64,000 nucleotides of DNA, taken from the NCBI GenBank assembly GCA_031317595.1, contig JANCMB010000001.1, forward strand, positions 2,235,610 to 2,299,609. Reading direction: 5' to 3'. Position numbers and translations under genes: made by a program. Position 1 is the stretch's first letter. Each line of letters begins with the position of its first letter. The stretch comes from Glutamicibacter sp. PS. GTDB taxonomy: Bacteria > Actinomycetota > Actinomycetes > Actinomycetales > Micrococcaceae. Shown here in pieces: positions 1-64,000 of this stretch. Below the pieces are notes generated by a model. The model searched no databases. It was given only the letters and a program-made list of their open reading frames with translations, and was not told the origin of the DNA.

Positions 1-279
1 CTGCAATACGTCATACATTGCTCGGTAGTCGGTCAGGCTAAGGATCACGAGGTCGCTGGCTGCTACCGCTGCTGCGGTGGAATCGGCCAGTGTTGCCCCT
101 TCGGCGACTACGCCTCGCGCTCGGTGCGCACTACGGTTCCAGACCGTCACCCGATGTCCGGCGGCCAGAAGCGTTCGGACCATGGCCTGACCCATGGGCC
201 CTAGGCCGATGACGCTCACATCGATCGGGTGTGCGCTGTTGGCATTGAGAGGCTTTTGCTGTTCGGTTGATTGCTCCAT
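1..279 (-). CDS. NAD(P)-dependent oxidoreductase, 6-PGDH/imine-reductase type (N-terminal part, cut by window edge)
   Basis: The reverse strand from the ATG at 279 reads 93 codons without a stop up to the window edge. After a polar leader of about 18 residues comes a Rossmann start, VSVIGLGPMGQAM, then the ribose-binding stretch VTVWNRS. This is the NAD(P)-binding half of the 6-phosphogluconate/3-hydroxyisobutyrate dehydrogenase superfamily. The GLGPMG motif and N-R-S element are typical of NADPH-dependent imine-reductase-like members. The catalytic half lies outside the window, so the substrate cannot be judged. It is divergent from an HxlR regulator, a common pairing in which the regulator controls the oxidoreductase (inference). 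Confidence 0.85.
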   Translation of the reverse strand, partial: MEQSTEQQKPLNANSAHPIDVSVIGLGPMGQAMVRTLLAAGHRVTVWNRSAHRARGVVAEGATLADSTAAAVAASDLVILSLTDYRAMYDVLQ

Positions 280-312
280 ACCTCTATGGTGTGAAAGACG
301 GTAGCATTCCGG

Positions 313-339
313 AAGTACACACTATTTACTGCGGTACTT
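313..339. promoter_or_regulatory. Inverted repeat, candidate HxlR operator
   Basis: AAGTAC (313-318) and GTACTT (334-339) form perfect 6-bp arms around a 15-bp AT-rich spacer. The repeat lies between the divergent oxidoreductase and HxlR genes. HxlR-type regulators commonly bind inverted repeats with GTAC/TACT-like arms, so control of both genes from this site is plausible but untested. Confidence 0.4.
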
Positions 340-369
340 ACCTTTTGGTTAGCCATGGAGGAAATCAGC

Positions 370-744
370 ATGAGCTCGGAACGGGTCGGCCCTTACATCT
401 GCGGTATCGACGCCGCCCTCGACGTGGTCAGCGGCAAATGGAAGGGCTTAGTGCTCTGGGAGCTACAGGCTCATGGAATCCGACGGTTTGCAGAACTTCG
501 GCGCGCGCTACCTGGAGTCAGCGAGAAAATGCTGACCCAACACCTGCGTCAGATGGAAGAGGATGGGCTCATCAACCGCAATGTCTACGCCGAGGTTCCT
601 CCGCGCGTGGAATATTCGCTGACCGAAGCCGGATCTTCGCTCAACGACGCGTTGGGCCCATTGGGTGAATGGGGTCGGACCCGAATTCAGCGAGAAGAAT
701 TGCACGTGGTTCCAGTACCGGACGCTGCAACATCACGGTCTTAA
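370..744 (+). CDS. HxlR-family winged-helix transcriptional regulator
   Basis: 124 residues, the normal size for HxlR regulators. The fold markers are the GKWKGLVLWEL helix near residue 25, the recognition-helix region SEKMLTQHLRQMEEDGLI, and the wing EVPPRVEYSLTEAG. A cysteine at residue 11 sits where redox- or aldehyde-sensing members such as YodB and HypR carry their sensor thiol, so a thiol or carbonyl trigger is possible. An in-frame ATG at 355 exists, but the GGAGGAAA at 357-364 is correctly spaced for the ATG at 370, which is the start chosen. It is divergent from the oxidoreductase at 1-279. Confidence 0.9.
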   Translation: MSSERVGPYICGIDAALDVVSGKWKGLVLWELQAHGIRRFAELRRALPGVSEKMLTQHLRQMEEDGLINRNVYAEVPPRVEYSLTEAGSSLNDALGPLGEWGRTRIQREELHVVPVPDAATSRS

Positions 745-766
745 CCCAACTATGGGCGACGGCTTG

Positions 767-1480
767 TTAGCGGGTACGCCTCTGCTCTGGCCCGGTCAAG
801 CTGGCTGGACGCGGCACGTAATTGAAGTGCAGAATGGCCACCACTGCGGCCCACCCCACACCGATCGTCAGGCCCACCACCACGTCTGAAACCCAGTGGT
901 GGCCTAGGTAGATCCGCGAAAGTCCCATACAGACGACGAAAATCCCGGCTCCAATGCCGATCCACCTGGCGTAGCGACGCCAGCCTAGGACAATCGCCAA
1001 GTAGGCAGAGATACCGATCAGTGCCGCAGCGTTGAGGGTGTGTCCACTGGGGAAGGAGAAGGTCTCTGGCGGAGCAACTCCACCGGGTACGCCGCCGGGG
1101 CGAACCACAAGCAATTGGGCCTTGAGCACGATGGTGCAAAGCACCGACCCCAGCGACGTCACCACGGTGGTGGCCAATGGCCACAGGTTCCGTTGCCACC
1201 AGCACAGTGCCACGGTGATAAGGGCCATGGTTAGGGTCATGCCGGGTGTTGAGCCCCAGTAATGGAATAACGTGGCGAGCCAATGTGCCCACGGAACCTG
1301 ATGTACCAGTACCCACTGATAGACCGGTTCGTCGATGGCCTGGTTCCAACCACCGGCCCGCAGGGATACCAGCACCCGCCGGGTGAAGAACACCATCACC
1401 ACCACGATGCCGAAGACTATCCAGAGTAGCTTTGCAGCTACAGATCGCGAGCCAGAAGGGTACTGTCGAGGCAAACGCAT
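767..1480 (-). CDS. PAP2-superfamily phosphatase, integral membrane
   Basis: 237 residues with about six hydrophobic segments. The three phosphatase signatures appear in order: KAQLLVVRP (K-x6-RP), FPSGHT (PSGH) and SRIYLGHHWVSD (SR-x5-H-x3-D). These form the active site of lipid phosphatases such as PgpB, undecaprenyl-pyrophosphate phosphatases and phosphatidic acid phosphatases. A long luminal/extracellular loop holding the first two motifs is typical. The gene faces the HxlR gene, with only 22 bases between their ends. The exact substrate cannot be told; recycling of a polyprenyl or phosphatidyl phosphate at the membrane is likely from the family. Confidence 0.93.
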   Translation of the reverse strand: MRLPRQYPSGSRSVAAKLLWIVFGIVVVMVFFTRRVLVSLRAGGWNQAIDEPVYQWVLVHQVPWAHWLATLFHYWGSTPGMTLTMALITVALCWWQRNLWPLATTVVTSLGSVLCTIVLKAQLLVVRPGGVPGGVAPPETFSFPSGHTLNAAALIGISAYLAIVLGWRRYARWIGIGAGIFVVCMGLSRIYLGHHWVSDVVVGLTIGVGWAAVVAILHFNYVPRPASLTGPEQRRTR

Positions 1481-1495
1481 GCCTTCAATCCTAAT

Positions 1496-1708
1496 TCAGG
1501 CCTTATGCGAGAGATCGATGATCCACTGTGGGGTTTGCCTCCCCATCCTCTGATCCGCTTTAACCCGCAGTCGGGCGGCCATCGCCTGCTGTTCGGTCGT
1601 TATCGGGTCGGCTTCGCCCGCATCGATACGTTTTTTCAGGTCGCTGCTGGGTTGGTAGTTCGGCGGTTGGACGTGCTCGCCGGCATCCTCATTCGGTTTG
1701 GAACTCAT
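1496..1708 (-). CDS. Small conserved hypothetical protein (70 residues)
   Basis: The start chosen is the ATG at 1708, preceded on the reverse strand by GGAGGTGAGCGCA, a strong and well-spaced ribosome site. A longer in-frame reading to 1762 lacks one. The product is hydrophilic and charged, with an N-terminal disordered stretch rich in P, N and E and a helical second half ending in QTPQWIIDLSHKA. No signal peptide, membrane segment or cysteine is present. The start lies inside the end of the next upstream gene (20-bp overlap), indicating translational coupling. I do not recognise the family. Confidence 0.65.
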   Translation of the reverse strand: MSSKPNEDAGEHVQPPNYQPSSDLKKRIDAGEADPITTEQQAMAARLRVKADQRMGRQTPQWIIDLSHKA

Positions 1709-2120
1709 TGCGCTCACCTCCTGCCGTTGTTCCGGCATACAGCGCGCTGGTGACCCCGGCAATGATGTCCGCCTCGGTATCGGTGGCGGTGTCCACCAAC
1801 GCCATGAGGGCTCTTAAGCCAGCGTCGCGTTCGTGACTGTGGATTGAAATAGCGCGGTTTAGCGCCCATTCGGCGCGTTCCCACCACTCGGCACGCTGGG
1901 CGGCTCTGCGTTGTTCCCGCGCTACATGGCGCGAAGCGAAAAACGCGACGATGGCGGCGAGAACGGCGGCCAGTCCACCCACCGCGGGGCTGACCCAGAA
2001 CTCCCGCCAGAATTCCCGGTCGCTGGCGACGGGAAGAAAGTACCCGCCAGCTAGCACTCCCACGAGCAAGACAACCGCAAGGAGCAATAGCATGAGCCAG
2101 CCACGGATCCATCGAGCCAT
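1689..2120 (-). CDS. Hypothetical small membrane protein, two N-terminal TM segments
   Basis: 143 residues. Two hydrophobic segments (about residues 7-28 and 44-63) are followed by a basic, amphipathic cytoplasmic stretch starting SRHVAREQRRAAQRAEWWERAEWALNR (shown here as a helix with repeated R, E and W), then a helical tail. The layout resembles membrane-anchored proteins with a cytoplasmic helical bundle; no catalytic motif is visible. It overlaps the small gene at 1496-1708 and probably forms a two-gene operon with it. Function unknown. Confidence 0.7.
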   Translation of the reverse strand: MARWIRGWLMLLLLAVVLLVGVLAGGYFLPVASDREFWREFWVSPAVGGLAAVLAAIVAFFASRHVAREQRRAAQRAEWWERAEWALNRAISIHSHERDAGLRALMALVDTATDTEADIIAGVTSALYAGTTAGGERNEFQTE

Positions 2121-2223
2121 CGGTCCAATCCCCTCCCCTCGCCCATTGACTAAGTACTGTCACCGTGCCAGCGCGGAACCGAGTTAGCAAGAGCTTGGTT
2201 CCGGATTCATGGAAAATGGGAGC

Positions 2224-2682
2224 ATGACTATCAAGGTGCTGGCCGTTGGCAAAAAGCATGAATCCTGGGTTGATGAGGGAATCTCGCGGTACGAGAAGAG
2301 GCTGAAGAAGCCCTTCGATCTGTCGTGGCAGTTGCTTCCGCACTCATCCCGTGAACACGACGCGGCACGCAGCGAAGAGTCCGCCCGGATCCTGTCGAAG
2401 GTCGCCGACCGCGACTTCGTAATTCTTCTCGACGAGCGCGGCAAGAATATTGATTCCCCCGCCTTGGCCGAGACCCTGCGTACCCCCATCGACTCCTCGC
2501 GCAACGTTGTGGTGATCATTGGCGGGGCTTACGGTGTGGATCCCTCGGTCCATGCGCGGGCCAATTTCACTTGGTCCCTGTCGAAACTGGTCTTTCCGCA
2601 TCAGCTTGTGCGTCTGATCCTCACCGAGCAGCTGTACCGCGCGCAGGATATTCTCGCCGGCGGGAAGTACCACCACGTCTAA
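2224..2682 (+). CDS. rlmH: 23S rRNA (pseudouridine1915-N3)-methyltransferase RlmH
   Basis: 152 residues, the usual RlmH size. It opens TIKVLAVGKKHE and has the SPOUT-knot elements FVILLDERGKNIDSP, VVIIGGAYGV and LSKLVFPHQLVRLILTEQLYRA, ending GGKYHHV as in other RlmH proteins. The enzyme methylates N3 of pseudouridine 1915 in helix 69 of 23S rRNA on assembled 70S ribosomes, using S-adenosylmethionine. The ATG at 2224 matches the family N-terminus; an in-frame ATG 15 bases upstream adds MENGS, which family members lack. Confidence 0.95.
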   Translation: MTIKVLAVGKKHESWVDEGISRYEKRLKKPFDLSWQLLPHSSREHDAARSEESARILSKVADRDFVILLDERGKNIDSPALAETLRTPIDSSRNVVVIIGGAYGVDPSVHARANFTWSLSKLVFPHQLVRLILTEQLYRAQDILAGGKYHHV

Positions 2683-2699
2683 ACGCCGACGCCGGTTGA

Positions 2700-2739
2700 C
2701 TTTCCAGAGTGGAAAGACAAGACATTCCATAACGGAAAG
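2700..2739. promoter_or_regulatory. Tandem operator (two CTTTCCA-N3-TGGAAAG sites) with -35 element
   Basis: A perfect 17-bp palindrome CTTTCCA-gag-TGGAAAG (2700-2716) is followed by a degenerate copy CATTCCA-taa-CGGAAAG (2723-2739). The centres are 23 bp apart, close to two helical turns, so two dimers would bind the same face of DNA. A TTGACT -35-like hexamer at 2696-2701 runs into the first site. The downstream operon encodes a membrane protein and a winged-helix regulator, the obvious candidate to bind here (inference). Confidence 0.55.
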
Positions 2740-2749
2740 AAAGGGACGC

Positions 2750-3211
2750 ATGGATACTCAGCCACCGCATGAGAACCAAGACGCGGCACGTCTCTTGGCA
2801 GAGGCCGAATCTGCTTCCGAAAATATGCTGGCAGCTTCGTCCATGCCTCGAGGGTTCGCGCCCCTTCTCGCTTTTTTTGGCGCAGTCATGTTGACTTTCA
2901 CAAATAACACACCGTGGCAGTGGATTCTCGCATGCGCAGCCTCGGTGGTTGTCCTCGTTGGATGGGGTATCTGGCACCAGCGCCGCAATGGGAAACCCCG
3001 AGCACCCCTTGCGCATTCGAGTCTGTACTCGCGGTACGTCCTGGGATTGATCGCGATAGCCTTCGGCGCCCGCCTCTGGGATCCCACGACCCCGGCCACG
3101 GTCGTGCTGAAAGCTCTAGTCATCTTCGGGCTACTGTGGCTCTTGTACCGCACGATGCAAAGAGCCGATCTGCGCGACCGCATCAAGGACGCCCATGAAC
3201 GAGCCCACTAG
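2750..3211 (+). CDS. Hypothetical membrane protein, four TM segments
   Basis: 153 residues from the ATG at 2750, which has AAGGGA at a good distance. A polar N-terminal region of about 35 residues, rich in A, E and S, precedes four hydrophobic segments: FAPLLAFFGAVMLTF, WILACAASVVVLVGWGIW, YVLGLIAIAFGARLW and VVLKALVIFGLLWLLY. A charged tail ends the protein. It overlaps the next gene by 17 bp, so the membrane protein and the regulator are made from one message. Small membrane proteins are often paired with HTH_27-type regulators in actinobacteria; the role is unknown. The tandem operator at 2700-2739 lies in its 5' region. Confidence 0.8.
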   Translation: MDTQPPHENQDAARLLAEAESASENMLAASSMPRGFAPLLAFFGAVMLTFTNNTPWQWILACAASVVVLVGWGIWHQRRNGKPRAPLAHSSLYSRYVLGLIAIAFGARLWDPTTPATVVLKALVIFGLLWLLYRTMQRADLRDRIKDAHERAH

Positions 3212-3497
3212 CCCCACGCAGTTCGACGAGCTAATCCATTCGCCACTGCGGCTACGTGCTTGTGCGGCCTTGGCCACCATGGAATGGGTTGAATTCGCCC
3301 GGCTGCGCGAAACTCTACAGGTGGCAGACTCCGTGCTCAGTAAGCACCTCAAGACCTTGGAAACCGCCGGTTATGTGCGGATCGAAAGGTTTACCAAGTT
3401 GGGTCGAAGCCGCCTGCGTATCTCGTTGACCGCCGCGGGACGAGTCGCCTACACCGGCCATGTTGCCGCGTTGCGTAGCATCACCGGCGACGCGTAA
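3195..3497 (+). CDS. Winged-helix DNA-binding regulator (MarR-like/HTH_27 type)
   Basis: 100 residues. A compact winged helix is visible: IHSPLRLRACAALAT, then EFARLRETLQVADSVLSKHLKTLE (helix-turn-helix), then a wing YVRIERFTKLGRSRLRISLTAAGR. There is no effector domain, as in PF13601-type regulators. It is translated from AAGGACGCCC before an ATG inside the end of the membrane-protein gene. Autoregulation through the two CTTTCCA-N3-TGGAAAG sites upstream of the operon is the simplest model. Confidence 0.88.
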   Translation: MNEPTSPTQFDELIHSPLRLRACAALATMEWVEFARLRETLQVADSVLSKHLKTLETAGYVRIERFTKLGRSRLRISLTAAGRVAYTGHVAALRSITGDA

Positions 3498-3544
3498 CCC
3501 CGGTTGCCGTCTATCGGTCGGGTGTGGACCGTAGGATCGGAGAT

Positions 3545-6500
3545 ATGAGCAGCGAGGTTCTCGAGCGATTTAGCGAAGCCACCCGGAAGTGGTTCACCGA
3601 GGTTTTCGCCGCGCCCACCGAGGCTCAGATCGGCGCCTGGGATTCCATTTCCCAGGGGCAGCACACGCTCGTCATCGCACCGACGGGGTCAGGTAAAACC
3701 CTCGCCGCCTTCCTGTGGGCCCTGGATTCCTTGCACCGCCATGAATCACCCACCCCGGCACTGCCCGGGTTCGAGAGCGCCCCGGAAGGCAACGGAACCA
3801 AGGTGCTCTACATTTCTCCGCTGAAAGCCTTGGGCGTGGATGTTGAGCGCAACCTGCGCTCCCCCTTGGCCGGGATCGCGGCCACCGCTCATGAGCTTGG
3901 ACTTGTGCCTCCGAATGTTTCGGTGGGCGTGCGCTCCGGGGACACCCCCGCCGCGGAGCGTCGGCGGTTATCAAAGACCCCGCCGGACATTCTGATCACC
4001 ACGCCCGAGTCGCTGTATCTGATGCTGACCAGTCAGGCCCGTAACGCGCTGCGCGAAGTCCACACGGTGATCGTCGACGAGGTGCATGCGGTGGCCAACA
4101 CCAAACGCGGCACGCATCTTGCGCTCTCCCTGGAACGGCTTGACGCCCTGTTAGCAACTCCGGCGCAACGCATCGGTCTCTCCGCGACGGTTGAACCGCC
4201 AGAAGAGGTCGCGCGTTTCCTCGCCGGCGGCGCACCGGCCAACATCGTCCGCCCGCGCTCCACCAAGAGCTGGGAACTGTCGGTGCATGTGCCCGTTGAG
4301 GACATGACCGATCTGCCCTCCGCCGCGGCGGCGCACGACTTGGGGCCCGGCTCCTCCCCCACCGCCAGTGCCAGCATTTGGCCGCATGTGGAAAATCAGC
4401 TCGTGGATTTGGTGTTGGCCAACCACTCGACGATTATCTTCGCGAATTCGCGCCGGCTGGCCGAACGGCTTACCGGGCGCCTGAACGAAATCTATGCCGA
4501 ACGCGAGGGCTTCGCCGCCCCCGAGTCCGGCGCGAACACACCCGCGACCATCATGGCGCAGGCCGGTTCCACGGCCGGTTTGGTCCGCGAGGCACCCGTG
4601 CTCGCACGCGCCCACCATGGCTCGGTCTCCAAGGACACCCGCGCGCAAATCGAAGAGGATCTCAAACTCGGCCGACTGCGCGCCGTGGTGGCGACCAGCT
4701 CGTTGGAACTCGGCATTGACATGGGCCTGGTCGACCTCGTCATTCAGGTCGAATCGCCCACCTCGGTCTCCTCGGGCCTGCAGCGCGTGGGTCGTGCCGG
4801 GCACCAGGTCGGCTCGGTCTCCAAGGGTGTGTTCTACCCCAAACATCGCGCGGACTTGCTCTCCACCGCGCTGGTGGTCACTCGCATGCGTGCCGGAGCC
4901 ATCGAGAAGATGAGCATCCCGGCCAACCCTCTGGACGTACTCGCCCAGCAAACACTGGCCGCGGTGGCCATGGACGATCTCGAGGTGGAGGCCTGGTTTG
5001 ATTTGGTGCGCCGCGCCGCGCCCTACCAACAGTTGCCGCGTAGCGCCTACCTGGCCACGCTGGACATGCTCTCGGGCAAGTACCCCTCCGACGAATTCGC
5101 TACCCTCAAACCACGGTTGCTCTGGGACCGCGATAGCGGCATGCTCTCTGCCCGGCCCGGGGCCCAACGGCTGGCGGTGATCTCCGGGGGCACCATTCCG
5201 GACCGCGGGCTCTTCGGCGTCTTCCTCGCCGGTGCCGAAGATGACAAGGCACCCAAGCGCGTGGGCGAGCTGGACGAGGAGATGGTCTACGAATCACGGG
5301 TGGGAGACGTTTTTGCCCTCGGCGCCACCAGCTGGCGGATCGAAGACATCACCCACGACCGGGTGCTGGTCTCTCCCGCCTTCGGGCAACCGGGCAAGCT
5401 ACCCTTCTGGCATGGGGACGGGCTGGGGCGCCCCGTGGAACTCGGCGCGCACCTTGGCCAGTTCACCACCAGCCTGCTGGCGGCCGAACCCGCCGCCGCG
5501 CTGGCTCGCCTGCGCTCCGAGGGGCTCGACGATTTCGCGGCCAGAAACCTGCTCGGCTACCTCGACGACCAGCGCAAGGCCACCGGCCAGGTCCCGAACC
5601 ACCAGCGCTTCGTGGTCGAGCGCTTCCCCGATGAATTGGGCGACTGGCGGGTCATTTTGCACTCCCCCTTCGGCCTGGCCGTGCACGCCCCCTGGGCCCT
5701 GGCCATTGGGGCGAGGGTTCGCGAACGTTGGGGCCTGGACGCTTCGGCCATGGCCGCCGACGACGGAATTGTGTTGCGCATTCCGGCGATGGAGGACGAA
5801 CCTCCGGGCGCGGAGCTATTCATTTTCGAGCCCGACGAGATCGTCGAGCTGGTGACCACGCAGGTGGCGAATTCCGCGCTTTTCGCGGCACGCTTCCGCG
5901 AATGCGCCGCACGCGCCCTCCTGTTGCCACGCATCAACCCGACCAAGCGCACCCCGTTGTGGCAGCAACGCCAACGCGCCAGCCAACTACTGGATGTGGC
6001 ACGCAACTACCCGGATTTTCCGATCATTTTGGAAACCGTGCGCGAATGCCTCAACGACGTTTACGACCTGCCGGCCCTGGTCGACTTGCTCGGTGCCATC
6101 GCCGCCCGCTCGATTCAGGTCGTCGAAGTGCAGACCGAACTACCCTCACCCTTCGCCCAGTCGCTGCTCTTTGGCTATGTGGCCCAATTTCTCTATGAGT
6201 CCGACGCCCCGCTGGCCGAACGGCGCGCCGCGGCACTGAGCCTGGACCCGGTGCTGCTCGGCGAGCTACTGGGGCGCAACGATGTGCGCGAAGTGCTCGA
6301 TGCCGCGGTGATCGAACAGCTCGGTGCACAGCTTCAACACACCGACCCGGCCCGCCGCCTCAGCGGGGTGGAAGGCGCGGCAGACCTCTTGCGGCTCCTT
6401 GGCCCACTGTCCGCTGCGCAATTGGCCCGGCGACTCAACGACCCCAGTCTCGACGGGGCGGCGCTGGATGAGGCGACGGCGCGCTCCCACGCGGAAACGC

Positions 6501-8194
6501 TGGTGGCCACCCGCCGGGCGTTCACGCTCCGGGTCGCGGGCACCATCGCCTACGCCGCGGTCGAGGACGCCGGCAAGCTCCGCGACGCCCTGGGCACCCC
6601 ACTGCCCACGGGTATCCCGGCCACCTTCCTCGAACCGGTCGCCGCACCCATCACCGATCTCGTGTCGCGTTACGCGCGCACGCACCCACCCTTCACCGTC
6701 ACCGAATTGGCGACCACGCTGGGGCTGGGCGTGGCGGCTCTACGCCCGACCCTGGAATCCATGGTGTCCGCCGGGCGTCTGGCGCTCGGAGCCTTCCGGC
6801 CACTCGAGCTCGTCCCCGTGGGAATCACCGGCGACGAATACTGCGACGTCTCGGTCCTTCGAACCATCCGCACTCGCTCGCTGGCGGCGCTGCGCGCCGA
6901 GGTGGAGCCGGTCGACCAGCCAACCTTCGCGCGCTTTCTGCCCACCTGGCAGCAGGTCGGCACGGCACGCTCCAGCGCCGATGGGCTCTACGAGGTCATC
7001 ACTCAGCTAGCCGGCTCCCAGGTGCCGGCCTCCGCGTTGGAATCCTTGGTGCTGCCGGCCCGCCTCGCGGACTACGCACCGGGCTGGCTCGACGAGCTCA
7101 CCAGTTCCGGCGACGTGCTGATCTGTGGGGCCGGCGCCGCCGGTGGCAAGGATGGCTGGCTTTCGCTACATGCCGCCGAATACGCGGAACTCACCCTGCG
7201 TGCCGGGGACCGCTCCGCTCTTTCGGCACTGGCGGTGCGGCTATTGGATTCCTTCGAACCTACCGGCGCCTACTTCTTCGAGGAGCTAGCCGCCGGTCTG
7301 GAGCCAAGGGATGAGGCCGTGCAGCTGAGCGAGGTCACCGAAGCCTGCTGGGAACTCTTCTGGGCGGGATTCATTTCGCCAGATACCCTGGCCCCCGTGC
7401 GCGGTTATCTGGCCGGCGGCAGCACGGCGCATAAGATCGCCAAACCCACACCTCGGGCCCGCGCCGCGCGACTGAACCGACTCTCCGGTCTCACCCGCAT
7501 GGCACGAACTCAGGGCACGGGCCGCACGGTTCGCGGAGGAGCCCGCTGGGCCTTGCTCCCACAACCGGTGGATGACCCGACCATAGCCGCACACGCTGCG
7601 GCCGAGGTACTCCTTGAACGCTACGGGGTACTCACGCGTGGTTCGGTGGCCGCCGAGGCCGTGCCCGGTGGCTTCGGGATGCTGTATCGGGTGCTGGCCA
7701 AACTCGAGGAAGCCGGTCATGCTCGGCGCGGATACTTCGTGGAGAAGCTGGGTGCCGCCCAGTTCTCCAGATCCGCAACCATCGACCGCTTGCGCAATCA
7801 TCAACTCCCCGAAGACCCGCAGCGCACCGCCCAAGCGCTTGTGTTGGCCGCAACCGACCCGGCGAACCCCTACGGTGCCGCGCTGCCGTGGCCGGCGTCG
7901 AATACCGGCCACCGCCCCGGGCGGAAGGCCGGAGCCCTAGTGGGCATGCTCGATGGCAGGCTCTATCTTTATCTGGAACGCGGCGGTCGAACCGTGCTGA
8001 CCTTTGCTGAACCGGGCGCGGCCGAGGTTGCGGCGGTGGCCAAGGAACTGGTGCGTGTGTTGCGTGTGGCCAAGGTGGATAAGATCGCCGTGGCTACGGT
8101 CAACGGGCTGCCGGTAGCCGAGCACCCTCTGGGTGCCGCCCTACTCGAGGCCGGTTTCTACAGCACCGTGCAAGGAATTCGCTTCCGCGGCTAG
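3545..8194 (+). CDS. lhr: Lhr-type DEAD/DEAH ATP-dependent helicase, long form
   Basis: 1549 residues, in the range of long bacterial Lhr proteins. Domain order: RecA1 with Walker A APTGSGKT (45-52) and DEVH box (D178); RecA2 with SSLELGIDMG and QRVGRAGHQ; the Lhr winged helix and the DEAD/H-associated domain; then a long C-terminal extension of winged-helix-like repeats. Lhr is a 3'-5' helicase that unwinds RNA:DNA hybrids and is linked to repair of DNA damage in actinobacteria. The start is the ATG at 3545, behind GGATCGGAG; a GTG at 3524 is less well placed. The gene is followed after 27 bp by a Nei-type glycosylase, the same order as Rv3296-Rv3297 of M. tuberculosis, supporting a shared repair role. 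Confidence 0.96.
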   Translation: MSSEVLERFSEATRKWFTEVFAAPTEAQIGAWDSISQGQHTLVIAPTGSGKTLAAFLWALDSLHRHESPTPALPGFESAPEGNGTKVLYISPLKALGVDVERNLRSPLAGIAATAHELGLVPPNVSVGVRSGDTPAAERRRLSKTPPDILITTPESLYLMLTSQARNALREVHTVIVDEVHAVANTKRGTHLALSLERLDALLATPAQRIGLSATVEPPEEVARFLAGGAPANIVRPRSTKSWELSVHVPVEDMTDLPSAAAAHDLGPGSSPTASASIWPHVENQLVDLVLANHSTIIFANSRRLAERLTGRLNEIYAEREGFAAPESGANTPATIMAQAGSTAGLVREAPVLARAHHGSVSKDTRAQIEEDLKLGRLRAVVATSSLELGIDMGLVDLVIQVESPTSVSSGLQRVGRAGHQVGSVSKGVFYPKHRADLLSTALVVTRMRAGAIEKMSIPANPLDVLAQQTLAAVAMDDLEVEAWFDLVRRAAPYQQLPRSAYLATLDMLSGKYPSDEFATLKPRLLWDRDSGMLSARPGAQRLAVISGGTIPDRGLFGVFLAGAEDDKAPKRVGELDEEMVYESRVGDVFALGATSWRIEDITHDRVLVSPAFGQPGKLPFWHGDGLGRPVELGAHLGQFTTSLLAAEPAAALARLRSEGLDDFAARNLLGYLDDQRKATGQVPNHQRFVVERFPDELGDWRVILHSPFGLAVHAPWALAIGARVRERWGLDASAMAADDGIVLRIPAMEDEPPGAELFIFEPDEIVELVTTQVANSALFAARFRECAARALLLPRINPTKRTPLWQQRQRASQLLDVARNYPDFPIILETVRECLNDVYDLPALVDLLGAIAARSIQVVEVQTELPSPFAQSLLFGYVAQFLYESDAPLAERRAAALSLDPVLLGELLGRNDVREVLDAAVIEQLGAQLQHTDPARRLSGVEGAADLLRLLGPLSAAQLARRLNDPSLDGAALDEATARSHAETLVATRRAFTLRVAGTIAYAAVEDAGKLRDALGTPLPTGIPATFLEPVAAPITDLVSRYARTHPPFTVTELATTLGLGVAALRPTLESMVSAGRLALGAFRPLELVPVGITGDEYCDVSVLRTIRTRSLAALRAEVEPVDQPTFARFLPTWQQVGTARSSADGLYEVITQLAGSQVPASALESLVLPARLADYAPGWLDELTSSGDVLICGAGAAGGKDGWLSLHAAEYAELTLRAGDRSALSALAVRLLDSFEPTGAYFFEELAAGLEPRDEAVQLSEVTEACWELFWAGFISPDTLAPVRGYLAGGSTAHKIAKPTPRARAARLNRLSGLTRMARTQGTGRTVRGGARWALLPQPVDDPTIAAHAAAEVLLERYGVLTRGSVAAEAVPGGFGMLYRVLAKLEEAGHARRGYFVEKLGAAQFSRSATIDRLRNHQLPEDPQRTAQALVLAATDPANPYGAALPWPASNTGHRPGRKAGALVGMLDGRLYLYLERGGRTVLTFAEPGAAEVAAVAKELVRVLRVAKVDKIAVATVNGLPVAEHPLGAALLEAGFYSTVQGIRFRG

Positions 8195-8221
8195 TGTGCG
8201 GGTCGAGAGTGGGGAGGACAC

Positions 8222-9028
8222 ATGCCAGAAGGCGATTCGGTGTATCGAGCGACCGCGCGCTTACACGAGGCACTGGCCGGGAACCGCTTACGCGCCACGA
8301 GCTTCCGAGTGCCGCAACTGGCCACCACAGATCTGGCCGGATACACGGTGCATGAAGTGGTTCCGCGCGGTAAACACCTGCTGATCAGGATGCTCCCGGA
8401 CGGTGGTGGGCCCGGGCTTAGCCTGCATTCGCATCTGCTCATGGAGGGGCGCTGGGACCTGTATCGGCCCGGGGAGCACTGGCGTAAACCGGCCCATACC
8501 GCCCGCGTGGTGCTAGAGACGCAGCGCACCCAGGCCGTCGGTTTCGATATCGTTCAAGTGCGCCTGCTACCGACCGCCGACGAATCCGAGGTCGTCGGTC
8601 ATCTGGGGCCCGACCTGCTTGACCCGGCCTTCGACGCACAGCGAGCGCTGGAGAATCTGCTCGGTACCGGTCAGCGGCCGATCGGCACGGCCCTACTGGA
8701 TCAACGACTACTTGCCGGCATCGGCAATATCTACCGCTGCGAAACCCTCTTTCTGGCTCGGACCCACCCGCTGTGCCCGGCGGCGCACGTCGGCAACCTG
8801 CCGGGCATGGTGGAGATTGCTCGCAAACTGCTTCAAGTCAACAAGGACCGTGGACGCCGGGTGACCACCGGTCTGGCGCGTACCCGCGAACCGTACTGGG
8901 TTTATGGTCGCGCGGGGCGCCCTTGCCTGCGCTGTGGCACCCCTATCGAAGCGCTGACCGTGGGCGATGAACAGAGCGCGCAGGAACGGACCTGCTACTT
9001 GTGCCCGCGGTGCCAGCCGTTGCCCTAG
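8222..9028 (+). CDS. nei2: Fpg/Nei-family DNA glycosylase/AP lyase (Nei2-like)
   Basis: 268 residues. Pro2 and Glu3 of the MPEG N-terminus are the catalytic pair: Pro2 forms the Schiff base and Glu3 protonates. The H2TH region reads RQPLGTALL-like followed by LLAGIGNIYRCE, the conserved helix-two-turn-helix. A zinc finger is formed by C235, C238, C261 and C264 (PCLRCG and CPRC). The enzyme removes oxidised pyrimidines and cleaves the abasic site by beta/delta elimination. GGAGGACAC precedes the ATG. Co-transcription with lhr is likely from the 27-bp gap. Confidence 0.95.
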   Translation: MPEGDSVYRATARLHEALAGNRLRATSFRVPQLATTDLAGYTVHEVVPRGKHLLIRMLPDGGGPGLSLHSHLLMEGRWDLYRPGEHWRKPAHTARVVLETQRTQAVGFDIVQVRLLPTADESEVVGHLGPDLLDPAFDAQRALENLLGTGQRPIGTALLDQRLLAGIGNIYRCETLFLARTHPLCPAAHVGNLPGMVEIARKLLQVNKDRGRRVTTGLARTREPYWVYGRAGRPCLRCGTPIEALTVGDEQSAQERTCYLCPRCQPLP

Positions 9029-9031
9029 CGG

Positions 9032-9550
9032 CTACTGATGCAAGATGTGGAACATCAGGTGGTCGCGCCACGTCCCGTTAATCTTCAAGTATTGCGGGGT
9101 GACACCATAAAGTGTGAATCCGGCGCGTTTGAGCACCGCCTGTGAGGCCAGATTTTCCGGAAGTGTTTCGGCCTGCACCCGATGCAACCCGAGCACGTCG
9201 AAGGCGAAGCTCACGGCCTGATGAACCGCCTGCGAGGCATAACCCCGACGCAACCGGTCGGCGCGCACCCAATAACTGATCGCACAGGACTGCAACGCCC
9301 CACGAATCACCGAATTGAGGCTCAGTCTGCCCAACAGCTCACCATTCTCACCCACAATCACGAAGGGGTACTGCGCACCTAGCTCGTGGGCCCGTAACGA
9401 CTGGCGGATCAGTTCGCGCTGCACCCGCTCGCTAAAGAAGGCCGGCTCGCGTAGCGGCTCCCACGGTTGCAAATGCTCCTTATTCGCTTGCAGCAGTTCA
9501 CACAGCGCCTCGGCATCCGATTCGGCAATAACTCGCAGGCTCAGACTCAT
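9032..9550 (-). CDS. GNAT-family N-acetyltransferase, RimJ/RimL type
   Basis: 172 residues from the ATG at 9550, which has AGAAAGG upstream on its strand. The sequence follows the RimJ/L pattern: LRVIAESDAEALCELLQAN, then GLLGRLSLN-like strand (ELLGRLSLNSV), then the acetyl-CoA-binding RRGYASQAVHQAVSFAF and the terminal AETLPENLASQAVLKRAGFTLYG helix-strand unit. These enzymes acetylate N-terminal amines of ribosomal proteins or small-molecule amines; the substrate is unknown. It converges on nei2 with a 3-bp gap. Confidence 0.92.
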   Translation of the reverse strand: MSLSLRVIAESDAEALCELLQANKEHLQPWEPLREPAFFSERVQRELIRQSLRAHELGAQYPFVIVGENGELLGRLSLNSVIRGALQSCAISYWVRADRLRRGYASQAVHQAVSFAFDVLGLHRVQAETLPENLASQAVLKRAGFTLYGVTPQYLKINGTWRDHLMFHILHQ

Positions 9551-9654
9551 CCAGCGCCTTTCTCCGGGTAGCTCAAGCATTCTCTCTCGGCCCCAGCCTA
9601 CGTGCCAGCGCCGCCGGATTTAAAGGCGGTTGCGGATGCTGGGAGAATGAAACC

Positions 9655-10665
9655 ATGGCAATGGCTTCCCCTCTCCCGGTGCGCAATGGCGTTAATGCCA
9701 CCCGACTGCGGCTTCCCAGCAGCGGCCCGTGGCACACCGTGGCCGATTACTTACTCGAGCGTTTCGGTCACGTGGACCCCGAGGGGATTTTGCGCCGTTT
9801 CACCGACGGGGAGATCGTCGGCCTTGGCGGTAGCCCACTGACCGTGGATACGCCGCTGGGCGCTCACGAGTTTATTTGGTACTACCGCTCGCTTCCGGTC
9901 GAGACCCCGATTCCCTTCGAGGCGGCAATCCTGCACCACGACGAGCATCTGCTCGCCGTGGATAAGCCACATTTTTTGCCAACAACTCCCGGGGGCCGCT
10001 TCATTCAGGAATCGGCACTCGTCAAATTGCGCAATCAGACAGGGATCGATGACCTGGTTCCGATGCATCGGCTCGACCGTGCCACTGCCGGCGTCATCCT
10101 CTTCGCGGTCAATCCTGAAACGCGCGGGGCGTATCAAACCCTGTTCGAACGCCGCGAAATCACCAAGCGCTATCAGGCGGTGGTGGCGCTTGAACCGCGT
10201 TCAGGGCTGGAAACAGGGGTGCGGTTACCGCACGAACTTCCCTCCCTCGAGCCGCACGAGCTGGACGAGGTGCTCCAGCAGATGCCGTTGCGCTACGAAA
10301 ACCGTATGTCGAAAGTCAAGGGCCACTTGCGTTCGGTGGTCGAACAAGGCGCGCCCAATGCCAGCACCTTGATCTCCGTGGCCGCCCGCGGCAGTAGCGC
10401 CGGGCACTTCGCCGGAACCGAAGTGGCGCTACTCGATCTGGACCCGCTAACCGGCAAAACCCACCAGCTACGTGTGCACCTTGCCAGTTTGGGACTGGGC
10501 ATTATCAATGATGCCTTCTATCCGAGGCTGTGGGACTGGGCCGAGGATGACTACCGCCGTCCGCTGCAGCTTCTGGCCCACAGCATTGCCTTCACCGATC
10601 CGCTGAGCGGAGAACGCCGCGAATTCACCTCACACCGCACGCTCTGCGAGGCTCCCTCGAACTAA
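9655..10665 (+). CDS. RluA-family pseudouridine synthase
   Basis: 336 residues. A short N-terminal region without a clear full S4 domain leads into the catalytic core HHDEHLLAVDKPHFLPTTP and HRLDRATAGVILFA. D141 of HRLDR is the catalytic aspartate of RluA-type synthases. The C-terminal KTHQLRVHLASLG motif is also conserved. These enzymes isomerise uridine to pseudouridine in rRNA or tRNA; the target site cannot be told. An insert of about 45 residues around residues 180-225 (EPRSGLETGVRLPHELP onward) is typical of the actinobacterial RluA-like subgroup. The ATG at 9655 and one at 9661 are both usable. Confidence 0.93.
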   Translation: MAMASPLPVRNGVNATRLRLPSSGPWHTVADYLLERFGHVDPEGILRRFTDGEIVGLGGSPLTVDTPLGAHEFIWYYRSLPVETPIPFEAAILHHDEHLLAVDKPHFLPTTPGGRFIQESALVKLRNQTGIDDLVPMHRLDRATAGVILFAVNPETRGAYQTLFERREITKRYQAVVALEPRSGLETGVRLPHELPSLEPHELDEVLQQMPLRYENRMSKVKGHLRSVVEQGAPNASTLISVAARGSSAGHFAGTEVALLDLDPLTGKTHQLRVHLASLGLGIINDAFYPRLWDWAEDDYRRPLQLLAHSIAFTDPLSGERREFTSHRTLCEAPSN

Positions 10666-10742
10666 GCGGGACTGTTCAGGGAGCGTTGGCGCGTCTAGGC
10701 TGTGGAACAAGTAACCCGTGGCCGAGGCGCAAGGTGGTACCG

Positions 10743-11651
10743 ATGAGCGGTGAACGCGAGCAGAACCCGGAGCAAAGCAACCTGGCCGAACTGGTGGAGC
10801 AGGCACGCGACGCGATTCTCACTGGGCGTCCCCGCGCGGTGCCCCTGCCCTATGCCGCCCCGGATCGGAGGGCCAATCCAGCCCCCGAACCGGTCGACAC
10901 GTACCGTCAGGCGACGGCGGTGGGCGCGGCGCTACTACTGCTGATCACGGTCCTGGCATTCGGCCCGCAAGCCCAGCAACGCACCGGAAGCGACTTGCTC
11001 AACGACGCGACGATCCAACCGTGGCTCCTATTGCTCCTGGCGGTCGCGTCCCTTGCCCATGCCGGATTCGGCTGGCTCGGCGCCCAGCGTAGTGCTCGAC
11101 GACAGCGCGCGGCCACCCCTTATGCCATCGCCACATGGGCGCTCTTTGCCGTGGCCCTGACCTTTGCCGCCGCGTTCTTGCCGCTGCCAGCTACTGGGTT
11201 TGCACTGTGCGCGACCATTAGCGCGTTACTGGCCATTCGACAACTCAACCGCCATACCGCCCGCAGCTGGAACGAGCGGGTTCTCTGCGATGCTCCACTC
11301 GGACTGGCGGCCGGCTACCTGCTCTTTCTCACGGCGCAATGGATGCTACCCATCTTGCCCGAACCGCTGTCCGAGAACGCATGGGCGGCGCTAGGTCTGA
11401 TTTTCCTGGCCACCCTGATAGCCACCTCGATGGCACATTCCGAACGGGGCCGTCACTCGGTGGCGTTGGGCTTCACGCTACCGCTACTGCTCGCTGCGGT
11501 GATGGTGTTTCTGGATCATAGTGCCGGCTGGTGGCTTGGACTCGGCTACGGACTACTAGCCATCGTGGTGGCGCTCAGCGCAGAAAATCGGCGCTACCAG
11601 ATCAACCACGCCGAGCATCGTGCCCTACGTGGTGAAGAGCTAGATTTCTGA
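10743..11651 (+). CDS. Hypothetical polytopic membrane protein
   Basis: 302 residues from an ATG with AAGGTGG upstream. About 60 hydrophilic N-terminal residues are followed by roughly eight hydrophobic segments, the first being AVGAALLLLITVLAFG. A short cytoplasmic tail ends GEELDF. No transporter, enzyme or sensor motif is seen. The stop codon abuts the stop of the convergent SDR gene. Membrane protein of unknown function; the membrane location is clear, the role is not. Confidence 0.75.
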   Translation: MSGEREQNPEQSNLAELVEQARDAILTGRPRAVPLPYAAPDRRANPAPEPVDTYRQATAVGAALLLLITVLAFGPQAQQRTGSDLLNDATIQPWLLLLLAVASLAHAGFGWLGAQRSARRQRAATPYAIATWALFAVALTFAAAFLPLPATGFALCATISALLAIRQLNRHTARSWNERVLCDAPLGLAAGYLLFLTAQWMLPILPEPLSENAWAALGLIFLATLIATSMAHSERGRHSVALGFTLPLLLAAVMVFLDHSAGWWLGLGYGLLAIVVALSAENRRYQINHAEHRALRGEELDF

Positions 11652-12428
11652 CTACCGCGGAGCCATCCGAATGGCTCCGTCGAGTCGAATCACCTCACCG
11701 TTGAGCATGCTGTTCTCCACAATGTGCCGCACCAGCTGGGCGTACTCCGCCGGTTGCCCCAGTCGTGAGGGATGTGGCACCTGGGCGCCTAGGGAGTCCT
11801 GCGCCTCCTGCGGCAGTCCGGCCATCATGGGCGTGGAGAAGATGCCCGGAGCGATGGTCATCACGCGAATCTCATGTCGTGCTAGTTCACGAGCCAACGG
11901 CAAGGTCATCGACGCCACCGCGCCCTTAGAAGCCGCGTAGGCGGGTTGGCCAATTTGCCCATCGAAGGCCGCCACGCTGGCGGTATTGACGATTACCCCG
12001 CGCTCGGATCGGCCGTAGCCATCGGAGAGCGCATCGAGTTCGCTCATTTTCTGGGCGGCGCATCGAATCACGTTGAAGGTGCCGGTGACGTTCACGCGTA
12101 GCACTCGTTCGAATCTCTCCAGGGGCAACACTCCATCTCGTCCCAGAACCTTCCCGGGGGTTGCCACACCAGCGCAGTTGACCACCACACGTAGCGGTCC
12201 TAGCGCGGCCACCTGGTCGACGGCCGCCTCGACCTGCTCGGCATCGGCCACATCGACCGGGAAATAGCGCACCGACTCGCCAATCTCGGCGGCCAACTGC
12301 TCGCCGTCCTCCCGTGGCAGGTCAAAGACGGCGACGGTATTGCCGGCGTCGGCCAGCTCCGTGGCGGTTGCCCGCCCCAGGCCAGAAAGACCTCCGGTGA
12401 CGATGGCGGTAAATCCGGACAGGTTCAT
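11652..12428 (-). CDS. SDR oxidoreductase, 3-hydroxyacyl-CoA dehydrogenase (HSD10-like)
   Basis: 258 residues with the classical short-chain dehydrogenase layout: AIVTGGLSGLGRATA (NAD-binding TGxxxGxG), an acidic residue after the second strand (VFDLPRE) indicating NAD(H), NCAG, then YAASKGA with catalytic Tyr and Lys. The internal region GVIVNTASVAAFDGQIGQPAY and the end EVIRLDGAIRMAPR match the type-2 3-hydroxyacyl-CoA dehydrogenase/3-hydroxy-2-methylbutyryl-CoA dehydrogenase subgroup, so a role in fatty-acid or isoleucine degradation is likely. It is divergent from a second SDR gene at 12563. GGAGCTTTTCC lies upstream of the ATG. Confidence 0.92.
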   Translation of the reverse strand: MNLSGFTAIVTGGLSGLGRATATELADAGNTVAVFDLPREDGEQLAAEIGESVRYFPVDVADAEQVEAAVDQVAALGPLRVVVNCAGVATPGKVLGRDGVLPLERFERVLRVNVTGTFNVIRCAAQKMSELDALSDGYGRSERGVIVNTASVAAFDGQIGQPAYAASKGAVASMTLPLARELARHEIRVMTIAPGIFSTPMMAGLPQEAQDSLGAQVPHPSRLGQPAEYAQLVRHIVENSMLNGEVIRLDGAIRMAPR

Positions 12429-12562
12429 GGAAAAGCTCCTTTGCTCGTGTGCACCCGCCCCACCACAGGGTCTGCCGCGGTGGGATGGCTCACAGCCAGC
12501 CTAGGTGCGCTCCTTGAGATTTTGAAGCAACGGTCCCCGCGACGCGCGGTAGGCTTCTGCTC

Positions 12563-13279
12563 ATGAGCCTGATATTGGTCACCGGGGCAGCCCGCGGGAT
12601 TGGAGCGGCGATCGCCCGAACGTTGGCCCAGTCGGGCTTTGATCTGATTGTTCACGCCCGACACCCCAGTAGCGAGGCCGAACAGGTCTGCACCGACATA
12701 GCGGCGATGGGCCGCGCGGCCTATCTACGCTATGCCGACCTGAGCGACGGTCTCCAGCTACAAGAGTTCTTTACCAATATCCAAGAGCTTGGTCCCCTGC
12801 ATGGCTTGGTCAATAACGCCGGGGCGATTTCCTACAGCGGGCCGCTGAGGCAGGCCCCCGATGAGTCGATCAGCCGGGATCTTGCACTCAATCTGACCGC
12901 ACCCATCCAAATCACGAAATATGCGCTACAACGCATGGAACGTGGCGCGGTGATTGTTAATATCTCTTCGGTTGCGGCCGCCAGCGGGGCTCCCGGGGAA
13001 TATGTGCACTACGCCGCGGCCAAGGCAGGCCTTGAAAGTTTCACTCTCGGTCTGGCCAAAGAACTCGGCCCAGAGGGCATTCGAGTCAACGCCGTGAGCC
13101 CGGGAACAATTCGCACCGGCTTCCACTTGGATCCGCAGCGGCCGGATCGTGTGGCTGAACGGATCCCGCTGGGGCGACCCGGAGAAGTCGAGGAAATCGC
13201 CGCTGCGGTGGACTGGTTCTTCAGCCCTGGAGCCGCTTACGCCACCGGCAGCATTCTGCGCGTCGCGGGCGGGCTCTGA
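12563..13279 (+). CDS. SDR oxidoreductase, FabG-like 3-oxoacyl reductase
   Basis: 238 residues. TGAARGIGAAIA (cofactor loop) is followed by VHARHPSSE, where the Arg suggests NADP(H), then NNAGAIS, ISSVAAASG and YAAAKAG with the Tyr-Lys pair, and SPGTIRTG. This is the pattern of FabG-type 3-oxoacyl-ACP reductases and related sugar or steroid reductases; whether it serves fatty-acid synthesis is uncertain because no other fab gene is nearby. The promoter shares a 134-bp divergent region with the HSD10-like gene, suggesting linked lipid metabolism (inference). Confidence 0.9.
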   Translation: MSLILVTGAARGIGAAIARTLAQSGFDLIVHARHPSSEAEQVCTDIAAMGRAAYLRYADLSDGLQLQEFFTNIQELGPLHGLVNNAGAISYSGPLRQAPDESISRDLALNLTAPIQITKYALQRMERGAVIVNISSVAAASGAPGEYVHYAAAKAGLESFTLGLAKELGPEGIRVNAVSPGTIRTGFHLDPQRPDRVAERIPLGRPGEVEEIAAAVDWFFSPGAAYATGSILRVAGGL

Positions 13280-13294
13280 ACATGCGTATGAGAA

Positions 13295-13340
13295 GGGCCG
13301 CCAGGAGGTGGCACGTGTTCGGTGCGCCGCCCGGCGGCCC
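13295..13340. terminator. Hairpin between convergent genes, possible terminator
   Basis: GGGCCGCC (13295-13302) pairs with GGCGGCCC (13333-13340) around a 30-base GC-rich loop, between the ends of the convergent SDR and MFS genes. There is no T-run on either side, so it could at most be a factor-assisted terminator. Confidence 0.3.
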
Positions 13341-13358
13341 TCGCCGTTGCCGAATGGG

Positions 13359-14813
13359 TTAGTGGTCGGCCGGCACGGCCCCCGGTTCGGAGGCCGGCTC
13401 AGTTACGACCTTCTTTCCGCCCAGCATGGCCCCAAGGATCAAAACCGCAAGGCCGCAGGCCGCGGCGACAAAGAATCCGGCCGAGAACCCTTCGATACTT
13501 GCCTGTGGCTGCGGTATCCCGGCGGCCTGCTTGGCCGTCGTGCTAGCCGCCACCACGCCAACGACCAGTGCGGTGCCCAGTGCTCCGCCGAGCTGCTGGA
13601 GCGTCGATAGGACGGCAGAACCATGCGAATGCAGTTCATGCGGCAGCGGGTTCAATGCGGTGGTGAAGGCGGGGGTGAAAATCAACGCCATGCCCAGAGA
13701 CATCACCAAGTGCATCACGATCAGAAGCCAGACGGCGGTCTCGGGCCCCAAGACCACCGCGTAGCCCAGCAACACTAGGACCAGCAATGCGGCGCCAGGC
13801 ACCACCAAAGGTGCGGGTCCGAACTTGTCGAATAGGCGACCGACCGTCGGGGCGAGCAGACCCATGAGCAGACCGCCGGGCAACAGAATCAATCCGGTGG
13901 TCAGCGTCTCGAAGCCCAGGATATTGCTGAAGTACATCGGGAGCAGGATGATGACACCGAACAGCGCCACCATCGCGAAGATCATCAAAAGCAGACCCAG
14001 CGTGAAGGGGCGGTAGGTAAAGGGCCGCAGATCGAGTAAGGCTCGATCGTTTCGTTGCAGGCGCGACTGCAGTAGCGCGAAGGCCACAAGGCAGATCAGC
14101 GCACCGGCCAGAATCATGGCGTTCGACGCGTCGAAACCGGCCGCCGAGAGTCGACTCAAGCCGTAGACCAGACCGCCGAAGCCGGGCACGGCCAACAGAA
14201 GCGAGACGAAGGACAGCGGTGCCCGCGATTCGCCGGGCTCGTTCCCAAGTCGCGGGGCACCAATCAGAAGGGCCAGGATCGCTATCGGCGCCACCGCGAT
14301 GAACATGAAGCGCCACGAGAGAAATTGCAGGATGAGTCCCGAGATCGTCGGCCCTACCGCCGGAGCCACCGAGATCACGATGGAGACATTTCCCATCAGC
14401 ACGCCGCGACGTTCGGGCGGCACCAGATCAAGGATGGTGGTCATCAGCAACGGCATCATGATTGCCGTGCCCGAGGCCTGAATAACGCGAGCAATGAGTA
14501 GCACCGAGAAGCCCGGTGCCGCGGCAGCCAGAATCGTGCCGACGGTGAACAAACCCATGGCCAGCATGAATGCCTTGCGGGTGCTGAGCTTCTGCAGCAG
14601 GAAGCCGGTGGTGGGGATCACTACCGCCATGGTGAGCATGAAGATGGTGGCCAACCACTGAATCGTGTCGGGGCTGACCGAAAATTCATGCATGAGCACC
14701 GGCAGTGCCACGTTCATGATCGTTTCATTCAAGATGACCACGAAGGTGGAAACGATCAATACGGTGATCGTCATCAGGCTTTGCGGACTTAACCGCTCGG
14801 TCGAGGTCGACAT
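13359..14813 (-). CDS. DHA2-family drug:proton antiporter (MFS)
   Basis: 484 residues from the ATG at 14813; a longer frame upstream has no ribosome site, while GGAG precedes this ATG. About 14 hydrophobic segments are visible. DHA2 markers include FVVILNETIMNVALPVLM in TM1, the PTTGFLLQKLSTRKAFMLAMG loop (motif A) and the AVGPTISGLILQFLSWR antiporter motif C in TM5. This resembles EmrB/LmrB/Lde-type exporters for hydrophobic drugs or fluoroquinolones. The substrate cannot be told. Its promoter region holds a perfect 20-bp inverted repeat, so it is likely under an inducible repressor encoded elsewhere. Confidence 0.93.
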   Translation of the reverse strand: MSTSTERLSPQSLMTITVLIVSTFVVILNETIMNVALPVLMHEFSVSPDTIQWLATIFMLTMAVVIPTTGFLLQKLSTRKAFMLAMGLFTVGTILAAAAPGFSVLLIARVIQASGTAIMMPLLMTTILDLVPPERRGVLMGNVSIVISVAPAVGPTISGLILQFLSWRFMFIAVAPIAILALLIGAPRLGNEPGESRAPLSFVSLLLAVPGFGGLVYGLSRLSAAGFDASNAMILAGALICLVAFALLQSRLQRNDRALLDLRPFTYRPFTLGLLLMIFAMVALFGVIILLPMYFSNILGFETLTTGLILLPGGLLMGLLAPTVGRLFDKFGPAPLVVPGAALLVLVLLGYAVVLGPETAVWLLIVMHLVMSLGMALIFTPAFTTALNPLPHELHSHGSAVLSTLQQLGGALGTALVVGVVAASTTAKQAAGIPQPQASIEGFSAGFFVAAACGLAVLILGAMLGGKKVVTEPASEPGAVPADH

Positions 14814-14874
14814 GTCCAGCTCCGCTTCAGGAAGGGATGAGCAAAATGGTGTGGCCGCAGACGCTCCACGAGTG

Positions 14875-14894
14875 ATTGATAAATCTCTATCAAT
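14875..14894. promoter_or_regulatory. Inverted repeat ATTGATA-N6-TATCAAT, candidate operator
   Basis: Perfect 7-bp arms (14875-14881 and 14888-14894) around AATCTC, in an AT-rich patch between the exporter start (14813) and the divergent Nudix-like gene (15008). The geometry fits a TetR- or MarR-type dimer. No regulator gene adjoins, so the binding protein would be encoded elsewhere. Confidence 0.5.
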
Positions 14895-15007
14895 ACTAGC
14901 GAGCCGCCGAAGTGAGCACCAGCAAACGACGGGCGTCAAAAAAGTGAATTACGCGACACAATTAGCCGATTCGCGGATCTACGCTGGCCATGTACCAAGA
15001 TGGAGTT

Positions 15008-15547
15008 ATGAACGTGCGCACACCCGATCCCTATCCCGGCTGGCTCAGCGAGGAGGACCTCTACGAGGCCCGTCAGCGCCTGCCGATGCTTTACGTTGAG
15101 GCCATCCCGGTGCGCTTGGACCCGCTAGGCTATGTCAACGAGGTCGGCCTCCTGCTGACCGCCGATCACTCGGGGCAGATGCGCCGTACCTTCGTCTCGG
15201 GTCGTGTGATGTACCGCGAAACCATTCGTGCTGCCCTCACCCGGCATATCGAAAAGGACCTGGGCACGATGGTGTTGCCCCAGCTACCGGCGAGCCCGGT
15301 GCCTTTCACCATCGCGGAATACTTCCCGGCCCCGAGCGAAACCGGGCTGACCGACGATCGGCAACATGCGGTCTCGATGTGCTACATCGTGCCGGTACGT
15401 GGCGAGTCCTCACCACGCCAAGATGCCTTAGAACTCACGTGGTTAACCCCGGCCGAGGCGCTGAGCGAAGACATTCAATCGGAGTTTGCCGGCGGCCGCG
15501 AGAACATTCTGCGCCAAGCCATGGCGCACGTGGGAATCAATATTTAG
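15008..15547 (+). CDS. NUDIX-like family protein (DUF4916)
   Basis: 179 residues. The order YPGWLSEEDLYEARQRLPMLYVEAIPVR, VGLLLTADHSGQMRRTFVSGRV (given as two blocks, with GR in place of the Nudix box core), LPQLPASPVPFTIAEYFP and the acidic SPRQDALELTWLTPAEAL matches the actinobacterial DUF4916 family, which has a Nudix fold but lacks the complete GX5EX7REUXEEXGU box. Hydrolase activity is therefore doubtful. The GGAG before the ATG at 15008 is very close; a GTG at 15014 is better spaced and may be the true start. Function unknown. Confidence 0.85.
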   Translation: MNVRTPDPYPGWLSEEDLYEARQRLPMLYVEAIPVRLDPLGYVNEVGLLLTADHSGQMRRTFVSGRVMYRETIRAALTRHIEKDLGTMVLPQLPASPVPFTIAEYFPAPSETGLTDDRQHAVSMCYIVPVRGESSPRQDALELTWLTPAEALSEDIQSEFAGGRENILRQAMAHVGINI

Positions 15548-15564
15548 GCCTTGCGGGCGCCGCG

Positions 15565-19627
<4,063 letters not shown>

Positions 19628-19631
<4 letters not shown>

Positions 19632-20335
19632 GAAACTCGACCTTCGAGCCAGCGGGAGCCGCATTCAGCATCGAGCGCTCGGATGCTTCGCCCCTCGAGC
19701 AGCAACACCTGCTGTAGTGATTGGCGGATCAGTTGTGGGTCATGGCTCACCACTAGCAGACCCACCCCGTGTGCATCGCGGAGCTCAGCCAGTCGGTTGT
19801 AGAGCCGTTGCAGAATTTGGTAGTCGAGACGCTGCTCGGGCTCGTCGAATATGAGCAAACTTGCCGGACGTACCAAGGCCGAGGCCAAGAGAAGCCTGCG
19901 GCGTTGCCCCGAAGATAACTCGGCCGGCAAATGCTCGGCGACATCGGTAAGCGCGAAAAACTCCAGTTCGTGCTCGACCGCCCGTTCCCAGCGGGCTACC
20001 CGATGTCCGCGAGCCACTAGTTCCAGATGCTCGGCCACGGTCAGCTCTTCGAGGAAGGCGCCATCGTCGATTTGAACGGCAACCTGCCCACGCACCATGC
20101 GGTCGGCTTCCCGTAACGGCTCCCCGCGGTAATATACGCCGCCTGCCACCATTGGCTGAGCCCCGACCATCGTGCGTAGCAGGGTGGATTTACCGGATCC
20201 GTTGCTCCCGATAATGCCGTACCCGGTTCCGGGTTCCAGCACCGCTGTGACCGGTTCGCACAAGGCGCGTCCTGCGTAGCCAAATTCCAAAGAATCGAGC
20301 CGCAGGGCTACGTCGGCACTCTCCATAGCGCTCAC
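19628..20335 (-). CDS. ABC transporter ATP-binding protein
   Basis: 235 residues with Walker A IIGSNGSGKST, Q-loop near VQIDDG, signature LSSGQRRRLLLAS, Walker B LLIFDEPE and H-loop VVSHD. The DEPEQRLDYQ stretch replaces the common DEPxxGLD. Starts at a GTG (20335) or the ATG at 20326; neither has a strong ribosome site. It drives the 522-residue permease encoded immediately downstream in the same operon, giving a two-gene exporter of unknown substrate. It lies between tgt and the queuosine precursor transporter, but nothing links it to queuosine. Confidence 0.93.
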
Positions 20336-20392
20336 GCTACCAACGAAAGCGGGCGTGACACGTCGCTCGGTGTGCTGAACCGGTCCTACGAC

Positions 20393-21100
20393 TTAAGGCT
20401 GAGTGGGCTCAACGCTGTAGCCGGGCTCGACTTTCTTGAACCAGCGGATAACCAGCGCCGTGACAGGCACGAAGAGGACTTCAACGGCTGTCTTATAGAC
20501 GAACCCGACGACAACGTAGTTCAAGAAAGTACCCGCGTCTGCAATCCCCAGAACCGGTGCGGCCACCGAGCAGAAAATGACCGTATCCAGCAATTCACCG
20601 ACGCCGCTGGATCCCACCAGGCGACCAATCAGACCCCGCTCACCAAAGCGTTCCTTAAGCCGAACCAGCACCCAAGAATTGGTGAGCTGTCCGACGAGGA
20701 AACCTAATCCGGAGGCTAGAACGATCTGCCATACGGGTCCGAGCGTGCGCTCAAGGGCTTCTTGGCCGTCGTAAAACTCCGCCGCGGGTAGCTGGATCAT
20801 GATCCAGAAGCACACCACGGCAAAAATCGCGAGAGCGAATGTGGTGATGATGGAGCGCCGCGCCGCCTTGAGTCCGTACACCTCGGAGATCACATCGCCC
20901 AAGATGTAGGCCAGCGGAAACAGGAAGAACCCGCCGTCGGTGACCAGCGGCCCGATGATCACGCCCTTAGAAGCGCCGATGTTGGAGAGAATCACCACCG
21001 CCCCCATGAGGGTTAGCAAGGTGGAGAAGTACGCCGAACCCGGCGTAGCAAAACGTGCCCGCGAAAACCGCGCGGACGGCATGGCGGTTTCAACGCCCAT
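20393..21100 (-). CDS. yhhQ: Queuosine precursor transporter, YhhQ/QPTR family
   Basis: 235 residues from the ATG at 21100, preceded by AAGGA. Six hydrophobic segments and the family landmarks ILSNIGASKGV, FPLAYILGDVISEVYG, GLGFLVGQLTNSWVLVRLKER and SSGVGELLDTVIF are visible. Family members import queuosine precursors (preQ0/preQ1 or queuine) across the inner membrane. Together with tgt this gives a salvage route. The leader region (21101-21300 on the reverse strand) was checked for a preQ1 riboswitch and none was recognised. Confidence 0.94.
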   Translation of the reverse strand: MGVETAMPSARFSRARFATPGSAYFSTLLTLMGAVVILSNIGASKGVIIGPLVTDGGFFLFPLAYILGDVISEVYGLKAARRSIITTFALAIFAVVCFWIMIQLPAAEFYDGQEALERTLGPVWQIVLASGLGFLVGQLTNSWVLVRLKERFGERGLIGRLVGSSGVGELLDTVIFCSVAAPVLGIADAGTFLNYVVVGFVYKTAVEVLFVPVTALVIRWFKKVEPGYSVEPTQP

Positions 21101-21365
21101 AAGAAAAGTCCTTATCAAAGTGGTTCGCCAGGAATTGAGCCGAGTCGAAGCTCGCGTCAGGCACTTCCCGCTGTATTAGCACTTACCTGCCAAGTATCCC
21201 ATGGTGTACGAGACACGGTTCCGTGAGGTGCTTCACGCCCAAATGGTATTTGAAAGGTCAAAGACAGAAAATTCTGCATCTCACTACGTATTCTTCGCAC
21301 CAGCTAGTTGAACAATCAGTTTGGTCGGTGATGCGGTTCGCATGGACTCCAGTGGCCCACGCTCA

Positions 21366-21387
21366 ATTTTTGAACGTGTTCAAAAAT
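21366..21387. promoter_or_regulatory. Perfect 22-bp palindrome, TetR operator
   Basis: The left arm ATTTTTGAAC, a 2-bp GT centre and the exact complementary right arm make an uninterrupted 22-bp palindrome 44 bp before the TetR start codon. TTGAAC-N2-GTTCAA is a common TetR-family operator core. Autorepression is the likely role. A further TTGAAC half-site is at 21308-21313. Confidence 0.75.
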
Positions 21388-21430
21388 GGCTAGACTGGAA
21401 AGACGAAAAGTCACGGGAAAGGGAGTTTGG

Positions 21431-22126
21431 ATGCAGCCGTGCACCACCAAAGGGAAAGCGACTCAAGCGCACCTGTTGGATACCGCCCTAACCTGCTTCG
21501 CAGAGTCCGGCTATCGCGAATCCAGCATGCGCACTATTGCCCAGCGCGCCGGAGTCTCGTTGTCTCACGCGTACTACTACTTCGACTCGAAAGAGGCGAT
21601 GGTGGGGCACCTATTGCTGAATTTGCGCACGGAGCAATATCGCCGATGCAAGGAGTTGCTCGGCGAAGGCAATACGCTTGAGGCCAATATTCGCATCGTG
21701 TTCAAGGAAGCGATCGAGGTGATGCGCCCCTATCACGACTTCGGGCCGGCCTTTATGCAGGTGCTGCGTTCCGCGACTCAGGACGCCACCGACGCGCAGC
21801 GAGAGGGCATAGAGCTTGCGTTATGGCGTCAAGTGGTTGACGAAGCCAGGCCCCTGCCGCCGTTGGGCATTCGAAAGGATCTACCGCGTTTCCTCTGGCT
21901 CGTTTCGCGCCAATTGATGTCGGTGTGGGCCTACGACTCCTCCGAGACGCAACGCCGCTCCCGGGCGTTGGCCATAGCCTTGGCGCCGGTCATCGCAAAG
22001 TTTGCCGTGCTTTGCCGCCTGCCGGTGGTCCGTTCGCTGTTCACGGATGTCATGGAACTCATGGATTCCACCACCGGGGCTGCAGAGCGCGATCCTTCCG
22101 AACGACTGCAGGCCAAGGCTTCGTAA
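21431..22126 (+). CDS. TetR-family transcriptional regulator
   Basis: 231 residues. The start chosen is the ATG at 21431 behind GGGAG; a longer frame opens inside the operator and lacks a ribosome site. The N-terminal HTH is clear: ATQAHLLDTALTCFAESGYRES then SMRTIAQRAGVSLSHAYYYFDSKEAM. The ligand domain is helical and ends with a variable tail. The regulator should bind the palindrome at 21366-21387. The next gene downstream (22223) is only 96 bp away and may be part of the regulon; no transporter adjoins. Confidence 0.93.
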   Translation: MQPCTTKGKATQAHLLDTALTCFAESGYRESSMRTIAQRAGVSLSHAYYYFDSKEAMVGHLLLNLRTEQYRRCKELLGEGNTLEANIRIVFKEAIEVMRPYHDFGPAFMQVLRSATQDATDAQREGIELALWRQVVDEARPLPPLGIRKDLPRFLWLVSRQLMSVWAYDSSETQRRSRALAIALAPVIAKFAVLCRLPVVRSLFTDVMELMDSTTGAAERDPSERLQAKAS

Positions 22127-22222
22127 CCTACGGTTCACCACATTTCTTGTGCTCGGTCATGGTGGGCGTAGAGTCTGAATGAAGGATCCCTTTTCTCACC
22201 ACGGCAAGGAGTTGGATACACC

Positions 22223-22837
22223 ATGGGCACAGCAGTGCGGCAACTTCCCGAATGGACCGCCGCCTATGCGCTTCTGCGCGATCGCATCGCATCTTTTCCC
22301 GGCGAAGATCAGGTCCGCTCCGTAGATCAAGACGGTAACGACGTCGAAATTCTGCGTTACTGGCCGGCCGCGGACTGGACACCGCCTGCCGACGTACGCA
22401 GACTCATTCTCCTAGGGCCCGGCAACGACGGCAGTGCGCAATCCTTGCGTAGTGCGGGCTTCACCCCGCTGAGCACGATGACCTTGCTGGCGGCACAGCC
22501 AACCGACGTGGAACAGGCCGTGAAATTGGCTGAAACCTCTGTGCTCTTCGAAGCACCCATGGATCACTACGACGTTGTTGAGGTTGCCGATTTCGATCGC
22601 CCCGTGGCCCGCGGCCGGATGCATTATGGATCAACATTCGGATTGATCTCGGACCCCGATCTTTTCGCGCCCAGTGACCCCGACACCGCACGGCGAGCAG
22701 TTATCGCTAGTTTTGCGGGGTCCGCCTTTGCCCATGGCCTACCTTGGATATTCTTAATTGCGTCCGAAGACCACGCCGAACACCTTGCGGAGGGTTGGTC
22801 TAAGGCCACGACGATCAGCATCTGGCAGCAGAGCTGA
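22223..22837 (+). CDS. GNAT-like protein, divergent N-acetyltransferase fold
   Basis: 204 residues. The second half reads as a weak GNAT core: a strand pair around PVARGRMHYGSTFGLISDP, then PSDPDTARRAVIASFAGSAFAHGL in place of the acetyl-CoA loop and helix, then PWIFLIASEDHAEHLAEGWSK. The canonical Q/R-x-x-G-x-G/A loop is not intact, so activity is uncertain. The first half (LRRLILLGPGND region) may be a second degenerate unit. AAGGAG is 12 bases from the ATG, rather far; a GTG at 22236 is an alternative. Function unknown. Confidence 0.65.
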   Translation: MGTAVRQLPEWTAAYALLRDRIASFPGEDQVRSVDQDGNDVEILRYWPAADWTPPADVRRLILLGPGNDGSAQSLRSAGFTPLSTMTLLAAQPTDVEQAVKLAETSVLFEAPMDHYDVVEVADFDRPVARGRMHYGSTFGLISDPDLFAPSDPDTARRAVIASFAGSAFAHGLPWIFLIASEDHAEHLAEGWSKATTISIWQQS

Positions 22838-22870
22838 CATCTACCCTTCTCAAAAACGATTTTTGGAACA

Positions 22871-23698
22871 ATGACTGAAAATATCACCGCCCCACGCCCA
22901 GCGTTCACCCTGACTATTGCCGGCTCGGAAGCTACCGGTGGAGCCGGAGCACAGGCAGACCTGAAAACCTTTCAGGAACTCAACACCTACGGCATGGTCG
23001 CACTGACCTGCATCGTGTCCTTTGACCCGAAGGATAACTGGAATCACCGTTTCGTCCCGGTGGAACCACAGGTCATCGCCGACCAGCTGGAAGCCATTCA
23101 GACCTGCTACTCCGGCAGCCTCGACACCGTGAAACTGGGCATGATGGGCTCTCCGGCCACGATCGATACGGTGGCAACCGCGCTGAAGTCTCAGTCATGG
23201 AAGAACATCGTGTTGGACCCGGTACTCATCTGCAAGGGTCAGGAGCCGGGGCACGCGTTGGACACTGACCAGGCCTTGAAGTCCCAGTTGCTACCCCAGG
23301 CCACCTTTGTCACTCCCAATCACTTCGAAGCCGAGCAGCTCTCCGGCCTGAGCATCACGAACGAAGCCGAACTGATCGCCGCCGCCAAGAAGATCCACGA
23401 GGTCTCCGGCGCGGCCGTGCTCGCCAAGGGTGGAGTCCGCATCGAGGGAGAAGACGCCATCGATGTCTTCTTCGATGGCGAAACCCTGGAGGTTCTACGC
23501 GAAAAGAAGATTGGTGACCTGGCTGTCTCGGGAGCCGGCTGTTCTCTGGCAGCCGCAATCACCGCCGAACTGGCTAAGGGCGCGGCTCCCCTAGAGGCCG
23601 CCCGCACCGCCAAGGCCTTCGTGACCGAGGGCATCCGTAACCGTGTCGCCGGGCAGACGCCGTTCGACGCGCTGTGGCAGGGTGGACGCCGCAACTAG
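22871..23698 (+). CDS. Pyridoxal/hydroxymethylpyrimidine kinase (PdxK/ThiD family)
   Basis: 275 residues of the ribokinase fold. It opens TLTIAGSEATGGAGAQADLKTFQELNTYG, here split as TIAGSEATGG and AGAQADLKTF, with the ALTCIVSFDPK segment typical of the Bacillus PdxK/ThiD group. The anion hole and catalytic region is SGAGCSLAAAITAEL, with Cys where ribokinases have Asp, as in PdxK and ThiD of this subgroup. It phosphorylates pyridoxal/pyridoxine or HMP. Which vitamin pathway it serves cannot be fixed from context, because no other thi or pdx gene is present. Confidence 0.9.
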   Translation: MTENITAPRPAFTLTIAGSEATGGAGAQADLKTFQELNTYGMVALTCIVSFDPKDNWNHRFVPVEPQVIADQLEAIQTCYSGSLDTVKLGMMGSPATIDTVATALKSQSWKNIVLDPVLICKGQEPGHALDTDQALKSQLLPQATFVTPNHFEAEQLSGLSITNEAELIAAAKKIHEVSGAAVLAKGGVRIEGEDAIDVFFDGETLEVLREKKIGDLAVSGAGCSLAAAITAELAKGAAPLEAARTAKAFVTEGIRNRVAGQTPFDALWQGGRRN

Positions 23699-23827
23699 CA
23701 CGACCGCACGCCGCCAGCACTCGGCCCTCACCCAAATGGACGTCGAGTGCTGGCGACGGGCCCGGACCACGAGCGAGGTGCGGTGCGCTCTCAGTTACCA
23801 GATAGGCCACTGACAACTCAGTCGAGT

Positions 23828-23998
23828 TTATTGCTGGGCGTGCCGTCTGCGCTGTATTTTCATTGCGCGGAAATGAATCATCGCGATACTCACCGCGGCA
23901 AAGGCTCCAAGCATCCAAGGGTTTATCGAGGTCACACACGCCAGCGTTCCGAAAATAGCGGTCGGCAATAGCCACCCATATGCTCGTGCGACGTTCAT
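23828..23998 (-). CDS. Possible small membrane protein (56 residues)
   Basis: Start set at the ATG at 23998 because GAGGA lies 9 bases before it; earlier in-frame ATGs are too close to that site. Two short hydrophobic segments (WLLPTAIFGTLACVTSI and WMLGAFAAVSIAMIHF) are followed by a basic tail KIQRRRHAQQ, giving an inside-facing C-terminus. No family recognised. The ORF is short and isolated, so it may be spurious. Confidence 0.45.
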   Translation of the reverse strand: MNVARAYGWLLPTAIFGTLACVTSINPWMLGAFAAVSIAMIHFRAMKIQRRRHAQQ

Positions 23999-24436
23999 CG
24001 GCATCATTCCTCGTTCGTTTATGATCTGTCGCCACAGGCTTACCCCAACCGCCTGGTATTGCGCACTAGCTGAGTTCACACCAAAACATGCTCAGAAGCG
24101 GAGAATCTGCACACCCGTCCGTGATCAGAAAATCGTCGTATTGCTCAATGAAGCCCGATCGGTGCCGCACATGACTATGGTACATTATCTATGAAGCTTT
24201 GAATAAGAGTCGACGCATCGCAGCGCCTCAATATCCTCCTCCATCCCCGCTAAGGCCTATTGAGTCCCACACAGCCGCAACTCACGCTAAGTACATGGCT
24301 ACTGTATTTTTCCTCACCATACGTCCGATAGCCGCGACTCATTTGCTACGATCAATTCCGTAGGCACCACCGGTGCCGCCACGTACGACAGAAGCTATGA
24401 GCGCATGTATGAGCGCGGGAAAGTGAGGTGGCCGCA
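23999..24436. other. Gene-poor stretch, lower GC, no feature recognised
   Basis: About 440 bases with visibly more A and T than the neighbours and no coding frame of plausible length or codon use on either strand. No tRNA-like T-arm, no long palindrome and no clear promoter was found. The 3' part probably contains the promoter for the leader and the EF-G-binding protein gene downstream. Confidence 0.5.
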
Positions 24437-24493
24437 ATGGCCTGCTTGAACCTCTGCCCGTTCGTCTCCGTGGCGGACGGAGTTACACGCTAG
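24437..24493 (+). CDS. Possible leader peptide (18 codons) upstream of the EF-G-binding protein
   Basis: ATG at 24437 follows GAGGTGG at a normal distance and reads 18 codons, MACLNLCPFVSVADGVTR, to TAG at 24491. The coding frame overlaps one arm pair CTCCGT (24466-24471)/ACGGAG (24477-24482), and a second hairpin follows at once. Leader ORF plus hairpins ahead of a ribosome-protection gene is the layout of translational attenuation, so a regulatory role is suggested. The ORF is short and could be chance. Confidence 0.35.
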   Translation: MACLNLCPFVSVADGVTR

Positions 24494-24499
24494 AAATCA

Positions 24500-24520
24500 G
24501 ACTCCGCATATCGCGGCGTC
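24500..24520 (+). promoter_or_regulatory. Hairpin after leader ORF, possible attenuator
   Basis: GAC-t-CCGC (24500-24507) pairs with GCGG-c-GTC (24513-24520) around an ATATC loop, seven paired positions with one mismatch, seven bases after the leader stop codon. It has no T-run. Confidence 0.3.
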
Positions 24521-24620
24521 TGCGGCGTTGTGCTCCGCAAAGCATAGATTGGCTCGCGCCCGGGGACATCTCTCGATGAATTTTCCTTCCCTTTTCGCGC
24601 CCTACATTAGGAGCCAGCTC

Positions 24621-25130
24621 ATGCGGCCACTGTCCGAAAAAACCATCCGTTCGTCATTCATCAACGCCAGCCGCCAAGAGGCAAAGAAGCTCAATCTCCC
24701 CGAAAACTTCAATGAGATCGACTGGGAGAATATCGAGTACCTCGGTTGGCGTGATCCCAAGATGCCGCAACGCGGGTATCTGCTATTCACCGACGCTCAG
24801 GGCACCACTCGCGGATTGCTGATGCGCACGAGCAACGCCACGCGCCGCCCCGGCAGTGCGGCAATGTGCGAGATGTGCCGCGACGTAACCCTGCCCTGCC
24901 CTGTCGTCCTCTTTTCTACCCGCCGCGCTGGTCAGGCCGGGCGCGAGGGTGACACGCTGGGCACGATGATCTGCAGTGAATTTCAGTGCTCCGCCAATGT
25001 GCGCGTGGCACCACCCAAGGACCCCATCAACCCCGATCCCATGCTCGTTGTCGCCCAGCGGATAGCCGAGCTCCCAGTACGGGTGGATGCCTTCATCCGA
25101 CGGGTCCTCGGTGAATCTACTGTGAAGTAA
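24621..25130 (+). CDS. FBP-domain EF-G-binding protein (FusB-like treble-clef zinc finger)
   Basis: 169 residues from the ATG at 24621, set by AGGAG at 24609-24613; a longer frame from 24528 lacks such a site. The N-terminal helical part (SEKTIRSSFINASRQEAKKLN) leads to a C-terminal treble-clef finger with CEMC and ICSEFQC ligands. This is the layout of the FBP_C/FusB family, whose staphylococcal members bind elongation factor G and release it from stalled ribosomes, giving fusidic-acid resistance. Actinobacterial homologues are widespread and their role is less clear. A strong terminator follows at 25219-25256. Confidence 0.85.
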   Translation: MRPLSEKTIRSSFINASRQEAKKLNLPENFNEIDWENIEYLGWRDPKMPQRGYLLFTDAQGTTRGLLMRTSNATRRPGSAAMCEMCRDVTLPCPVVLFSTRRAGQAGREGDTLGTMICSEFQCSANVRVAPPKDPINPDPMLVVAQRIAELPVRVDAFIRRVLGESTVK

Positions 25131-25218
25131 TAAAGACTCTTTCGAATCTGAAAGTTCACTGCACATTTCATTGCCCCGGTGGGCAGGGTTCCCCCTCAGC
25201 TCCGGGGGAAGAAATATG

Positions 25219-25256
25219 AAAAAAATCCGGCAGGCTTCCAGCCTGCCGGATTTTTT
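25219..25256. terminator. Strong bidirectional rho-independent terminator
   Basis: TCCGGCAGGC (25226-25235), a 5-base loop and GCCTGCCGGA (25241-25250) form a perfect 10-bp stem flanked by seven As on the left and six Ts on the right. It ends transcription of the EF-G-binding protein gene and can work from either side. Confidence 0.93.
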
Positions 25257-25428
25257 ATTCAACAACCCCTTGATATGTGGCCCGGCTCACCTAAGATTTC
25301 ATAACTAGGGAGCGGGCGCCAGCGGACGCCCACCCCGGATCATCGTCGTCAGCTCGCGCCGCGCCGTGATTCGCCGTGCCCCTGCAGGCTCGGTCGTCCT
25401 CCGCCATCCAGCTTGAGCTAGGAGCATC

Positions 25429-28400
25429 ATGGTCACTGAGCGCAATCAAAGATTGCCGCGCCGCATCCTGGGGGCCACCAGCGCGTTGGCGTTGGCCGTC
25501 ACCATGGCCGCGCCCGCCATTGCTGCGGACGTCCCGCGGCCCTCGGAGGGACAGAACGCAGCATCACTGCCGATTTCCACGCCCCAGTCACTATCCGAAC
25601 GCAAGGTCTCTGCCCCGTTGGCTAAGGCCAGCGGAGAAGTCTCGGTCTTCGTACAGCTCGAAGGAGACGGTGCCTTCGAGAGCGTGAAGAAGAGCGGGAA
25701 GTCCAAGGACACCGCCAAGGTCAAGAACATTCGTGCCAAGGTCAAGGGCAAGAGTGAGGAACTCGCCGCGAAGGCAAAGTCCAAGGTCCTCTACACCACG
25801 CATAACACGGTGCAGGGTGTTGCGCTGACCGGTGACGCGGATGATCTGCGCGCCTTGGCCAGCCGCTCCGATGTGAACAAGATCAGCGCGATCGTGCCGA
25901 AGAAACCGTCCAACCGCGGCGGCGTGATCGACACCGAAGCCTTGAAGAGCTGGACCGAACTCGACAAGACCGGTGAAGGCGTCAAGATCGCTGTGCTCGA
26001 TACGGGCATCGACTACACCCATGCAGACTTCGGTGGCCCCGGCACCCTCGAGGCCTACAAGGAAGCCCAAGCATCCGAGGAACTGCCCAGTGCAGATTCC
26101 GGACTACGTGATGCGAATAAGTTCATCGGTGGTTGGGACCTCGTTGGCGACGACTACAACGCCGACCCCGATGCCGACGATTACCAGCCGGTGCCGCACC
26201 CAGACCCGAATCCCCTGGATTGCCAAGCGGCCGGTCACGGTTCACATGTTGCAGGCACCGCCGCCGGTTACGGCGTGAACGCTGACGGTAGCACCTTCAC
26301 CGGCGATTACTCCGGGCTCGATGCAGAATCCGTTGCTGATATGAAGATCGGCCCGGGTACGGCTCCGCAGGCCCAGCTGATCGGCATCCGTGTCTTCGGT
26401 TGCGGCGGCTCCTCCTCCGTGGTGGGCCAGGCACTGGACTACGTACTTGACCCGAACGGTGACGGTGACTTCTCCGACCGTGCCGATGTCGTGAACATGT
26501 CCCTCGGTTCGGATCACTCCCCCACCGAAGATCCCGAAAATGACATCGTTGACGAGCTGACCAAGGCCGGAATCCTCTCGGTGGTCGCCTCGGGTAACGC
26601 CAGCGACGTTACGGATGTGGGCGGCTCCCCCGGTAACTCCCGTAGTTCGCTGACCGTGGCAAACTCGGTGGGTTCACAGGTCACCTTGGATGGTATCGAG
26701 GTCAACGCACCAGCTGACCTGGCAGGTAAGGTCGCCGGTCAGTACACCGCGAACTTCAACGTCACCAACGCCGACCCCGCCCAGCTTTCGGGAGCCGTGG
26801 TCATGGCTCCAAGCGACAACGCTTTTGGCTGTGAACCATTCGAGCCCGGCTCCCTTGACGGCAAGTGGGTCTGGCTGACCTGGAGCGAAAACGGCGAATT
26901 CCCCTGTGGCTCGATGGGTCGCTTCAACAACGCTGAGGCCGCCGGCGCAACCGGTGTGATTCTGGATTCCGAGACCAACCTGTTCAGCTCCGGTATTGCT
27001 GGTAACGCCACGATCCCTGGTGCACAGCTGACCTTGGATAACTCCAACAAGCTCCGCCCAACTGCCGAGGCCGGCACCTTGCAGGTCACTCTCGATCCGG
27101 AACTTGTCGGCGCCGTCTCGGGCGCTTCAGGCGCCAAGGACGCGCTGAACTCGTCGTCCTCCCGTGGTGTCCACGGCAGCAATGGTGTCGTAAAGCCCGA
27201 CGTGGCCGCACCGGGTACGCAGATCGGCTCGGCCGGCGTGGGTACCGGTAACGGGCCCGCCGTCATGTCCGGTACCTCGATGGCAACCCCCATGGTCGCG
27301 GGTGTAGCCGCCCTGGTTCTGCAGGGTAGCGACTACACTCCTGAGCAGGCCAAGAGCCTGATCATGAACACCGCGGCTGCCGATGTTATTGCCGATAACG
27401 GTGAGGTCTTCGGGCCGAACCGGGTCGGCTCGGGTCGCGTTATGGCCGCCGCCGCCATTAACTCGCCGGTGTACGCTTTCGATTCGGAAGCTCCGGATCT
27501 GACCTCCGTCGTGTTCGGTGTGACCGAGCTCAGTGGCAAGAAGGCGTTCACCGCTACTCGTGAGATCACCGTGGTGAACACCTCCGACGAAGAGCAGAGC
27601 TACGACGCCGAGTACCTTTCGGCCACGCAGATTCCTGGCGCTTCGATCACTCTGGATCGCCAGAGCGTCACGGTTCCGGCCGGCGGCGAGGCGAAGCTCC
27701 AGGTCACCTTGACGGTCGACCCGAGCAAGTGGGAGAAGACCATGGATCCGACCATGGAGGCTGCACAGTCGGGTATCGCCCGTGCGTGGCTGGCCGATGT
27801 AACCGGCCGTGTACAGCTGACCAGCGACTCGGCCCCAACCCTTCGCGTTCCGGTGCAGGCTGCCCCGAAGCTAGCCGCCGACATGTCCGGCAAGCTCAAG
27901 AAGCTAAAGAAGGGTTCGAACAGCACCACCCTGTCGCTGAAGGGTAAGGACATTCAGGTTGGCACCGAGGCCACGAGCGTCACCTCGCTGCTCGGTGCAT
28001 TCGAATTGGGCGCCTCCAGCCCACGCGGTGATGACATGCTCGATAGCATCCCGGTGGCTCGCGCCATGGATCTGAAGTACGTAGGTGCTTCTTCGACCCA
28101 GCCACGCACCGGCGTGGACGAAGGAACTCTGAACATCGGCGTGGCCACCTGGGAAAATTGGGCCCACCTCGCCGGTGCCACCGAACTGGATGTCGAAATC
28201 GATGTGGATAAGGATGGCAAGGCCGACTTCGTCTCCTTCACCACCACCCTCTCGGACATCGACCTCGACCTGGTGGCCACCTACGATCTGGCCACCGGTG
28301 AACAGGTCGACCTGCAGCCGGTCAACGGTGTAATGGGCGATGTTGATACCAACACCTTCGACACCAACACCGCGATCCTTCCGGTATCGCTGGCAGCGCT

Positions 28401-28695
28401 GGGTCTGGACGGTCACTCCGGTGACATCTCCTACCGCGTGATGTCCTACACCTGGTATCACACGGACCCTGAGGGCGGGCTCGTCCCGGTCGACACCACC
28501 GACTGGATCGATTTCAACACCGCAGAGCCGCAGGTGGACTTCGGAGGCTCCGGCGCCGTGTTTACCGACCTGAAGGGCACCAACATTCCGGTGACCGTCG
28601 CGGACACCTCGGTGGCTTCCAACGCGCTGTTGCTGCACCTGCACAATGGCACGGATGAAAAGGCTCAGGTACTCCGGGTGACCAAGGGTAAGTAA
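25429..28695 (+). CDS. Secreted subtilisin-family (S8) serine protease, multidomain
   Basis: 1088 residues. A twin-Arg-rich N-terminus (LPRRILG) and hydrophobic core end in AIA-AD near residue 33, a signal peptidase site. A propeptide resembling inhibitor I9 (about 65-160) precedes the catalytic domain with D191 (VLDTGIDYTHAD), H270 (GHGSHVAG), N390 (VASGNAS) and S617 (SGTSMATPM). A protease-associated domain is inserted at about 430-560. Beta-sandwich-like C-terminal repeats fill 690-1088; there is no LPXTG sorting signal or terminal anchor. It is likely an extracellular protein-degrading enzyme that matures by self-cleavage. AGGAG lies before the ATG. Confidence 0.95.
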   Translation: MVTERNQRLPRRILGATSALALAVTMAAPAIAADVPRPSEGQNAASLPISTPQSLSERKVSAPLAKASGEVSVFVQLEGDGAFESVKKSGKSKDTAKVKNIRAKVKGKSEELAAKAKSKVLYTTHNTVQGVALTGDADDLRALASRSDVNKISAIVPKKPSNRGGVIDTEALKSWTELDKTGEGVKIAVLDTGIDYTHADFGGPGTLEAYKEAQASEELPSADSGLRDANKFIGGWDLVGDDYNADPDADDYQPVPHPDPNPLDCQAAGHGSHVAGTAAGYGVNADGSTFTGDYSGLDAESVADMKIGPGTAPQAQLIGIRVFGCGGSSSVVGQALDYVLDPNGDGDFSDRADVVNMSLGSDHSPTEDPENDIVDELTKAGILSVVASGNASDVTDVGGSPGNSRSSLTVANSVGSQVTLDGIEVNAPADLAGKVAGQYTANFNVTNADPAQLSGAVVMAPSDNAFGCEPFEPGSLDGKWVWLTWSENGEFPCGSMGRFNNAEAAGATGVILDSETNLFSSGIAGNATIPGAQLTLDNSNKLRPTAEAGTLQVTLDPELVGAVSGASGAKDALNSSSSRGVHGSNGVVKPDVAAPGTQIGSAGVGTGNGPAVMSGTSMATPMVAGVAALVLQGSDYTPEQAKSLIMNTAAADVIADNGEVFGPNRVGSGRVMAAAAINSPVYAFDSEAPDLTSVVFGVTELSGKKAFTATREITVVNTSDEEQSYDAEYLSATQIPGASITLDRQSVTVPAGGEAKLQVTLTVDPSKWEKTMDPTMEAAQSGIARAWLADVTGRVQLTSDSAPTLRVPVQAAPKLAADMSGKLKKLKKGSNSTTLSLKGKDIQVGTEATSVTSLLGAFELGASSPRGDDMLDSIPVARAMDLKYVGASSTQPRTGVDEGTLNIGVATWENWAHLAGATELDVEIDVDKDGKADFVSFTTTLSDIDLDLVATYDLATGEQVDLQPVNGVMGDVDTNTFDTNTAILPVSLAALGLDGHSGDISYRVMSYTWYHTDPEGGLVPVDTTDWIDFNTAEPQVDFGGSGAVFTDLKGTNIPVTVADTSVASNALLLHLHNGTDEKAQVLRVTKGK

Positions 28696-28720
28696 CCTAC
28701 GGATCCCCTTGGGGTAACTG

Positions 28721-28741
28721 AAAAAACGACCCGCTCGGGTC
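28721..28741 (-). terminator. Rho-independent terminator of the GH3 lipoprotein gene
   Basis: On the reverse strand GACCCG and CGGGTC pair around a two-base AG (or a four-base loop with five pairs) and are followed by G and six Ts. It lies 34 bases after the GH3 stop codon. Confidence 0.75.
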
Positions 28742-28774
28742 AGTGCGTTGCGAGTACGTGCTGGCCTGGGCGGG

Positions 28775-30055
28775 TTATTCTTTGCCCGTTTCCAGCTTTG
28801 CGGTTAACGCGACCGTAACCGCATCTTCCAGCCGCTGCGCGAACTGTTCATCGGCATCGGCCTGCTTGGTCAGTGCGTTGATCATGGTCCGGGATTTATC
28901 CGCATCGACACACAACGGCAGGGTGCCACCGGCATCAATAAACCGTACAGCCCGTTCCCCGACCGGCACCGAGGCAACCTGTTTCGCTTCACACAGGTCA
29001 TCGGAGATCACCACCCCGTCGTATCCGAGCTTCTCCCGCAGTAGGCCCTGAATGAGCGCCCGGGAGAACGGCGCATCATTTTTCTTGTCGATCCGCGTAT
29101 AGCGAGCATTGGCGACCATAACCCATGCCTGCCCTTGCTCAATGGCCTGTACGAAGGGCCGCAACGACTCACTGTCACCGCTGGTGGCCGTGTCGGTCAC
29201 CGACGCGGTGGTGTCGGTGTTCTCCCGAACATTTCCAAGACCCGGGAAGTGTTTGACGACCGGCTGTACGCCCTGTGCGGATAGCGCCTGATTAACCGTC
29301 CGAATCGATTCGGTCACGCTCTTAAGGCTGGATCCGTAGTTCCGCGCGAAATACCCAATGGGTGCGTTGGCGCTACCCAACGCGGGGTCAACAACATCGG
29401 CAACCGGGGCGAGATTGACGTTCACACCGGCTTTCTGCAGTTCCTTGGCAACGCTGCGCCACGTGCTATCTAGCCGCTGTGTAGACCATTTCGCCTGGGT
29501 CACCGCGGTCGGCAAGTCGCTAAACCCGCTACCTTGAAGCACCCGGACGTAGCCTCCCTCTTGGTCCGTGGCCACCCAGGCGTCCAAGCCCTCAGGGGAA
29601 TTGGCAGATAATGCACTACGTAGCTGCCCGGTCACCGCCGAGGTCTGTTTCACCGAGAGTTTGCTCCGGCCACGCAGGAACACATTCGCGACCCCTGCCT
29701 TCGTCAGTGACTTCAACGTCGCCTTCGTGGCACCGGTGGCTTCGACACCAGCCATGACCAGCTGGCCGGCTTGTTCCCGGGAAGACATCTGCGCGGCCAG
29801 CCGTGCCGCACGTTGCGCTTCGGTGCTGGGCTCGGTCGACGGAACCGGTGCCGTCGGCACTGGGGACGTCGCCGACATCGACGGTTCAGCGGAGGTGGGA
29901 TCCGTCGACGACGGAGTTGCCGGGCTCTGTGGCGCTCCGCTGCTCCCGGTTGGCGTCGTTGCTTGCGGCTCTTCACGAGGCCCGCACCCGGTGGCCACTA
30001 GCAACAATGACCCAACTAGTAGCGGGGATACCAGCTTGAGCAGAGGCGACTTCAT
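28775..30055 (-). CDS. GH3-family lipoprotein, NagZ-like beta-N-acetylhexosaminidase fold
   Basis: 426 residues. A type II signal peptide ends in the lipobox LVATGC with C24 as the lipidated residue, followed by a S/T/P-rich linker of about 60 residues. The GH3 barrel shows SREQAGQLVMAGVEA, WVATDQEGGYVRVL, QPVVKHFPGLGN and GVVISDDLCEA. The nucleophile Asp of SDDL is kept, but the KHFPGHG-x-DSH segment of true NagZ, which carries the general acid, reads KHFPGLGNVRENTD here, so catalysis may differ. Actinobacterial lipoproteins of this type act in cell-wall turnover. The start is the ATG at 30055; longer frames lack a signal sequence. Confidence 0.88.
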   Translation of the reverse strand: MKSPLLKLVSPLLVGSLLLVATGCGPREEPQATTPTGSSGAPQSPATPSSTDPTSAEPSMSATSPVPTAPVPSTEPSTEAQRAARLAAQMSSREQAGQLVMAGVEATGATKATLKSLTKAGVANVFLRGRSKLSVKQTSAVTGQLRSALSANSPEGLDAWVATDQEGGYVRVLQGSGFSDLPTAVTQAKWSTQRLDSTWRSVAKELQKAGVNVNLAPVADVVDPALGSANAPIGYFARNYGSSLKSVTESIRTVNQALSAQGVQPVVKHFPGLGNVRENTDTTASVTDTATSGDSESLRPFVQAIEQGQAWVMVANARYTRIDKKNDAPFSRALIQGLLREKLGYDGVVISDDLCEAKQVASVPVGERAVRFIDAGGTLPLCVDADKSRTMINALTKQADADEQFAQRLEDAVTVALTAKLETGKE

Positions 30056-30123
30056 GCTCTCATTGTTGCACCGTGCCCTGTGAGTCGTCGCTCGCCCGTT
30101 GGGCAAGCACAACTCCGGTTTAT

Positions 30124-31437
30124 TCAGGCGCGGACGGTTAGCAATTCATCCCATTCTGTGGTGTAGCGCGGAGACATATGTTCACGCTTCATGGACCACT
30201 GCCGGTCGGCAGCTAGGCCAGCCACGCCAAGACCGATGGCTTTAGCCCCAAAGCGCGCCGATACTTGTTGCACCACCGAGCCAACGGACTCTCCCTGGAC
30301 TTCTTGGTCACCCGCGGTGTCTTCGAGCCCCAGTTCCAGTTCCTCGGGTCCGGGCTGGTCGGTGAGGCCGGAGAGGATCACCCCGCCGCGTACATAGTCA
30401 CGGCCCGACTCCACCAGTTCATTCATCGCAGAAACGGCGGTACGGGTGAGGAAAATCGGGTCGCGGGTCGGGCGCCCTAGTCGGATTTGAGCACTCGGGA
30501 ATGAGCCTTGTCCACCAGCGAAACGGCTGGTTCCCGCGGTCACCGTCAAAAGTGTTGCGTAACGGCCCTCGGCTGCCAGCCGTGCGGCAGCCTTCTGCGC
30601 ATAGATGCTCATGACCTCGCCCATTTCGGCGCGGCTCCGTACAGGTGACGAGAATGATCGAGTAAACATCACCTGCCCGCGGTCGGCGTGCTCTTCGATG
30701 GGACCAATGCAACGCTGCCCGCGCAATTCCAGCACCGTACGTTTGAGCACCACGGAGAATTTCTTGCCGATCAGTTGCGGATCTGCCTGCCGCAACTGCG
30801 CGATGCTCTCGATGCCCAGACCGGCGAGTTTCTGGCCGGTTTTACGCCCGACACCCCAGACTTCGGTGGCGGGAACATGTCGCTGAATTCGTTCGACCAC
30901 CGCTGGGTCCATTAAGTCGAGTACGCAGACCCCACCCAGCTCATCGTTGTGCTTGGCAATATGGTTACTGAACTTGGCCAGCGTCTTGGTTGAGGCAACG
31001 CCAACGCACACCGGCACACCAATGCCTTTCCAAATGGCCGAGCGAATGTCCGACGCGGCGGAGTGCGCTTGCTCAAGCGTTCCTCCTAAACCGACGAATG
31101 ACTCATCAATTGAGTACACCTCTTGCCACGTTCCATAGCGGGCGAGCAGTTCCATCACCCGCGCGGACATGTCCCCGTACAGTTCGTAATTGCTTGAGCG
31201 GACCGCTAAACCATGGCTGTCGATCAACTGCCTGACCTTGAAGAAGGGCTCACCGGTCGTAATTCCCAACGCCTTGGCCTCCTGCGACCGCGCAACCACG
31301 CAACCATCGTTATTCGAGAGCACCACAACCGGGCGACGCCGCAACGTGGGGTCGAAAGCACGTTCGCAGGAGACATAGAAGTTATTCACGTCCACCAGCG
31401 CCACATGACCGGCGCCCGACATGCTCTGTATACTCAC
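30124..31437 (-). CDS. umuC: Y-family DNA polymerase V catalytic subunit, UmuC
   Basis: 437 residues from a GTG at 31437 with GGAGGAG upstream. Catalytic elements are [14 protein letters not shown] (first Asp) and SIDESFVGL (DE pair), with the steric-gate region FY and the lesion-bypass family HhH stretch [18 protein letters not shown]. The C-terminus [14 protein letters not shown] is typical of UmuC. Function: error-prone synthesis past lesions together with a UmuD dimer. No LexA box was found in the 255-bp region upstream (31438-31692), which holds only a weak CCCTG/CAGGG hairpin at 31533-31549. The likely partner umuD is 4.5 kb away on the same strand. Confidence 0.95.
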
Positions 31438-31692
31438 GAGACTCCTCCTGCCCCACTACCTCGGCCAGTGTAGCTCCCAGACCCGACAAGTTCCCGACCT
31501 AGGTATTGCACCAAGCCGGGCCGGCCACCGGACCCTGCGTTCTTCAGGGAAGCACGCTTTGGTGACTAAATTGTCCGCCCCGGCCACACAGGATTCGAGC
31601 ATCCAAATGTGAAGCCACAGCATCTGGCAACCGGCCTTAGCGCTGGTTTTTGCCGTTGCGTTCCTACCCTGCGGGCGAATAACGACGAGTGG

Positions 31693-32376
31693 TTAGGGAG
31701 TAAAACGGTAACCCATGCCGAGTTCGGTTCGGATGTATTCCGGATTCGCGGGATCTGCCTCGAGCTTGGTGCGCAGTTGCGAGATATACACCCGCAGGTA
31801 GTTCGATTCTTCTCCATATTCGGGACCCCACACGGTTCGCAGTAGCTCGCTGCGCCCGATCAGCCGGTGCGGCGCGCGGGCTAAGGCCTCCAGCAGGCGC
31901 CATTCCAGCCTAGTCAGGCGCACCAATTCCCCATCCACGCTCACCGAACGCGCCGAAAGGTCGATCCGCACGCGTTGATCGCCGGTGACCACCACGGCAT
32001 GGCCGGTTTCCGGGGCGTTGCGCCGCAACGCGGCACGCAGTCGTGCCAGCAGTTCGTCCATGGCGAAGGGTTTGGTAACAAAATCATCGGCACCGCGGTC
32101 TAGGGCGTCGACCTTGCTATGCGATTCATGGCGAGCGGACACGACGATGATCGGGACGGTGGACCAGCCTCTGATCCCCTCGATAACCTCTGAGCCATCG
32201 AGATCGGGCAGGCCTAGATCCAGCAGAACGAGATCTGGATGCTCATCCGCGGCCAGCTGCAGAGCGTGCCTTCCGTCGGCTGCGTGATGCGTCCGGTAAC
32301 CGCGGGCCCGCAGGTTCACCAATAGGGCACGGGCGATCTGTACGTCGTCTTCGACTACGAGCACGCTGGGATTCAC
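31693..32376 (-). CDS. kdpE: OmpR/KdpE-family response regulator
   Basis: 227 residues. Receiver domain with acidic pair D10-D11, phosphoacceptor D53 (LLDLGLPDLDG), Thr/Ser switch VVSAR and K in VTKPFAMDE; then a winged-helix DNA-binding domain with RLTRLEWRLLEALARAP and SNYLRVYISQLRTKLE. It is KdpE-like in full-length pattern. The GTG start overlaps the kinase stop (GTGA), so the pair is coupled. The operon also contains a Trk-type K+ transporter rather than kdpFABC, so control of that transporter in response to K+ or turgor is the best guess. Confidence 0.92.
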   Translation of the reverse strand: MNPSVLVVEDDVQIARALLVNLRARGYRTHHAADGRHALQLAADEHPDLVLLDLGLPDLDGSEVIEGIRGWSTVPIIVVSARHESHSKVDALDRGADDFVTKPFAMDELLARLRAALRRNAPETGHAVVVTGDQRVRIDLSARSVSVDGELVRLTRLEWRLLEALARAPHRLIGRSELLRTVWGPEYGEESNYLRVYISQLRTKLEADPANPEYIRTELGMGYRFTP

Positions 32377-34196
32377 GAGATCTCCTCAGTCAGGGGAAGG
32401 CTAAAAATCATGGTGGCACCGCCACCGCTGGTGTCCTGGACCTCGACACGTCCGCCCATCCCTTCGGCAAGTCCCCGGGCCACGGCCAGTCCTAAACCAA
32501 GACCCGCGGTGGCGTTGCGGTCGCCGCGGCGTTGGAAGGGTTGAAAAATGTTCTCCTTCTCGTGCTCGGGCACGCCAGGTCCGTGATCAATAACATGCAG
32601 GTGTACCTGCCGCTCGTCCCATGTGGCACGCAGGTCCACGCGCTGGCCACCACCATGGCGGGCACCGTTCTCCACGAGGTTGGCGATGACGCGCACGGCA
32701 AGTCCGTAGTCCCCGCTTACGGCGGGACAATCGGCAGGAATATCTATATCTAGGTATGTATCACCCAATTGTCCGCTGAGGTCGCGACGGGCCGATGCCA
32801 CGAGATCTTCCATCTGAAGTGCGCCGCGATGCACCACGAGGTGTCCTGCCTGAATTCGGCTCATACTCAGCAGATCCTCGATACGTTCGCTGAGTTTATC
32901 GGCCGATTCCTCGACGGTGGCCAGCAGTTCGGCCTTGTCCTGTTCGGTGAGCACCACGTCGCTCAGTCTCAGGCTGGAGGCGGAAGCCTTGATACCGGCC
33001 AAAGGTGTTCGCAAATCGTGGGATACGGCAGCGAGCAGGGCCGTGCGCATGGCGTTGCCAGCTTCGAGCTCTTGTGCCTGCACCCGGGCATCGGCGAGCG
33101 CTTGATGCTGGAGCACGGTGGCGACACGACCAGCAAAGGCCTCCATGACTCCTTGATCGGAAGCATCTTGGGTGAGTCCGTCGATCAGGAGCATATGTTC
33201 GGCATCCACAATCACGGTGCTGTCACAGTCAAATGGGTTGGGTTTCGGTTGCCCGGCGCTGGCCAACACCCGACGTGCGGCCGGGTCGTCCGCGCGGGTT
33301 GCCAGGCTGACGGCATTCAACTCAAACGAGCGGCGCAACCATTCGAGCAGGGCAGGAACGCTAATGCCCTCCCGGATAACTCCGCCGGAGAGTTCGAAGA
33401 GTGTGTCGGCCTGCCGGCGGGCCCGTCCGGCTTCGGCCGTACGCCGCCCCTCGATGGCAACCACGCGGGCTACTCCGGCCGCGACCAGCAAAAACAGGCA
33501 CAGCGCAGCGACATTGAGCGGTTCGTGGATATGCCACTGCCCGGTAGGCGCGGTGAAGAACCAGTTCAACAGCAAAGTGCTAGTCAGCGCGGCGGCCAGC
33601 GCGGGCCACCAGCCACCGAGCAGGGCGACGAAGACGACCACGGTGAGCTGGCATAGAAAGTTCAGGGTCAGCTCCTGCCCGGAGCCTTCGGTGTTCAAGA
33701 AGATGGCGGTCAGCAAGGCCGGCCCGAGGGCCGCTAGACCCCATCCGTAGGCCAACCGCGCCCCGTGCGGCCCGTACGGCCGCGGAACCCTGCGTCGAGC
33801 AGCCGTACTGGTTTCGTGCGGCAGAATGATCACATCCATTTCGGCACCGGCCTGTGCGAGGCTCGCGGCCAGATCCCGGCGACGTATGCCGCGGGTCGAA
33901 CGCGAGCGCCCCACCACGATGCGGTCGGCTCGCGTGCTGCGGGCGAAGCCGAGCAATGCACTGACTACGTCCTGCCCGATTACCGTATGCCAGGTACCAC
34001 CGGCGGCTTCGATGCGCTCGCGTAGTTGCATGAGGTTCTCCCGTTCCTGCTCCGCGGCACCGGGTTCAGGCACGTGCACGGCCATGAGCTCGCCGGACGC
34101 TGGTAGGCCGCGCAGGGCCCGCTCTATCAGGCCGCTGGATTCCGCCCGCCCCGAGACGGCAAGTACCGTCCGGGGTGGTTCGCTCGTATCGCTCAT
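32373..34196 (-). CDS. kdpD: KdpD-like sensor histidine kinase lacking the N-terminal KdpD domain
   Basis: 607 residues against roughly 850-900 for classical KdpD. The missing part is the N-terminal ATP-binding KdpD domain with its Walker motifs. Kept are the universal-stress-protein-like domain (about 1-125: RTVLAVSGR, DRIVVGRSRS), four clustered TM segments (170-260, DUF4118 type), a GAF-like region, HisKA with AVSHDLRTPLAGIKASA and HATPase with NLVENGARHGG and GLGLGLAVARG. The ATG at 34196 is chosen because the stress-protein domain begins at once; a TTG at 34292 would add 32 residues and overlap the trk stop. It forms a two-component system with the downstream KdpE-like regulator. Confidence 0.9.
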   Translation of the reverse strand: MSDTSEPPRTVLAVSGRAESSGLIERALRGLPASGELMAVHVPEPGAAEQERENLMQLRERIEAAGGTWHTVIGQDVVSALLGFARSTRADRIVVGRSRSTRGIRRRDLAASLAQAGAEMDVIILPHETSTAARRRVPRPYGPHGARLAYGWGLAALGPALLTAIFLNTEGSGQELTLNFLCQLTVVVFVALLGGWWPALAAALTSTLLLNWFFTAPTGQWHIHEPLNVAALCLFLLVAAGVARVVAIEGRRTAEAGRARRQADTLFELSGGVIREGISVPALLEWLRRSFELNAVSLATRADDPAARRVLASAGQPKPNPFDCDSTVIVDAEHMLLIDGLTQDASDQGVMEAFAGRVATVLQHQALADARVQAQELEAGNAMRTALLAAVSHDLRTPLAGIKASASSLRLSDVVLTEQDKAELLATVEESADKLSERIEDLLSMSRIQAGHLVVHRGALQMEDLVASARRDLSGQLGDTYLDIDIPADCPAVSGDYGLAVRVIANLVENGARHGGGQRVDLRATWDERQVHLHVIDHGPGVPEHEKENIFQPFQRRGDRNATAGLGLGLAVARGLAEGMGGRVEVQDTSGGGATMIFSLPLTEEIS

Positions 34197-34284
34197 CGCT
34201 AGTTCCACCGCGGCCTTCTCCTCCTGCTGGCAGTTGTCTCCCCAGTGCATCATATGGTGCGGCAGGTTCCGGGCCGTTGCGACG

Positions 34285-35679
34285 CTAACCAATGATCGGT
34301 CGTTCCTCGGGTAGCCGGTACATCAGCATCTTTGAGCGCAGCGCCAGAGCGGTTGCCACAGTGACCATTCCTACGCGGCCACCGAACATCAACAGAATGA
34401 TCACCCATTGTCCGGCCGGCGGCAGATCTCCGGTGATCCCCATGGATAGCCCGACGGTGGCGAAGGCCGAGACACATTCGAAGAGCACTTCTTCGACGGT
34501 GTGGGAGGTTACCCGCAGGAGCACGATCATGCCGGCCAATACCGCGCCGATGCCGAGCAAGACCACGCTCAGTGCCTGACGTTGGACCGATTCGCCAATG
34601 GCGCGATTACCCAGCGTGACCTGCTCGTGTCCGCGAATCTGGCTCCACAAAGCGAAGGCCAGAACCAGGAAGGTGGTGACCTTGATGCCGCCGGCAGTAC
34701 CGGCGCTTCCGCCACCGATGAACATCAACATGTCGGTGACAAGTAGTGATTCGGACGAGGCATCGGCGTAGTCAATGCTGTTAAAGCCCGCGGTACGCGG
34801 AAAGACCGTCAGTCCCAGCGCACCAAGTATTTTGCCGCCGGGCGAGAGATGTCCCAGCGTTTCGCTGCGGTTCCATTCAAAGCTGGCCAGCGCGAGGAAG
34901 CCTAGCGCCAACATGATGGCAGTACCCCATACGGTCAGACGCGTATGTAACGCCCAGCCTCGATGATCCTCGTTACGGCGCAGGAACTCGATCATCACGG
35001 GGAAGCCTAGTCCGCCGCAGACGATGGCCACACAGATCGGAATGATGATCCATGGGTCGTCCACAAAGCCCATCAGGCTATCGCTGTATGTAGAAAAGCC
35101 CGCGTTGTTAAAGGCCGAGATGGCGTGGAAGACACCGGTATAGATGGCATGCGGGATGTCGTGTCCCGTCGCCCAGAACCGCACAGACAGGACCACCGCG
35201 ACGGCCAGCTCAATACAGATGGTAATTTTGGCAACCAGTAACAGCACATGACGCACATCTCCGAGGTTCAGTGAACGGGTTTCCGTCGCTGCCATCAGTT
35301 GCCCACGCAATCCCAACTTACGCCGCACCAGCAGGGCCAGCAGCGTACCCAGGGTCATGATTCCAAACCCACCGATCTGAATCAGCCCGAGGATGACCAA
35401 CTGCCCGAAGGGCGTCCAATAGGTAGCGGTATCCACCGTGATAAGCCCGGTGACGCATACGGCGGACACGGCGGTGAAAACCGCGGTCAGCGGGTCGGCA
35501 CCGGAGGGGCCGATCCGTGCCACCGGTAACATCAACAGCCCGGCGCCCAGCAACACGGCCACGAGAAAGCCCACCGGGACCAGCCGCACCGGATTGTCGA
35601 TTTGCCAGCGATTTTGCTTGCGAGGAGCCGAGGGCAGACGCTGTATCGTCGGGGGCTTTGGCCGCTGGTAGGAAGGCAC
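34285..35679 (-). CDS. ktrB: TrkH/KtrB-family potassium uptake channel subunit
   Basis: 464 residues with the four-fold M1-P-M2 repeat typical of TrkH/KtrB. Selectivity-filter loops are TAVSAVCVTGLITVD, SAFNNAGFSTYSDS, TVFPRTAGFNSIDYAD and SAFATVGLSMG, each with a filter glycine. The GIG-like gate region is also present (GGSAGTAGGIKVTT). KtrB works with a KtrA/TrkA regulatory subunit, which is not encoded here. A GTG start at 35679 follows AAAGG. It is the first gene of a trk-kdpD-kdpE operon, an unusual combination because KdpDE normally controls the Kdp ATPase. Confidence 0.94.
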   Translation of the reverse strand: MPSYQRPKPPTIQRLPSAPRKQNRWQIDNPVRLVPVGFLVAVLLGAGLLMLPVARIGPSGADPLTAVFTAVSAVCVTGLITVDTATYWTPFGQLVILGLIQIGGFGIMTLGTLLALLVRRKLGLRGQLMAATETRSLNLGDVRHVLLLVAKITICIELAVAVVLSVRFWATGHDIPHAIYTGVFHAISAFNNAGFSTYSDSLMGFVDDPWIIIPICVAIVCGGLGFPVMIEFLRRNEDHRGWALHTRLTVWGTAIMLALGFLALASFEWNRSETLGHLSPGGKILGALGLTVFPRTAGFNSIDYADASSESLLVTDMLMFIGGGSAGTAGGIKVTTFLVLAFALWSQIRGHEQVTLGNRAIGESVQRQALSVVLLGIGAVLAGMIVLLRVTSHTVEEVLFECVSAFATVGLSMGITGDLPPAGQWVIILLMFGGRVGMVTVATALALRSKMLMYRLPEERPIIG

Positions 35680-35771
35680 GAAGACGACCTTTCGGGATGC
35701 TGCTGGCGTTGGCGACCGGCGCGGCCGCTCTCTTCCAGTTCAGCGCCACCTCGCGTTGAGCGCCCCGGTTT

Positions 35772-35790
35772 TTAATGCCCGCTTAATGCC
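35772..35790. promoter_or_regulatory. Direct repeat TTAATGCC x2 (11-bp period), candidate KdpE-like binding site
   Basis: TTAATGCC occurs at 35772-35779 and 35783-35790, exactly one helical turn apart, 93 bp upstream of the Trk gene start. Tandem half-sites on an 11-bp period are the usual target of OmpR/PhoB-family regulators such as KdpE. The operon encodes such a regulator. Confidence 0.5.
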
Positions 35791-35911
35791 TTGCACCGGA
35801 ATCTTGACACCCTATTGATGCACCGTGCCACGGGCATCAAGCTGGCCATCCCAGCATCCACCCTCGCGCCCGTGCGCCTCCGTTTCGGTGCCGGGTGCAT
35901 CAACGTGAAAG

Positions 35912-36328
35912 CTACCGCACATGGTGCAGGCAGCGGGTCACCACCCCGAAGACCTCTAGGTCATCCTGCTCGGCCAACCACACCGGCAGCGGCGATTCAT
36001 CGCACAGTAGACCGGTGCGACCGGCGCGTGTGACCCAGCGCCGAACCAGCATCTGGCCGTTGAGGCTGAGCACCACAACGCTGCCATCCTTCACCGGCAG
36101 TGAGCGATCCACGATGATCTCGTCCCCGTCGAAGATTCCGGCCGAGACCATAGCCTGGCCCTCGACGCGCAATATGAAGGTAGAAACTCGGTCGCGTACC
36201 AGTAAGCGGTTCAGGTCCAATCCGCCGTCAAAGTAGTCGCGTGCCGGTGAGGGAAAGCCCATGGCTGCCACCGCCGCCACCGGGCGATGCCCGGCCTCCT
36301 CCGGTTCCGGAATCATCCCCTGTTGCAT
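35912..36328 (-). CDS. umuD: UmuD homologue with substituted catalytic residues
   Basis: 138 residues, the size of E. coli UmuD, aligning end to end: GFPSPARDYFDGGLDLNRLL, VEGQAMVSAGIFDGD, and DDLEVFGVV near the C-terminus. UmuD normally cleaves itself before Gly25 using Ser60 and Lys97 to become UmuD'. Here the Ser position is Ala59 (GCT in VEGQAM), the Lys position is Arg96 (LVRRW), and the residue before the cleavage Gly is Met23 rather than Cys/Ala. Self-cleavage should be impossible. The ATG at 36328 follows AGGGGGTGG. An SOS box lies just upstream, so damage induction is likely. Confidence 0.93.
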   Translation of the reverse strand: MQQGMIPEPEEAGHRPVAAVAAMGFPSPARDYFDGGLDLNRLLVRDRVSTFILRVEGQAMVSAGIFDGDEIIVDRSLPVKDGSVVVLSLNGQMLVRRWVTRAGRTGLLCDESPLPVWLAEQDDLEVFGVVTRCLHHVR

Positions 36329-36344
36329 CACCCCACCCCCTAAC

Positions 36345-36360
36345 TAGAACACATATTCGA
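36345..36360 (-). promoter_or_regulatory. LexA (SOS) box upstream of umuD
   Basis: On the reverse strand TCGAAT-ATGT-GTTCTA matches the actinobacterial LexA consensus TCGAAC-N4-GTTCGA at 10 of 12 fixed positions. It ends 16 bp before the umuD start codon. It also lies 77 bp upstream of the divergent epimerase-like gene. Confidence 0.75.
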
Positions 36361-36436
36361 CCTCAAGGTGATTCTAGCAAGTTCTCACCGCTCGAAGGAG
36401 GCTAGGGTCGGCTCCTATTCGCGGTAGGTTGGTGCC

Positions 36437-37291
36437 ATGAAGATTCTGCTTGTAGGCTGCGGAGATGTAGCCACCGCAGCCGGCCTGCGGTGGCTCGCCA
36501 ACGGCCATCAGGTCACCGCCTGGCGGCGTACCCCGGAGAAGCTCCCAGCCGGTTTCCACGGGGAACGCGTTGATCTCACCGCGGCCACCGAGTACCCGCG
36601 CATCGATGAGGCCACCGACATCGTGGTGTTGACGCCGGTTCCGGCCGCTCGAAATGCGGAAGGGTATCGGCGTAGCTACCTGCAGGTGGCGCAGCGCCTG
36701 GTCGCGCAACTGAACTCCCAGGCCCCGCGCCTGCGACGCTTACTGTATGTCTCCTCCTCGGCGGTGCTCGGCGGCACGGACGGAGCGTGGGTCAACGAAT
36801 CCACTGAGCTGACCCCCAGCCGTGAGACCTCGCAGGTGCTCGCGGATACCGAAGAGCTCTTGCGCACTAGCGGGCTTCCCGTATCGATCCTGCGTGCCTC
36901 GGGGATCTACGGTCCCGGGCGTACCCGGCTATTGGACCTGGTGCAAGGCGGCACCGCAGTGCTGCCCACCGGCTCGCATTGGACCAACCGTATTCACCGC
37001 GATGATCTGGCCAGCGCGCTAACCCATGTCGCCGCCCTGGATGCAGCTCAGGACCTGTACATGGTCAATGACGACGAGCCGGCTCAGTTGGCGCAGGTCT
37101 ATACCTTCCTCGCCGCAAAACTGGGGGTACCTCTCCCGCCGGAGCAGCACGCCGAGCCGACCGACCGGCGCGGCGGTGACCGCCGCATTTCCAACGCCCG
37201 GCTACGCGCGAGCGGTTGGCAACCGGAGTTCCCCAGCTACCGCGAGGGCTACGACGCCATGCTGACCGGACAGGGAGTGCGCCACCCCTAG
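36437..37291 (+). CDS. NAD(P)-dependent epimerase/dehydratase-like protein (YeeZ type)
   Basis: 284 residues. A Rossmann start KILLVGCGDVATAAG is followed by the stretch LLYVSSSAVLGG and ASGIYGPGR of extended SDRs. The YxxxK pair is not intact (VLADTEELL takes its place), as in the YeeZ-like atypical extended SDRs. The C-terminal RRISNARLRASGWQPEFPSYREG is typical of the group. Function unknown; it may act on a nucleotide sugar. Divergent from umuD, so the SOS box could affect it, but the distance makes this unlikely. Confidence 0.88.
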   Translation: MKILLVGCGDVATAAGLRWLANGHQVTAWRRTPEKLPAGFHGERVDLTAATEYPRIDEATDIVVLTPVPAARNAEGYRRSYLQVAQRLVAQLNSQAPRLRRLLYVSSSAVLGGTDGAWVNESTELTPSRETSQVLADTEELLRTSGLPVSILRASGIYGPGRTRLLDLVQGGTAVLPTGSHWTNRIHRDDLASALTHVAALDAAQDLYMVNDDEPAQLAQVYTFLAAKLGVPLPPEQHAEPTDRRGGDRRISNARLRASGWQPEFPSYREGYDAMLTGQGVRHP

Positions 37292-37311
37292 CCACGGCCG
37301 CAGCCAGTCGC

Positions 37312-38592
37312 TTAGAACCCGCGGCGCAACGGATTGAACTGCGCGGCTAACTCCGGCACCGGTTCATCGCCGACGATCTGTGCCGCGAGCATCTTGCCGG
37401 TGAGCGGGCCGAGGGCCACTCCCCACATGCCATGCCCGCCGGCCACAAACACGCGCTCGGAGTTCGTCTGCCCCACCAGCGGCAACCCATCGGCGGTGCA
37501 GGGACGCGCGCCGACCCACTCCTCGGCCCGTTCCTCCCATTCAATACCGGTATATAACGGTGCAACCGCGGCGACGATGGCCTCGATGCGTGCCGGTTCG
37601 AGTCGATGGTTCGCGTCACGGAACTCCATCGTCCCAGCGATGCGCAAACGGTCTCCCAACGGCGTGCAGGCCACCCGTTGCGCTGGGAAGTAGATGGGAC
37701 GACTCGGGAGCTGTTCGGGTTGCACGCTGAACGAGTAACCTCGCCCGGCCTGCACCCTGACCCGCACGCCGAAGTCGCGAGCCAGATCACCCAGCCAGGC
37801 CCCGGTAGCTAATACCACCCGGTCCGCGGTCAGCGCCCGGCCGGAGCTACCGATGATTTTCACCTGTCGTGCACCGGCACGCACGTCGGTGACCTGAAGG
37901 GCCTCCATGATCTGCCCGCCACGGGCGCGCACGCTGTCGGCGAGCGCCGCCAGAAACCTTGGCGGGTTGATGAAGCGCTGATGTTCAATAGCCACACCGC
38001 AGCGCACCTGCGGAGATAAGCTCGGTTCCATGGCGCGCAATTGCGCCGCATCGAGCAACCGGAAGTCCACCGATCCACCACTACGCGAGATCATCTCAAA
38101 CTCCCGTGCAAGGACTGCCCGGTCGGTCTCGGTGCGGAAGGCTGCAAGAAACGGAGTCGCGGCGCGAGTAGGTTCACTCACCCCGGGTCCTGCCGTGTCT
38201 GCCTCGCTGAGCTCGGCGTAGGCCTCCATCCCGGAGCCACCAAGATGGGAGAAGACCGCCATGGCTCGCGCCCACTGCCGGGGCGTGCAATGCCAGCCAA
38301 AACCAAGCAAAAAGCGCAGGACCCCAAGGTCAAGTCGCGGCGGAATATACAACGCAGAAGCCGGGTCGAGGATCATCTTCAAACCGCTGCGCAGAATTGC
38401 TGGCTCGGCTAACGGCAGGGTGAGCGCCGGGGTCAGCCAACCAGCATTACCCCATGAGGAACCGGCAGCCACCACACCTCGGTCCACCACGGTGACGCGG
38501 ACCCCATAACGCTGTAAATACCAGGCAGTACTTAACCCAACGATCCCGGCACCGACGATCACCACATGTTCCGGCCCAGCGTCCCTCACCAC
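37312..38592 (-). CDS. FAD-dependent D-amino-acid dehydrogenase (DadA-like)
   Basis: 426 residues. The start is a GTG at 38592 with AAGGAG eight bases upstream; a longer frame to 38628 has no such site. HVVIVGAGIVGLSTAWYLQR is the FAD-binding GxGxxG and VVDRGVVAAGSSWGNAGWL the DadA substrate-domain mark. Near the C-terminus, GTMEFRD, EEWVGARPCTADGLPLVG and GHGMWGVALGPLTG complete the DAO-family fold. The enzyme oxidises D-amino acids to keto acids, feeding electrons to the membrane; the substrate preference is unknown. Confidence 0.92.
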   Translation of the reverse strand: MVRDAGPEHVVIVGAGIVGLSTAWYLQRYGVRVTVVDRGVVAAGSSWGNAGWLTPALTLPLAEPAILRSGLKMILDPASALYIPPRLDLGVLRFLLGFGWHCTPRQWARAMAVFSHLGGSGMEAYAELSEADTAGPGVSEPTRAATPFLAAFRTETDRAVLAREFEMISRSGGSVDFRLLDAAQLRAMEPSLSPQVRCGVAIEHQRFINPPRFLAALADSVRARGGQIMEALQVTDVRAGARQVKIIGSSGRALTADRVVLATGAWLGDLARDFGVRVRVQAGRGYSFSVQPEQLPSRPIYFPAQRVACTPLGDRLRIAGTMEFRDANHRLEPARIEAIVAAVAPLYTGIEWEERAEEWVGARPCTADGLPLVGQTNSERVFVAGGHGMWGVALGPLTGKMLAAQIVGDEPVPELAAQFNPLRRGF

Positions 38593-38765
38593 GCTCCACG
38601 CTCCTTGTATGCCCGACGCGCCCCACACGGGCGCCTGAGTTCACTCTCGCGCGCCACACGAACTTTGGCAATGGGGTGCGCATGCCACCGAATGGCCAGC
38701 CACACCATGGCCCTGCGTAGACTTGAAGTAAACCCCGCACTCGTTCGAAGGACTTTTCGCCGATT

Positions 38766-39977
38766 ATGGCCACACGTAAGACCCCGAAAAAGAAGAACAC
38801 CTCCACCGGACACCCGGCACGTAGCGCCTCCACTGGCACGGCTCCCTTCGAAGCCGAAGTACGTCAGGCCCTGCAGCCTTTTAAGCAGCAGCTTTTCGCA
38901 CATTTCCAGCGCGAAGGACAGCCCACCAGCGAAACTCGTGCGGCCTTCGAGGGGCTGACGACCTTGCTGACCGTCCATGCTCAGCTGCGCAAGAGCGTCG
39001 ACGTGACCACCTTTGATGACAAGGCGCTCGGGGAGCAGCTCGGACACTTGGCTACTCTGGGCTCCGAAGCCTCGCAGGCCGGCGCCGCGTTGCTCAAGCA
39101 TTATTTAGTCTTCCTCGGTAACAGCGCGAACTTCGGTGGCTCGGTGGACGATTTCAAGGAGACCTTCGAGTTTCTCTCGCGCATGTCGGGCGACTCCCCA
39201 ATCGTGGTGCCTTTCATGGAGGATGAGGAGGCCAACGCGGCACTCGAGCAGATGCCCTTTGTCTTTGCCGCACGCGAACTGATCCGCTGGGTGGGCGAAG
39301 GGCAGCGAACCGATCCGCAGGGCGTATTGCACGACGAGGAGCTCAGCGAGGCCGCCGGAGCCTTGGGCTTGACGGTGACCGTTGAGTCCAATGCCGAGCA
39401 GGAACTCACCCAGCCATGGGAGCCAGCCGACGGCACCGTTGTGGCTCAACTACGTCAGATCCCCCGTCTTGCGGCTCTGTGGGATGCGTTGATCGGCACG
39501 GCCATGCTGCGCTACGAGGCACCCAACGCGGTTCCCACCGAATCCCTGCGCGAAGCTCTGCTCGGCAGTACGGGACCGGGCAGCCGCCTGATTAAGGAAC
39601 TGATCGCCGAGGTTATCTTCTCGCATGTGCTGCTCAACGCGCTGGAGACCGAGGGACAGCGTCAGGTCGCGGAAATGGTCGCCGGGGTGCTCACCAACGC
39701 CGCCTCCACCCGACCGCCACGGACGGAGTTCGCCCTGCAGGTTCCGGTCGCAGAAGACCTTCCCGAAGAACAGCGCCACCTGATTCCGTTGCTGCAGGAG
39801 TCGGTTCCTCAGGTCGAGGCTCTGTTGCGTATTTTTGAGCGCGAGGGCATGGTGCACATTGAAGAGAGCATTGTCGTGCCAGAAGTTCTGCGTGCGGCGC
39901 TCGAACGCGCCTTGGAGAAGGTTTCGGATCAGCTCCTAGCCTCGGCCGAAACCGTCGAGCCATCCGGCGAGGCGTAG
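38766..39977 (+). CDS. Hypothetical protein, 403 residues
   Basis: A basic, disordered N-terminus (MATRKTPKKKNTS) is followed by an almost wholly alpha-helical acidic protein without cysteine clusters, membrane segments or signal peptide. No catalytic motif is seen. Helices around 27-100 and 255-400 may form a bundle. A strong inverted repeat follows 20 bp after the stop codon (39998-40035). I do not recognise the family; it is probably cytoplasmic, and the basic tail might contact nucleic acid (inference). Confidence 0.75.
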   Translation: MATRKTPKKKNTSTGHPARSASTGTAPFEAEVRQALQPFKQQLFAHFQREGQPTSETRAAFEGLTTLLTVHAQLRKSVDVTTFDDKALGEQLGHLATLGSEASQAGAALLKHYLVFLGNSANFGGSVDDFKETFEFLSRMSGDSPIVVPFMEDEEANAALEQMPFVFAARELIRWVGEGQRTDPQGVLHDEELSEAAGALGLTVTVESNAEQELTQPWEPADGTVVAQLRQIPRLAALWDALIGTAMLRYEAPNAVPTESLREALLGSTGPGSRLIKELIAEVIFSHVLLNALETEGQRQVAEMVAGVLTNAASTRPPRTEFALQVPVAEDLPEEQRHLIPLLQESVPQVEALLRIFEREGMVHIEESIVVPEVLRAALERALEKVSDQLLASAETVEPSGEA

Positions 39978-39997
39978 AACTCGCTCTCAAAAGGCTA

Positions 39998-40035
39998 AAG
40001 GCAGGGACTCACCCGAAGGTGTGTGTCCCTGCCTT
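39998..40035. terminator. Hairpin terminator without U-tract
   Basis: AAGGCAGGGAC (39998-40008) pairs perfectly with GTCCCTGCCTT (40025-40035). The 16-base loop contains a further CACC-cgaa-GGTG stem. The position 20 bp after the 403-residue gene supports a terminator role, though it lacks a T-run. Confidence 0.7.
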
Positions 40036-40040
40036 GATCT

Positions 40041-40063
40041 TTCGCCACGATTACTGTGGCGAA
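40041..40063. repeat. Perfect inverted repeat, 8-bp arms
   Basis: TTCGCCAC (40041-40048) and GTGGCGAA (40056-40063) flank GATTACT. It lies directly after the preceding hairpin and before the long nested repeat, inside the region between two convergent genes. It may be part of a bidirectional terminator. Confidence 0.6.
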
Positions 40064-40081
40064 TTATCGTATTGCCGCGTA

Positions 40082-40172
40082 AAAGGTGCATCGCACCCCC
40101 TACGAACGTGGATCAGTGATGGGGGCACTGATCCGTGAAAGATCGGTTCGTAGGGCGGCGCAATACACCTTT
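40082..40172. repeat. Long nested inverted repeat, three helices (91 bp)
   Basis: Three co-linear pairs of arms fold this segment into one long imperfect hairpin: AAAGGTG (40082-40088) with CACCTTT (40166-40172); CCCTACGAAC (40098-40107) with GTTCGTAGGG (40146-40155); GGATCAGTG (40110-40118) with CACTGATCC (40126-40134), around an ATGGGGG loop. All three pairings are perfect. It is not coding on either strand. Candidates are a structured RNA, a MITE-like element or a bidirectional terminator; the sequence alone does not decide. Confidence 0.65.
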
Positions 40173-40310
40173 AATCACTCCCGGAGCACCTATGACGCCA
40201 CTCGCAAAACATCATCGGCTTCCCGGTTGTGATCGGCTTTCCACCGATACATAACTAACCTATCGCGTCCGGCAAAAATGCGAAATCATACTTTAGTAGG
40301 AGGGTAGCGG

Positions 40311-41441
40311 TTAGAAAGGGATGGAGGCGCGCAGAATCCAGCGGTTTTCCGCGGTACAGGTGGTAAAACTGCCACCGAAGGTGTTCATCCTGTCTTTCAT
40401 TCCCAGTAACCCGCTACCGCCGTAGGGAAGCGAATTCGACTGCTTTCCATCGGCATTGGGCACGTTGATCATCTCGAGGACGGCAACGGCCCCATTCTTG
40501 GACAGATTCAAGGTCACCGGGGAGTTCGGCAGCGCATGTTTGATGATGTTCGTCGTCGCTTCCTGCATCACTCGATACAGCGCGGTTTGCGCCGACCGCG
40601 GCAGATGCGCAATTTCCTCATCCACGCTGGAGGTTACCGTAAAACCTGCTTCGCGCAGGCGGGTGCTAAAGACTTCGGCCCCGTGTACAACCTGCACGGT
40701 GGTGGCAGCCGGCGCACTGTTCTTCTCGCCCTGTCCGCTGCTCATCGTCCCGTCCGTGCGCAGCACATTGAGCATGAGTCGCAAGTCGTGCAGTGTCTCG
40801 GAACTCAGCTTGGATATCGTGTCCAAGGCATCGCGGGCGGTCTGCTCATTGCGTGCGAATTTAGCGGCCTTCGACTGCATGGCCACAATGGTGATGTCGT
40901 GAGCGACAATATCGTGCAAATCCCGCGCAATGTTTTTGCGCTCCTCACGTAGCGCCCGCTCCGCCTGCTCCTGGGCCTCGTTGAGGCGTCGCTGGTGCTC
41001 CGAATTTCGCTGGCTCAAGCGGAAAACACTGCGCGCGGCGACATAGGCGCCAAGGGCCAGTGGAACTAGGACCACCAGAATGAAGGCGGCATCGCCGGCG
41101 CGGATAACGCTATATGGTACCCAAAGAGCACTGAAGATCAGATACAGGGTGCGCACTCGAGGCTTGGTCGAACTAGCGGCCAACGCCATAAATACCAGCA
41201 GGGTGATGATCACCATCAGCGGATTATCGAACTCGCTGAGGCCTATATAGAGCGTGGCCAAATAAAGGCCCAGCGACAGCGTCAGCCAGCGCAAGGCCAA
41301 AAGTAGCTCAGCACAAATAATCAGCCCGACCACGGCACCGGTGATCGTGGCCTCCGACGACCCATCAATGCCGAACTCCAACAGAGTCATTAGTTCGGAG
41401 ACCGTGGTCGTCGCGATAAGGACAAGGCCGGACCAGATCAC
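40311..41441 (-). CDS. NarL-type sensor histidine kinase
   Basis: 376 residues from a GTG at 41441. Five or six hydrophobic segments (to about residue 140) are followed by a dimerisation domain with H176 in IARDLHDIVAHDITIVA (HisKA_3) and a HATPase with GGSGLLGMKDRM. The reading frame stays open upstream of the GTG with a convincing sequence (TRLFAVARWIRSLTITGRQ) but holds no ATG/GTG/TTG; a CTG at 41519 behind AAGGCAGG is a possible start. It is downstream of a secreted-peptide gene on the same strand and divergent from its response regulator. The sensed signal may be that peptide (inference). Confidence 0.92.
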   Translation of the reverse strand: MIWSGLVLIATTTVSELMTLLEFGIDGSSEATITGAVVGLIICAELLLALRWLTLSLGLYLATLYIGLSEFDNPLMVIITLLVFMALAASSTKPRVRTLYLIFSALWVPYSVIRAGDAAFILVVLVPLALGAYVAARSVFRLSQRNSEHQRRLNEAQEQAERALREERKNIARDLHDIVAHDITIVAMQSKAAKFARNEQTARDALDTISKLSSETLHDLRLMLNVLRTDGTMSSGQGEKNSAPAATTVQVVHGAEVFSTRLREAGFTVTSSVDEEIAHLPRSAQTALYRVMQEATTNIIKHALPNSPVTLNLSKNGAVAVLEMINVPNADGKQSNSLPYGGSGLLGMKDRMNTFGGSFTTCTAENRWILRASIPF

Positions 41442-41554
41442 TGCCTGACGGCCTGTGATGGTCAGTGACCTGATCCAACGGGCTACCGCGAAAAGACGCG
41501 TTCTTTTTTCCGTGTCCAGTGTGGTTAACCTGCCTTGTCTACTTCATGGGCGAT

Positions 41555-41731
41555 TTAGTCACAGTATTTGCCGTAGGTGCGGCACATCCAATCCCTGAAA
41601 TCATCGCCCCATCCGGCTGGCTGTGAAGCCTGACTGCCAGAACCACCATAAGCCGCGGAGGCAGGTGCTGCCAGCACCGCCACCGGAGCTACGGCCAACG
41701 CCAGCGCCGCGAGCATACTCCGAACTTTCAT
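41555..41731 (-). CDS. Small secreted peptide (58 residues) upstream of a sensor kinase
   Basis: The ATG at 41731 (an ATG directly before it is also possible) follows GGGGGATC and reads 58 codons to TAA. The N-terminus MKVRSM and hydrophobic residues 7-22 form a signal peptide ending ASA|AY after residue 26. The mature 32-residue part is Gly/Ser/Gln-rich, then DDFRDWMCRTYGKYCD with cysteines at 50 and 57, which could close an eight-residue disulfide loop. It lies 35-113 bp ahead of the kinase start on the same strand. No family is recognised. A pheromone, an effector controlled by the pair, or a small secreted factor are all possible. Confidence 0.75.
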   Translation of the reverse strand: MKVRSMLAALALAVAPVAVLAAPASAAYGGSGSQASQPAGWGDDFRDWMCRTYGKYCD

Positions 41732-41773
41732 CATGATCCCCCAACCTGATTACTTATATACTTCAAGACACCG

Positions 41774-41785
41774 CGGTCTAGACCG
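41774..41785. promoter_or_regulatory. Palindrome CGGTCTAGACCG between the divergent kinase and regulator operons
   Basis: A perfect 12-bp palindrome sits 42 bp from the peptide start and 27 bp from the response-regulator start. TATAC-like -10 elements flank it on both sides (reverse: TATATA near 41757; forward: TATACG near 41790). This is a natural place for the response regulator to control both directions. Confidence 0.45.
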
Positions 41786-41812
41786 GAATATACGAGCCAT
41801 CAGAGGACACCG

Positions 41813-42481
41813 ATGAACCAAATTAAAGTACTAATCGTGGACGATGAGCCGCTGATCCGCCATGCCTTGGGCACGATTCTATCAACGGATGAGCGTATTT
41901 TACTCGTAAATTCTCTAAATAACGGGAAAGACGCGCTGGAGTTTTGTGAGAAGAATGAGATCGATGTGGTCATCATGGATTTACAGATGCCCGTCATGGA
42001 CGGTGTTACAGCGACCGAGCACATCAAGAAGTTGCCGCACAGCCCCGCGGTGCTGGCAATAACCGCCTTTTCGGCCGACGACTACCTCGTGCCGGTGCTT
42101 CTGGCCGGCGCCAGCGGCTATCTGGTCAAGGACAGTGAACCCGATGAGATTGTCGACGCGGTTATCTCGGTGCATCAGGGTACGGCGGCCATCTCCCCTT
42201 CGGTGTCCAACGACCTCATCGGCGCGGTCAAACAGGCCTACAATCCGGTAAGCCAAAGAGAGCACTTGGCCAAGGAGTTAGCGCTCACTGCCCGCGAGCT
42301 CGAAATTCTAGACCTGCTGGCCAAGGGGCTGAACAATCCGGAGATCTCCCGGAAACTAGGGGTCGCCGAAACAACAATCAAGACGCACATGGCCAAAATC
42401 TTCGTGAAGCTCGATGTACGTGACCGGGTCCAGGTACTGGTAGAAGCGGCCCGGATCGGCCTGATTAATCTCAATCGTTAA
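41813..42481 (+). CDS. NarL/LuxR-type response regulator
   Basis: 222 residues. Receiver domain with D10, D11, phosphoacceptor D56 (IMDLQMPVMDG) and K in YLVKDSEPDEI; LuxR-type HTH near the end, ELEILDLLAKGLNNPEISRKLGVAETTIKTHMAKIFVKL. GAGGACACC precedes the ATG. It is divergent from the peptide-kinase operon and is its obvious cognate regulator. The base composition across this two-component block is more AT-rich than its surroundings. Confidence 0.94.
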   Translation: MNQIKVLIVDDEPLIRHALGTILSTDERILLVNSLNNGKDALEFCEKNEIDVVIMDLQMPVMDGVTATEHIKKLPHSPAVLAITAFSADDYLVPVLLAGASGYLVKDSEPDEIVDAVISVHQGTAAISPSVSNDLIGAVKQAYNPVSQREHLAKELALTARELEILDLLAKGLNNPEISRKLGVAETTIKTHMAKIFVKLDVRDRVQVLVEAARIGLINLNR

Positions 42482-42513
42482 TCTTTCAGAACCCGGCGGG
42501 AATAGATTTGCGC

Positions 42514-42532
42514 CTCATGCGTTAAACATGAG
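42514..42532. promoter_or_regulatory. Inverted repeat CTCATG-N7-CATGAG upstream of the Clp gene
   Basis: Six-bp arms with a seven-base spacer lie 31 bp before the TTG start of the ClpC-like gene, and a third CTCATG follows at 42542-42547. The N7 geometry resembles HspR-type HAIR elements, but the arms differ from the CTTGAGT consensus, so stress control is only a suggestion. Confidence 0.35.
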
Positions 42533-42562
42533 CAAAGACCACTCATGTTTTAGGAGGCTCAC

Positions 42563-45103
<2,541 letters not shown>

Positions 45104-45116
45104 CCGACACGATAAT

Positions 45117-45156
45117 CGACGGCCCGAGCCCACTACCCGGTGGGCTCGGGCCGTCG
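45117..45156. terminator. 17-bp perfect hairpin after the Clp gene
   Basis: CGACGGCCCGAGCCCAC (45117-45133) pairs with its exact complement at 45140-45156 around TACCCG. It starts 14 bp after the Clp stop codon. No T-run follows; the stem is strong enough to act as a terminator in an actinobacterium. Confidence 0.8.
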
Positions 45157-45168
45157 TAGGCTAATGCC

Positions 45169-45522
45169 ATGACGCGTATCGGCATGATCACCTTGAACTC
45201 GACCGACTACTCCCGCGCTGCGCACTGGTGGAAGGAACGCCTGAACGCCACCGTTGCCGGCGACTACCCGGGATTCATGATGCTGCAGGTTCCCGGGCTA
45301 CCGGCACTGCTTGGCTTCCAACAGGTCACCGAGGTGGCCGACGAAACCCGGGTTCACCTCGATCTGGAAGCCGACCCGAATCTCGGCCGCGAGGCGAGCG
45401 TGCAGGCCTTCGTCGACGCCGGGGCCAGCCGCGTGGATTCGCACCAACCCAGCGAGGACTTTGGTTGGGATGTACTGCGCGACCCCTTCGGCATGATCTT
45501 CTGCCTCAGCGACGCACATTAG
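45169..45522 (+). CDS. VOC (glyoxalase/bleomycin-resistance fold) protein
   Basis: 117 residues, one VOC unit pair: LNSTDYSRAAHWWKERL, LLGFQQVTEVADETRVHLDLEA, SHQPSEDFGWDVLRDPFGMIFCLSDAH. The family-typical metal ligands are only partly recognisable (His in VHLDLEA; the last strand lacks the terminal Glu), so activity is uncertain. The next gene starts 6 bp later, suggesting co-transcription. Function unknown. Confidence 0.85.
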   Translation: MTRIGMITLNSTDYSRAAHWWKERLNATVAGDYPGFMMLQVPGLPALLGFQQVTEVADETRVHLDLEADPNLGREASVQAFVDAGASRVDSHQPSEDFGWDVLRDPFGMIFCLSDAH

Positions 45523-45528
45523 GCGACC

Positions 45529-46377
45529 ATGAAACCACCTCCGGCCTATTGGTCCCGTCAGACCCAAGAGTTTGTCGACCGCCAAGGCAAGCACTGGTGG
45601 TTGACGATGTGGGGCTGGTCGCAGACCTCGCTCGAGCAGGCACAACGCCATGCCCGCACCCGGCTTCAGGAATTGATCGCCCGTGGCGGCCCCACCGGTG
45701 CCGAGCGCAACTGGTACTACCCGGCCGCACCGCTTCGCGAACCATGCCTCGAGAGCCTGGGCGATGGCCCGGAACCACTGGCGGTGATCACTCGCAACCG
45801 TTACGGGGCCACGGTGCTCAATACCGACGCGGTGTTGATCGCCGATGTCGACCTGCCCAATGCACCGAAGTCTGGCTGGTTCTCCCGGCTTTTCGGCCGC
45901 GGCACGGCCACCGCCGAAGACCCGGCCGATAACATCCGCGAACGTATTGCCACCTTCGCCGCCGCACGCCCGACGCTCGGTGTGCACAGTTACCGCACCA
46001 GCGCCGGGTTCCGCGTCTTCATCACCGGCACCTCGGCCGCGCCGGATAGCGCCGAAGCCGAACACCTCCTACGTGAGCTCGGGTCCGATGAGCTCTACAC
46101 CAAACTCTGCCGCTCACAGCACAGCTACCGAGCCCGCCTGAGCCCTAAACCGTGGCGCATCGGGCTATCCGCGCCCACGGTGACCTGGCCGGCGCCCGAC
46201 AGCGAGGCGCAACGGCGACTCGAGCTGTGGGTCGAGAGCTACCGTAGGGGCGCCACCGGCTTCTCCGTCACCACCCGCGAAGCCCGCTTTGGTCCGGCTC
46301 CGAGCCTCGACGAGGCAAAGATCCTGCGCTGGCATGATGAGCAAACCGGCGCGGACTCCAACCGTCCACTGGCTTAA
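45529..46377 (+). CDS. Conserved hypothetical protein, 282 residues
   Basis: A conserved block holds VLIADVDLP (a hydrophobic D-x-D strand), VHSYRTSAGFRVFITG and LYTKLCRSQHSYRARLSPKPWR. The D-x-D strand followed by a basic Y-R-T-x-A-G-x-R strand recalls nucleotidyl-transfer or primase-polymerase-like active sites, but the match is loose. The first 60 residues are aromatic-rich (HWWLTMWGW). No signal peptide or membrane segment. AGGCGACC lies before the ATG; it likely shares an operon with the VOC gene. I cannot name a function. Confidence 0.75.
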   Translation: MKPPPAYWSRQTQEFVDRQGKHWWLTMWGWSQTSLEQAQRHARTRLQELIARGGPTGAERNWYYPAAPLREPCLESLGDGPEPLAVITRNRYGATVLNTDAVLIADVDLPNAPKSGWFSRLFGRGTATAEDPADNIRERIATFAAARPTLGVHSYRTSAGFRVFITGTSAAPDSAEAEHLLRELGSDELYTKLCRSQHSYRARLSPKPWRIGLSAPTVTWPAPDSEAQRRLELWVESYRRGATGFSVTTREARFGPAPSLDEAKILRWHDEQTGADSNRPLA

Positions 46378-46418
46378 CTACCGGACCCGTCGAGCGCTCG
46401 ACCACAGGAATAATTGCA

Positions 46419-46480
46419 TTGGATCCAAAAATTCTCATTCGCGGCGGACAACAACGGAAACACGTGTTGTTTGGATCCAA
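46419..46480. promoter_or_regulatory. Two TTGGATCCAA operators 52 bp apart, upstream of the VOC gene
   Basis: Perfect TTGGATCCAA palindromes at 46419-46428 and 46471-46480. The same motif, at the same 52-bp spacing, precedes the E1 gene at the far end of the island. A palindrome AACACGTGTT lies between them (46459-46468). The GntR regulator at 53768 is the presumed binder. Confidence 0.7.
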
Positions 46481-46495
46481 TTTTCCCATTATTGT
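46467..46495 (+). promoter_or_regulatory. Candidate promoter of the VOC gene
   Basis: TTGTTT (46467-46472) and TATTGT (46490-46495) are 17 bp apart. The second TTGGATCCAA operator lies mostly within the spacer, so a bound repressor would block polymerase. Confidence 0.4.
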
Positions 46496-46549
46496 TAGTT
46501 AGTGCTCCCTCGACTACTGGGGCGATTCCTTAACGGCAAGGACGGAACA

Positions 46550-47068
46550 ATGAGCGGACTACCGGGATTACGCGGCAATGATCATATTGGCTTCACGGTG
46601 CCGGATATCGACGAAGCACACACATTTTTCGTCGATGTCCTCGGATGCGTCCAAATTTACCGGCTGGGACCATTCCCGTCGCAGGGAACGTGGATGAGCG
46701 AGCATCTGAACGTCGCCGACTCGACCACCATGCGCGAAATCCGGTTTTACCGCTGTGGCAATGGATCAAACTTCGAGGTTTTCCAGTATGAGGCCGAGGA
46801 TGCCCGTCTCCTTCCACCCCGCAACAGCGATGTCGGCGGCCATCACATCGCTCTGTACGTCGACGACCTAGACGAAGCCGTGGCCTACCTGCACGCGAAG
46901 GGAATTCGAGTGCTTGGTGAGCCCACGGAAAGCGGCGGGCCTAGCCAAGGGCAGCGATGGGTGTATTTCCTCTCGCCGTGGGGCATGCAGTTCGAACTTG
47001 TCAGCTTCCCACGGGGCAAGGCCTACGAAACCAAGGCCGCCGTGCGGCTTTGGGACACCAGACAGTAG
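46550..47068 (+). CDS. VOC-family protein (lactoylglutathione-lyase-like)
   Basis: 172 residues from the ATG at 46550 with AAGGACGGAACA upstream; an upstream in-frame start has no ribosome site. Two VOC units are seen: GNDHIGFTVPDIDEAHTFFVDVLG and, after FYRCGNGSNFEVFQYE, GHHIALYVDDLDEAVAYL and MQFELVSFPRG. The His/Glu/His/Glu metal set (DH, FEV, HH, FEL) looks complete, so a metal-dependent lyase, epimerase or dioxygenase is plausible. It is the sole rightward gene of the catabolic island, controlled by its own pair of operators. Confidence 0.9.
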   Translation: MSGLPGLRGNDHIGFTVPDIDEAHTFFVDVLGCVQIYRLGPFPSQGTWMSEHLNVADSTTMREIRFYRCGNGSNFEVFQYEAEDARLLPPRNSDVGGHHIALYVDDLDEAVAYLHAKGIRVLGEPTESGGPSQGQRWVYFLSPWGMQFELVSFPRGKAYETKAAVRLWDTRQ

Positions 47069-47093
47069 CACCGGTCGAGGCCGCCTATGACGC

Positions 47094-47846
47094 TCAGTAC
47101 CAGTTCCCGTCAATGCCCAACCCACCATCCACCGCAAGAACCTGTCCATTGACGAAGGACGACGCCGACGTGGCCAGAAAATACGCGGCCGATGCGATCT
47201 CCGCGGGATCAGCGAAGCGCCCCAATGAAGTTCGTGCTCGGATCTTGTCATCGGCAAGCTTCCCCTCGGCGATCAACGCGTCCGTCAAGGCCGTTCGAAC
47301 GTAGCCCGGGGCAATGGCATTCACACGAACACCCGACGCTCCCCACTCCACGGCCAAGGTTCGGGTCAATCCACCGATCGCCGCCTTGGCCGCCGTGTAG
47401 CTGGCCCTGTGCGGCATGCCCGCCGAAGCCGCGACGCTGGCCACGTTCACAATCGAACCGCCGCTGCGGCACAGAAGCGGGTACGCCGCCCGGCACACTC
47501 GCATCGAACCGGTGACATGGATATCCAACATCAGTGAGAACATGTCGTCCGTGATCTCCGCGCTGGGCTGAGGCCGCGCAATACCGGCGGAATTGAAGAC
47601 GGCATCCAGGCGCCCCTCGATCTGCTCGACAGAAGCGACGGTAGCGTCCACGGCGGGCCTGCACGTCACATCGCATATCACGGCGCGGGATCCGGGACCG
47701 AGGTCCTGCGTGGTCCGTGCCAGAGCATCCTCTCCAAGATCGGCCAAGACGACGTTGCCTCCGGACTCCATCCAATGCCGGGCGAAGGCCAAGCCAATCC
47801 CCGAAGCCCCACCGGTGATTAGCGCGACTGGTTGAGCGACTTTCAT
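47094..47846 (-). CDS. SDR oxidoreductase (last gene of the island operon)
   Basis: 250 residues from the ATG at 47846 behind AGGGAG. ALITGGASGIGLAFA with LADLGE after the second strand indicates NAD(H); NSAGIA, VASVAASAG and YTAAKAA complete the classical motifs, with APGYVRT following. SDRs of this type oxidise secondary alcohols. A second SDR lies in the same operon, so the two may act on different stereoisomers of one substrate (inference). It converges on the VOC gene. Confidence 0.9.
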   Translation of the reverse strand: MKVAQPVALITGGASGIGLAFARHWMESGGNVVLADLGEDALARTTQDLGPGSRAVICDVTCRPAVDATVASVEQIEGRLDAVFNSAGIARPQPSAEITDDMFSLMLDIHVTGSMRVCRAAYPLLCRSGGSIVNVASVAASAGMPHRASYTAAKAAIGGLTRTLAVEWGASGVRVNAIAPGYVRTALTDALIAEGKLADDKIRARTSLGRFADPAEIASAAYFLATSASSFVNGQVLAVDGGLGIDGNWY

Positions 47847-47919
47847 AAACACTCCCTATTGCAATGCGACGGTGGTGGTGCGGGGATCAATACCCCGCAC
47901 CACCACCTCGTCGGTTAAA

Positions 47920-49269
47920 TTATTTCTTCAGGCCAAGTTCTGCGGTGGGCACCTTCGACGTCTCCGGTGTGAACAGTGCACACAGCGCGGAAATCGCGAT
48001 ACCACCGGCTGCGAACAAAGAAACACCGAGCCAGTTGTCGTTCTCCCCATTGATGATTTGGGCGATGGCCGGCGCGAATCCGGCGATGACCAGACCCAGC
48101 ATCAAACTGATGGCCATGCCGCTGTAGCGGACCTGGGCCGGGAACTGCTCCGGGAAGAATGCCGGGTAGATTCCGTTCGAAGCCGAATAGGCGAAGGAGA
48201 CGAGCAAGATCCCCAGAACCCACACGAGCAGAGTATTTCCTGGCCCGGCGTGCGATAGCGCCGCAAAATATGCGACCACCAGCACCATCATGCCCACGCA
48301 CCCGCCGATGAAAACCGGGCGTCGTCCGATCTTGTCGGATAGGTGGCCGAGTACCGGGACCATAACAAGAGTGCCCAGGTTGGACACCGTAATCAGGGCC
48401 AGCATTTCGCTGCTTTCAATGCCGGCGACCTTCGTTCCGTAGGCCAACGAAAAGGTGCTGAAAAGCCCCACCATCAATAGGAACAGTGCCATTCCGGCCA
48501 CCCGCAACATCTGTAGCGGGTAACTCCTGAGCAAGTAGAACAACGGAAACTTCACCGTCTCATGCTGTTCCTTCTTTTCTTCGAATACCTCCGGTTCGTG
48601 CAAGCGTGCGCGCATGAACACCGTGACGACGGTGACCAGAATGCTCAGTAGGAACGGAATGCGCCACCCGAAGTCGATCATGAACGTGCCGGGAATCAGG
48701 TTCAAGGGAATGAAGATCGCAGAGGACAACACCAGGCCCGCCGTGGCGCCCGCGATCGTCCAGCTGGCGTAAAACCCGCGCCGATGCTCCGGCGCGGACT
48801 CCATGGACAGGGACGCCGAACCCGGGGATTCCCCGCCAGCCGACAAGCCCTGCAGCAAGCGCAGGACGACGACGATGATCGGAGCGGCAATGCCGATCGT
48901 GTCATAGGTCGGGATGACTCCGATGACGAAAGTCGCCACGCCCATCAGGACGATGCATGCCATGAGGGCGGTCTTGCGTCCGACGACATCCCCAAGCCAC
49001 CCCCAGAGGATCGCGCCGAAAGGCCGGCTGACATAGGAGACGCCGACCGTGGCCAGCGCAAAGATCGCTCCGGCGCCACCGGCTGCCGGGAAGAACAAGG
49101 GCTGCAGGTACAGCGCCGCGGCGGTGGCGAAGATATAGAAATCGTAGTATTCGAGCATTGTGCCGACGAATCCCGATACCGCGGCGTTCTTTGCATTCTT
49201 GAGGTTCGGCGGCTTGCCGTTCTTCGTCTCGGTTCCGGTGGGCGTGTGCTGTGCTGACATGAAGGTCAT
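47920..49269 (-). CDS. MHS-family MFS transporter (metabolite:proton symporter)
   Basis: 449 residues, 12 hydrophobic segments. The MHS group is indicated by GFVGTMLEYYDFYIFATAAALYL in TM1 (landmark LEYYDFYIF), GWLGDVVGRKTALMA between TM2 and TM3, SAGGESPGSASLSME, and the central HLSDKIGRRPVFIGG. Relatives such as KgtP, ShiA and ProP import organic acids and osmolytes. It sits in the operon with an E1/E2 dehydrogenase complex and two SDRs, so it probably imports the substrate. GAGAGG lies just before the ATG at 49269; an ATG at 49260 is another possibility. Confidence 0.93.
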   Translation of the reverse strand: MTFMSAQHTPTGTETKNGKPPNLKNAKNAAVSGFVGTMLEYYDFYIFATAAALYLQPLFFPAAGGAGAIFALATVGVSYVSRPFGAILWGWLGDVVGRKTALMACIVLMGVATFVIGVIPTYDTIGIAAPIIVVVLRLLQGLSAGGESPGSASLSMESAPEHRRGFYASWTIAGATAGLVLSSAIFIPLNLIPGTFMIDFGWRIPFLLSILVTVVTVFMRARLHEPEVFEEKKEQHETVKFPLFYLLRSYPLQMLRVAGMALFLLMVGLFSTFSLAYGTKVAGIESSEMLALITVSNLGTLVMVPVLGHLSDKIGRRPVFIGGCVGMMVLVVAYFAALSHAGPGNTLLVWVLGILLVSFAYSASNGIYPAFFPEQFPAQVRYSGMAISLMLGLVIAGFAPAIAQIINGENDNWLGVSLFAAGGIAISALCALFTPETSKVPTAELGLKK

Positions 49270-49341
49270 TGCCTCTCGTGATGAGCGTCGTTGATGATCA
49301 CTTGGTTGATATGTGGATGCGGTTGCGTCCGTGCGGTCAGG

Positions 49342-50097
49342 CTATCCGGCCATGAACAGGCCGCCATTTGCGTGGATGACCTCCCCGTGGACGAAGCTGG
49401 CCGCGTCGCTGAGCAGGAAGGCGATGACATCCGCCACTTCCTGGGCACTTCCATCCCGTCCCAGCGGGGTGGCAGCAACCCATTGCTCGCCGTGCGAGGC
49501 CCTCGCCTCGGTGGTCATCGCCGTGTCGATAATTCCGGGCGAGACGGCATTGACCCGGATCCGCTGGGGACCGAGCTCGAGGGCAAGTGTCCGTGTCAAG
49601 GCAATCAACCCGCCCTTGCTGGCCGCGTAGTGGGCATGGTTCCGGCTACCTCGATGCCCCGCGACGGAGGTGAGGTTGACGATCGCCGATCCCTCCACCA
49701 GCAGCGGGATCGCGCGCTTGATCAGCAGGAAGACGCCTTCAAGGTTGATGCTCTGCACCCTTCGCCACTGGTCATCGGGCATTTCGGCCACCGAGGACTC
49801 CGGGTAGATGCCCGCCGACGGTACGAGAAAGTCGATCCGGCCGTAGCGTTCACGCACCTGCGCGATCAGCGCATCGATACTCTGCGCATCCGCCGCGTTG
49901 ACCTGCATCGCAAGGACATCGTGCCCTTGGGCTTCAAGCCTCTTGGCCGAGTCGTCAAGGGCGTCTCGGTCGAGGTCGGCGAGCACCACGCTCGCCCCGG
50001 CTTGTGCCAGAAGTTCGGCCAGAACACCGCCAATTCCGCCGGCGGCACCGGTAATTACCGCGATCTTCCCCTCAAAGTTCCACGTGCAATTGCTCAT
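49342..50097 (-). CDS. SDR oxidoreductase
   Basis: 251 residues. AVITGAAGGIGGVLA, LADLDRDALD (acidic residue: NAD(H)), PSAGIYPES, LTSVAGHRGSRNHAHYAASKGGL with catalytic Tyr/Lys, and SPGIIDTAM. Resembles alcohol or hydroxy-acid dehydrogenases. It is 38 bp from E2 and 73 bp from the transporter gene, all in one operon. With the SDR at 47094 it offers two dehydrogenases for a hydroxylated substrate. Confidence 0.9.
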   Translation of the reverse strand: MSNCTWNFEGKIAVITGAAGGIGGVLAELLAQAGASVVLADLDRDALDDSAKRLEAQGHDVLAMQVNAADAQSIDALIAQVRERYGRIDFLVPSAGIYPESSVAEMPDDQWRRVQSINLEGVFLLIKRAIPLLVEGSAIVNLTSVAGHRGSRNHAHYAASKGGLIALTRTLALELGPQRIRVNAVSPGIIDTAMTTEARASHGEQWVAATPLGRDGSAQEVADVIAFLLSDAASFVHGEVIHANGGLFMAG

Positions 50098-50134
50098 TTG
50101 ATCGCTCCCCGGCGCTCGTATAGGTAGTTCATAC

Positions 50135-51331
50135 TCAGATCAGCATCCCAAGCGGGTGCTCGATATTCTCGACGAAGGCGCGCAGCCACTGGGCGCCGAC
50201 GGCACCATCTACGGCTCGGTGATCCCAGGACACCGTCACGCTCATCATCGGCCGTACCTGGGCTTGGCCGTCAACCGCGACCACGCGATCCTCAATCGTG
50301 CCGACGGCAAGGATGCCGCTCTGCGGAGGGTTGAGGATCGCGCTGAACTGATCAACGCCATACATCCCCAGATTCGACACCGTGAAGCTGCCGCCCTCGA
50401 GTTCCTCCTGGCGCAAGCGCCCCGTGCGGGCACGGCTGGCGAGGTCACCGATCCGAGCGCTGAGTCCGCCGACACCGAGCCCTTCAGCGCCGCGAACGAC
50501 CGGGGTCAGCAGCCCACCGTCAGTAGCTACGGCCACCGCCACATTCGCGGAATCAAAGGCGACCAGGTGCTCGCCGCCCCAGATCACATTCGCTTCCGGT
50601 ACGGCGATCAGGGCCCGTGCGGCGGCCAGCACAACGAAGTCGTTTACGGACACGCGCGACGTGCGAGTCTCGTTCACCTCACGACGCAACTCCAACAGGC
50701 GGCCAACATCGCAATTCGAAGACAGATAGAAGTGCGGCACCGTCGTCTTGCTCTCGGTCAGGCGACGAGCGATGGCCCGCCGCATGCCGGTCAACGGCAC
50801 GATGCGGCTGCCTTCGCTCGTCACGACCTGCGTCTCGGTTTTTGCGACAGTGGGCTCCTCCACGACGGGCAGGTCCACTGCCCGGGCGGCCAAGTAGGCT
50901 TCCAAATCTCGACGGACGATGCGTCCGCCATCCCCTGTCCCGCGCAAATTGCGTAGGTCCGTTCCGCTGCGCCGAGCAAGTCGGCGCACGATCGGCGACG
51001 CGAAGATCCGCTGGTTGTCAGGTTGGGCACCTGCCTCGTTTCGGGCTACGGAACCGGCCGGAATTGCCTCGGGCAGATTCTGCCCAGCACCCGCCTTCGC
51101 AGTCCACTGCAGAATAGGTTCGCCGACCTTCGCGGTGTCCCCCTCGGCAACCAACAACATCTCGACGACGCCATCGATCTCGGCAGAAATCTCCACCATC
51201 GCCTTTTCGGTCTCCACCTCGGCGATAGCCGTCCCTGCCGCTACTGTGTCACCGGTGGCCACCAACCATGTCTGCAGCGCGGCTTCGGTCATGCCAGTAA
51301 GTACCTCCGGCATCCTCATAACCTGTGGCAT
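50135..51331 (-). CDS. Dihydrolipoamide acyltransferase (E2) of an acetoin-type 2-oxo dehydrogenase complex
   Basis: 398 residues. A single lipoyl domain (about 1-75) with the lipoyl-Lys in VETEKAMVEI is followed by a peripheral-subunit-binding domain FASPIVRRLARRSGTDLRNL and the CAT domain with the terminal DHRAVDGAVGAQWL, the HRxxDG active-site motif. It overlaps the E1 stop as TAATG. E2 transfers the acyl group from E1-bound TPP to CoA. No E3 (dihydrolipoyl dehydrogenase) gene is in the island, so E3 must be shared. Confidence 0.95.
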   Translation of the reverse strand: MPQVMRMPEVLTGMTEAALQTWLVATGDTVAAGTAIAEVETEKAMVEISAEIDGVVEMLLVAEGDTAKVGEPILQWTAKAGAGQNLPEAIPAGSVARNEAGAQPDNQRIFASPIVRRLARRSGTDLRNLRGTGDGGRIVRRDLEAYLAARAVDLPVVEEPTVAKTETQVVTSEGSRIVPLTGMRRAIARRLTESKTTVPHFYLSSNCDVGRLLELRREVNETRTSRVSVNDFVVLAAARALIAVPEANVIWGGEHLVAFDSANVAVAVATDGGLLTPVVRGAEGLGVGGLSARIGDLASRARTGRLRQEELEGGSFTVSNLGMYGVDQFSAILNPPQSGILAVGTIEDRVVAVDGQAQVRPMMSVTVSWDHRAVDGAVGAQWLRAFVENIEHPLGMLI

Positions 51332-53517
51332 TACATTTCACCCAATCCGCGACGTACACCCTCGAAAGCTCCGACGACCTCTTCGTATCCGGCCACCGCG
51401 GCCCGCTCAAGTACCTTCGAGATGCTGGGGGAAGCCTCTTGCCCGGTCACGCGGGTCACTGGCTGATCCAACCAGTCGAAGTAGCGACGCTGGATCTCGT
51501 CTGCCAGCCATGCACCATAGGAGGTACCCTCGGCGCCCTGTTCCACGATGACGACCGCGTTGGTCTTTCGGACGCTCTCCCCGATGGTGTCCCAGTCGAT
51601 GGAAGCCCGGTCAAGCCACCGCAGGTCGATGAGATCGGCCTCCAGCCCGGTTTCATCCAACGCCCGGTCACAATGGTGAACCATCGACAGGTAACTGATG
51701 ACAGTGGCCTGGGTTCCTTCACACCGCAGTACTGCTTGGCCTGGCGGAAGAATATAGTCCAACTCGCCGGCTGGCACCTGGTCGCGGCGCGGATAGAGAT
51801 CCACATGCTCGATGACCAGTACCGGATCTTTCAACGCTAGGGCCGCATTCATGAGGCCGATATAGTCGGCGGCGCAGGACGGAGCAACAATACGCCACCC
51901 CGGATTAGTCGCCATAATGCCCGCGGGGTCCATCAGATGCTGTGACCCGTAACCGGAGCCGATAGCTACCTTGGTACGCATCACTAGAGGCACGGGATTC
52001 TGCCCACCAAACATGTGTCGGGCCTTACCGATCTGGTTGAACAACTGGTCAGCAGCCACCCAAAGGAAATCTGGGTACATGAACTCAATCACTGGAATGA
52101 ATCTCGTATCCAAGGCAATCCCGCCACCCAAACCGGCAAATGCGTTCTCGCTAATCGGAGTACCTAGAACGCGATCGGGGAATCGCTCCACGAGCCCACG
52201 CGTGGCACCGTTGGTTCCACCCTTGAGATGATGGATATCCTCGCCAAGCACGACGATGCGGTGATCGTTCTCCATGCGACGCTCCATGACGCCAGCCACC
52301 ACGTCGATGAAGCGTCGTTCCTCAAACTCACCTGTGTAATTGGCTGGTTCCAGCGCTGGATACTGTTCGAGCTCGCTTCCGTCACCGCGCACCCCGACGT
52401 TGACAAACGCGGTGTCCGGCCACAGGTCAGGTCGAATTCTTCGTTTGCCGGGGGTCTCCGGATCCGCTTCCACCAGCCGGTTGACTATGCGTTCCATCGC
52501 CGCCTTCGCCTGCTCCTTGACGGAAGCGAGGCCCGCTTCATCGATCAGCCCCCGCTCGAGCATCTCGGTCGCGACTCGATCCAACGGGTCACGAGCACGC
52601 CATTGGGTTTCCTCTTCCTTGGTGCGGTAGCCGAAGGCGCTACCCGAGAACGGCCCGTTCTGGTGGAAGTAGCGATATGTCTCGGCCTCGATCACCGCCG
52701 GTCCCCCGCCATTCCTAGCCAGTTCCAGCGCCTCCTCCATGGCTAGGTGTACCGCGAGCGGATCCATGCCGTCGACCCGCCAGGCGGGGATGCCGAATCC
52801 CGCGCCGCGCCCCGAGAGCCGTTCCTCAGCGGTCACTTCGTCGACTCTGGTTGAGACTGCGTAAAGGTTGTTCTCGATGAAGAACACCAACGGCAGGTTC
52901 CATGCAGCGGCTAGGTTCATCGTCTCTAGAACCGACCCAATATTCGTGGCGCCGTCGCCGAAGTACGAAACCGTCACATCGGACGTCCCCGCGTGTCGTT
53001 GCGACCAGGCATTACCGGCGGCCAAGGGCACCCCGCCGCCGACGATGGCGTTAGTGCCCAGCGCGCCGGCCTCAAACCACTGCAGATGCATCGAGCCGCC
53101 GCGCCCGTGGCAGAAACCTGGAGCGAGGCCAAGAATTTCCGCCAACGTCCGGTACAGCACATCCTCGGTGGCCGTGTCCACGAGCTCGCTTAGGTCTCCA
53201 AGGTCCGGACGCACGAATCCGATCGCTTTCGCCAGGAACTGATGGTGTCCGCGATGGGATCCATTAATTGCATCGCTCGCACGCAGTCCGACGATCGACC
53301 CGACGGCGCCACCCTCCTGGCCGATGCTCGAGTGAGCGGGTCCATGTACCAAGCCGGCACCGGCAAGATCCAGAACCACCTGTTCAAAGGTGCGGATGAG
53401 CTGCAATTGGCCGAGGAAGGTGCGCAGTAGCGCTGGATCCGCGGATTTCCAATCATCGTCGGTGGTGCAAAGCTCCACCCAAGGTGTTTTCGGCGCGAGG
53501 CCCGTGTGCTGTGGCAT
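51331..53517 (-). CDS. Fused alpha-beta E1 component, acetoin-dehydrogenase-like, TPP-dependent
   Basis: 728 residues. Residues about 1-380 form the alpha chain with HSSIGQEG, GSHRGHHQF, GGSMHLQWFE, NAIVGGGVPLAAGNA and the TPP motif GDGATNIG (187-) ending FIENN. Residues about 390-728 form the beta chain (VLGEDIHH, ISENAFAGLGGGIAL, RTKVAIGSGYG). In most acetoin and branched-chain complexes these are two proteins; here they are one. The NAIVGGG stretch and GSHRGH are closest to acetoin dehydrogenase AcoA. It would cleave an alpha-hydroxyketone or 2-oxo acid and pass the acyl unit to E2. The promoter carries the second operator pair. Confidence 0.93.
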   Translation of the reverse strand: MPQHTGLAPKTPWVELCTTDDDWKSADPALLRTFLGQLQLIRTFEQVVLDLAGAGLVHGPAHSSIGQEGGAVGSIVGLRASDAINGSHRGHHQFLAKAIGFVRPDLGDLSELVDTATEDVLYRTLAEILGLAPGFCHGRGGSMHLQWFEAGALGTNAIVGGGVPLAAGNAWSQRHAGTSDVTVSYFGDGATNIGSVLETMNLAAAWNLPLVFFIENNLYAVSTRVDEVTAEERLSGRGAGFGIPAWRVDGMDPLAVHLAMEEALELARNGGGPAVIEAETYRYFHQNGPFSGSAFGYRTKEEETQWRARDPLDRVATEMLERGLIDEAGLASVKEQAKAAMERIVNRLVEADPETPGKRRIRPDLWPDTAFVNVGVRGDGSELEQYPALEPANYTGEFEERRFIDVVAGVMERRMENDHRIVVLGEDIHHLKGGTNGATRGLVERFPDRVLGTPISENAFAGLGGGIALDTRFIPVIEFMYPDFLWVAADQLFNQIGKARHMFGGQNPVPLVMRTKVAIGSGYGSQHLMDPAGIMATNPGWRIVAPSCAADYIGLMNAALALKDPVLVIEHVDLYPRRDQVPAGELDYILPPGQAVLRCEGTQATVISYLSMVHHCDRALDETGLEADLIDLRWLDRASIDWDTIGESVRKTNAVVIVEQGAEGTSYGAWLADEIQRRYFDWLDQPVTRVTGQEASPSISKVLERAAVAGYEEVVGAFEGVRRGLGEM

Positions 53518-53567
53518 AGTCCCAATCTTGGATCGCAGGTATGTGAGCTACACAACCTAGTTTGTGA

Positions 53568-53579
53568 ATTGGATCCAAT
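53568..53579. promoter_or_regulatory. GntR operator ATTGGATCCAAT at the E1 promoter
   Basis: Perfect 12-bp palindrome, overlapping the -10 element on the reverse strand and the likely transcription start. Same core TTGGATCCAA as at 46419 and 46471. Confidence 0.7.
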
Positions 53580-53605
53580 GTAACGAGAATAGAGCGCTTT
53601 TTCAA
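53577..53605 (-). promoter_or_regulatory. Promoter of the E1-E2-SDR-MFS-SDR operon
   Basis: On the reverse strand TTGAAA (53605-53600) and TACATT (53582-53577) are separated by exactly 17 bp. The -10 runs into the operator ATTGGATCCAAT, the classic arrangement for repression. Confidence 0.55.
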
Positions 53606-53620
53606 CATGTATCCCAAATT

Positions 53621-53630
53621 TAGGATCCAA
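53621..53630. promoter_or_regulatory. Second GntR operator upstream of the E1 promoter
   Basis: TAGGATCCAA differs from TTGGATCCAA by one base. It lies 52 bp from the operator at the -10 element, the same distance as between the pair at 46419/46471. Confidence 0.6.
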
Positions 53631-53767
53631 TACTGGATTTTCCCATCACCTCCACCGTTCGATTTGCGGCGCGGATAGTACGCCTCCGCCCGCTCCCCCT
53701 GCCGAGGGCTTCCATCAGCAACTAGGCACTCCCGCTAACCCACTAGGCCGAGCGGTAAGCTGGCACG

Positions 53768-54439
53768 GTGACGGAGATTTTGCGTAATGGAACTGGGCTG
53801 GCGCAATCCAGCATCATTGCCGCCGGTGTGCGCGACGAGATCCTCTCGGGCACCCGGCGCCCCGGCGAGCGCATCGGACAACAAGCCTTGGCGGAACAAT
53901 ATGGCACCAGCCGATTACCCGTCCGTGAAGCCTTGCGCATGCTGGAATCCGAGGGGCTGGTTACCGTGGTCTCTAATGCGGGCGCGCGCGTCTCAAAACT
54001 TGAGCTCGACGAATGTGTAGAAATCTACCGCATTCGAGAACAGCTGGACCCGCTACTTGTCAGCCTTGCAGTGCCGAACTATACGGACGAAGACATTGCG
54101 CGCCTGACGGAGCTGGAGCGAGCCGTTGCCATGGCAAGCAATGTCGAAGAGTTTCTCTCTGCGGATCGGACATTCCACGTGGAAAGCTACCGAGCCGCCC
54201 GCTCGCCGATCTTATTCGAGACCGTTGAACGTATGTGGAACACGACTCAACACTATCGCCGCGCGTATTCACATCTTGTCGGCGATGACGGGCTTGGTCT
54301 CAATCACCTCGAGCACCAGCTCATGCTCGCGGCCTTCCGAGACCGTGACGCGAGCGAAGCGCGTCGACTGTTGTATAGCCACATTCGTCGCACGAGACGA
54401 GCCTTTACACGTCACCCCGAAATTTTTCAGGAGGCCTAG
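53768..54439 (+). CDS. GntR-family regulator, FCD type
   Basis: 223 residues from a GTG start. The N-terminal winged helix reads GVRDEILSGTRRPGERIGQQALAEQYGTSRLPVREALRMLESEGLV in outline (landmark SRLPVREALRML); the C-terminal FCD domain has IREQLDPLLVSLA, FHVESYRAA and HLEHQLMLAAFRDRD, including metal- or acid-binding His/Asp positions. It is divergent from the E1 operon and is the likely binder of the TTGGATCCAA sites, acting as a substrate-responsive repressor. Confidence 0.94.
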   Translation: MTEILRNGTGLAQSSIIAAGVRDEILSGTRRPGERIGQQALAEQYGTSRLPVREALRMLESEGLVTVVSNAGARVSKLELDECVEIYRIREQLDPLLVSLAVPNYTDEDIARLTELERAVAMASNVEEFLSADRTFHVESYRAARSPILFETVERMWNTTQHYRRAYSHLVGDDGLGLNHLEHQLMLAAFRDRDASEARRLLYSHIRRTRRAFTRHPEIFQEA

Positions 54440-54509
54440 TTTCGAATGAGTGCAAAGCCAAGTCGCGGCCGGTTGTATGAGACGGCGCGCACTCCAACCG
54501 CCCACCGGC

Positions 54510-55418
54510 CTAGCTCCCGGAACCCCGCGAACTGCGCGCCGCGGTGTTGATGAAATCGATCTCCGCCGAGCGCAACTTCAACCCGCGCCGCCACACGGCA
54601 TGGAAGGCTCGCGGGCGCAACCCCAGGCGCAACGGCACCGACACCAGCATGCCGGCCTCCAGTTCGCTACGCACCGCCTGCTCGGAGATGAAGGTCGGTG
54701 CTACCCCGGAGAGCGTGTGCACCTTTACCGCGGCATTACTCGACGCTTCGATCCACTCACCCTCAACCTGCCAGCCAGCCAGCAACAGCTCCAACTCATG
54801 GCGGGTACCGCTACCGGGCTCGCGCACCACCAGCGGCGTACTGGCCAGCTCTTGCTGGGTGACCAACGTTTCGCGCCGAGCCCAGGGGTGATCGGCGGAA
54901 ACTACCAACACAAAGCGATCGGAACCAACGTGCCGGTGTTCTAAACCCTCGGGAATCTGCCGGTACTCAACGAAAGCAAGACGCATGGAACCGGCCAGCA
55001 CCGTGTCGAAAAGCTCGCTGGAGTTAGCGATTCGCACATCGAACCGCACCTCGGGTTTCACCGACCGGTAGGCCGCAAGCCAGCGCGGCATGAGGTACTC
55101 GGCGATGGTCTGGCTTGCCCCAATACCCAGCAGCTGACGCCCGGAACCAGAAATATCGTCGAGTTCGGCGGCCACGTTATCGAGGGCGAGCACCGCGGCC
55201 CGGGCGCGGGGCAGAAGCATCTGCCCCTCGGCGCTCAGTCGAGTGCCGTGCGTAGATCGTTCCAAGAGCCGGACTCGATGCTCCTTCTCCCAACGGCCCA
55301 GCACACGACTGGCGTTGGGCTGGGCCATGCCTACGTGATCCGCGGCGGCACCAATCGACCCGAGGTCGGCAATGGCCACGAAGATACGCAAGGCCATAAC
55401 ATCTACGCGAGAACTCAT
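54510..55418 (-). CDS. LysR-family regulator, YeiE-like
   Basis: 302 residues from the ATG at 55418. HTH: VMALRIFVAIADLGSIGAAADHVGMAQPNASRVLGRWE; substrate domain with ISGSGRQLLGIGASQTIAEYLMPRWLAAY. The N-terminal region is of the CysB/CbbR/YeiE type. YeiE-type regulators sit beside YeiH transporters in enterobacteria, and a YeiH homologue is encoded 0.7 kb away, so it probably controls it. The motif CTCATATC overlaps its start codon and recurs as a palindrome before yeiH. Confidence 0.9.
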   Translation of the reverse strand: MSSRVDVMALRIFVAIADLGSIGAAADHVGMAQPNASRVLGRWEKEHRVRLLERSTHGTRLSAEGQMLLPRARAAVLALDNVAAELDDISGSGRQLLGIGASQTIAEYLMPRWLAAYRSVKPEVRFDVRIANSSELFDTVLAGSMRLAFVEYRQIPEGLEHRHVGSDRFVLVVSADHPWARRETLVTQQELASTPLVVREPGSGTRHELELLLAGWQVEGEWIEASSNAAVKVHTLSGVAPTFISEQAVRSELEAGMLVSVPLRLGLRPRAFHAVWRRGLKLRSAEIDFINTAARSSRGSGS

Positions 55419-55434
55419 ATCATTGAGGATAAGT
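55414..55434. promoter_or_regulatory. CTCATATC half-site plus GATAAGTG, candidate LysR site at the LysR/hydrolase divergence
   Basis: CTCATATC (55414-55421), a six-base spacer and GATAAGTG, matching GATATGAG at six of eight positions. It overlaps the LysR start codon and faces the hydrolase gene. Compare the perfect site at 56112-56132. Confidence 0.35.
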
Positions 55435-55449
55435 GACGAGAGGACGGGC

Positions 55450-56100
55450 ATGGCTACCGAAACCACCATCGAGTTCGACGAAGGGGCGCTCAGTGCGCTG
55501 ATCGATCATCCGGAGCAGACCGCGTGGGCCACAATGGTGCTCGCCCATGGTTCGGGCGCAGGTAAGGACCACCCCTTCATGCGCGGCTACGCTCAGGCGA
55601 TGGCCAATCTGGGAGTAAGGGTTCTGAGCTTCAACTTTCCGTACCTGGATGCGGGCAAGAAATTCCCCGATCGCGCGCCAAAGGCCATTGCCACCTGGCA
55701 TTCGGTGATGAGTTGGGCCCGCGAGCAGTTCGCCGGACCACTCATCGCGGCCGGTAAGTCGTACGGTGGGCGCATGGCGTCCTTGGCGGTGGCCGAAGGC
55801 TTATCCTCCGACGCCCTAGTATTTCTGGGCTACCCCTGGCATGCACCGAAAACGCCCGAGAAAATCCGTGCAGAGCATCTGCCCGGGATATCGGTCCCGA
55901 TGCTGTTCCTGCAGGGCACCAAGGACCCCTTCGCGCAGTCGTCACTATTGCCACAATCCTTGGCGCAACTCCCCAGAAACTCCGTGGTCCACTGGATTGA
56001 GGGCGGGGACCACTCCTTCAAGGTGGCTCGTTCCGGCCGCAGTGTCGCCGAGGACGGCGCGCACCTAGCCACCCCTTCGGTCGACTTCCTACGTCGGTGA
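55450..56100 (+). CDS. Alpha/beta-hydrolase (dienelactone-hydrolase-like, KANL3/Tex30 type)
   Basis: 216 residues from an ATG with GAGAGGACGG upstream. MVLAHGSGAGKDHPFM (oxyanion strand-turn), FNFPYLDAGKKFPD and GKSYGGRMAS (nucleophile Ser in GxSxGG) are followed by LFLQGTKDPFAQ (acid) and WIEGGDHSFK (His). The family covers broad-spectrum esterases and hydrolases of unknown substrate. It lies between LysR and yeiH, and may share the LysR regulon. Confidence 0.9.
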   Translation: MATETTIEFDEGALSALIDHPEQTAWATMVLAHGSGAGKDHPFMRGYAQAMANLGVRVLSFNFPYLDAGKKFPDRAPKAIATWHSVMSWAREQFAGPLIAAGKSYGGRMASLAVAEGLSSDALVFLGYPWHAPKTPEKIRAEHLPGISVPMLFLQGTKDPFAQSSLLPQSLAQLPRNSVVHWIEGGDHSFKVARSGRSVAEDGAHLATPSVDFLRR

Positions 56101-56111
56101 TCAAGCTCCTA

Positions 56112-56132
56112 CTCATATCGCTTTGATATGAG
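56112..56132. promoter_or_regulatory. Perfect palindrome CTCATATC-N5-GATATGAG upstream of yeiH
   Basis: Eight-bp arms (56112-56119, 56125-56132) around GCTTT, giving ATC-N5-GAT inside, in the spacing range of LysR-type targets. It begins 11 bp after the hydrolase stop and is 55 bp before the yeiH start. Confidence 0.6.
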
Positions 56133-56186
56133 CCGCTACGCCTTTGGCAATGGTGCGAGCGATGCAGGCGCGACATCATGGAGAAC

Positions 56187-57209
56187 ATGAGCACCACCCC
56201 CGTTCTTCAAACCCCGCGCCCACGGCAGACCCGGCGCGAACTACTGGCACCGATCGGTGCCGGTTTCGCCCTGGCGGCGCTGGGCTGGTTGGCCGCACGC
56301 TGGCAACCGCTATTCTCCCCCGCACTATTAGCCATGCTCGGCGGCGTACTGGCCCGCAATCTCTTCACCTTGCCCGGCTACTGGGAGCCGGGATTGGAAT
56401 GGCTCTCGCGCACCGCCTTACGCGCAGGCATCGTGCTGTTGGGGTTCAAAGTGGTGCTCGGCGATATTCTTGCCTTGGGCGGCGGAGCCATCCTCTTGGC
56501 GGTCGCAATCGTGGTGTTGGGCCTAGTTGGCAGCTACGGGATATGCCGCTGGCTAGGCATGGGACATGCTCAAAGCCTGCTCATCGCTTCGGGTTTTTCC
56601 ATCTGCGGAGCCGCCGCAGTGGCCGGGGCCGGCAGTGTTGTCCACGCCAAAGACGAAGACGTCTCCCTCGCGGTGGGACTGGTCGTGCTCTTTGGCACGC
56701 TGATGATCGCCGTAGTTCCCGCCGTGGGTGCGCTGCTCGGCTTCGACGCACACGCGGTGGCTTTGTTGGCCGGCGCATCCACCCACGAGGTCGCCCAGGT
56801 CGTGGTGATCGGCGGATTCTTCGGCGGCACGGCACTGGCGACGGCGGTAATCATGAAATTGGCCCGCGTGGTCCTCATGGCCCCGCTGATGCTCACCCTC
56901 AACCTGTTGCAGCGGCGCCACCAGCGTCAACCCGTCGGCGGTAAGCGCCCGCCACTGGTACCACTGTTCGTACTCGGGTTCCTGGCGGCCATGTTGCTCG
57001 CATCGCTCCTGCCCATCCCTGCGGCCGTGGGCGGCGCGCTTGGCATGGCGCAGACCTTGTTGCTGGCGGCGGCCATGTTCGGCCTCGGCTGCAAGGTTCG
57101 GCTGGCCACATGGCGTGCGTTGGGGGCCAAGCCCTTTCTTGCCGGCACCCTGGCCACCGCACTGGTTACGCTCATCTCCGTCATTGGCGTGATGCTCATC
57201 GGCCGCTGA
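56187..57209 (+). CDS. yeiH: YeiH-family putative sulfate/sulfite exporter (UPF0324)
   Basis: 340 residues, about ten TM segments. AMLGGVLARNL, WLSRTALRAGIVLLGFKV, SGFSICGAAAVAGA and HEVAQVVVIGG, with GLGCKVRL near the end, are the family marks. YeiH proteins are predicted exporters of sulfite or sulfate released in organosulfur metabolism (family knowledge). The start used is the ATG at 56187 after GGAG; an ATG at 56178 is in frame and may be used instead. The gene end overlaps the convergent AAA ATPase gene by 14 bp. Confidence 0.9.
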   Translation: MSTTPVLQTPRPRQTRRELLAPIGAGFALAALGWLAARWQPLFSPALLAMLGGVLARNLFTLPGYWEPGLEWLSRTALRAGIVLLGFKVVLGDILALGGGAILLAVAIVVLGLVGSYGICRWLGMGHAQSLLIASGFSICGAAAVAGAGSVVHAKDEDVSLAVGLVVLFGTLMIAVVPAVGALLGFDAHAVALLAGASTHEVAQVVVIGGFFGGTALATAVIMKLARVVLMAPLMLTLNLLQRRHQRQPVGGKRPPLVPLFVLGFLAAMLLASLLPIPAAVGGALGMAQTLLLAAAMFGLGCKVRLATWRALGAKPFLAGTLATALVTLISVIGVMLIGR

Positions 57210-57918
57210 AATGCCCAGCCGGATCGGCCAGAAAGCTACGCCACCCGGTGACCAGTTCCAATCGGTCGTAATCCACCAGTTCATAACCGGTATCGCTCAA
57301 TTGGTAAATCTGAGCCCCTGGAAAGGCCGCAAGCACCGGCGAATGAGTCGATATCACCACCTGCGATCCGTTTTGGATCGCTCGCTGCATGAGGTGCACG
57401 AGCTCGATGCAACTGCGCATAGATAACGCCGATTCTGGCTCGTCAAATAGCCATAAGCCCCGAACCGTGGGCAGGCGCTCCTGAATCAGTTCGAGAATGG
57501 ACTCGCCATGACTGCGCTCATGCAGGCTGGTTCTGAATCGGCTTTCCTCGAGGTAGCTATAAAAAGAGTGCATGGTCTCGGCGCGCAGAAAGAAGCCCTT
57601 GCGGGAGGCTGCGGCCCCACGGATAAGTTTGAGTTGCTCATGGAGCGAAGATTCGGAGGGTCTGGTCACGTGCATCGCCCCGGTGGAACCGCCCTCGGGA
57701 TTCATCCCGTAGGCCATCGCCAACGCTTCGAGCACCGTGGATTTCCCGGTTCCGTTCTGCCCGGTCAGGACGGTTACCGGCCCCAAGTCCAGCCCTTCGC
57801 GTAACAGTTGACGCACCGGAGGGAGCGTACCCGGCCACTGATCTGCCTCATACTCAGCAACGGTCATCGGGTCGGCTTCGATCCGGCGCACCGGTAAAAA
57901 CAGGGTGGAGAGATCCAT
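57196..57918 (-). CDS. Small AAA/ABC-type ATPase (RecF/SMC-like fold)
   Basis: 240 residues. VTVLTGQNGTGKSTVLEALA (Walker A), a long middle region with the signature-like HGES, Walker B GLWLFDEPESALS and switch VVISTHSPVLA. This is the stand-alone AAA_21/AAA_23 type with no membrane or other domain; the cellular role is unknown. The start at 57918 is four bp after the ramB stop, so it is translated in tandem with ramB. Confidence 0.88.
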   Translation of the reverse strand: MDLSTLFLPVRRIEADPMTVAEYEADQWPGTLPPVRQLLREGLDLGPVTVLTGQNGTGKSTVLEALAMAYGMNPEGGSTGAMHVTRPSESSLHEQLKLIRGAAASRKGFFLRAETMHSFYSYLEESRFRTSLHERSHGESILELIQERLPTVRGLWLFDEPESALSMRSCIELVHLMQRAIQNGSQVVISTHSPVLAAFPGAQIYQLSDTGYELVDYDRLELVTGWRSFLADPAGHFSGR

Positions 57919-57922
57919 AGGT

Positions 57923-59410
57923 TCAGCCGGACTGGTCCTGCAAGAAGCGGTACACCTCGGTTTCATCCACCCCGGGGAAGGCACCGGTGGGCATGGCCGC
58001 GAGCAGGTGCGTGTTGGCTCGGGTCGCCGGCCACGCGTTACCGGACCAGAGCTCGGACAGCTGTGCTGGTGGCCGCCGACAGCAGCTCTCGTCGGGGCAT
58101 TTCGACTGGCAGCGTTCCTTGGTGTCGCGCCCGCGGAAGTACTTCACATGCTCGAAAGGCACCCCGATCGACAGCGAGTACAGGCCCGAGGAATGCCGTT
58201 CGGTGCGCGCGGTGCACCAGTAGGTGCCCTTGATGGTGTCGGTGTACTGCTCGAAGGAGCGGAACTTGTCTTGCACGTCGAACACCACACGACTGGTCCA
58301 GTAGCGGCAAATGGACTGCCCCTCGATGGCCCCGGTGTGATCGGCCGGGAAATTCACCCCGTCGTTTTCGTAGGCCTTATGCAAAATGCCCGACTCGTGG
58401 ACCTTTTGGAAGTGGCAGGTGATGCCCAGATGCTCGGTGGCGAGGTTGGTGAAGCGGTGCGCGGCGGACTCGTAGGACACGGCAAAGGCATCGCGCAGAT
58501 CCTCAACGGCTAGTTCACGCTCATCCTTGGCGCGATGCAAGAAGGCGGCGGTTTCCTTCTCCGGCATCATCAAGGCGGCGGCGAAATAGTTGGTGGCGAC
58601 GCGCTGCGAGAGGAACTCGGCGTAGCTTTGCGGGGTCTGATGTCCCAGTACGTAGTGCCCAAGGGCCTGAAGCAGCACCGAGCGCGGGTCGTGGTCGGCT
58701 CGCGAGACCTGGGTGAGATAGATCCGGTGGTTCTTCAGGTCAGTCACCGAACGGGTGGAATGCGGCAGATTCCCCACATAGTGCAGACTAAAGCCCAAAT
58801 GTTCGGCGATATCCGCGGCCTTGTGATGCGAAAGCGGGCCGCCGGAATGTCCGACGGCGGCCAACACCCGCGCGGCTTCCTGCTCGATTTCGCGGTAGTA
58901 GTTATTGCGCTGACGCATCTCATGGCGAAGGCTGGTATTCGCTCGGCGCGCTTCTTCCGGGGTCGCCGCCTGTTCATTGAGCCGGCGCTCCAACTCGTTT
59001 TGGAGCCCGACGAGGGACTCGAGAACGTCCATCGGCAGTCGGGAACCGACGCGAACCGTGGGCAGGCCCAGCGCCTGATACAACGGCCCACGCTGGGCCC
59101 GCTCCAATTGAATTTCCAGAGCCGCACGCCGCGAGGGTGGCTCGGTGCCCAACAGTTCGTCGACGGGGACCTCGAAACAGGCAGCGAGCGCCTTGAGTTG
59201 GGCGAGCTTCGGCTCTCGCTTCCCGTTTTCGAGCATCGATAGGGCGCTGGGTGCCAAGGACACCGCCGCCGACACGTCGTCGAGGGTTAGCGACCGGCTT
59301 TTGCGCAGGTGGCGGATACGCCGGCCCAGCGCGATGGCATCCAGCTCGTCGGTCCCGTCGGATCCGACCGGAGCCAAGGCGAGCCCGCGGTCCCATGTGG
59401 CAGAGGTCAT
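57923..59410 (-). CDS. ramB: RamB-type regulator of acetate/glyoxylate metabolism (XRE + ScfR)
   Basis: 495 residues. An XRE helix-turn-helix (IRHLRKSRSLTLDDVSAAVSLAPSALSMLENGKREP) leads into an ImmA-like zinc-peptidase remnant (LQALGHYVLGHQ, MMPEKETAAF) and a C-terminal short-chain-fatty-acyl regulator domain with a cysteine cluster RCQSKCPDESCC. RamB of Corynebacterium represses aceA and aceB and other acetate genes and controls its own expression. aceA and aceB lie 1.7 kb downstream on the other strand, matching that role. A RamB-like site is 22 bp upstream of the start. Confidence 0.93.
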   Translation of the reverse strand: MTSATWDRGLALAPVGSDGTDELDAIALGRRIRHLRKSRSLTLDDVSAAVSLAPSALSMLENGKREPKLAQLKALAACFEVPVDELLGTEPPSRRAALEIQLERAQRGPLYQALGLPTVRVGSRLPMDVLESLVGLQNELERRLNEQAATPEEARRANTSLRHEMRQRNNYYREIEQEAARVLAAVGHSGGPLSHHKAADIAEHLGFSLHYVGNLPHSTRSVTDLKNHRIYLTQVSRADHDPRSVLLQALGHYVLGHQTPQSYAEFLSQRVATNYFAAALMMPEKETAAFLHRAKDERELAVEDLRDAFAVSYESAAHRFTNLATEHLGITCHFQKVHESGILHKAYENDGVNFPADHTGAIEGQSICRYWTSRVVFDVQDKFRSFEQYTDTIKGTYWCTARTERHSSGLYSLSIGVPFEHVKYFRGRDTKERCQSKCPDESCCRRPPAQLSELWSGNAWPATRANTHLLAAMPTGAFPGVDETEVYRFLQDQSG

Positions 59411-59431
59411 AACTCAAGGCTAGGGGAAGAA

Positions 59432-59487
59432 CTGGCAAATTTTCCAGAGCCATCCGCTAACTGCGCCGAAATTCGGCCCTTTGCACC
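59432..59487. promoter_or_regulatory. RamB-like sites upstream of ramB
   Basis: On the reverse strand AAATTTGCCAG (59442-59432) matches 9 of 11 positions of the corynebacterial RamB consensus (A/C)A(A/C)TTTGCAAA. A second partial copy, CCCTTTGCACC, is on the forward strand at 59477-59487. Autoregulation is likely; the consensus is from C. glutamicum. Confidence 0.45.
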
Positions 59488-59645
59488 CGCATTTGCGCGA
59501 AAAAACAACGTTCTTGCCGCCTGTTCTGAGGCAATCAGATGAACTTACAGCAAACGCACAGTCGGTATGGGGCACCTTGAGGCCCTCCTCCTCGTTTGAC
59601 ACTAAGAACAGGATTCGTCATCAGCAGCACGGGAAGGAGCGACTC

Positions 59646-60266
59646 ATGACTCAACACAACCAGTCGGCGCTCACCGCACCCACCGCCTCGACATCTACCC
59701 ACGGCTGTCTCGTGCTCTTGGGCATGGACGGCGCGGGCAAGTCCACCGCGGCCACCGCACTGACCGAGCAACTTCGCGCCGCCGGGTACGCGGCGGTGCC
59801 GCGCGCGAATCCGGCCGGCCGACGCTGGCTCGAGCGTTACTTGGAAGGGCGTCGGTCTTTATTGCCGGTGCGCTGGCAGGATGCCATCGAGACCTCGATC
59901 CGCGCGCTAAATGCCGTGTTCACCTGGCTCTTGGCCGGGTTCTTTCCCGGCTGGGTGGTCTCCGACCGGCACCTGTTCTGCCAGTTGGCGTTGCGCCGCG
60001 TGCGCGGGCTAGCCGACGGTCCTTGGCTTGAAGCCGCGGCGCGCGGGGTGCTGGGTAGTGCGCGGGTGGTGGTGCTGGACGTCGATCCCTTCGTGGCCCT
60101 GGCACGGGTCCGCGCCCGCGGCGAGGACGAGGAAACCCTGAGCTATCTGATGGCTAGTCGACTCGAGTATCTGCGCCTGGCCAAGGCCTATGGCTGGCCG
60201 GTCATCGACGCGGGGGCGGAGCCCACCCTGGTGCTCGAGCGACTGCGCGAGCTCATGGGCACGTAA
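59646..60266 (+). CDS. Thymidylate-kinase-like P-loop protein
   Basis: 206 residues from an ATG with AAGGAG upstream. LVLLGMDGAGKSTAA (Walker A), VVSDRHLFCQLALRR (the DR(Y/H) motif of dTMP kinases), VVVLDVDP and RARGEDEE (lid). It differs from the housekeeping Tmk in an insert of about 20 residues before the DR motif. It may be a dTMP or other nucleoside-monophosphate kinase; the lid arginines are present. Co-transcribed with the HutD-like gene 10 bp downstream. Confidence 0.85.
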   Translation: MTQHNQSALTAPTASTSTHGCLVLLGMDGAGKSTAATALTEQLRAAGYAAVPRANPAGRRWLERYLEGRRSLLPVRWQDAIETSIRALNAVFTWLLAGFFPGWVVSDRHLFCQLALRRVRGLADGPWLEAAARGVLGSARVVVLDVDPFVALARVRARGEDEETLSYLMASRLEYLRLAKAYGWPVIDAGAEPTLVLERLRELMGT

Positions 60267-60276
60267 GCTTGCAGCT

Positions 60277-60891
60277 ATGAGCCAGACACCGCGCCTACCA
60301 GCACCCGGCAACATCATCGAGTTGCGCCACTGCCCCAAGAACCCTTGGCCACTCGGTGACCAACGGTTGATCGCCCAAGGGTCGTTGACGGCCCAGGGCG
60401 AACTTCAGGATGCGACCGGCGAGCCGGACTGGATGCTTGCGGTGGCTTCGGTCGAACATACCGGGCAGCTACCTCTGAACGAGGGTTTCGAACGCACCAC
60501 GACGGTGATTCTCGGCGAGGTCTTGCAGGTCGTCACGGATTCGCCTCATGCGGTGGAGCGCTACCGCCCGCTGCGTCTGGACGCCGGGGTGCCGGCCAGC
60601 GCCGAGTTGCCCACCGGCGATGTTTTAACCCTCCAGTTGCTGACCCGGCGCGGCAAGGTTCGCGGCAGCGTGCGGGTCCTGGAATTATCCAAGCAACGTG
60701 AACAGTACCTATTCGATGGACAGCTGGCCCTGCTGACCGAAGGCAAGGCCAGCTTTAGCGCCGGCGACGGTACGGTGCAGGAATTGGCGGTGCGCGATGT
60801 GCTGCTCGGAGGTGACGCCGCCGAGGTGCGCATCAAGGGCCGCGGGATGTTGTTACTGGTCTCCCTCGACCCTGACGCACGCGAGAGTTAG
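60277..60891 (+). CDS. HutD-like cupin-fold protein
   Basis: 204 residues. HCPKNPWPLGDQRL, the DW of GEPDWMLAVASVEHTGQLPLNEGF and ending AAEVRIKGRGMLLLVSL follow the HutD pattern. HutD is a cupin-fold protein of histidine-utilisation operons whose biochemical role is unsettled; here no hut gene is nearby. No ribosome site is apparent, but the gene follows the kinase by 10 bp, so it may be translated through coupling. Confidence 0.75.
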   Translation: MSQTPRLPAPGNIIELRHCPKNPWPLGDQRLIAQGSLTAQGELQDATGEPDWMLAVASVEHTGQLPLNEGFERTTTVILGEVLQVVTDSPHAVERYRPLRLDAGVPASAELPTGDVLTLQLLTRRGKVRGSVRVLELSKQREQYLFDGQLALLTEGKASFSAGDGTVQELAVRDVLLGGDAAEVRIKGRGMLLLVSLDPDARES

Positions 60892-61116
60892 TTAAGATTC
60901 TCATTTCTTCACGCACGATTTTCTGAATACTGTGCATTCTCGCGTGATCCGACACATATCTGGGCAGTAAATTGTATTTCTTCTCCTAACGTGAAGTCTG
61001 GCGAATCTTAATCCCTAAAACCTCTGTGCACTGCCTTGCCCCTGCGGAAAAGTTGTTCTCACGAAGAACTTCACCGGAAACGGTGACCAATGCAGGTGTT
61101 GCAAAGGAGCACAGCC

Positions 61117-62418
61117 ATGACCGAGCAGAACTCGATCGACAACCGCATCGCAGCCATCGAAAACGATTGGGAGAGCAACCCGCGCTGGAAGGGCATCACC
61201 CGCGATTACTCGGCCGCCGACGTGGTCAAGCTGCAGGGTACGGTCAGCGAGGAACACACCCTGGCCCGTCGCGGCTCCGAGAAGCTGTGGAAGCAGCTCA
61301 CTGAGGAAGCCCCGACCGGCGGCTACACCAACGCACTCGGCGCGTTGACCGGCAACCAGGCCGTGCAGCAGGTCAAGGCCGGCCTGCGGGCCATCTACCT
61401 CTCCGGCTGGCAGGTCGCCGCCGACGCCAACCTTTCCGGCCACACCTACCCGGACCAGTCGCTCTACCCGGCGAACTCCGTGCCGCAGGTGGTGCGCCGC
61501 ATCAACAACGCGCTACTGCGCGCCGATCAAATCGAATTCTCCGAGGGCATCAAGAGCGTCGAGGATTGGCTGGTTCCGATCGTCGCCGACGCCGAAGCCG
61601 GCTTCGGTGGCCCGCTGAACGCCTACGAACTGATGAAGTCGATGATCGCAGCCGGAGCCTCGGGCGTGCACTGGGAAGACCAGCTGGCCAGCGAGAAGAA
61701 GTGCGGCCACCTCGGCGGTAAGGTGCTGATCCCCACCCAGCAGCACATCCGCACCCTGAACGCCGCCCGCCTGGCCGCCGACGTCGCCGGCACCCCGAGC
61801 GTGATTATCGCCCGAACCGACGCCGAGGCCGCGACCCTCATCACCTCGGATGTCGACGAGCGTGACCGCGAATTCATCACCGGCGAGCGCACCGCGGAAG
61901 GCTTCTACAAGGTCCGCAACGGCATCGAACCATGTATTGCCCGCGCCAAGGCCTACGCCCCGTATTCGGATCTGATCTGGATGGAAACCGGAACCCCGGA
62001 CCTCGAGCTGGCTCGCAAATTCGCCGAGTCGGTCAAGGCCGAGTTCCCGGACCAGATGCTCTCCTACAACTGCTCGCCTTCGTTCAACTGGAAGAAACAC
62101 CTGGACGACGCCACCATCGCTAAGTTCCAGCGCGAACTGGGCGCCATGGGCTTCACCTTCCAATTCATCACGCTGGCCGGCTTCCACGCACTGAACCACG
62201 AAATGTTCGATCTGGCCCACGGCTACGCTCGCAACGGTATGAGCGCCTACGTGGATCTGCAGGAACGGGAGTTCGCTTCCGAGGCCCGCGGCTACACCGC
62301 CACCAAGCATCAGCGCGAAGTCGGCACCGGCTACTTCGACACCATCTCCACCGCGTTGAACCCGAACGCTTCGACTCTGGCCTTGGTGGGATCCACCGAG
62401 GAAGGCCAATTCCACTAA
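61117..62418 (+). CDS. aceA: Isocitrate lyase
   Basis: 433 residues from the ATG at 61117, behind AAAGGAG; a longer frame from 61090 has no such site. The catalytic loop KKCGHLGGK carries the active-site Cys, and [12 protein letters not shown] and the conserved [10 protein letters not shown] complete the active site. It cleaves isocitrate into glyoxylate and succinate, first step of the glyoxylate shunt. The 5' region (60892-61116, AT-rich) has a TCACCG-GAAA-CGGTGA stem at 61071-61086 and a possible weak RamB site at 61099-61108 overlapping the ribosome site. Malate synthase follows 119 bp downstream. Confidence 0.97.
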
Positions 62419-62435
62419 TCCGCTCTCCTAGAGCC

Positions 62436-62510
62436 TTGGCGTCAGCCGGTCGACCCTGCGTCGTACCCCTTGTCAGTCGTCGATTCGACGCACCGACCGG
62501 CTGATGCCAA
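62436..62510. repeat. Nested inverted repeat between aceA and aceB
   Basis: Outer stem 62436-62452 with 62494-62510, 16 of 17 positions paired (TTGGCgTCAGCCGGTCG against CGACCGGCTGAtGCCAA), and inner stem TGCGTCG (62457-62463) with CGACGCA (62486-62492). It occupies most of the aceA-aceB gap. Candidate attenuator, terminator or mRNA-stability element. Confidence 0.6.
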
Positions 62511-62537
62511 ATCACTAGTTTTTAAGGACACGCTGCC

Positions 62538-64000
62538 ATGAACACCGCAACCTCCCACTGCCCCATCACCATCACCGCCACCCCCGTGCGTTACCAGGAT
62601 GAAATTCTCACCGAAGGTGCCTTGAACTTCCTGGCCGCGCTGCACCGTGGCTTCGAGCACCGCCGCCAGGAGCTCATGCAGCGTCGCCAGGTTAACCGCG
62701 CCCGAATCGCCAACGGCCGTAACCCGCAGTTCCTCGAGGAAACCCGTCGGATCCGCGAGGACTCCTCGTGGTCGGTGGCCCCGCTGGCACCGGGCCTGCG
62801 TGATCGTCGCGTGGAAATCATCAGCCCCATCGAACGCAAGGCGATGATCGCCGCACTGAACTCCGGGGCCAATGTCTGGCTCGGCGACATGGAAGACACC
62901 TGCTCGCCGACCTGGCAGAACGTCATTAAGAATCAGGTCAATATCCGCCGCTTGCTGGACGGCGGGCTCTCCTTCACCGACCCCGAGGGTGTGGAGCACC
63001 GCTTGGTGCACGAAGAGCTTTCGGCGCTGCCCACCGTGGTGGTTCGCCCGCGTGGTTTGCACCTGCCGGAGAAGAACCTGCTGATCGATGGGGCCCCGCT
63101 CTCCGGTGCCTTCGTCGACTTCGGGCTGCATTTCTACCACAATGCGCAGAAGCTGATCGACGCTGGCTTCGGACCGTACTACTACCTGCCGAAACTGGAG
63201 AACCACCTCGAAGCACGGCTGTGGAACGAGGTCTTCACCGCGGCCCAGGACCTGCTGGGTATCCCGCAGGGCACCGTGCGCGCCACGATCTTCATCGAGA
63301 CCATTACCGCCGCCTTCGAAATGGAGGAGATCCTCTACGAGCTGCGCGATCATGCCGCTGGGCTGAACTCCGGCCGCTGGGACTACGTCTTCTCCATCAT
63401 TAAGAACTTCCGTTCCCGCGGCGCCCGCTTCGTCTTGCCGGATCGCTCCACGCTGACCAACCAGGCCCCCTTCATGCAGGCCTTCAGCGAACAACTGGTG
63501 CGGGCCTGCCACCGCCGTGGGGCCAGTGCCATCGGCTCGATGAGCGCCTTCGTTCCCAGCAAGAAGTCGCCGCAACGCACCGCCTCGGGGCTCGAGCAGG
63601 TACGAGTGGAAAAGCGCCGCGAGGCCGCCGAGGGCTTCGACGGTTCCTGGGTGGCCCACCCGGATCTGGTGCCGGTGACCGCCCGCGAGTTCGAGGAAGC
63701 ACTGGGCGGGGAGCCGAACCAGATCGCCCGGCAGCGCGAAGATGTGCAGGTCTCGGCCGCGGCCCTGTTGGATATCGCCAGCCTGCCCGGCACGATCACC
63801 GAGCAGGGGATCCGCGACAATATCGAGATCGGGCTGCGCTACCTGGAGTCCTGGCTGCGCGGTAACGGTGCGGTGGTGTTGCGCCAGCAATTGGAGGACG
63901 CCTCCACCGCGGAGATTTCCCGCTCGCAGCTGTGGCAGTGGATCCACCAGTCGGCCATCACCGACACCGGAGAGATCATCTCTCGGGCCTGGGTGAGCGA
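62538..64000 (+). CDS. aceB: Malate synthase A (3' end beyond the window)
   Basis: 487 codons are present of an expected 530-545. Start ATG at 62538 with AAGGACACG upstream. Type A marks: GANVWLGDMEDTCSPTW, VVRPRGLHLPEKN, YYYLPKLENHLEARLWNEVF and IFIETITAAFEMEEILYELRDHAAGLNSGRWDY, here as landmarks LPKLENHLEARLWNEV and ETITAAFEMEEI. It condenses glyoxylate with acetyl-CoA to malate, completing the glyoxylate shunt with aceA. The first codons follow the nested repeat. Confidence 0.96.
   Translation, partial: MNTATSHCPITITATPVRYQDEILTEGALNFLAALHRGFEHRRQELMQRRQVNRARIANGRNPQFLEETRRIREDSSWSVAPLAPGLRDRRVEIISPIERKAMIAALNSGANVWLGDMEDTCSPTWQNVIKNQVNIRRLLDGGLSFTDPEGVEHRLVHEELSALPTVVVRPRGLHLPEKNLLIDGAPLSGAFVDFGLHFYHNAQKLIDAGFGPYYYLPKLENHLEARLWNEVFTAAQDLLGIPQGTVRATIFIETITAAFEMEEILYELRDHAAGLNSGRWDYVFSIIKNFRSRGARFVLPDRSTLTNQAPFMQAFSEQLVRACHRRGASAIGSMSAFVPSKKSPQRTASGLEQVRVEKRREAAEGFDGSWVAHPDLVPVTAREFEEALGGEPNQIARQREDVQVSAAALLDIASLPGTITEQGIRDNIEIGLRYLESWLRGNGAVVLRQQLEDASTAEISRSQLWQWIHQSAITDTGEIISRAWVS

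What the first reader, a model, noticed from the sequence alone, without database searches (positions are those of the whole stretch)
41555..41813. Secreted 58-residue peptide ahead of a two-component system: possible undescribed peptide-signalling or peptide-output system
Seen: a short gene on the reverse strand (41731-41555) with a ribosome site, a signal peptide ending ASA|AY and a mature part ending CRTYGKYCD, lies 35-113 bp upstream of a NarL-type sensor kinase on the same strand. The response regulator is divergent and starts 81 bp from the peptide start. Between them is a perfect palindrome CGGTCTAGACCG. The two cysteines could close an eight-residue loop like a cyclic pheromone. Inference: the peptide is either the signal sensed by the kinase or an output it controls. 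The gene is too short for ordinary gene callers and may be missing from annotations.
Basis: partly seen in the sequence, partly recalled or inferred. Interest (0 to 1): 0.87.

Follow-up and report, generated by a model that had tools for sequence, protein, structure and literature searches.

The report
Bacterial peptide pheromone with hypervariable receptor
A tiny gene next to a sensor-regulator pair makes a probably secreted peptide with a two-cysteine end; the peptide and its likely sensor vary together across many actinobacteria, as expected of a bacterial chemical language, though no activity has yet been tested.

Summary
The 58-residue peptide gene (window 41731-41555, minus) lies between a HisKA_3 kinase and a divergent LuxR-type regulator in 18 of 18 Glutamicibacter genomes. 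Searching by kinase instead, 79 of 94 examined Micrococcaceae orthologues have a small leader-bearing Cys-loop ORF just upstream; the 15 without all belong to one genus group (Nesterenkonia) with a short gap. Loops differ widely (CRTYGKYC, CRNLGALC, CGFWGFFC, CYYVPFWC). Peptide core and kinase membrane sensor form one hypervariable cassette in well-conserved surroundings, e.g. 75% and 63% nucleotide identity against 97% (catalytic half) and 95% (regulator). A paralogous kinase in the same genomes shows far smaller contrasts. A sensor tree joins the three genomes of one loop type; a catalytic+regulator tree rejects that clade (p-AU 0.010). Best reading: a pheromone-receptor module working like comQXPA or agr but without their maturation genes in the module. 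In a Georgenia-related genus it stands beside a lanthipeptide synthetase gene. The palindrome is not conserved (1 of 18). Secretion, ring closure, ligand action and output are inferred.

The parts
41555..41731 (-). pre-pheromone gene, 58 codons (MKVRSMLAALALAVAPVAVLAAPASA|AYGGSGSQASQPAGWGDDFRDWMCRTYGKYCD)
   Evidence: conserved in 18 of 18 genus genomes; no Pfam or NCBIfam family above cut-off
41654..41731 (-). Sec-type signal peptide, 26 codons, ending ASA (by eye)
   Evidence: leader conserved in the alignment
41561..41584 (-). C-terminal Cys loop C-RTYGKY-C, the likely signal part
   Evidence: both Cys, and the Trp two residues before the first, invariant in 18 and in 21 aligned peptides
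41738..41742 (-). GGGGG, likely ribosome site
   Evidence: G-rich stretch at this place in the aligned genus sequences
41753..41760 (-). TATATAAG, conserved -10-like box upstream of the peptide gene (reading as promoter is mine)
   Evidence: present upstream of the peptide gene in 17 of 18 genus genomes (not L019)
40311..41519 (-). HisKA_3 sensor kinase, H-box RDLHDIVAHDIT; putative CTG start
   Evidence: HisKA_3 E 7e-16; AlphaFold2 mean pLDDT 82.4, pTM 0.51; best Foldseek matches DesK
41016..41453 (-). membrane sensor half of the kinase (five or six membrane-like helices, no outside domain seen), the hypervariable half
   Evidence: helix count is my reading of hydropathy and model
41813..42481 (+). 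divergent LuxR/NarL-type response regulator
   Evidence: Response_reg E 3.5e-29, GerE E 2.6e-17
41774..41785 (.). palindrome CGGTCTAGACCG; present but not conserved
   Evidence: 1 of 18 genomes

Best explanation
The gene makes a peptide pheromone and the kinase next to it is its receptor. (1) The pre-peptide is exported by the Sec route and cut after AxA (inferred from sequence). (2) The two C-terminal cysteines close a small ring, most likely as a disulfide (inferred; a VKOR oxidase gene is in the genome). (3) The ring, whose residues differ between lineages and are often aromatic or hydrophobic, is sensed by the membrane half of the HisKA_3 kinase (inferred from joint hypervariability). (4) The kinase signals to the divergent LuxR-type regulator (inferred from gene order and families), which probably controls the peptide promoter and further genes. 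Shown: the module is widespread, and peptide core plus sensor behave as one variable cassette.
For: 18 of 18 genus genomes hold the gene in the same place. Of 95 kinase matches found without reference to the peptide, 94 were examined: 79 have a Cys-loop ORF just upstream, 69 of 69 outside genus group g13. With one fixed detector: 33 of 46 named loci with divergent regulator, 2 of 31 of other arrangement, 0 of 9 other HisKA_3 kinases of the window's genome; shuffled upstream DNA 33 of 920, 5 of 620, 4 of 200. In all 10 pairs with catalytic DNA identity of at least 85% the peptide core is less alike than the catalytic half, in 9 of 10 the sensor is; mapped along one genome, the fall runs from mid-peptide to shortly before the H-box. 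Control kinase, same 7 pairs: sensor minus catalytic -7 to +10 points against -13 to -34 here. Sensor tree 100/99.8 for the three CRY[LF]GA genomes; catalytic+regulator tree rejects them as a clade, p-AU 0.0103. Partial Mantel core~sensor given catalytic and regulator: r 0.52, p 0.0012 (n 14); r 0.25, p 0.017 (n 18); core~catalytic not significant.
Against: No transcript, peptide or activity data. Peptide and sensor are neighbours, so one recombination tract moves both whatever their function. 15 of 94 orthologues, all in g13, have the divergent regulator but no such peptide gene. Pair L007-L009 shows no sensor excess. The core~linker correlation is significant too, and partial Mantel p-values are known to run low (the caveat is recalled). 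In the variable block L058 is only 65-83% identical to L052 and 50-85% to L217, so no donor was found. Catalytic half and regulator are more alike (93-98%) than the control kinase (79-98%) in the same pairs, so the conserved parts may have been evened out by exchange. The peptide model is poor (pLDDT 58.9).
Confidence: 0.77

Rival explanations
1. The peptide is an output, a small antimicrobial or surface-active peptide, whose gene the two-component system controls; the kinase senses something else.
For: Secreted, short, Cys-bridged peptides are often antimicrobial (recalled); the gene shares its upstream region with the regulator; in Oceanitalea the module stands beside lanthipeptide genes.
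Against: No immunity or export gene lies between the three genes, and ten flanking ORFs sampled from eight loci of several genera share no common family. Joint variation of peptide core and sensor is not expected.
Confidence: 0.1
2. The peptide is an accessory or inhibitor of the kinase that acts only in the cell that made it, not a shared signal.
For: The same pairing and co-variation would arise; Nesterenkonia forms are about 50 residues with a membrane-like leader that may not be cut.
Against: AxA ends and variable linkers in the aligned peptides suggest release; allelic diversity between near relatives fits communication groups better.
Confidence: 0.1
3. Joint hypervariability reflects a recombination hotspot or foreign DNA, not ligand-receptor matching.
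For: Silent sites are raised too: pS 0.54-0.97 in core and sensor against 0.07-0.27 in catalytic half and regulator for L054-L056, L054-L058, L016-L019, so exchange with distant alleles is involved.
Against: The variable tract mapped in L058 begins in the mature peptide and ends before the H-box; a contrast by parts is seen in two genera; pN/pS stays at 0.17-0.42 in core and sensor.
Confidence: 0.03

Closest known systems
comQXPA (ComX-ComP-ComA) of Bacillus
   Same: HisKA_3 (PF07730) kinase with a many-helix membrane half, that half hypervariable against a conserved cytoplasmic part, polymorphic peptide (PMC4008528, PMC4408185: passages); small peptide gene before the kinase; LuxR-type regulator (recalled for ComA)
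   Different: No ComQ gene in the module, Sec-type leader, two-Cys loop instead of a modified Trp (recalled for ComX), divergent instead of same-strand regulator
agr (AgrBDCA) of staphylococci and relatives
   Same: small ring peptide near the precursor's end, multi-helix membrane receptor, matched specificity groups (all recalled)
   Different: No AgrB match in the genome; kinase is HisKA_3 and regulator LuxR-type; two Cys rather than one Cys in a thiolactone (recalled)
Double-glycine pheromones (ComC/Blp type)
   Same: short peptide beside a two-component system (recalled)
   Different: No C39 peptidase match in the genome; Sec-type leader

Membership tests
comQXPA | HisKA_3 receptor kinase with membrane-spanning N-terminal half | tested here: met
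comQXPA | LuxR-type response regulator | tested here: met
comQXPA | ComQ isoprenyl transferase gene beside the peptide gene | tested here: not met
   the genes around the peptide are kinase, regulator and ClpB/C-like ATPase, and the ORF after the kinase has no Pfam family; the rest of the genome was not searched for ComQ
comQXPA | pre-peptide without Sec leader, modified Trp near the end | tested here: not met
   leader ends AxA by eye; invariant Trp lies before a two-Cys loop; modification itself not testable
agr | AgrB membrane protease | tested here: not met
   no match at E 0.1 in the window's genome; none of the 14 control genomes passed the cut-off either, so sensitivity is unproved
agr | LytTR-type regulator | tested here: not met
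   Response_reg + GerE
double-glycine pheromone systems | C39 peptidase exporter | tested here: not met
   no match in the window's genome; 8 control genomes over the cut-off
peptide pheromone signalling in the broad sense | secreted peptide acts on its kinase in a dose-dependent way | not testable with these tools
   needs bench work
peptide pheromone signalling in the broad sense | peptide and receptor half vary together | tested here: met
   control

The most novel reading that the evidence does not exclude
A new, widespread class of actinobacterial pheromone: Sec-exported peptides closed by a C-terminal disulfide, with no dedicated maturation enzyme, read by HisKA_3 membrane receptors, split into many communication groups by exchange of a peptide-core-plus-sensor cassette, and in some lineages switching on lantibiotic production.
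Probability: 0.6. Interest if true: 0.9.

Novelty: new variant of a known kind. Interest (0 to 1): 0.82.

Why it matters
Peptide communication is best known in Bacillota (recalled). [quoted passage not shown] A compact three-gene pheromone module in several actinobacterial genera would make communication, group specificity and its evolution testable in harmless soil bacteria. Pairs of near-identical loci whose likely receptor halves differ are a natural set for mapping peptide-receptor recognition.

Tried and rejected
Rejected: the palindrome as conserved regulator site (1 of 18). Rejected as homologues: order-wide hits of the peptide profile outside the family, mostly leaders of longer ORFs. 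Three family hits with a TAG inside (L236-L238) showed no kinase and no peptide of this type. L025, a weak second hit in one genome, is a different ORF. A detector hit in L116 and L311 lies antisense in the regulator gene: it is not among the 79 of 94 but is inside the 33 of 46; by the same fixed rule that count misses L126 and L129, which do have the ORF. By the looser rule, judged by eye, it is 34 of 46 (not L111, L114-L118, L120, L121, L123, L125, L127, L139). Hits were also found with looser rules than and judged by eye. Class-wide kinase search (384 genomes): of 26 fetched loci outside the order, 25 could be scored, none with a Cys-loop ORF, 24 with a same-strand regulator. Order-wide search: ORF seen in L280-L284, L286, L288, L289, L292, L335-L337, L342 and perhaps L339; not in L285, L294, L296-L299, L301, L303-L305, L338, L340, L341; L287, L290, L291, L293, L295, L300, L302 were not scored; matches not fetched were not examined. 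The PDB search of the kinase model matched kinase cores, best DesK. The peptide model is too weak to use beyond one helix. Literature searches: no listed title or abstract start describes this module; some searches listed only part of their hits, and the library holds open-licence PMC papers only. Passages were read of PMC4748050, PMC4008528 and PMC4408185, nothing of the others. An earlier count gave 33 of 37 for L199-L235; one search shows 35 of 37. Entries 4 and 6 say 'no room' for the Nesterenkonia group; a short gap is all that is shown, since L337 fits a 46-codon ORF in a similar one.

Full report
1. Where it is. Contig lengths of genus mates equal those of Glutamicibacter- and Arthrobacter-named records, so the genus is Glutamicibacter. 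The kinase frame has no ATG, GTG or TTG before a GTG inside the first hydrophobic segment; CTG 41519 is the likely start. In 16 of 18 genus genomes, not in the window's, TTGACT lies between peptide and kinase, 36 or 37 bases before an ATG that follows a TTC-ended AT-rich box; I read this as a promoter of a leaderless message.

2. The peptide gene is real. A protein search found it in 18 of 18 genus genomes (17 relatives at E 1.2e-15 to 1.8e-8), between the same kinase and regulator, with a ClpB/ClpC-like ATPase gene after the regulator. Eighteen alignment columns are invariant, among them P, A, G, W, C, Y and C of PAGWGxDFxxWxCxxYGVxC. pN/pS is 0.35 for the peptide and 0.32 for its core in this genus. 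No Pfam or NCBIfam family covers the window peptide or seven from other genera above cut-off.

3. It is a family. The peptide profile found near-full-length relatives in three further genus groups; the 12 loci read (L049-L060) all have divergent regulator, peptide, kinase. The kinase alone gave 95 matches in 89 of 395 Micrococcaceae genomes; 94 were examined (one is cut by a contig end). 79 of 94 have a short ORF with hydrophobic leader and C-terminal Cys loop just upstream. The 15 without are all in genus group g13 (10 of 25 with; by named loci Nesterenkonia); 13 of the 15 were measured and have 666-774 bases from regulator match to H-box. Outside g13 it is 69 of 69, though for L229 no regulator was seen. 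Loop examples: CRTYGKYC, CRNLGALC, CRYFGAAC, CGFWGFFC, CERWGLFC, CTVFPFMC, CGWFPFLC, CYYVPFWC, CSFLFLRWC, CRAFPNASGC. Four genomes of group g6 carry two systems with different loops (L224/L225, L226/L227, L232/L233, L234/L235). Named carriers: Glutamicibacter, Paeniglutamicibacter, Nesterenkonia, Kocuria, Miniimonas, Oceanitalea, Ornithinimicrobium (taxonomy). In the class-wide search no case was seen outside the order in 25 scored loci.

4. Controls. One detector (leader-like start, K or R near it, two Cys at the end, fixed distance from the H-box) gave 33 of 46 named loci with divergent regulator (one of them, L116, false), 2 of 31 of other arrangement (3 more had too little upstream DNA) and 1 of 10 HisKA_3 kinases of the window's genome, the one being the locus itself (an eleventh had no recognisable H-box). 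Shuffled upstream DNA gave 33 of 920, 5 of 620 and 4 of 200. The two exceptions, L131 and L153, have regulator, peptide and kinase in one direction. Most linked kinases show AHx[ILV]T after the H-box (L329 has ADELT), but so do kinases without a peptide (g13; L296-L298, L303-L305), so this is no proof of linkage.

5. A hypervariable cassette. Among 18 Glutamicibacter and 14 Paeniglutamicibacter loci, 10 pairs have catalytic DNA identity of at least 85%: peptide core below catalytic half in 10 of 10, sensor below it in 9 of 10, the exception being L007-L009. Extremes (catalytic, regulator, core, sensor): L054-L056 98, 98, 75, 75; L054-L058 97, 95, 75, 63; L016-L019 93, 93, 62, 60. Pairs share members and are not independent. 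Along the DNA, L058 is 88-98% identical to L054 and L056 over regulator gene and signal sequence, falls to 53-83% from the middle of the mature peptide to shortly before the H-box, and is 92-100% over most of the catalytic half (L054 falls again to 72% near the kinase end). In that block L058 is 65-83% identical to L052 and 50-85% to L217: kin in the tree, not a recent copy. In a paralogous HisKA_3 kinase of the same six genomes, sensor against catalytic in seven pairs is 79/80, 88/88, 97/87, 88/95, 97/88, 89/93, 98/91: -7 to +10 points, against -13 to -34 for the peptide-linked kinase. The conserved halves of the module are more alike than that control in six of the seven pairs or equal to it nearly, so they may themselves have been exchanged. 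Silent sites rise in core and sensor too, which means exchange with distant alleles rather than fast amino-acid change alone.

6. Matching of peptide and sensor. Three Paeniglutamicibacter genomes have loop CRY[LF]GA[AG]C. The sensor DNA tree joins them (100/99.8); the catalytic+regulator tree puts one of them, L058, with CRNLGALC strains and rejects the three as a clade, p-AU 0.0103. The group was named from the peptide, but I had noticed the likeness before the test. Partial Mantel: core~sensor given catalytic and regulator r 0.52, p 0.0012 (n 14) and r 0.25, p 0.017 (n 18); core~catalytic r 0.09, p 0.33 and r -0.10, p 0.77; core~regulator r -0.16, p 0.79 and r 0.16, p 0.12; core~linker r 0.38, p 0.022 and r 0.41, p 0.0008.

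7. How it most likely works. A Sec-type leader with AxA end exports the peptide; the genome has a VKOR gene, so disulfide closure is plausible; AgrB and C39 peptidase gave no match. The AlphaFold2 kinase model (pLDDT 82.4, pTM 0.51) has five or six membrane-like helices and no outside domain, and DesK cores as nearest solved relatives. This fits a receptor that binds a small hydrophobic ring at the membrane. ComP of Bacillus is the precedent: HisKA_3, many helices, variable N-terminal half, polymorphic ligand (PMC4008528, PMC4408185, passages). Ten flanking ORFs from eight loci share no family, so the module seems self-contained. In Oceanitalea stevensii (L153) it stands just before a LanM gene (TIGR03897, E 5.7e-128), with two small ORFs that I read as lantibiotic precursors on either side of it; part of the same synthetase gene follows the module in L282 (identical, perhaps the same organism) and L284 (83%).

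8. What is not shown. Transcription, secretion, ring closure, binding, and the genes controlled. The neighbour position of peptide and sensor means that a joint swap alone does not prove contact. Verdict: a convincing new family of probable pheromone modules that works like comQXPA or agr but does not meet their membership tests on maturation enzyme, leader or regulator type.

Noticed in passing
window 41441-41519: The kinase has no ATG, GTG or TTG before its first hydrophobic segment; CTG 41519 is the probable start, unlike other species of the genus, which have an ATG.
   Followed up: partly
L153 4913-8515: Module beside a class II lanthipeptide synthetase gene and two small precursor-like ORFs (Oceanitalea stevensii); part of the same synthetase gene in L282 and L284.
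   Followed up: partly
L139 against L133, peptide region: Two Ornithinimicrobium records share the peptide start, but in L139 the frame departs before the C-terminal Cys end; frameshift or assembly error.
   Followed up: no
L306-L313, L315-L318, L328, L222, L223: Nesterenkonia-group kinases with divergent regulator but no Cys-loop peptide gene detected and only a short gap: a lost or other signal.
   Followed up: partly
window 42563-45103: ClpB/ClpC-like ATPase gene with TTG start, next to the regulator in all 18 genus genomes; relation to the module unknown.
   Followed up: no
window 40040-40185: Intergenic stretch with stem-loop-like repeats (GGATCAGTG...CACTGATCC) downstream of the kinase.
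   Followed up: no
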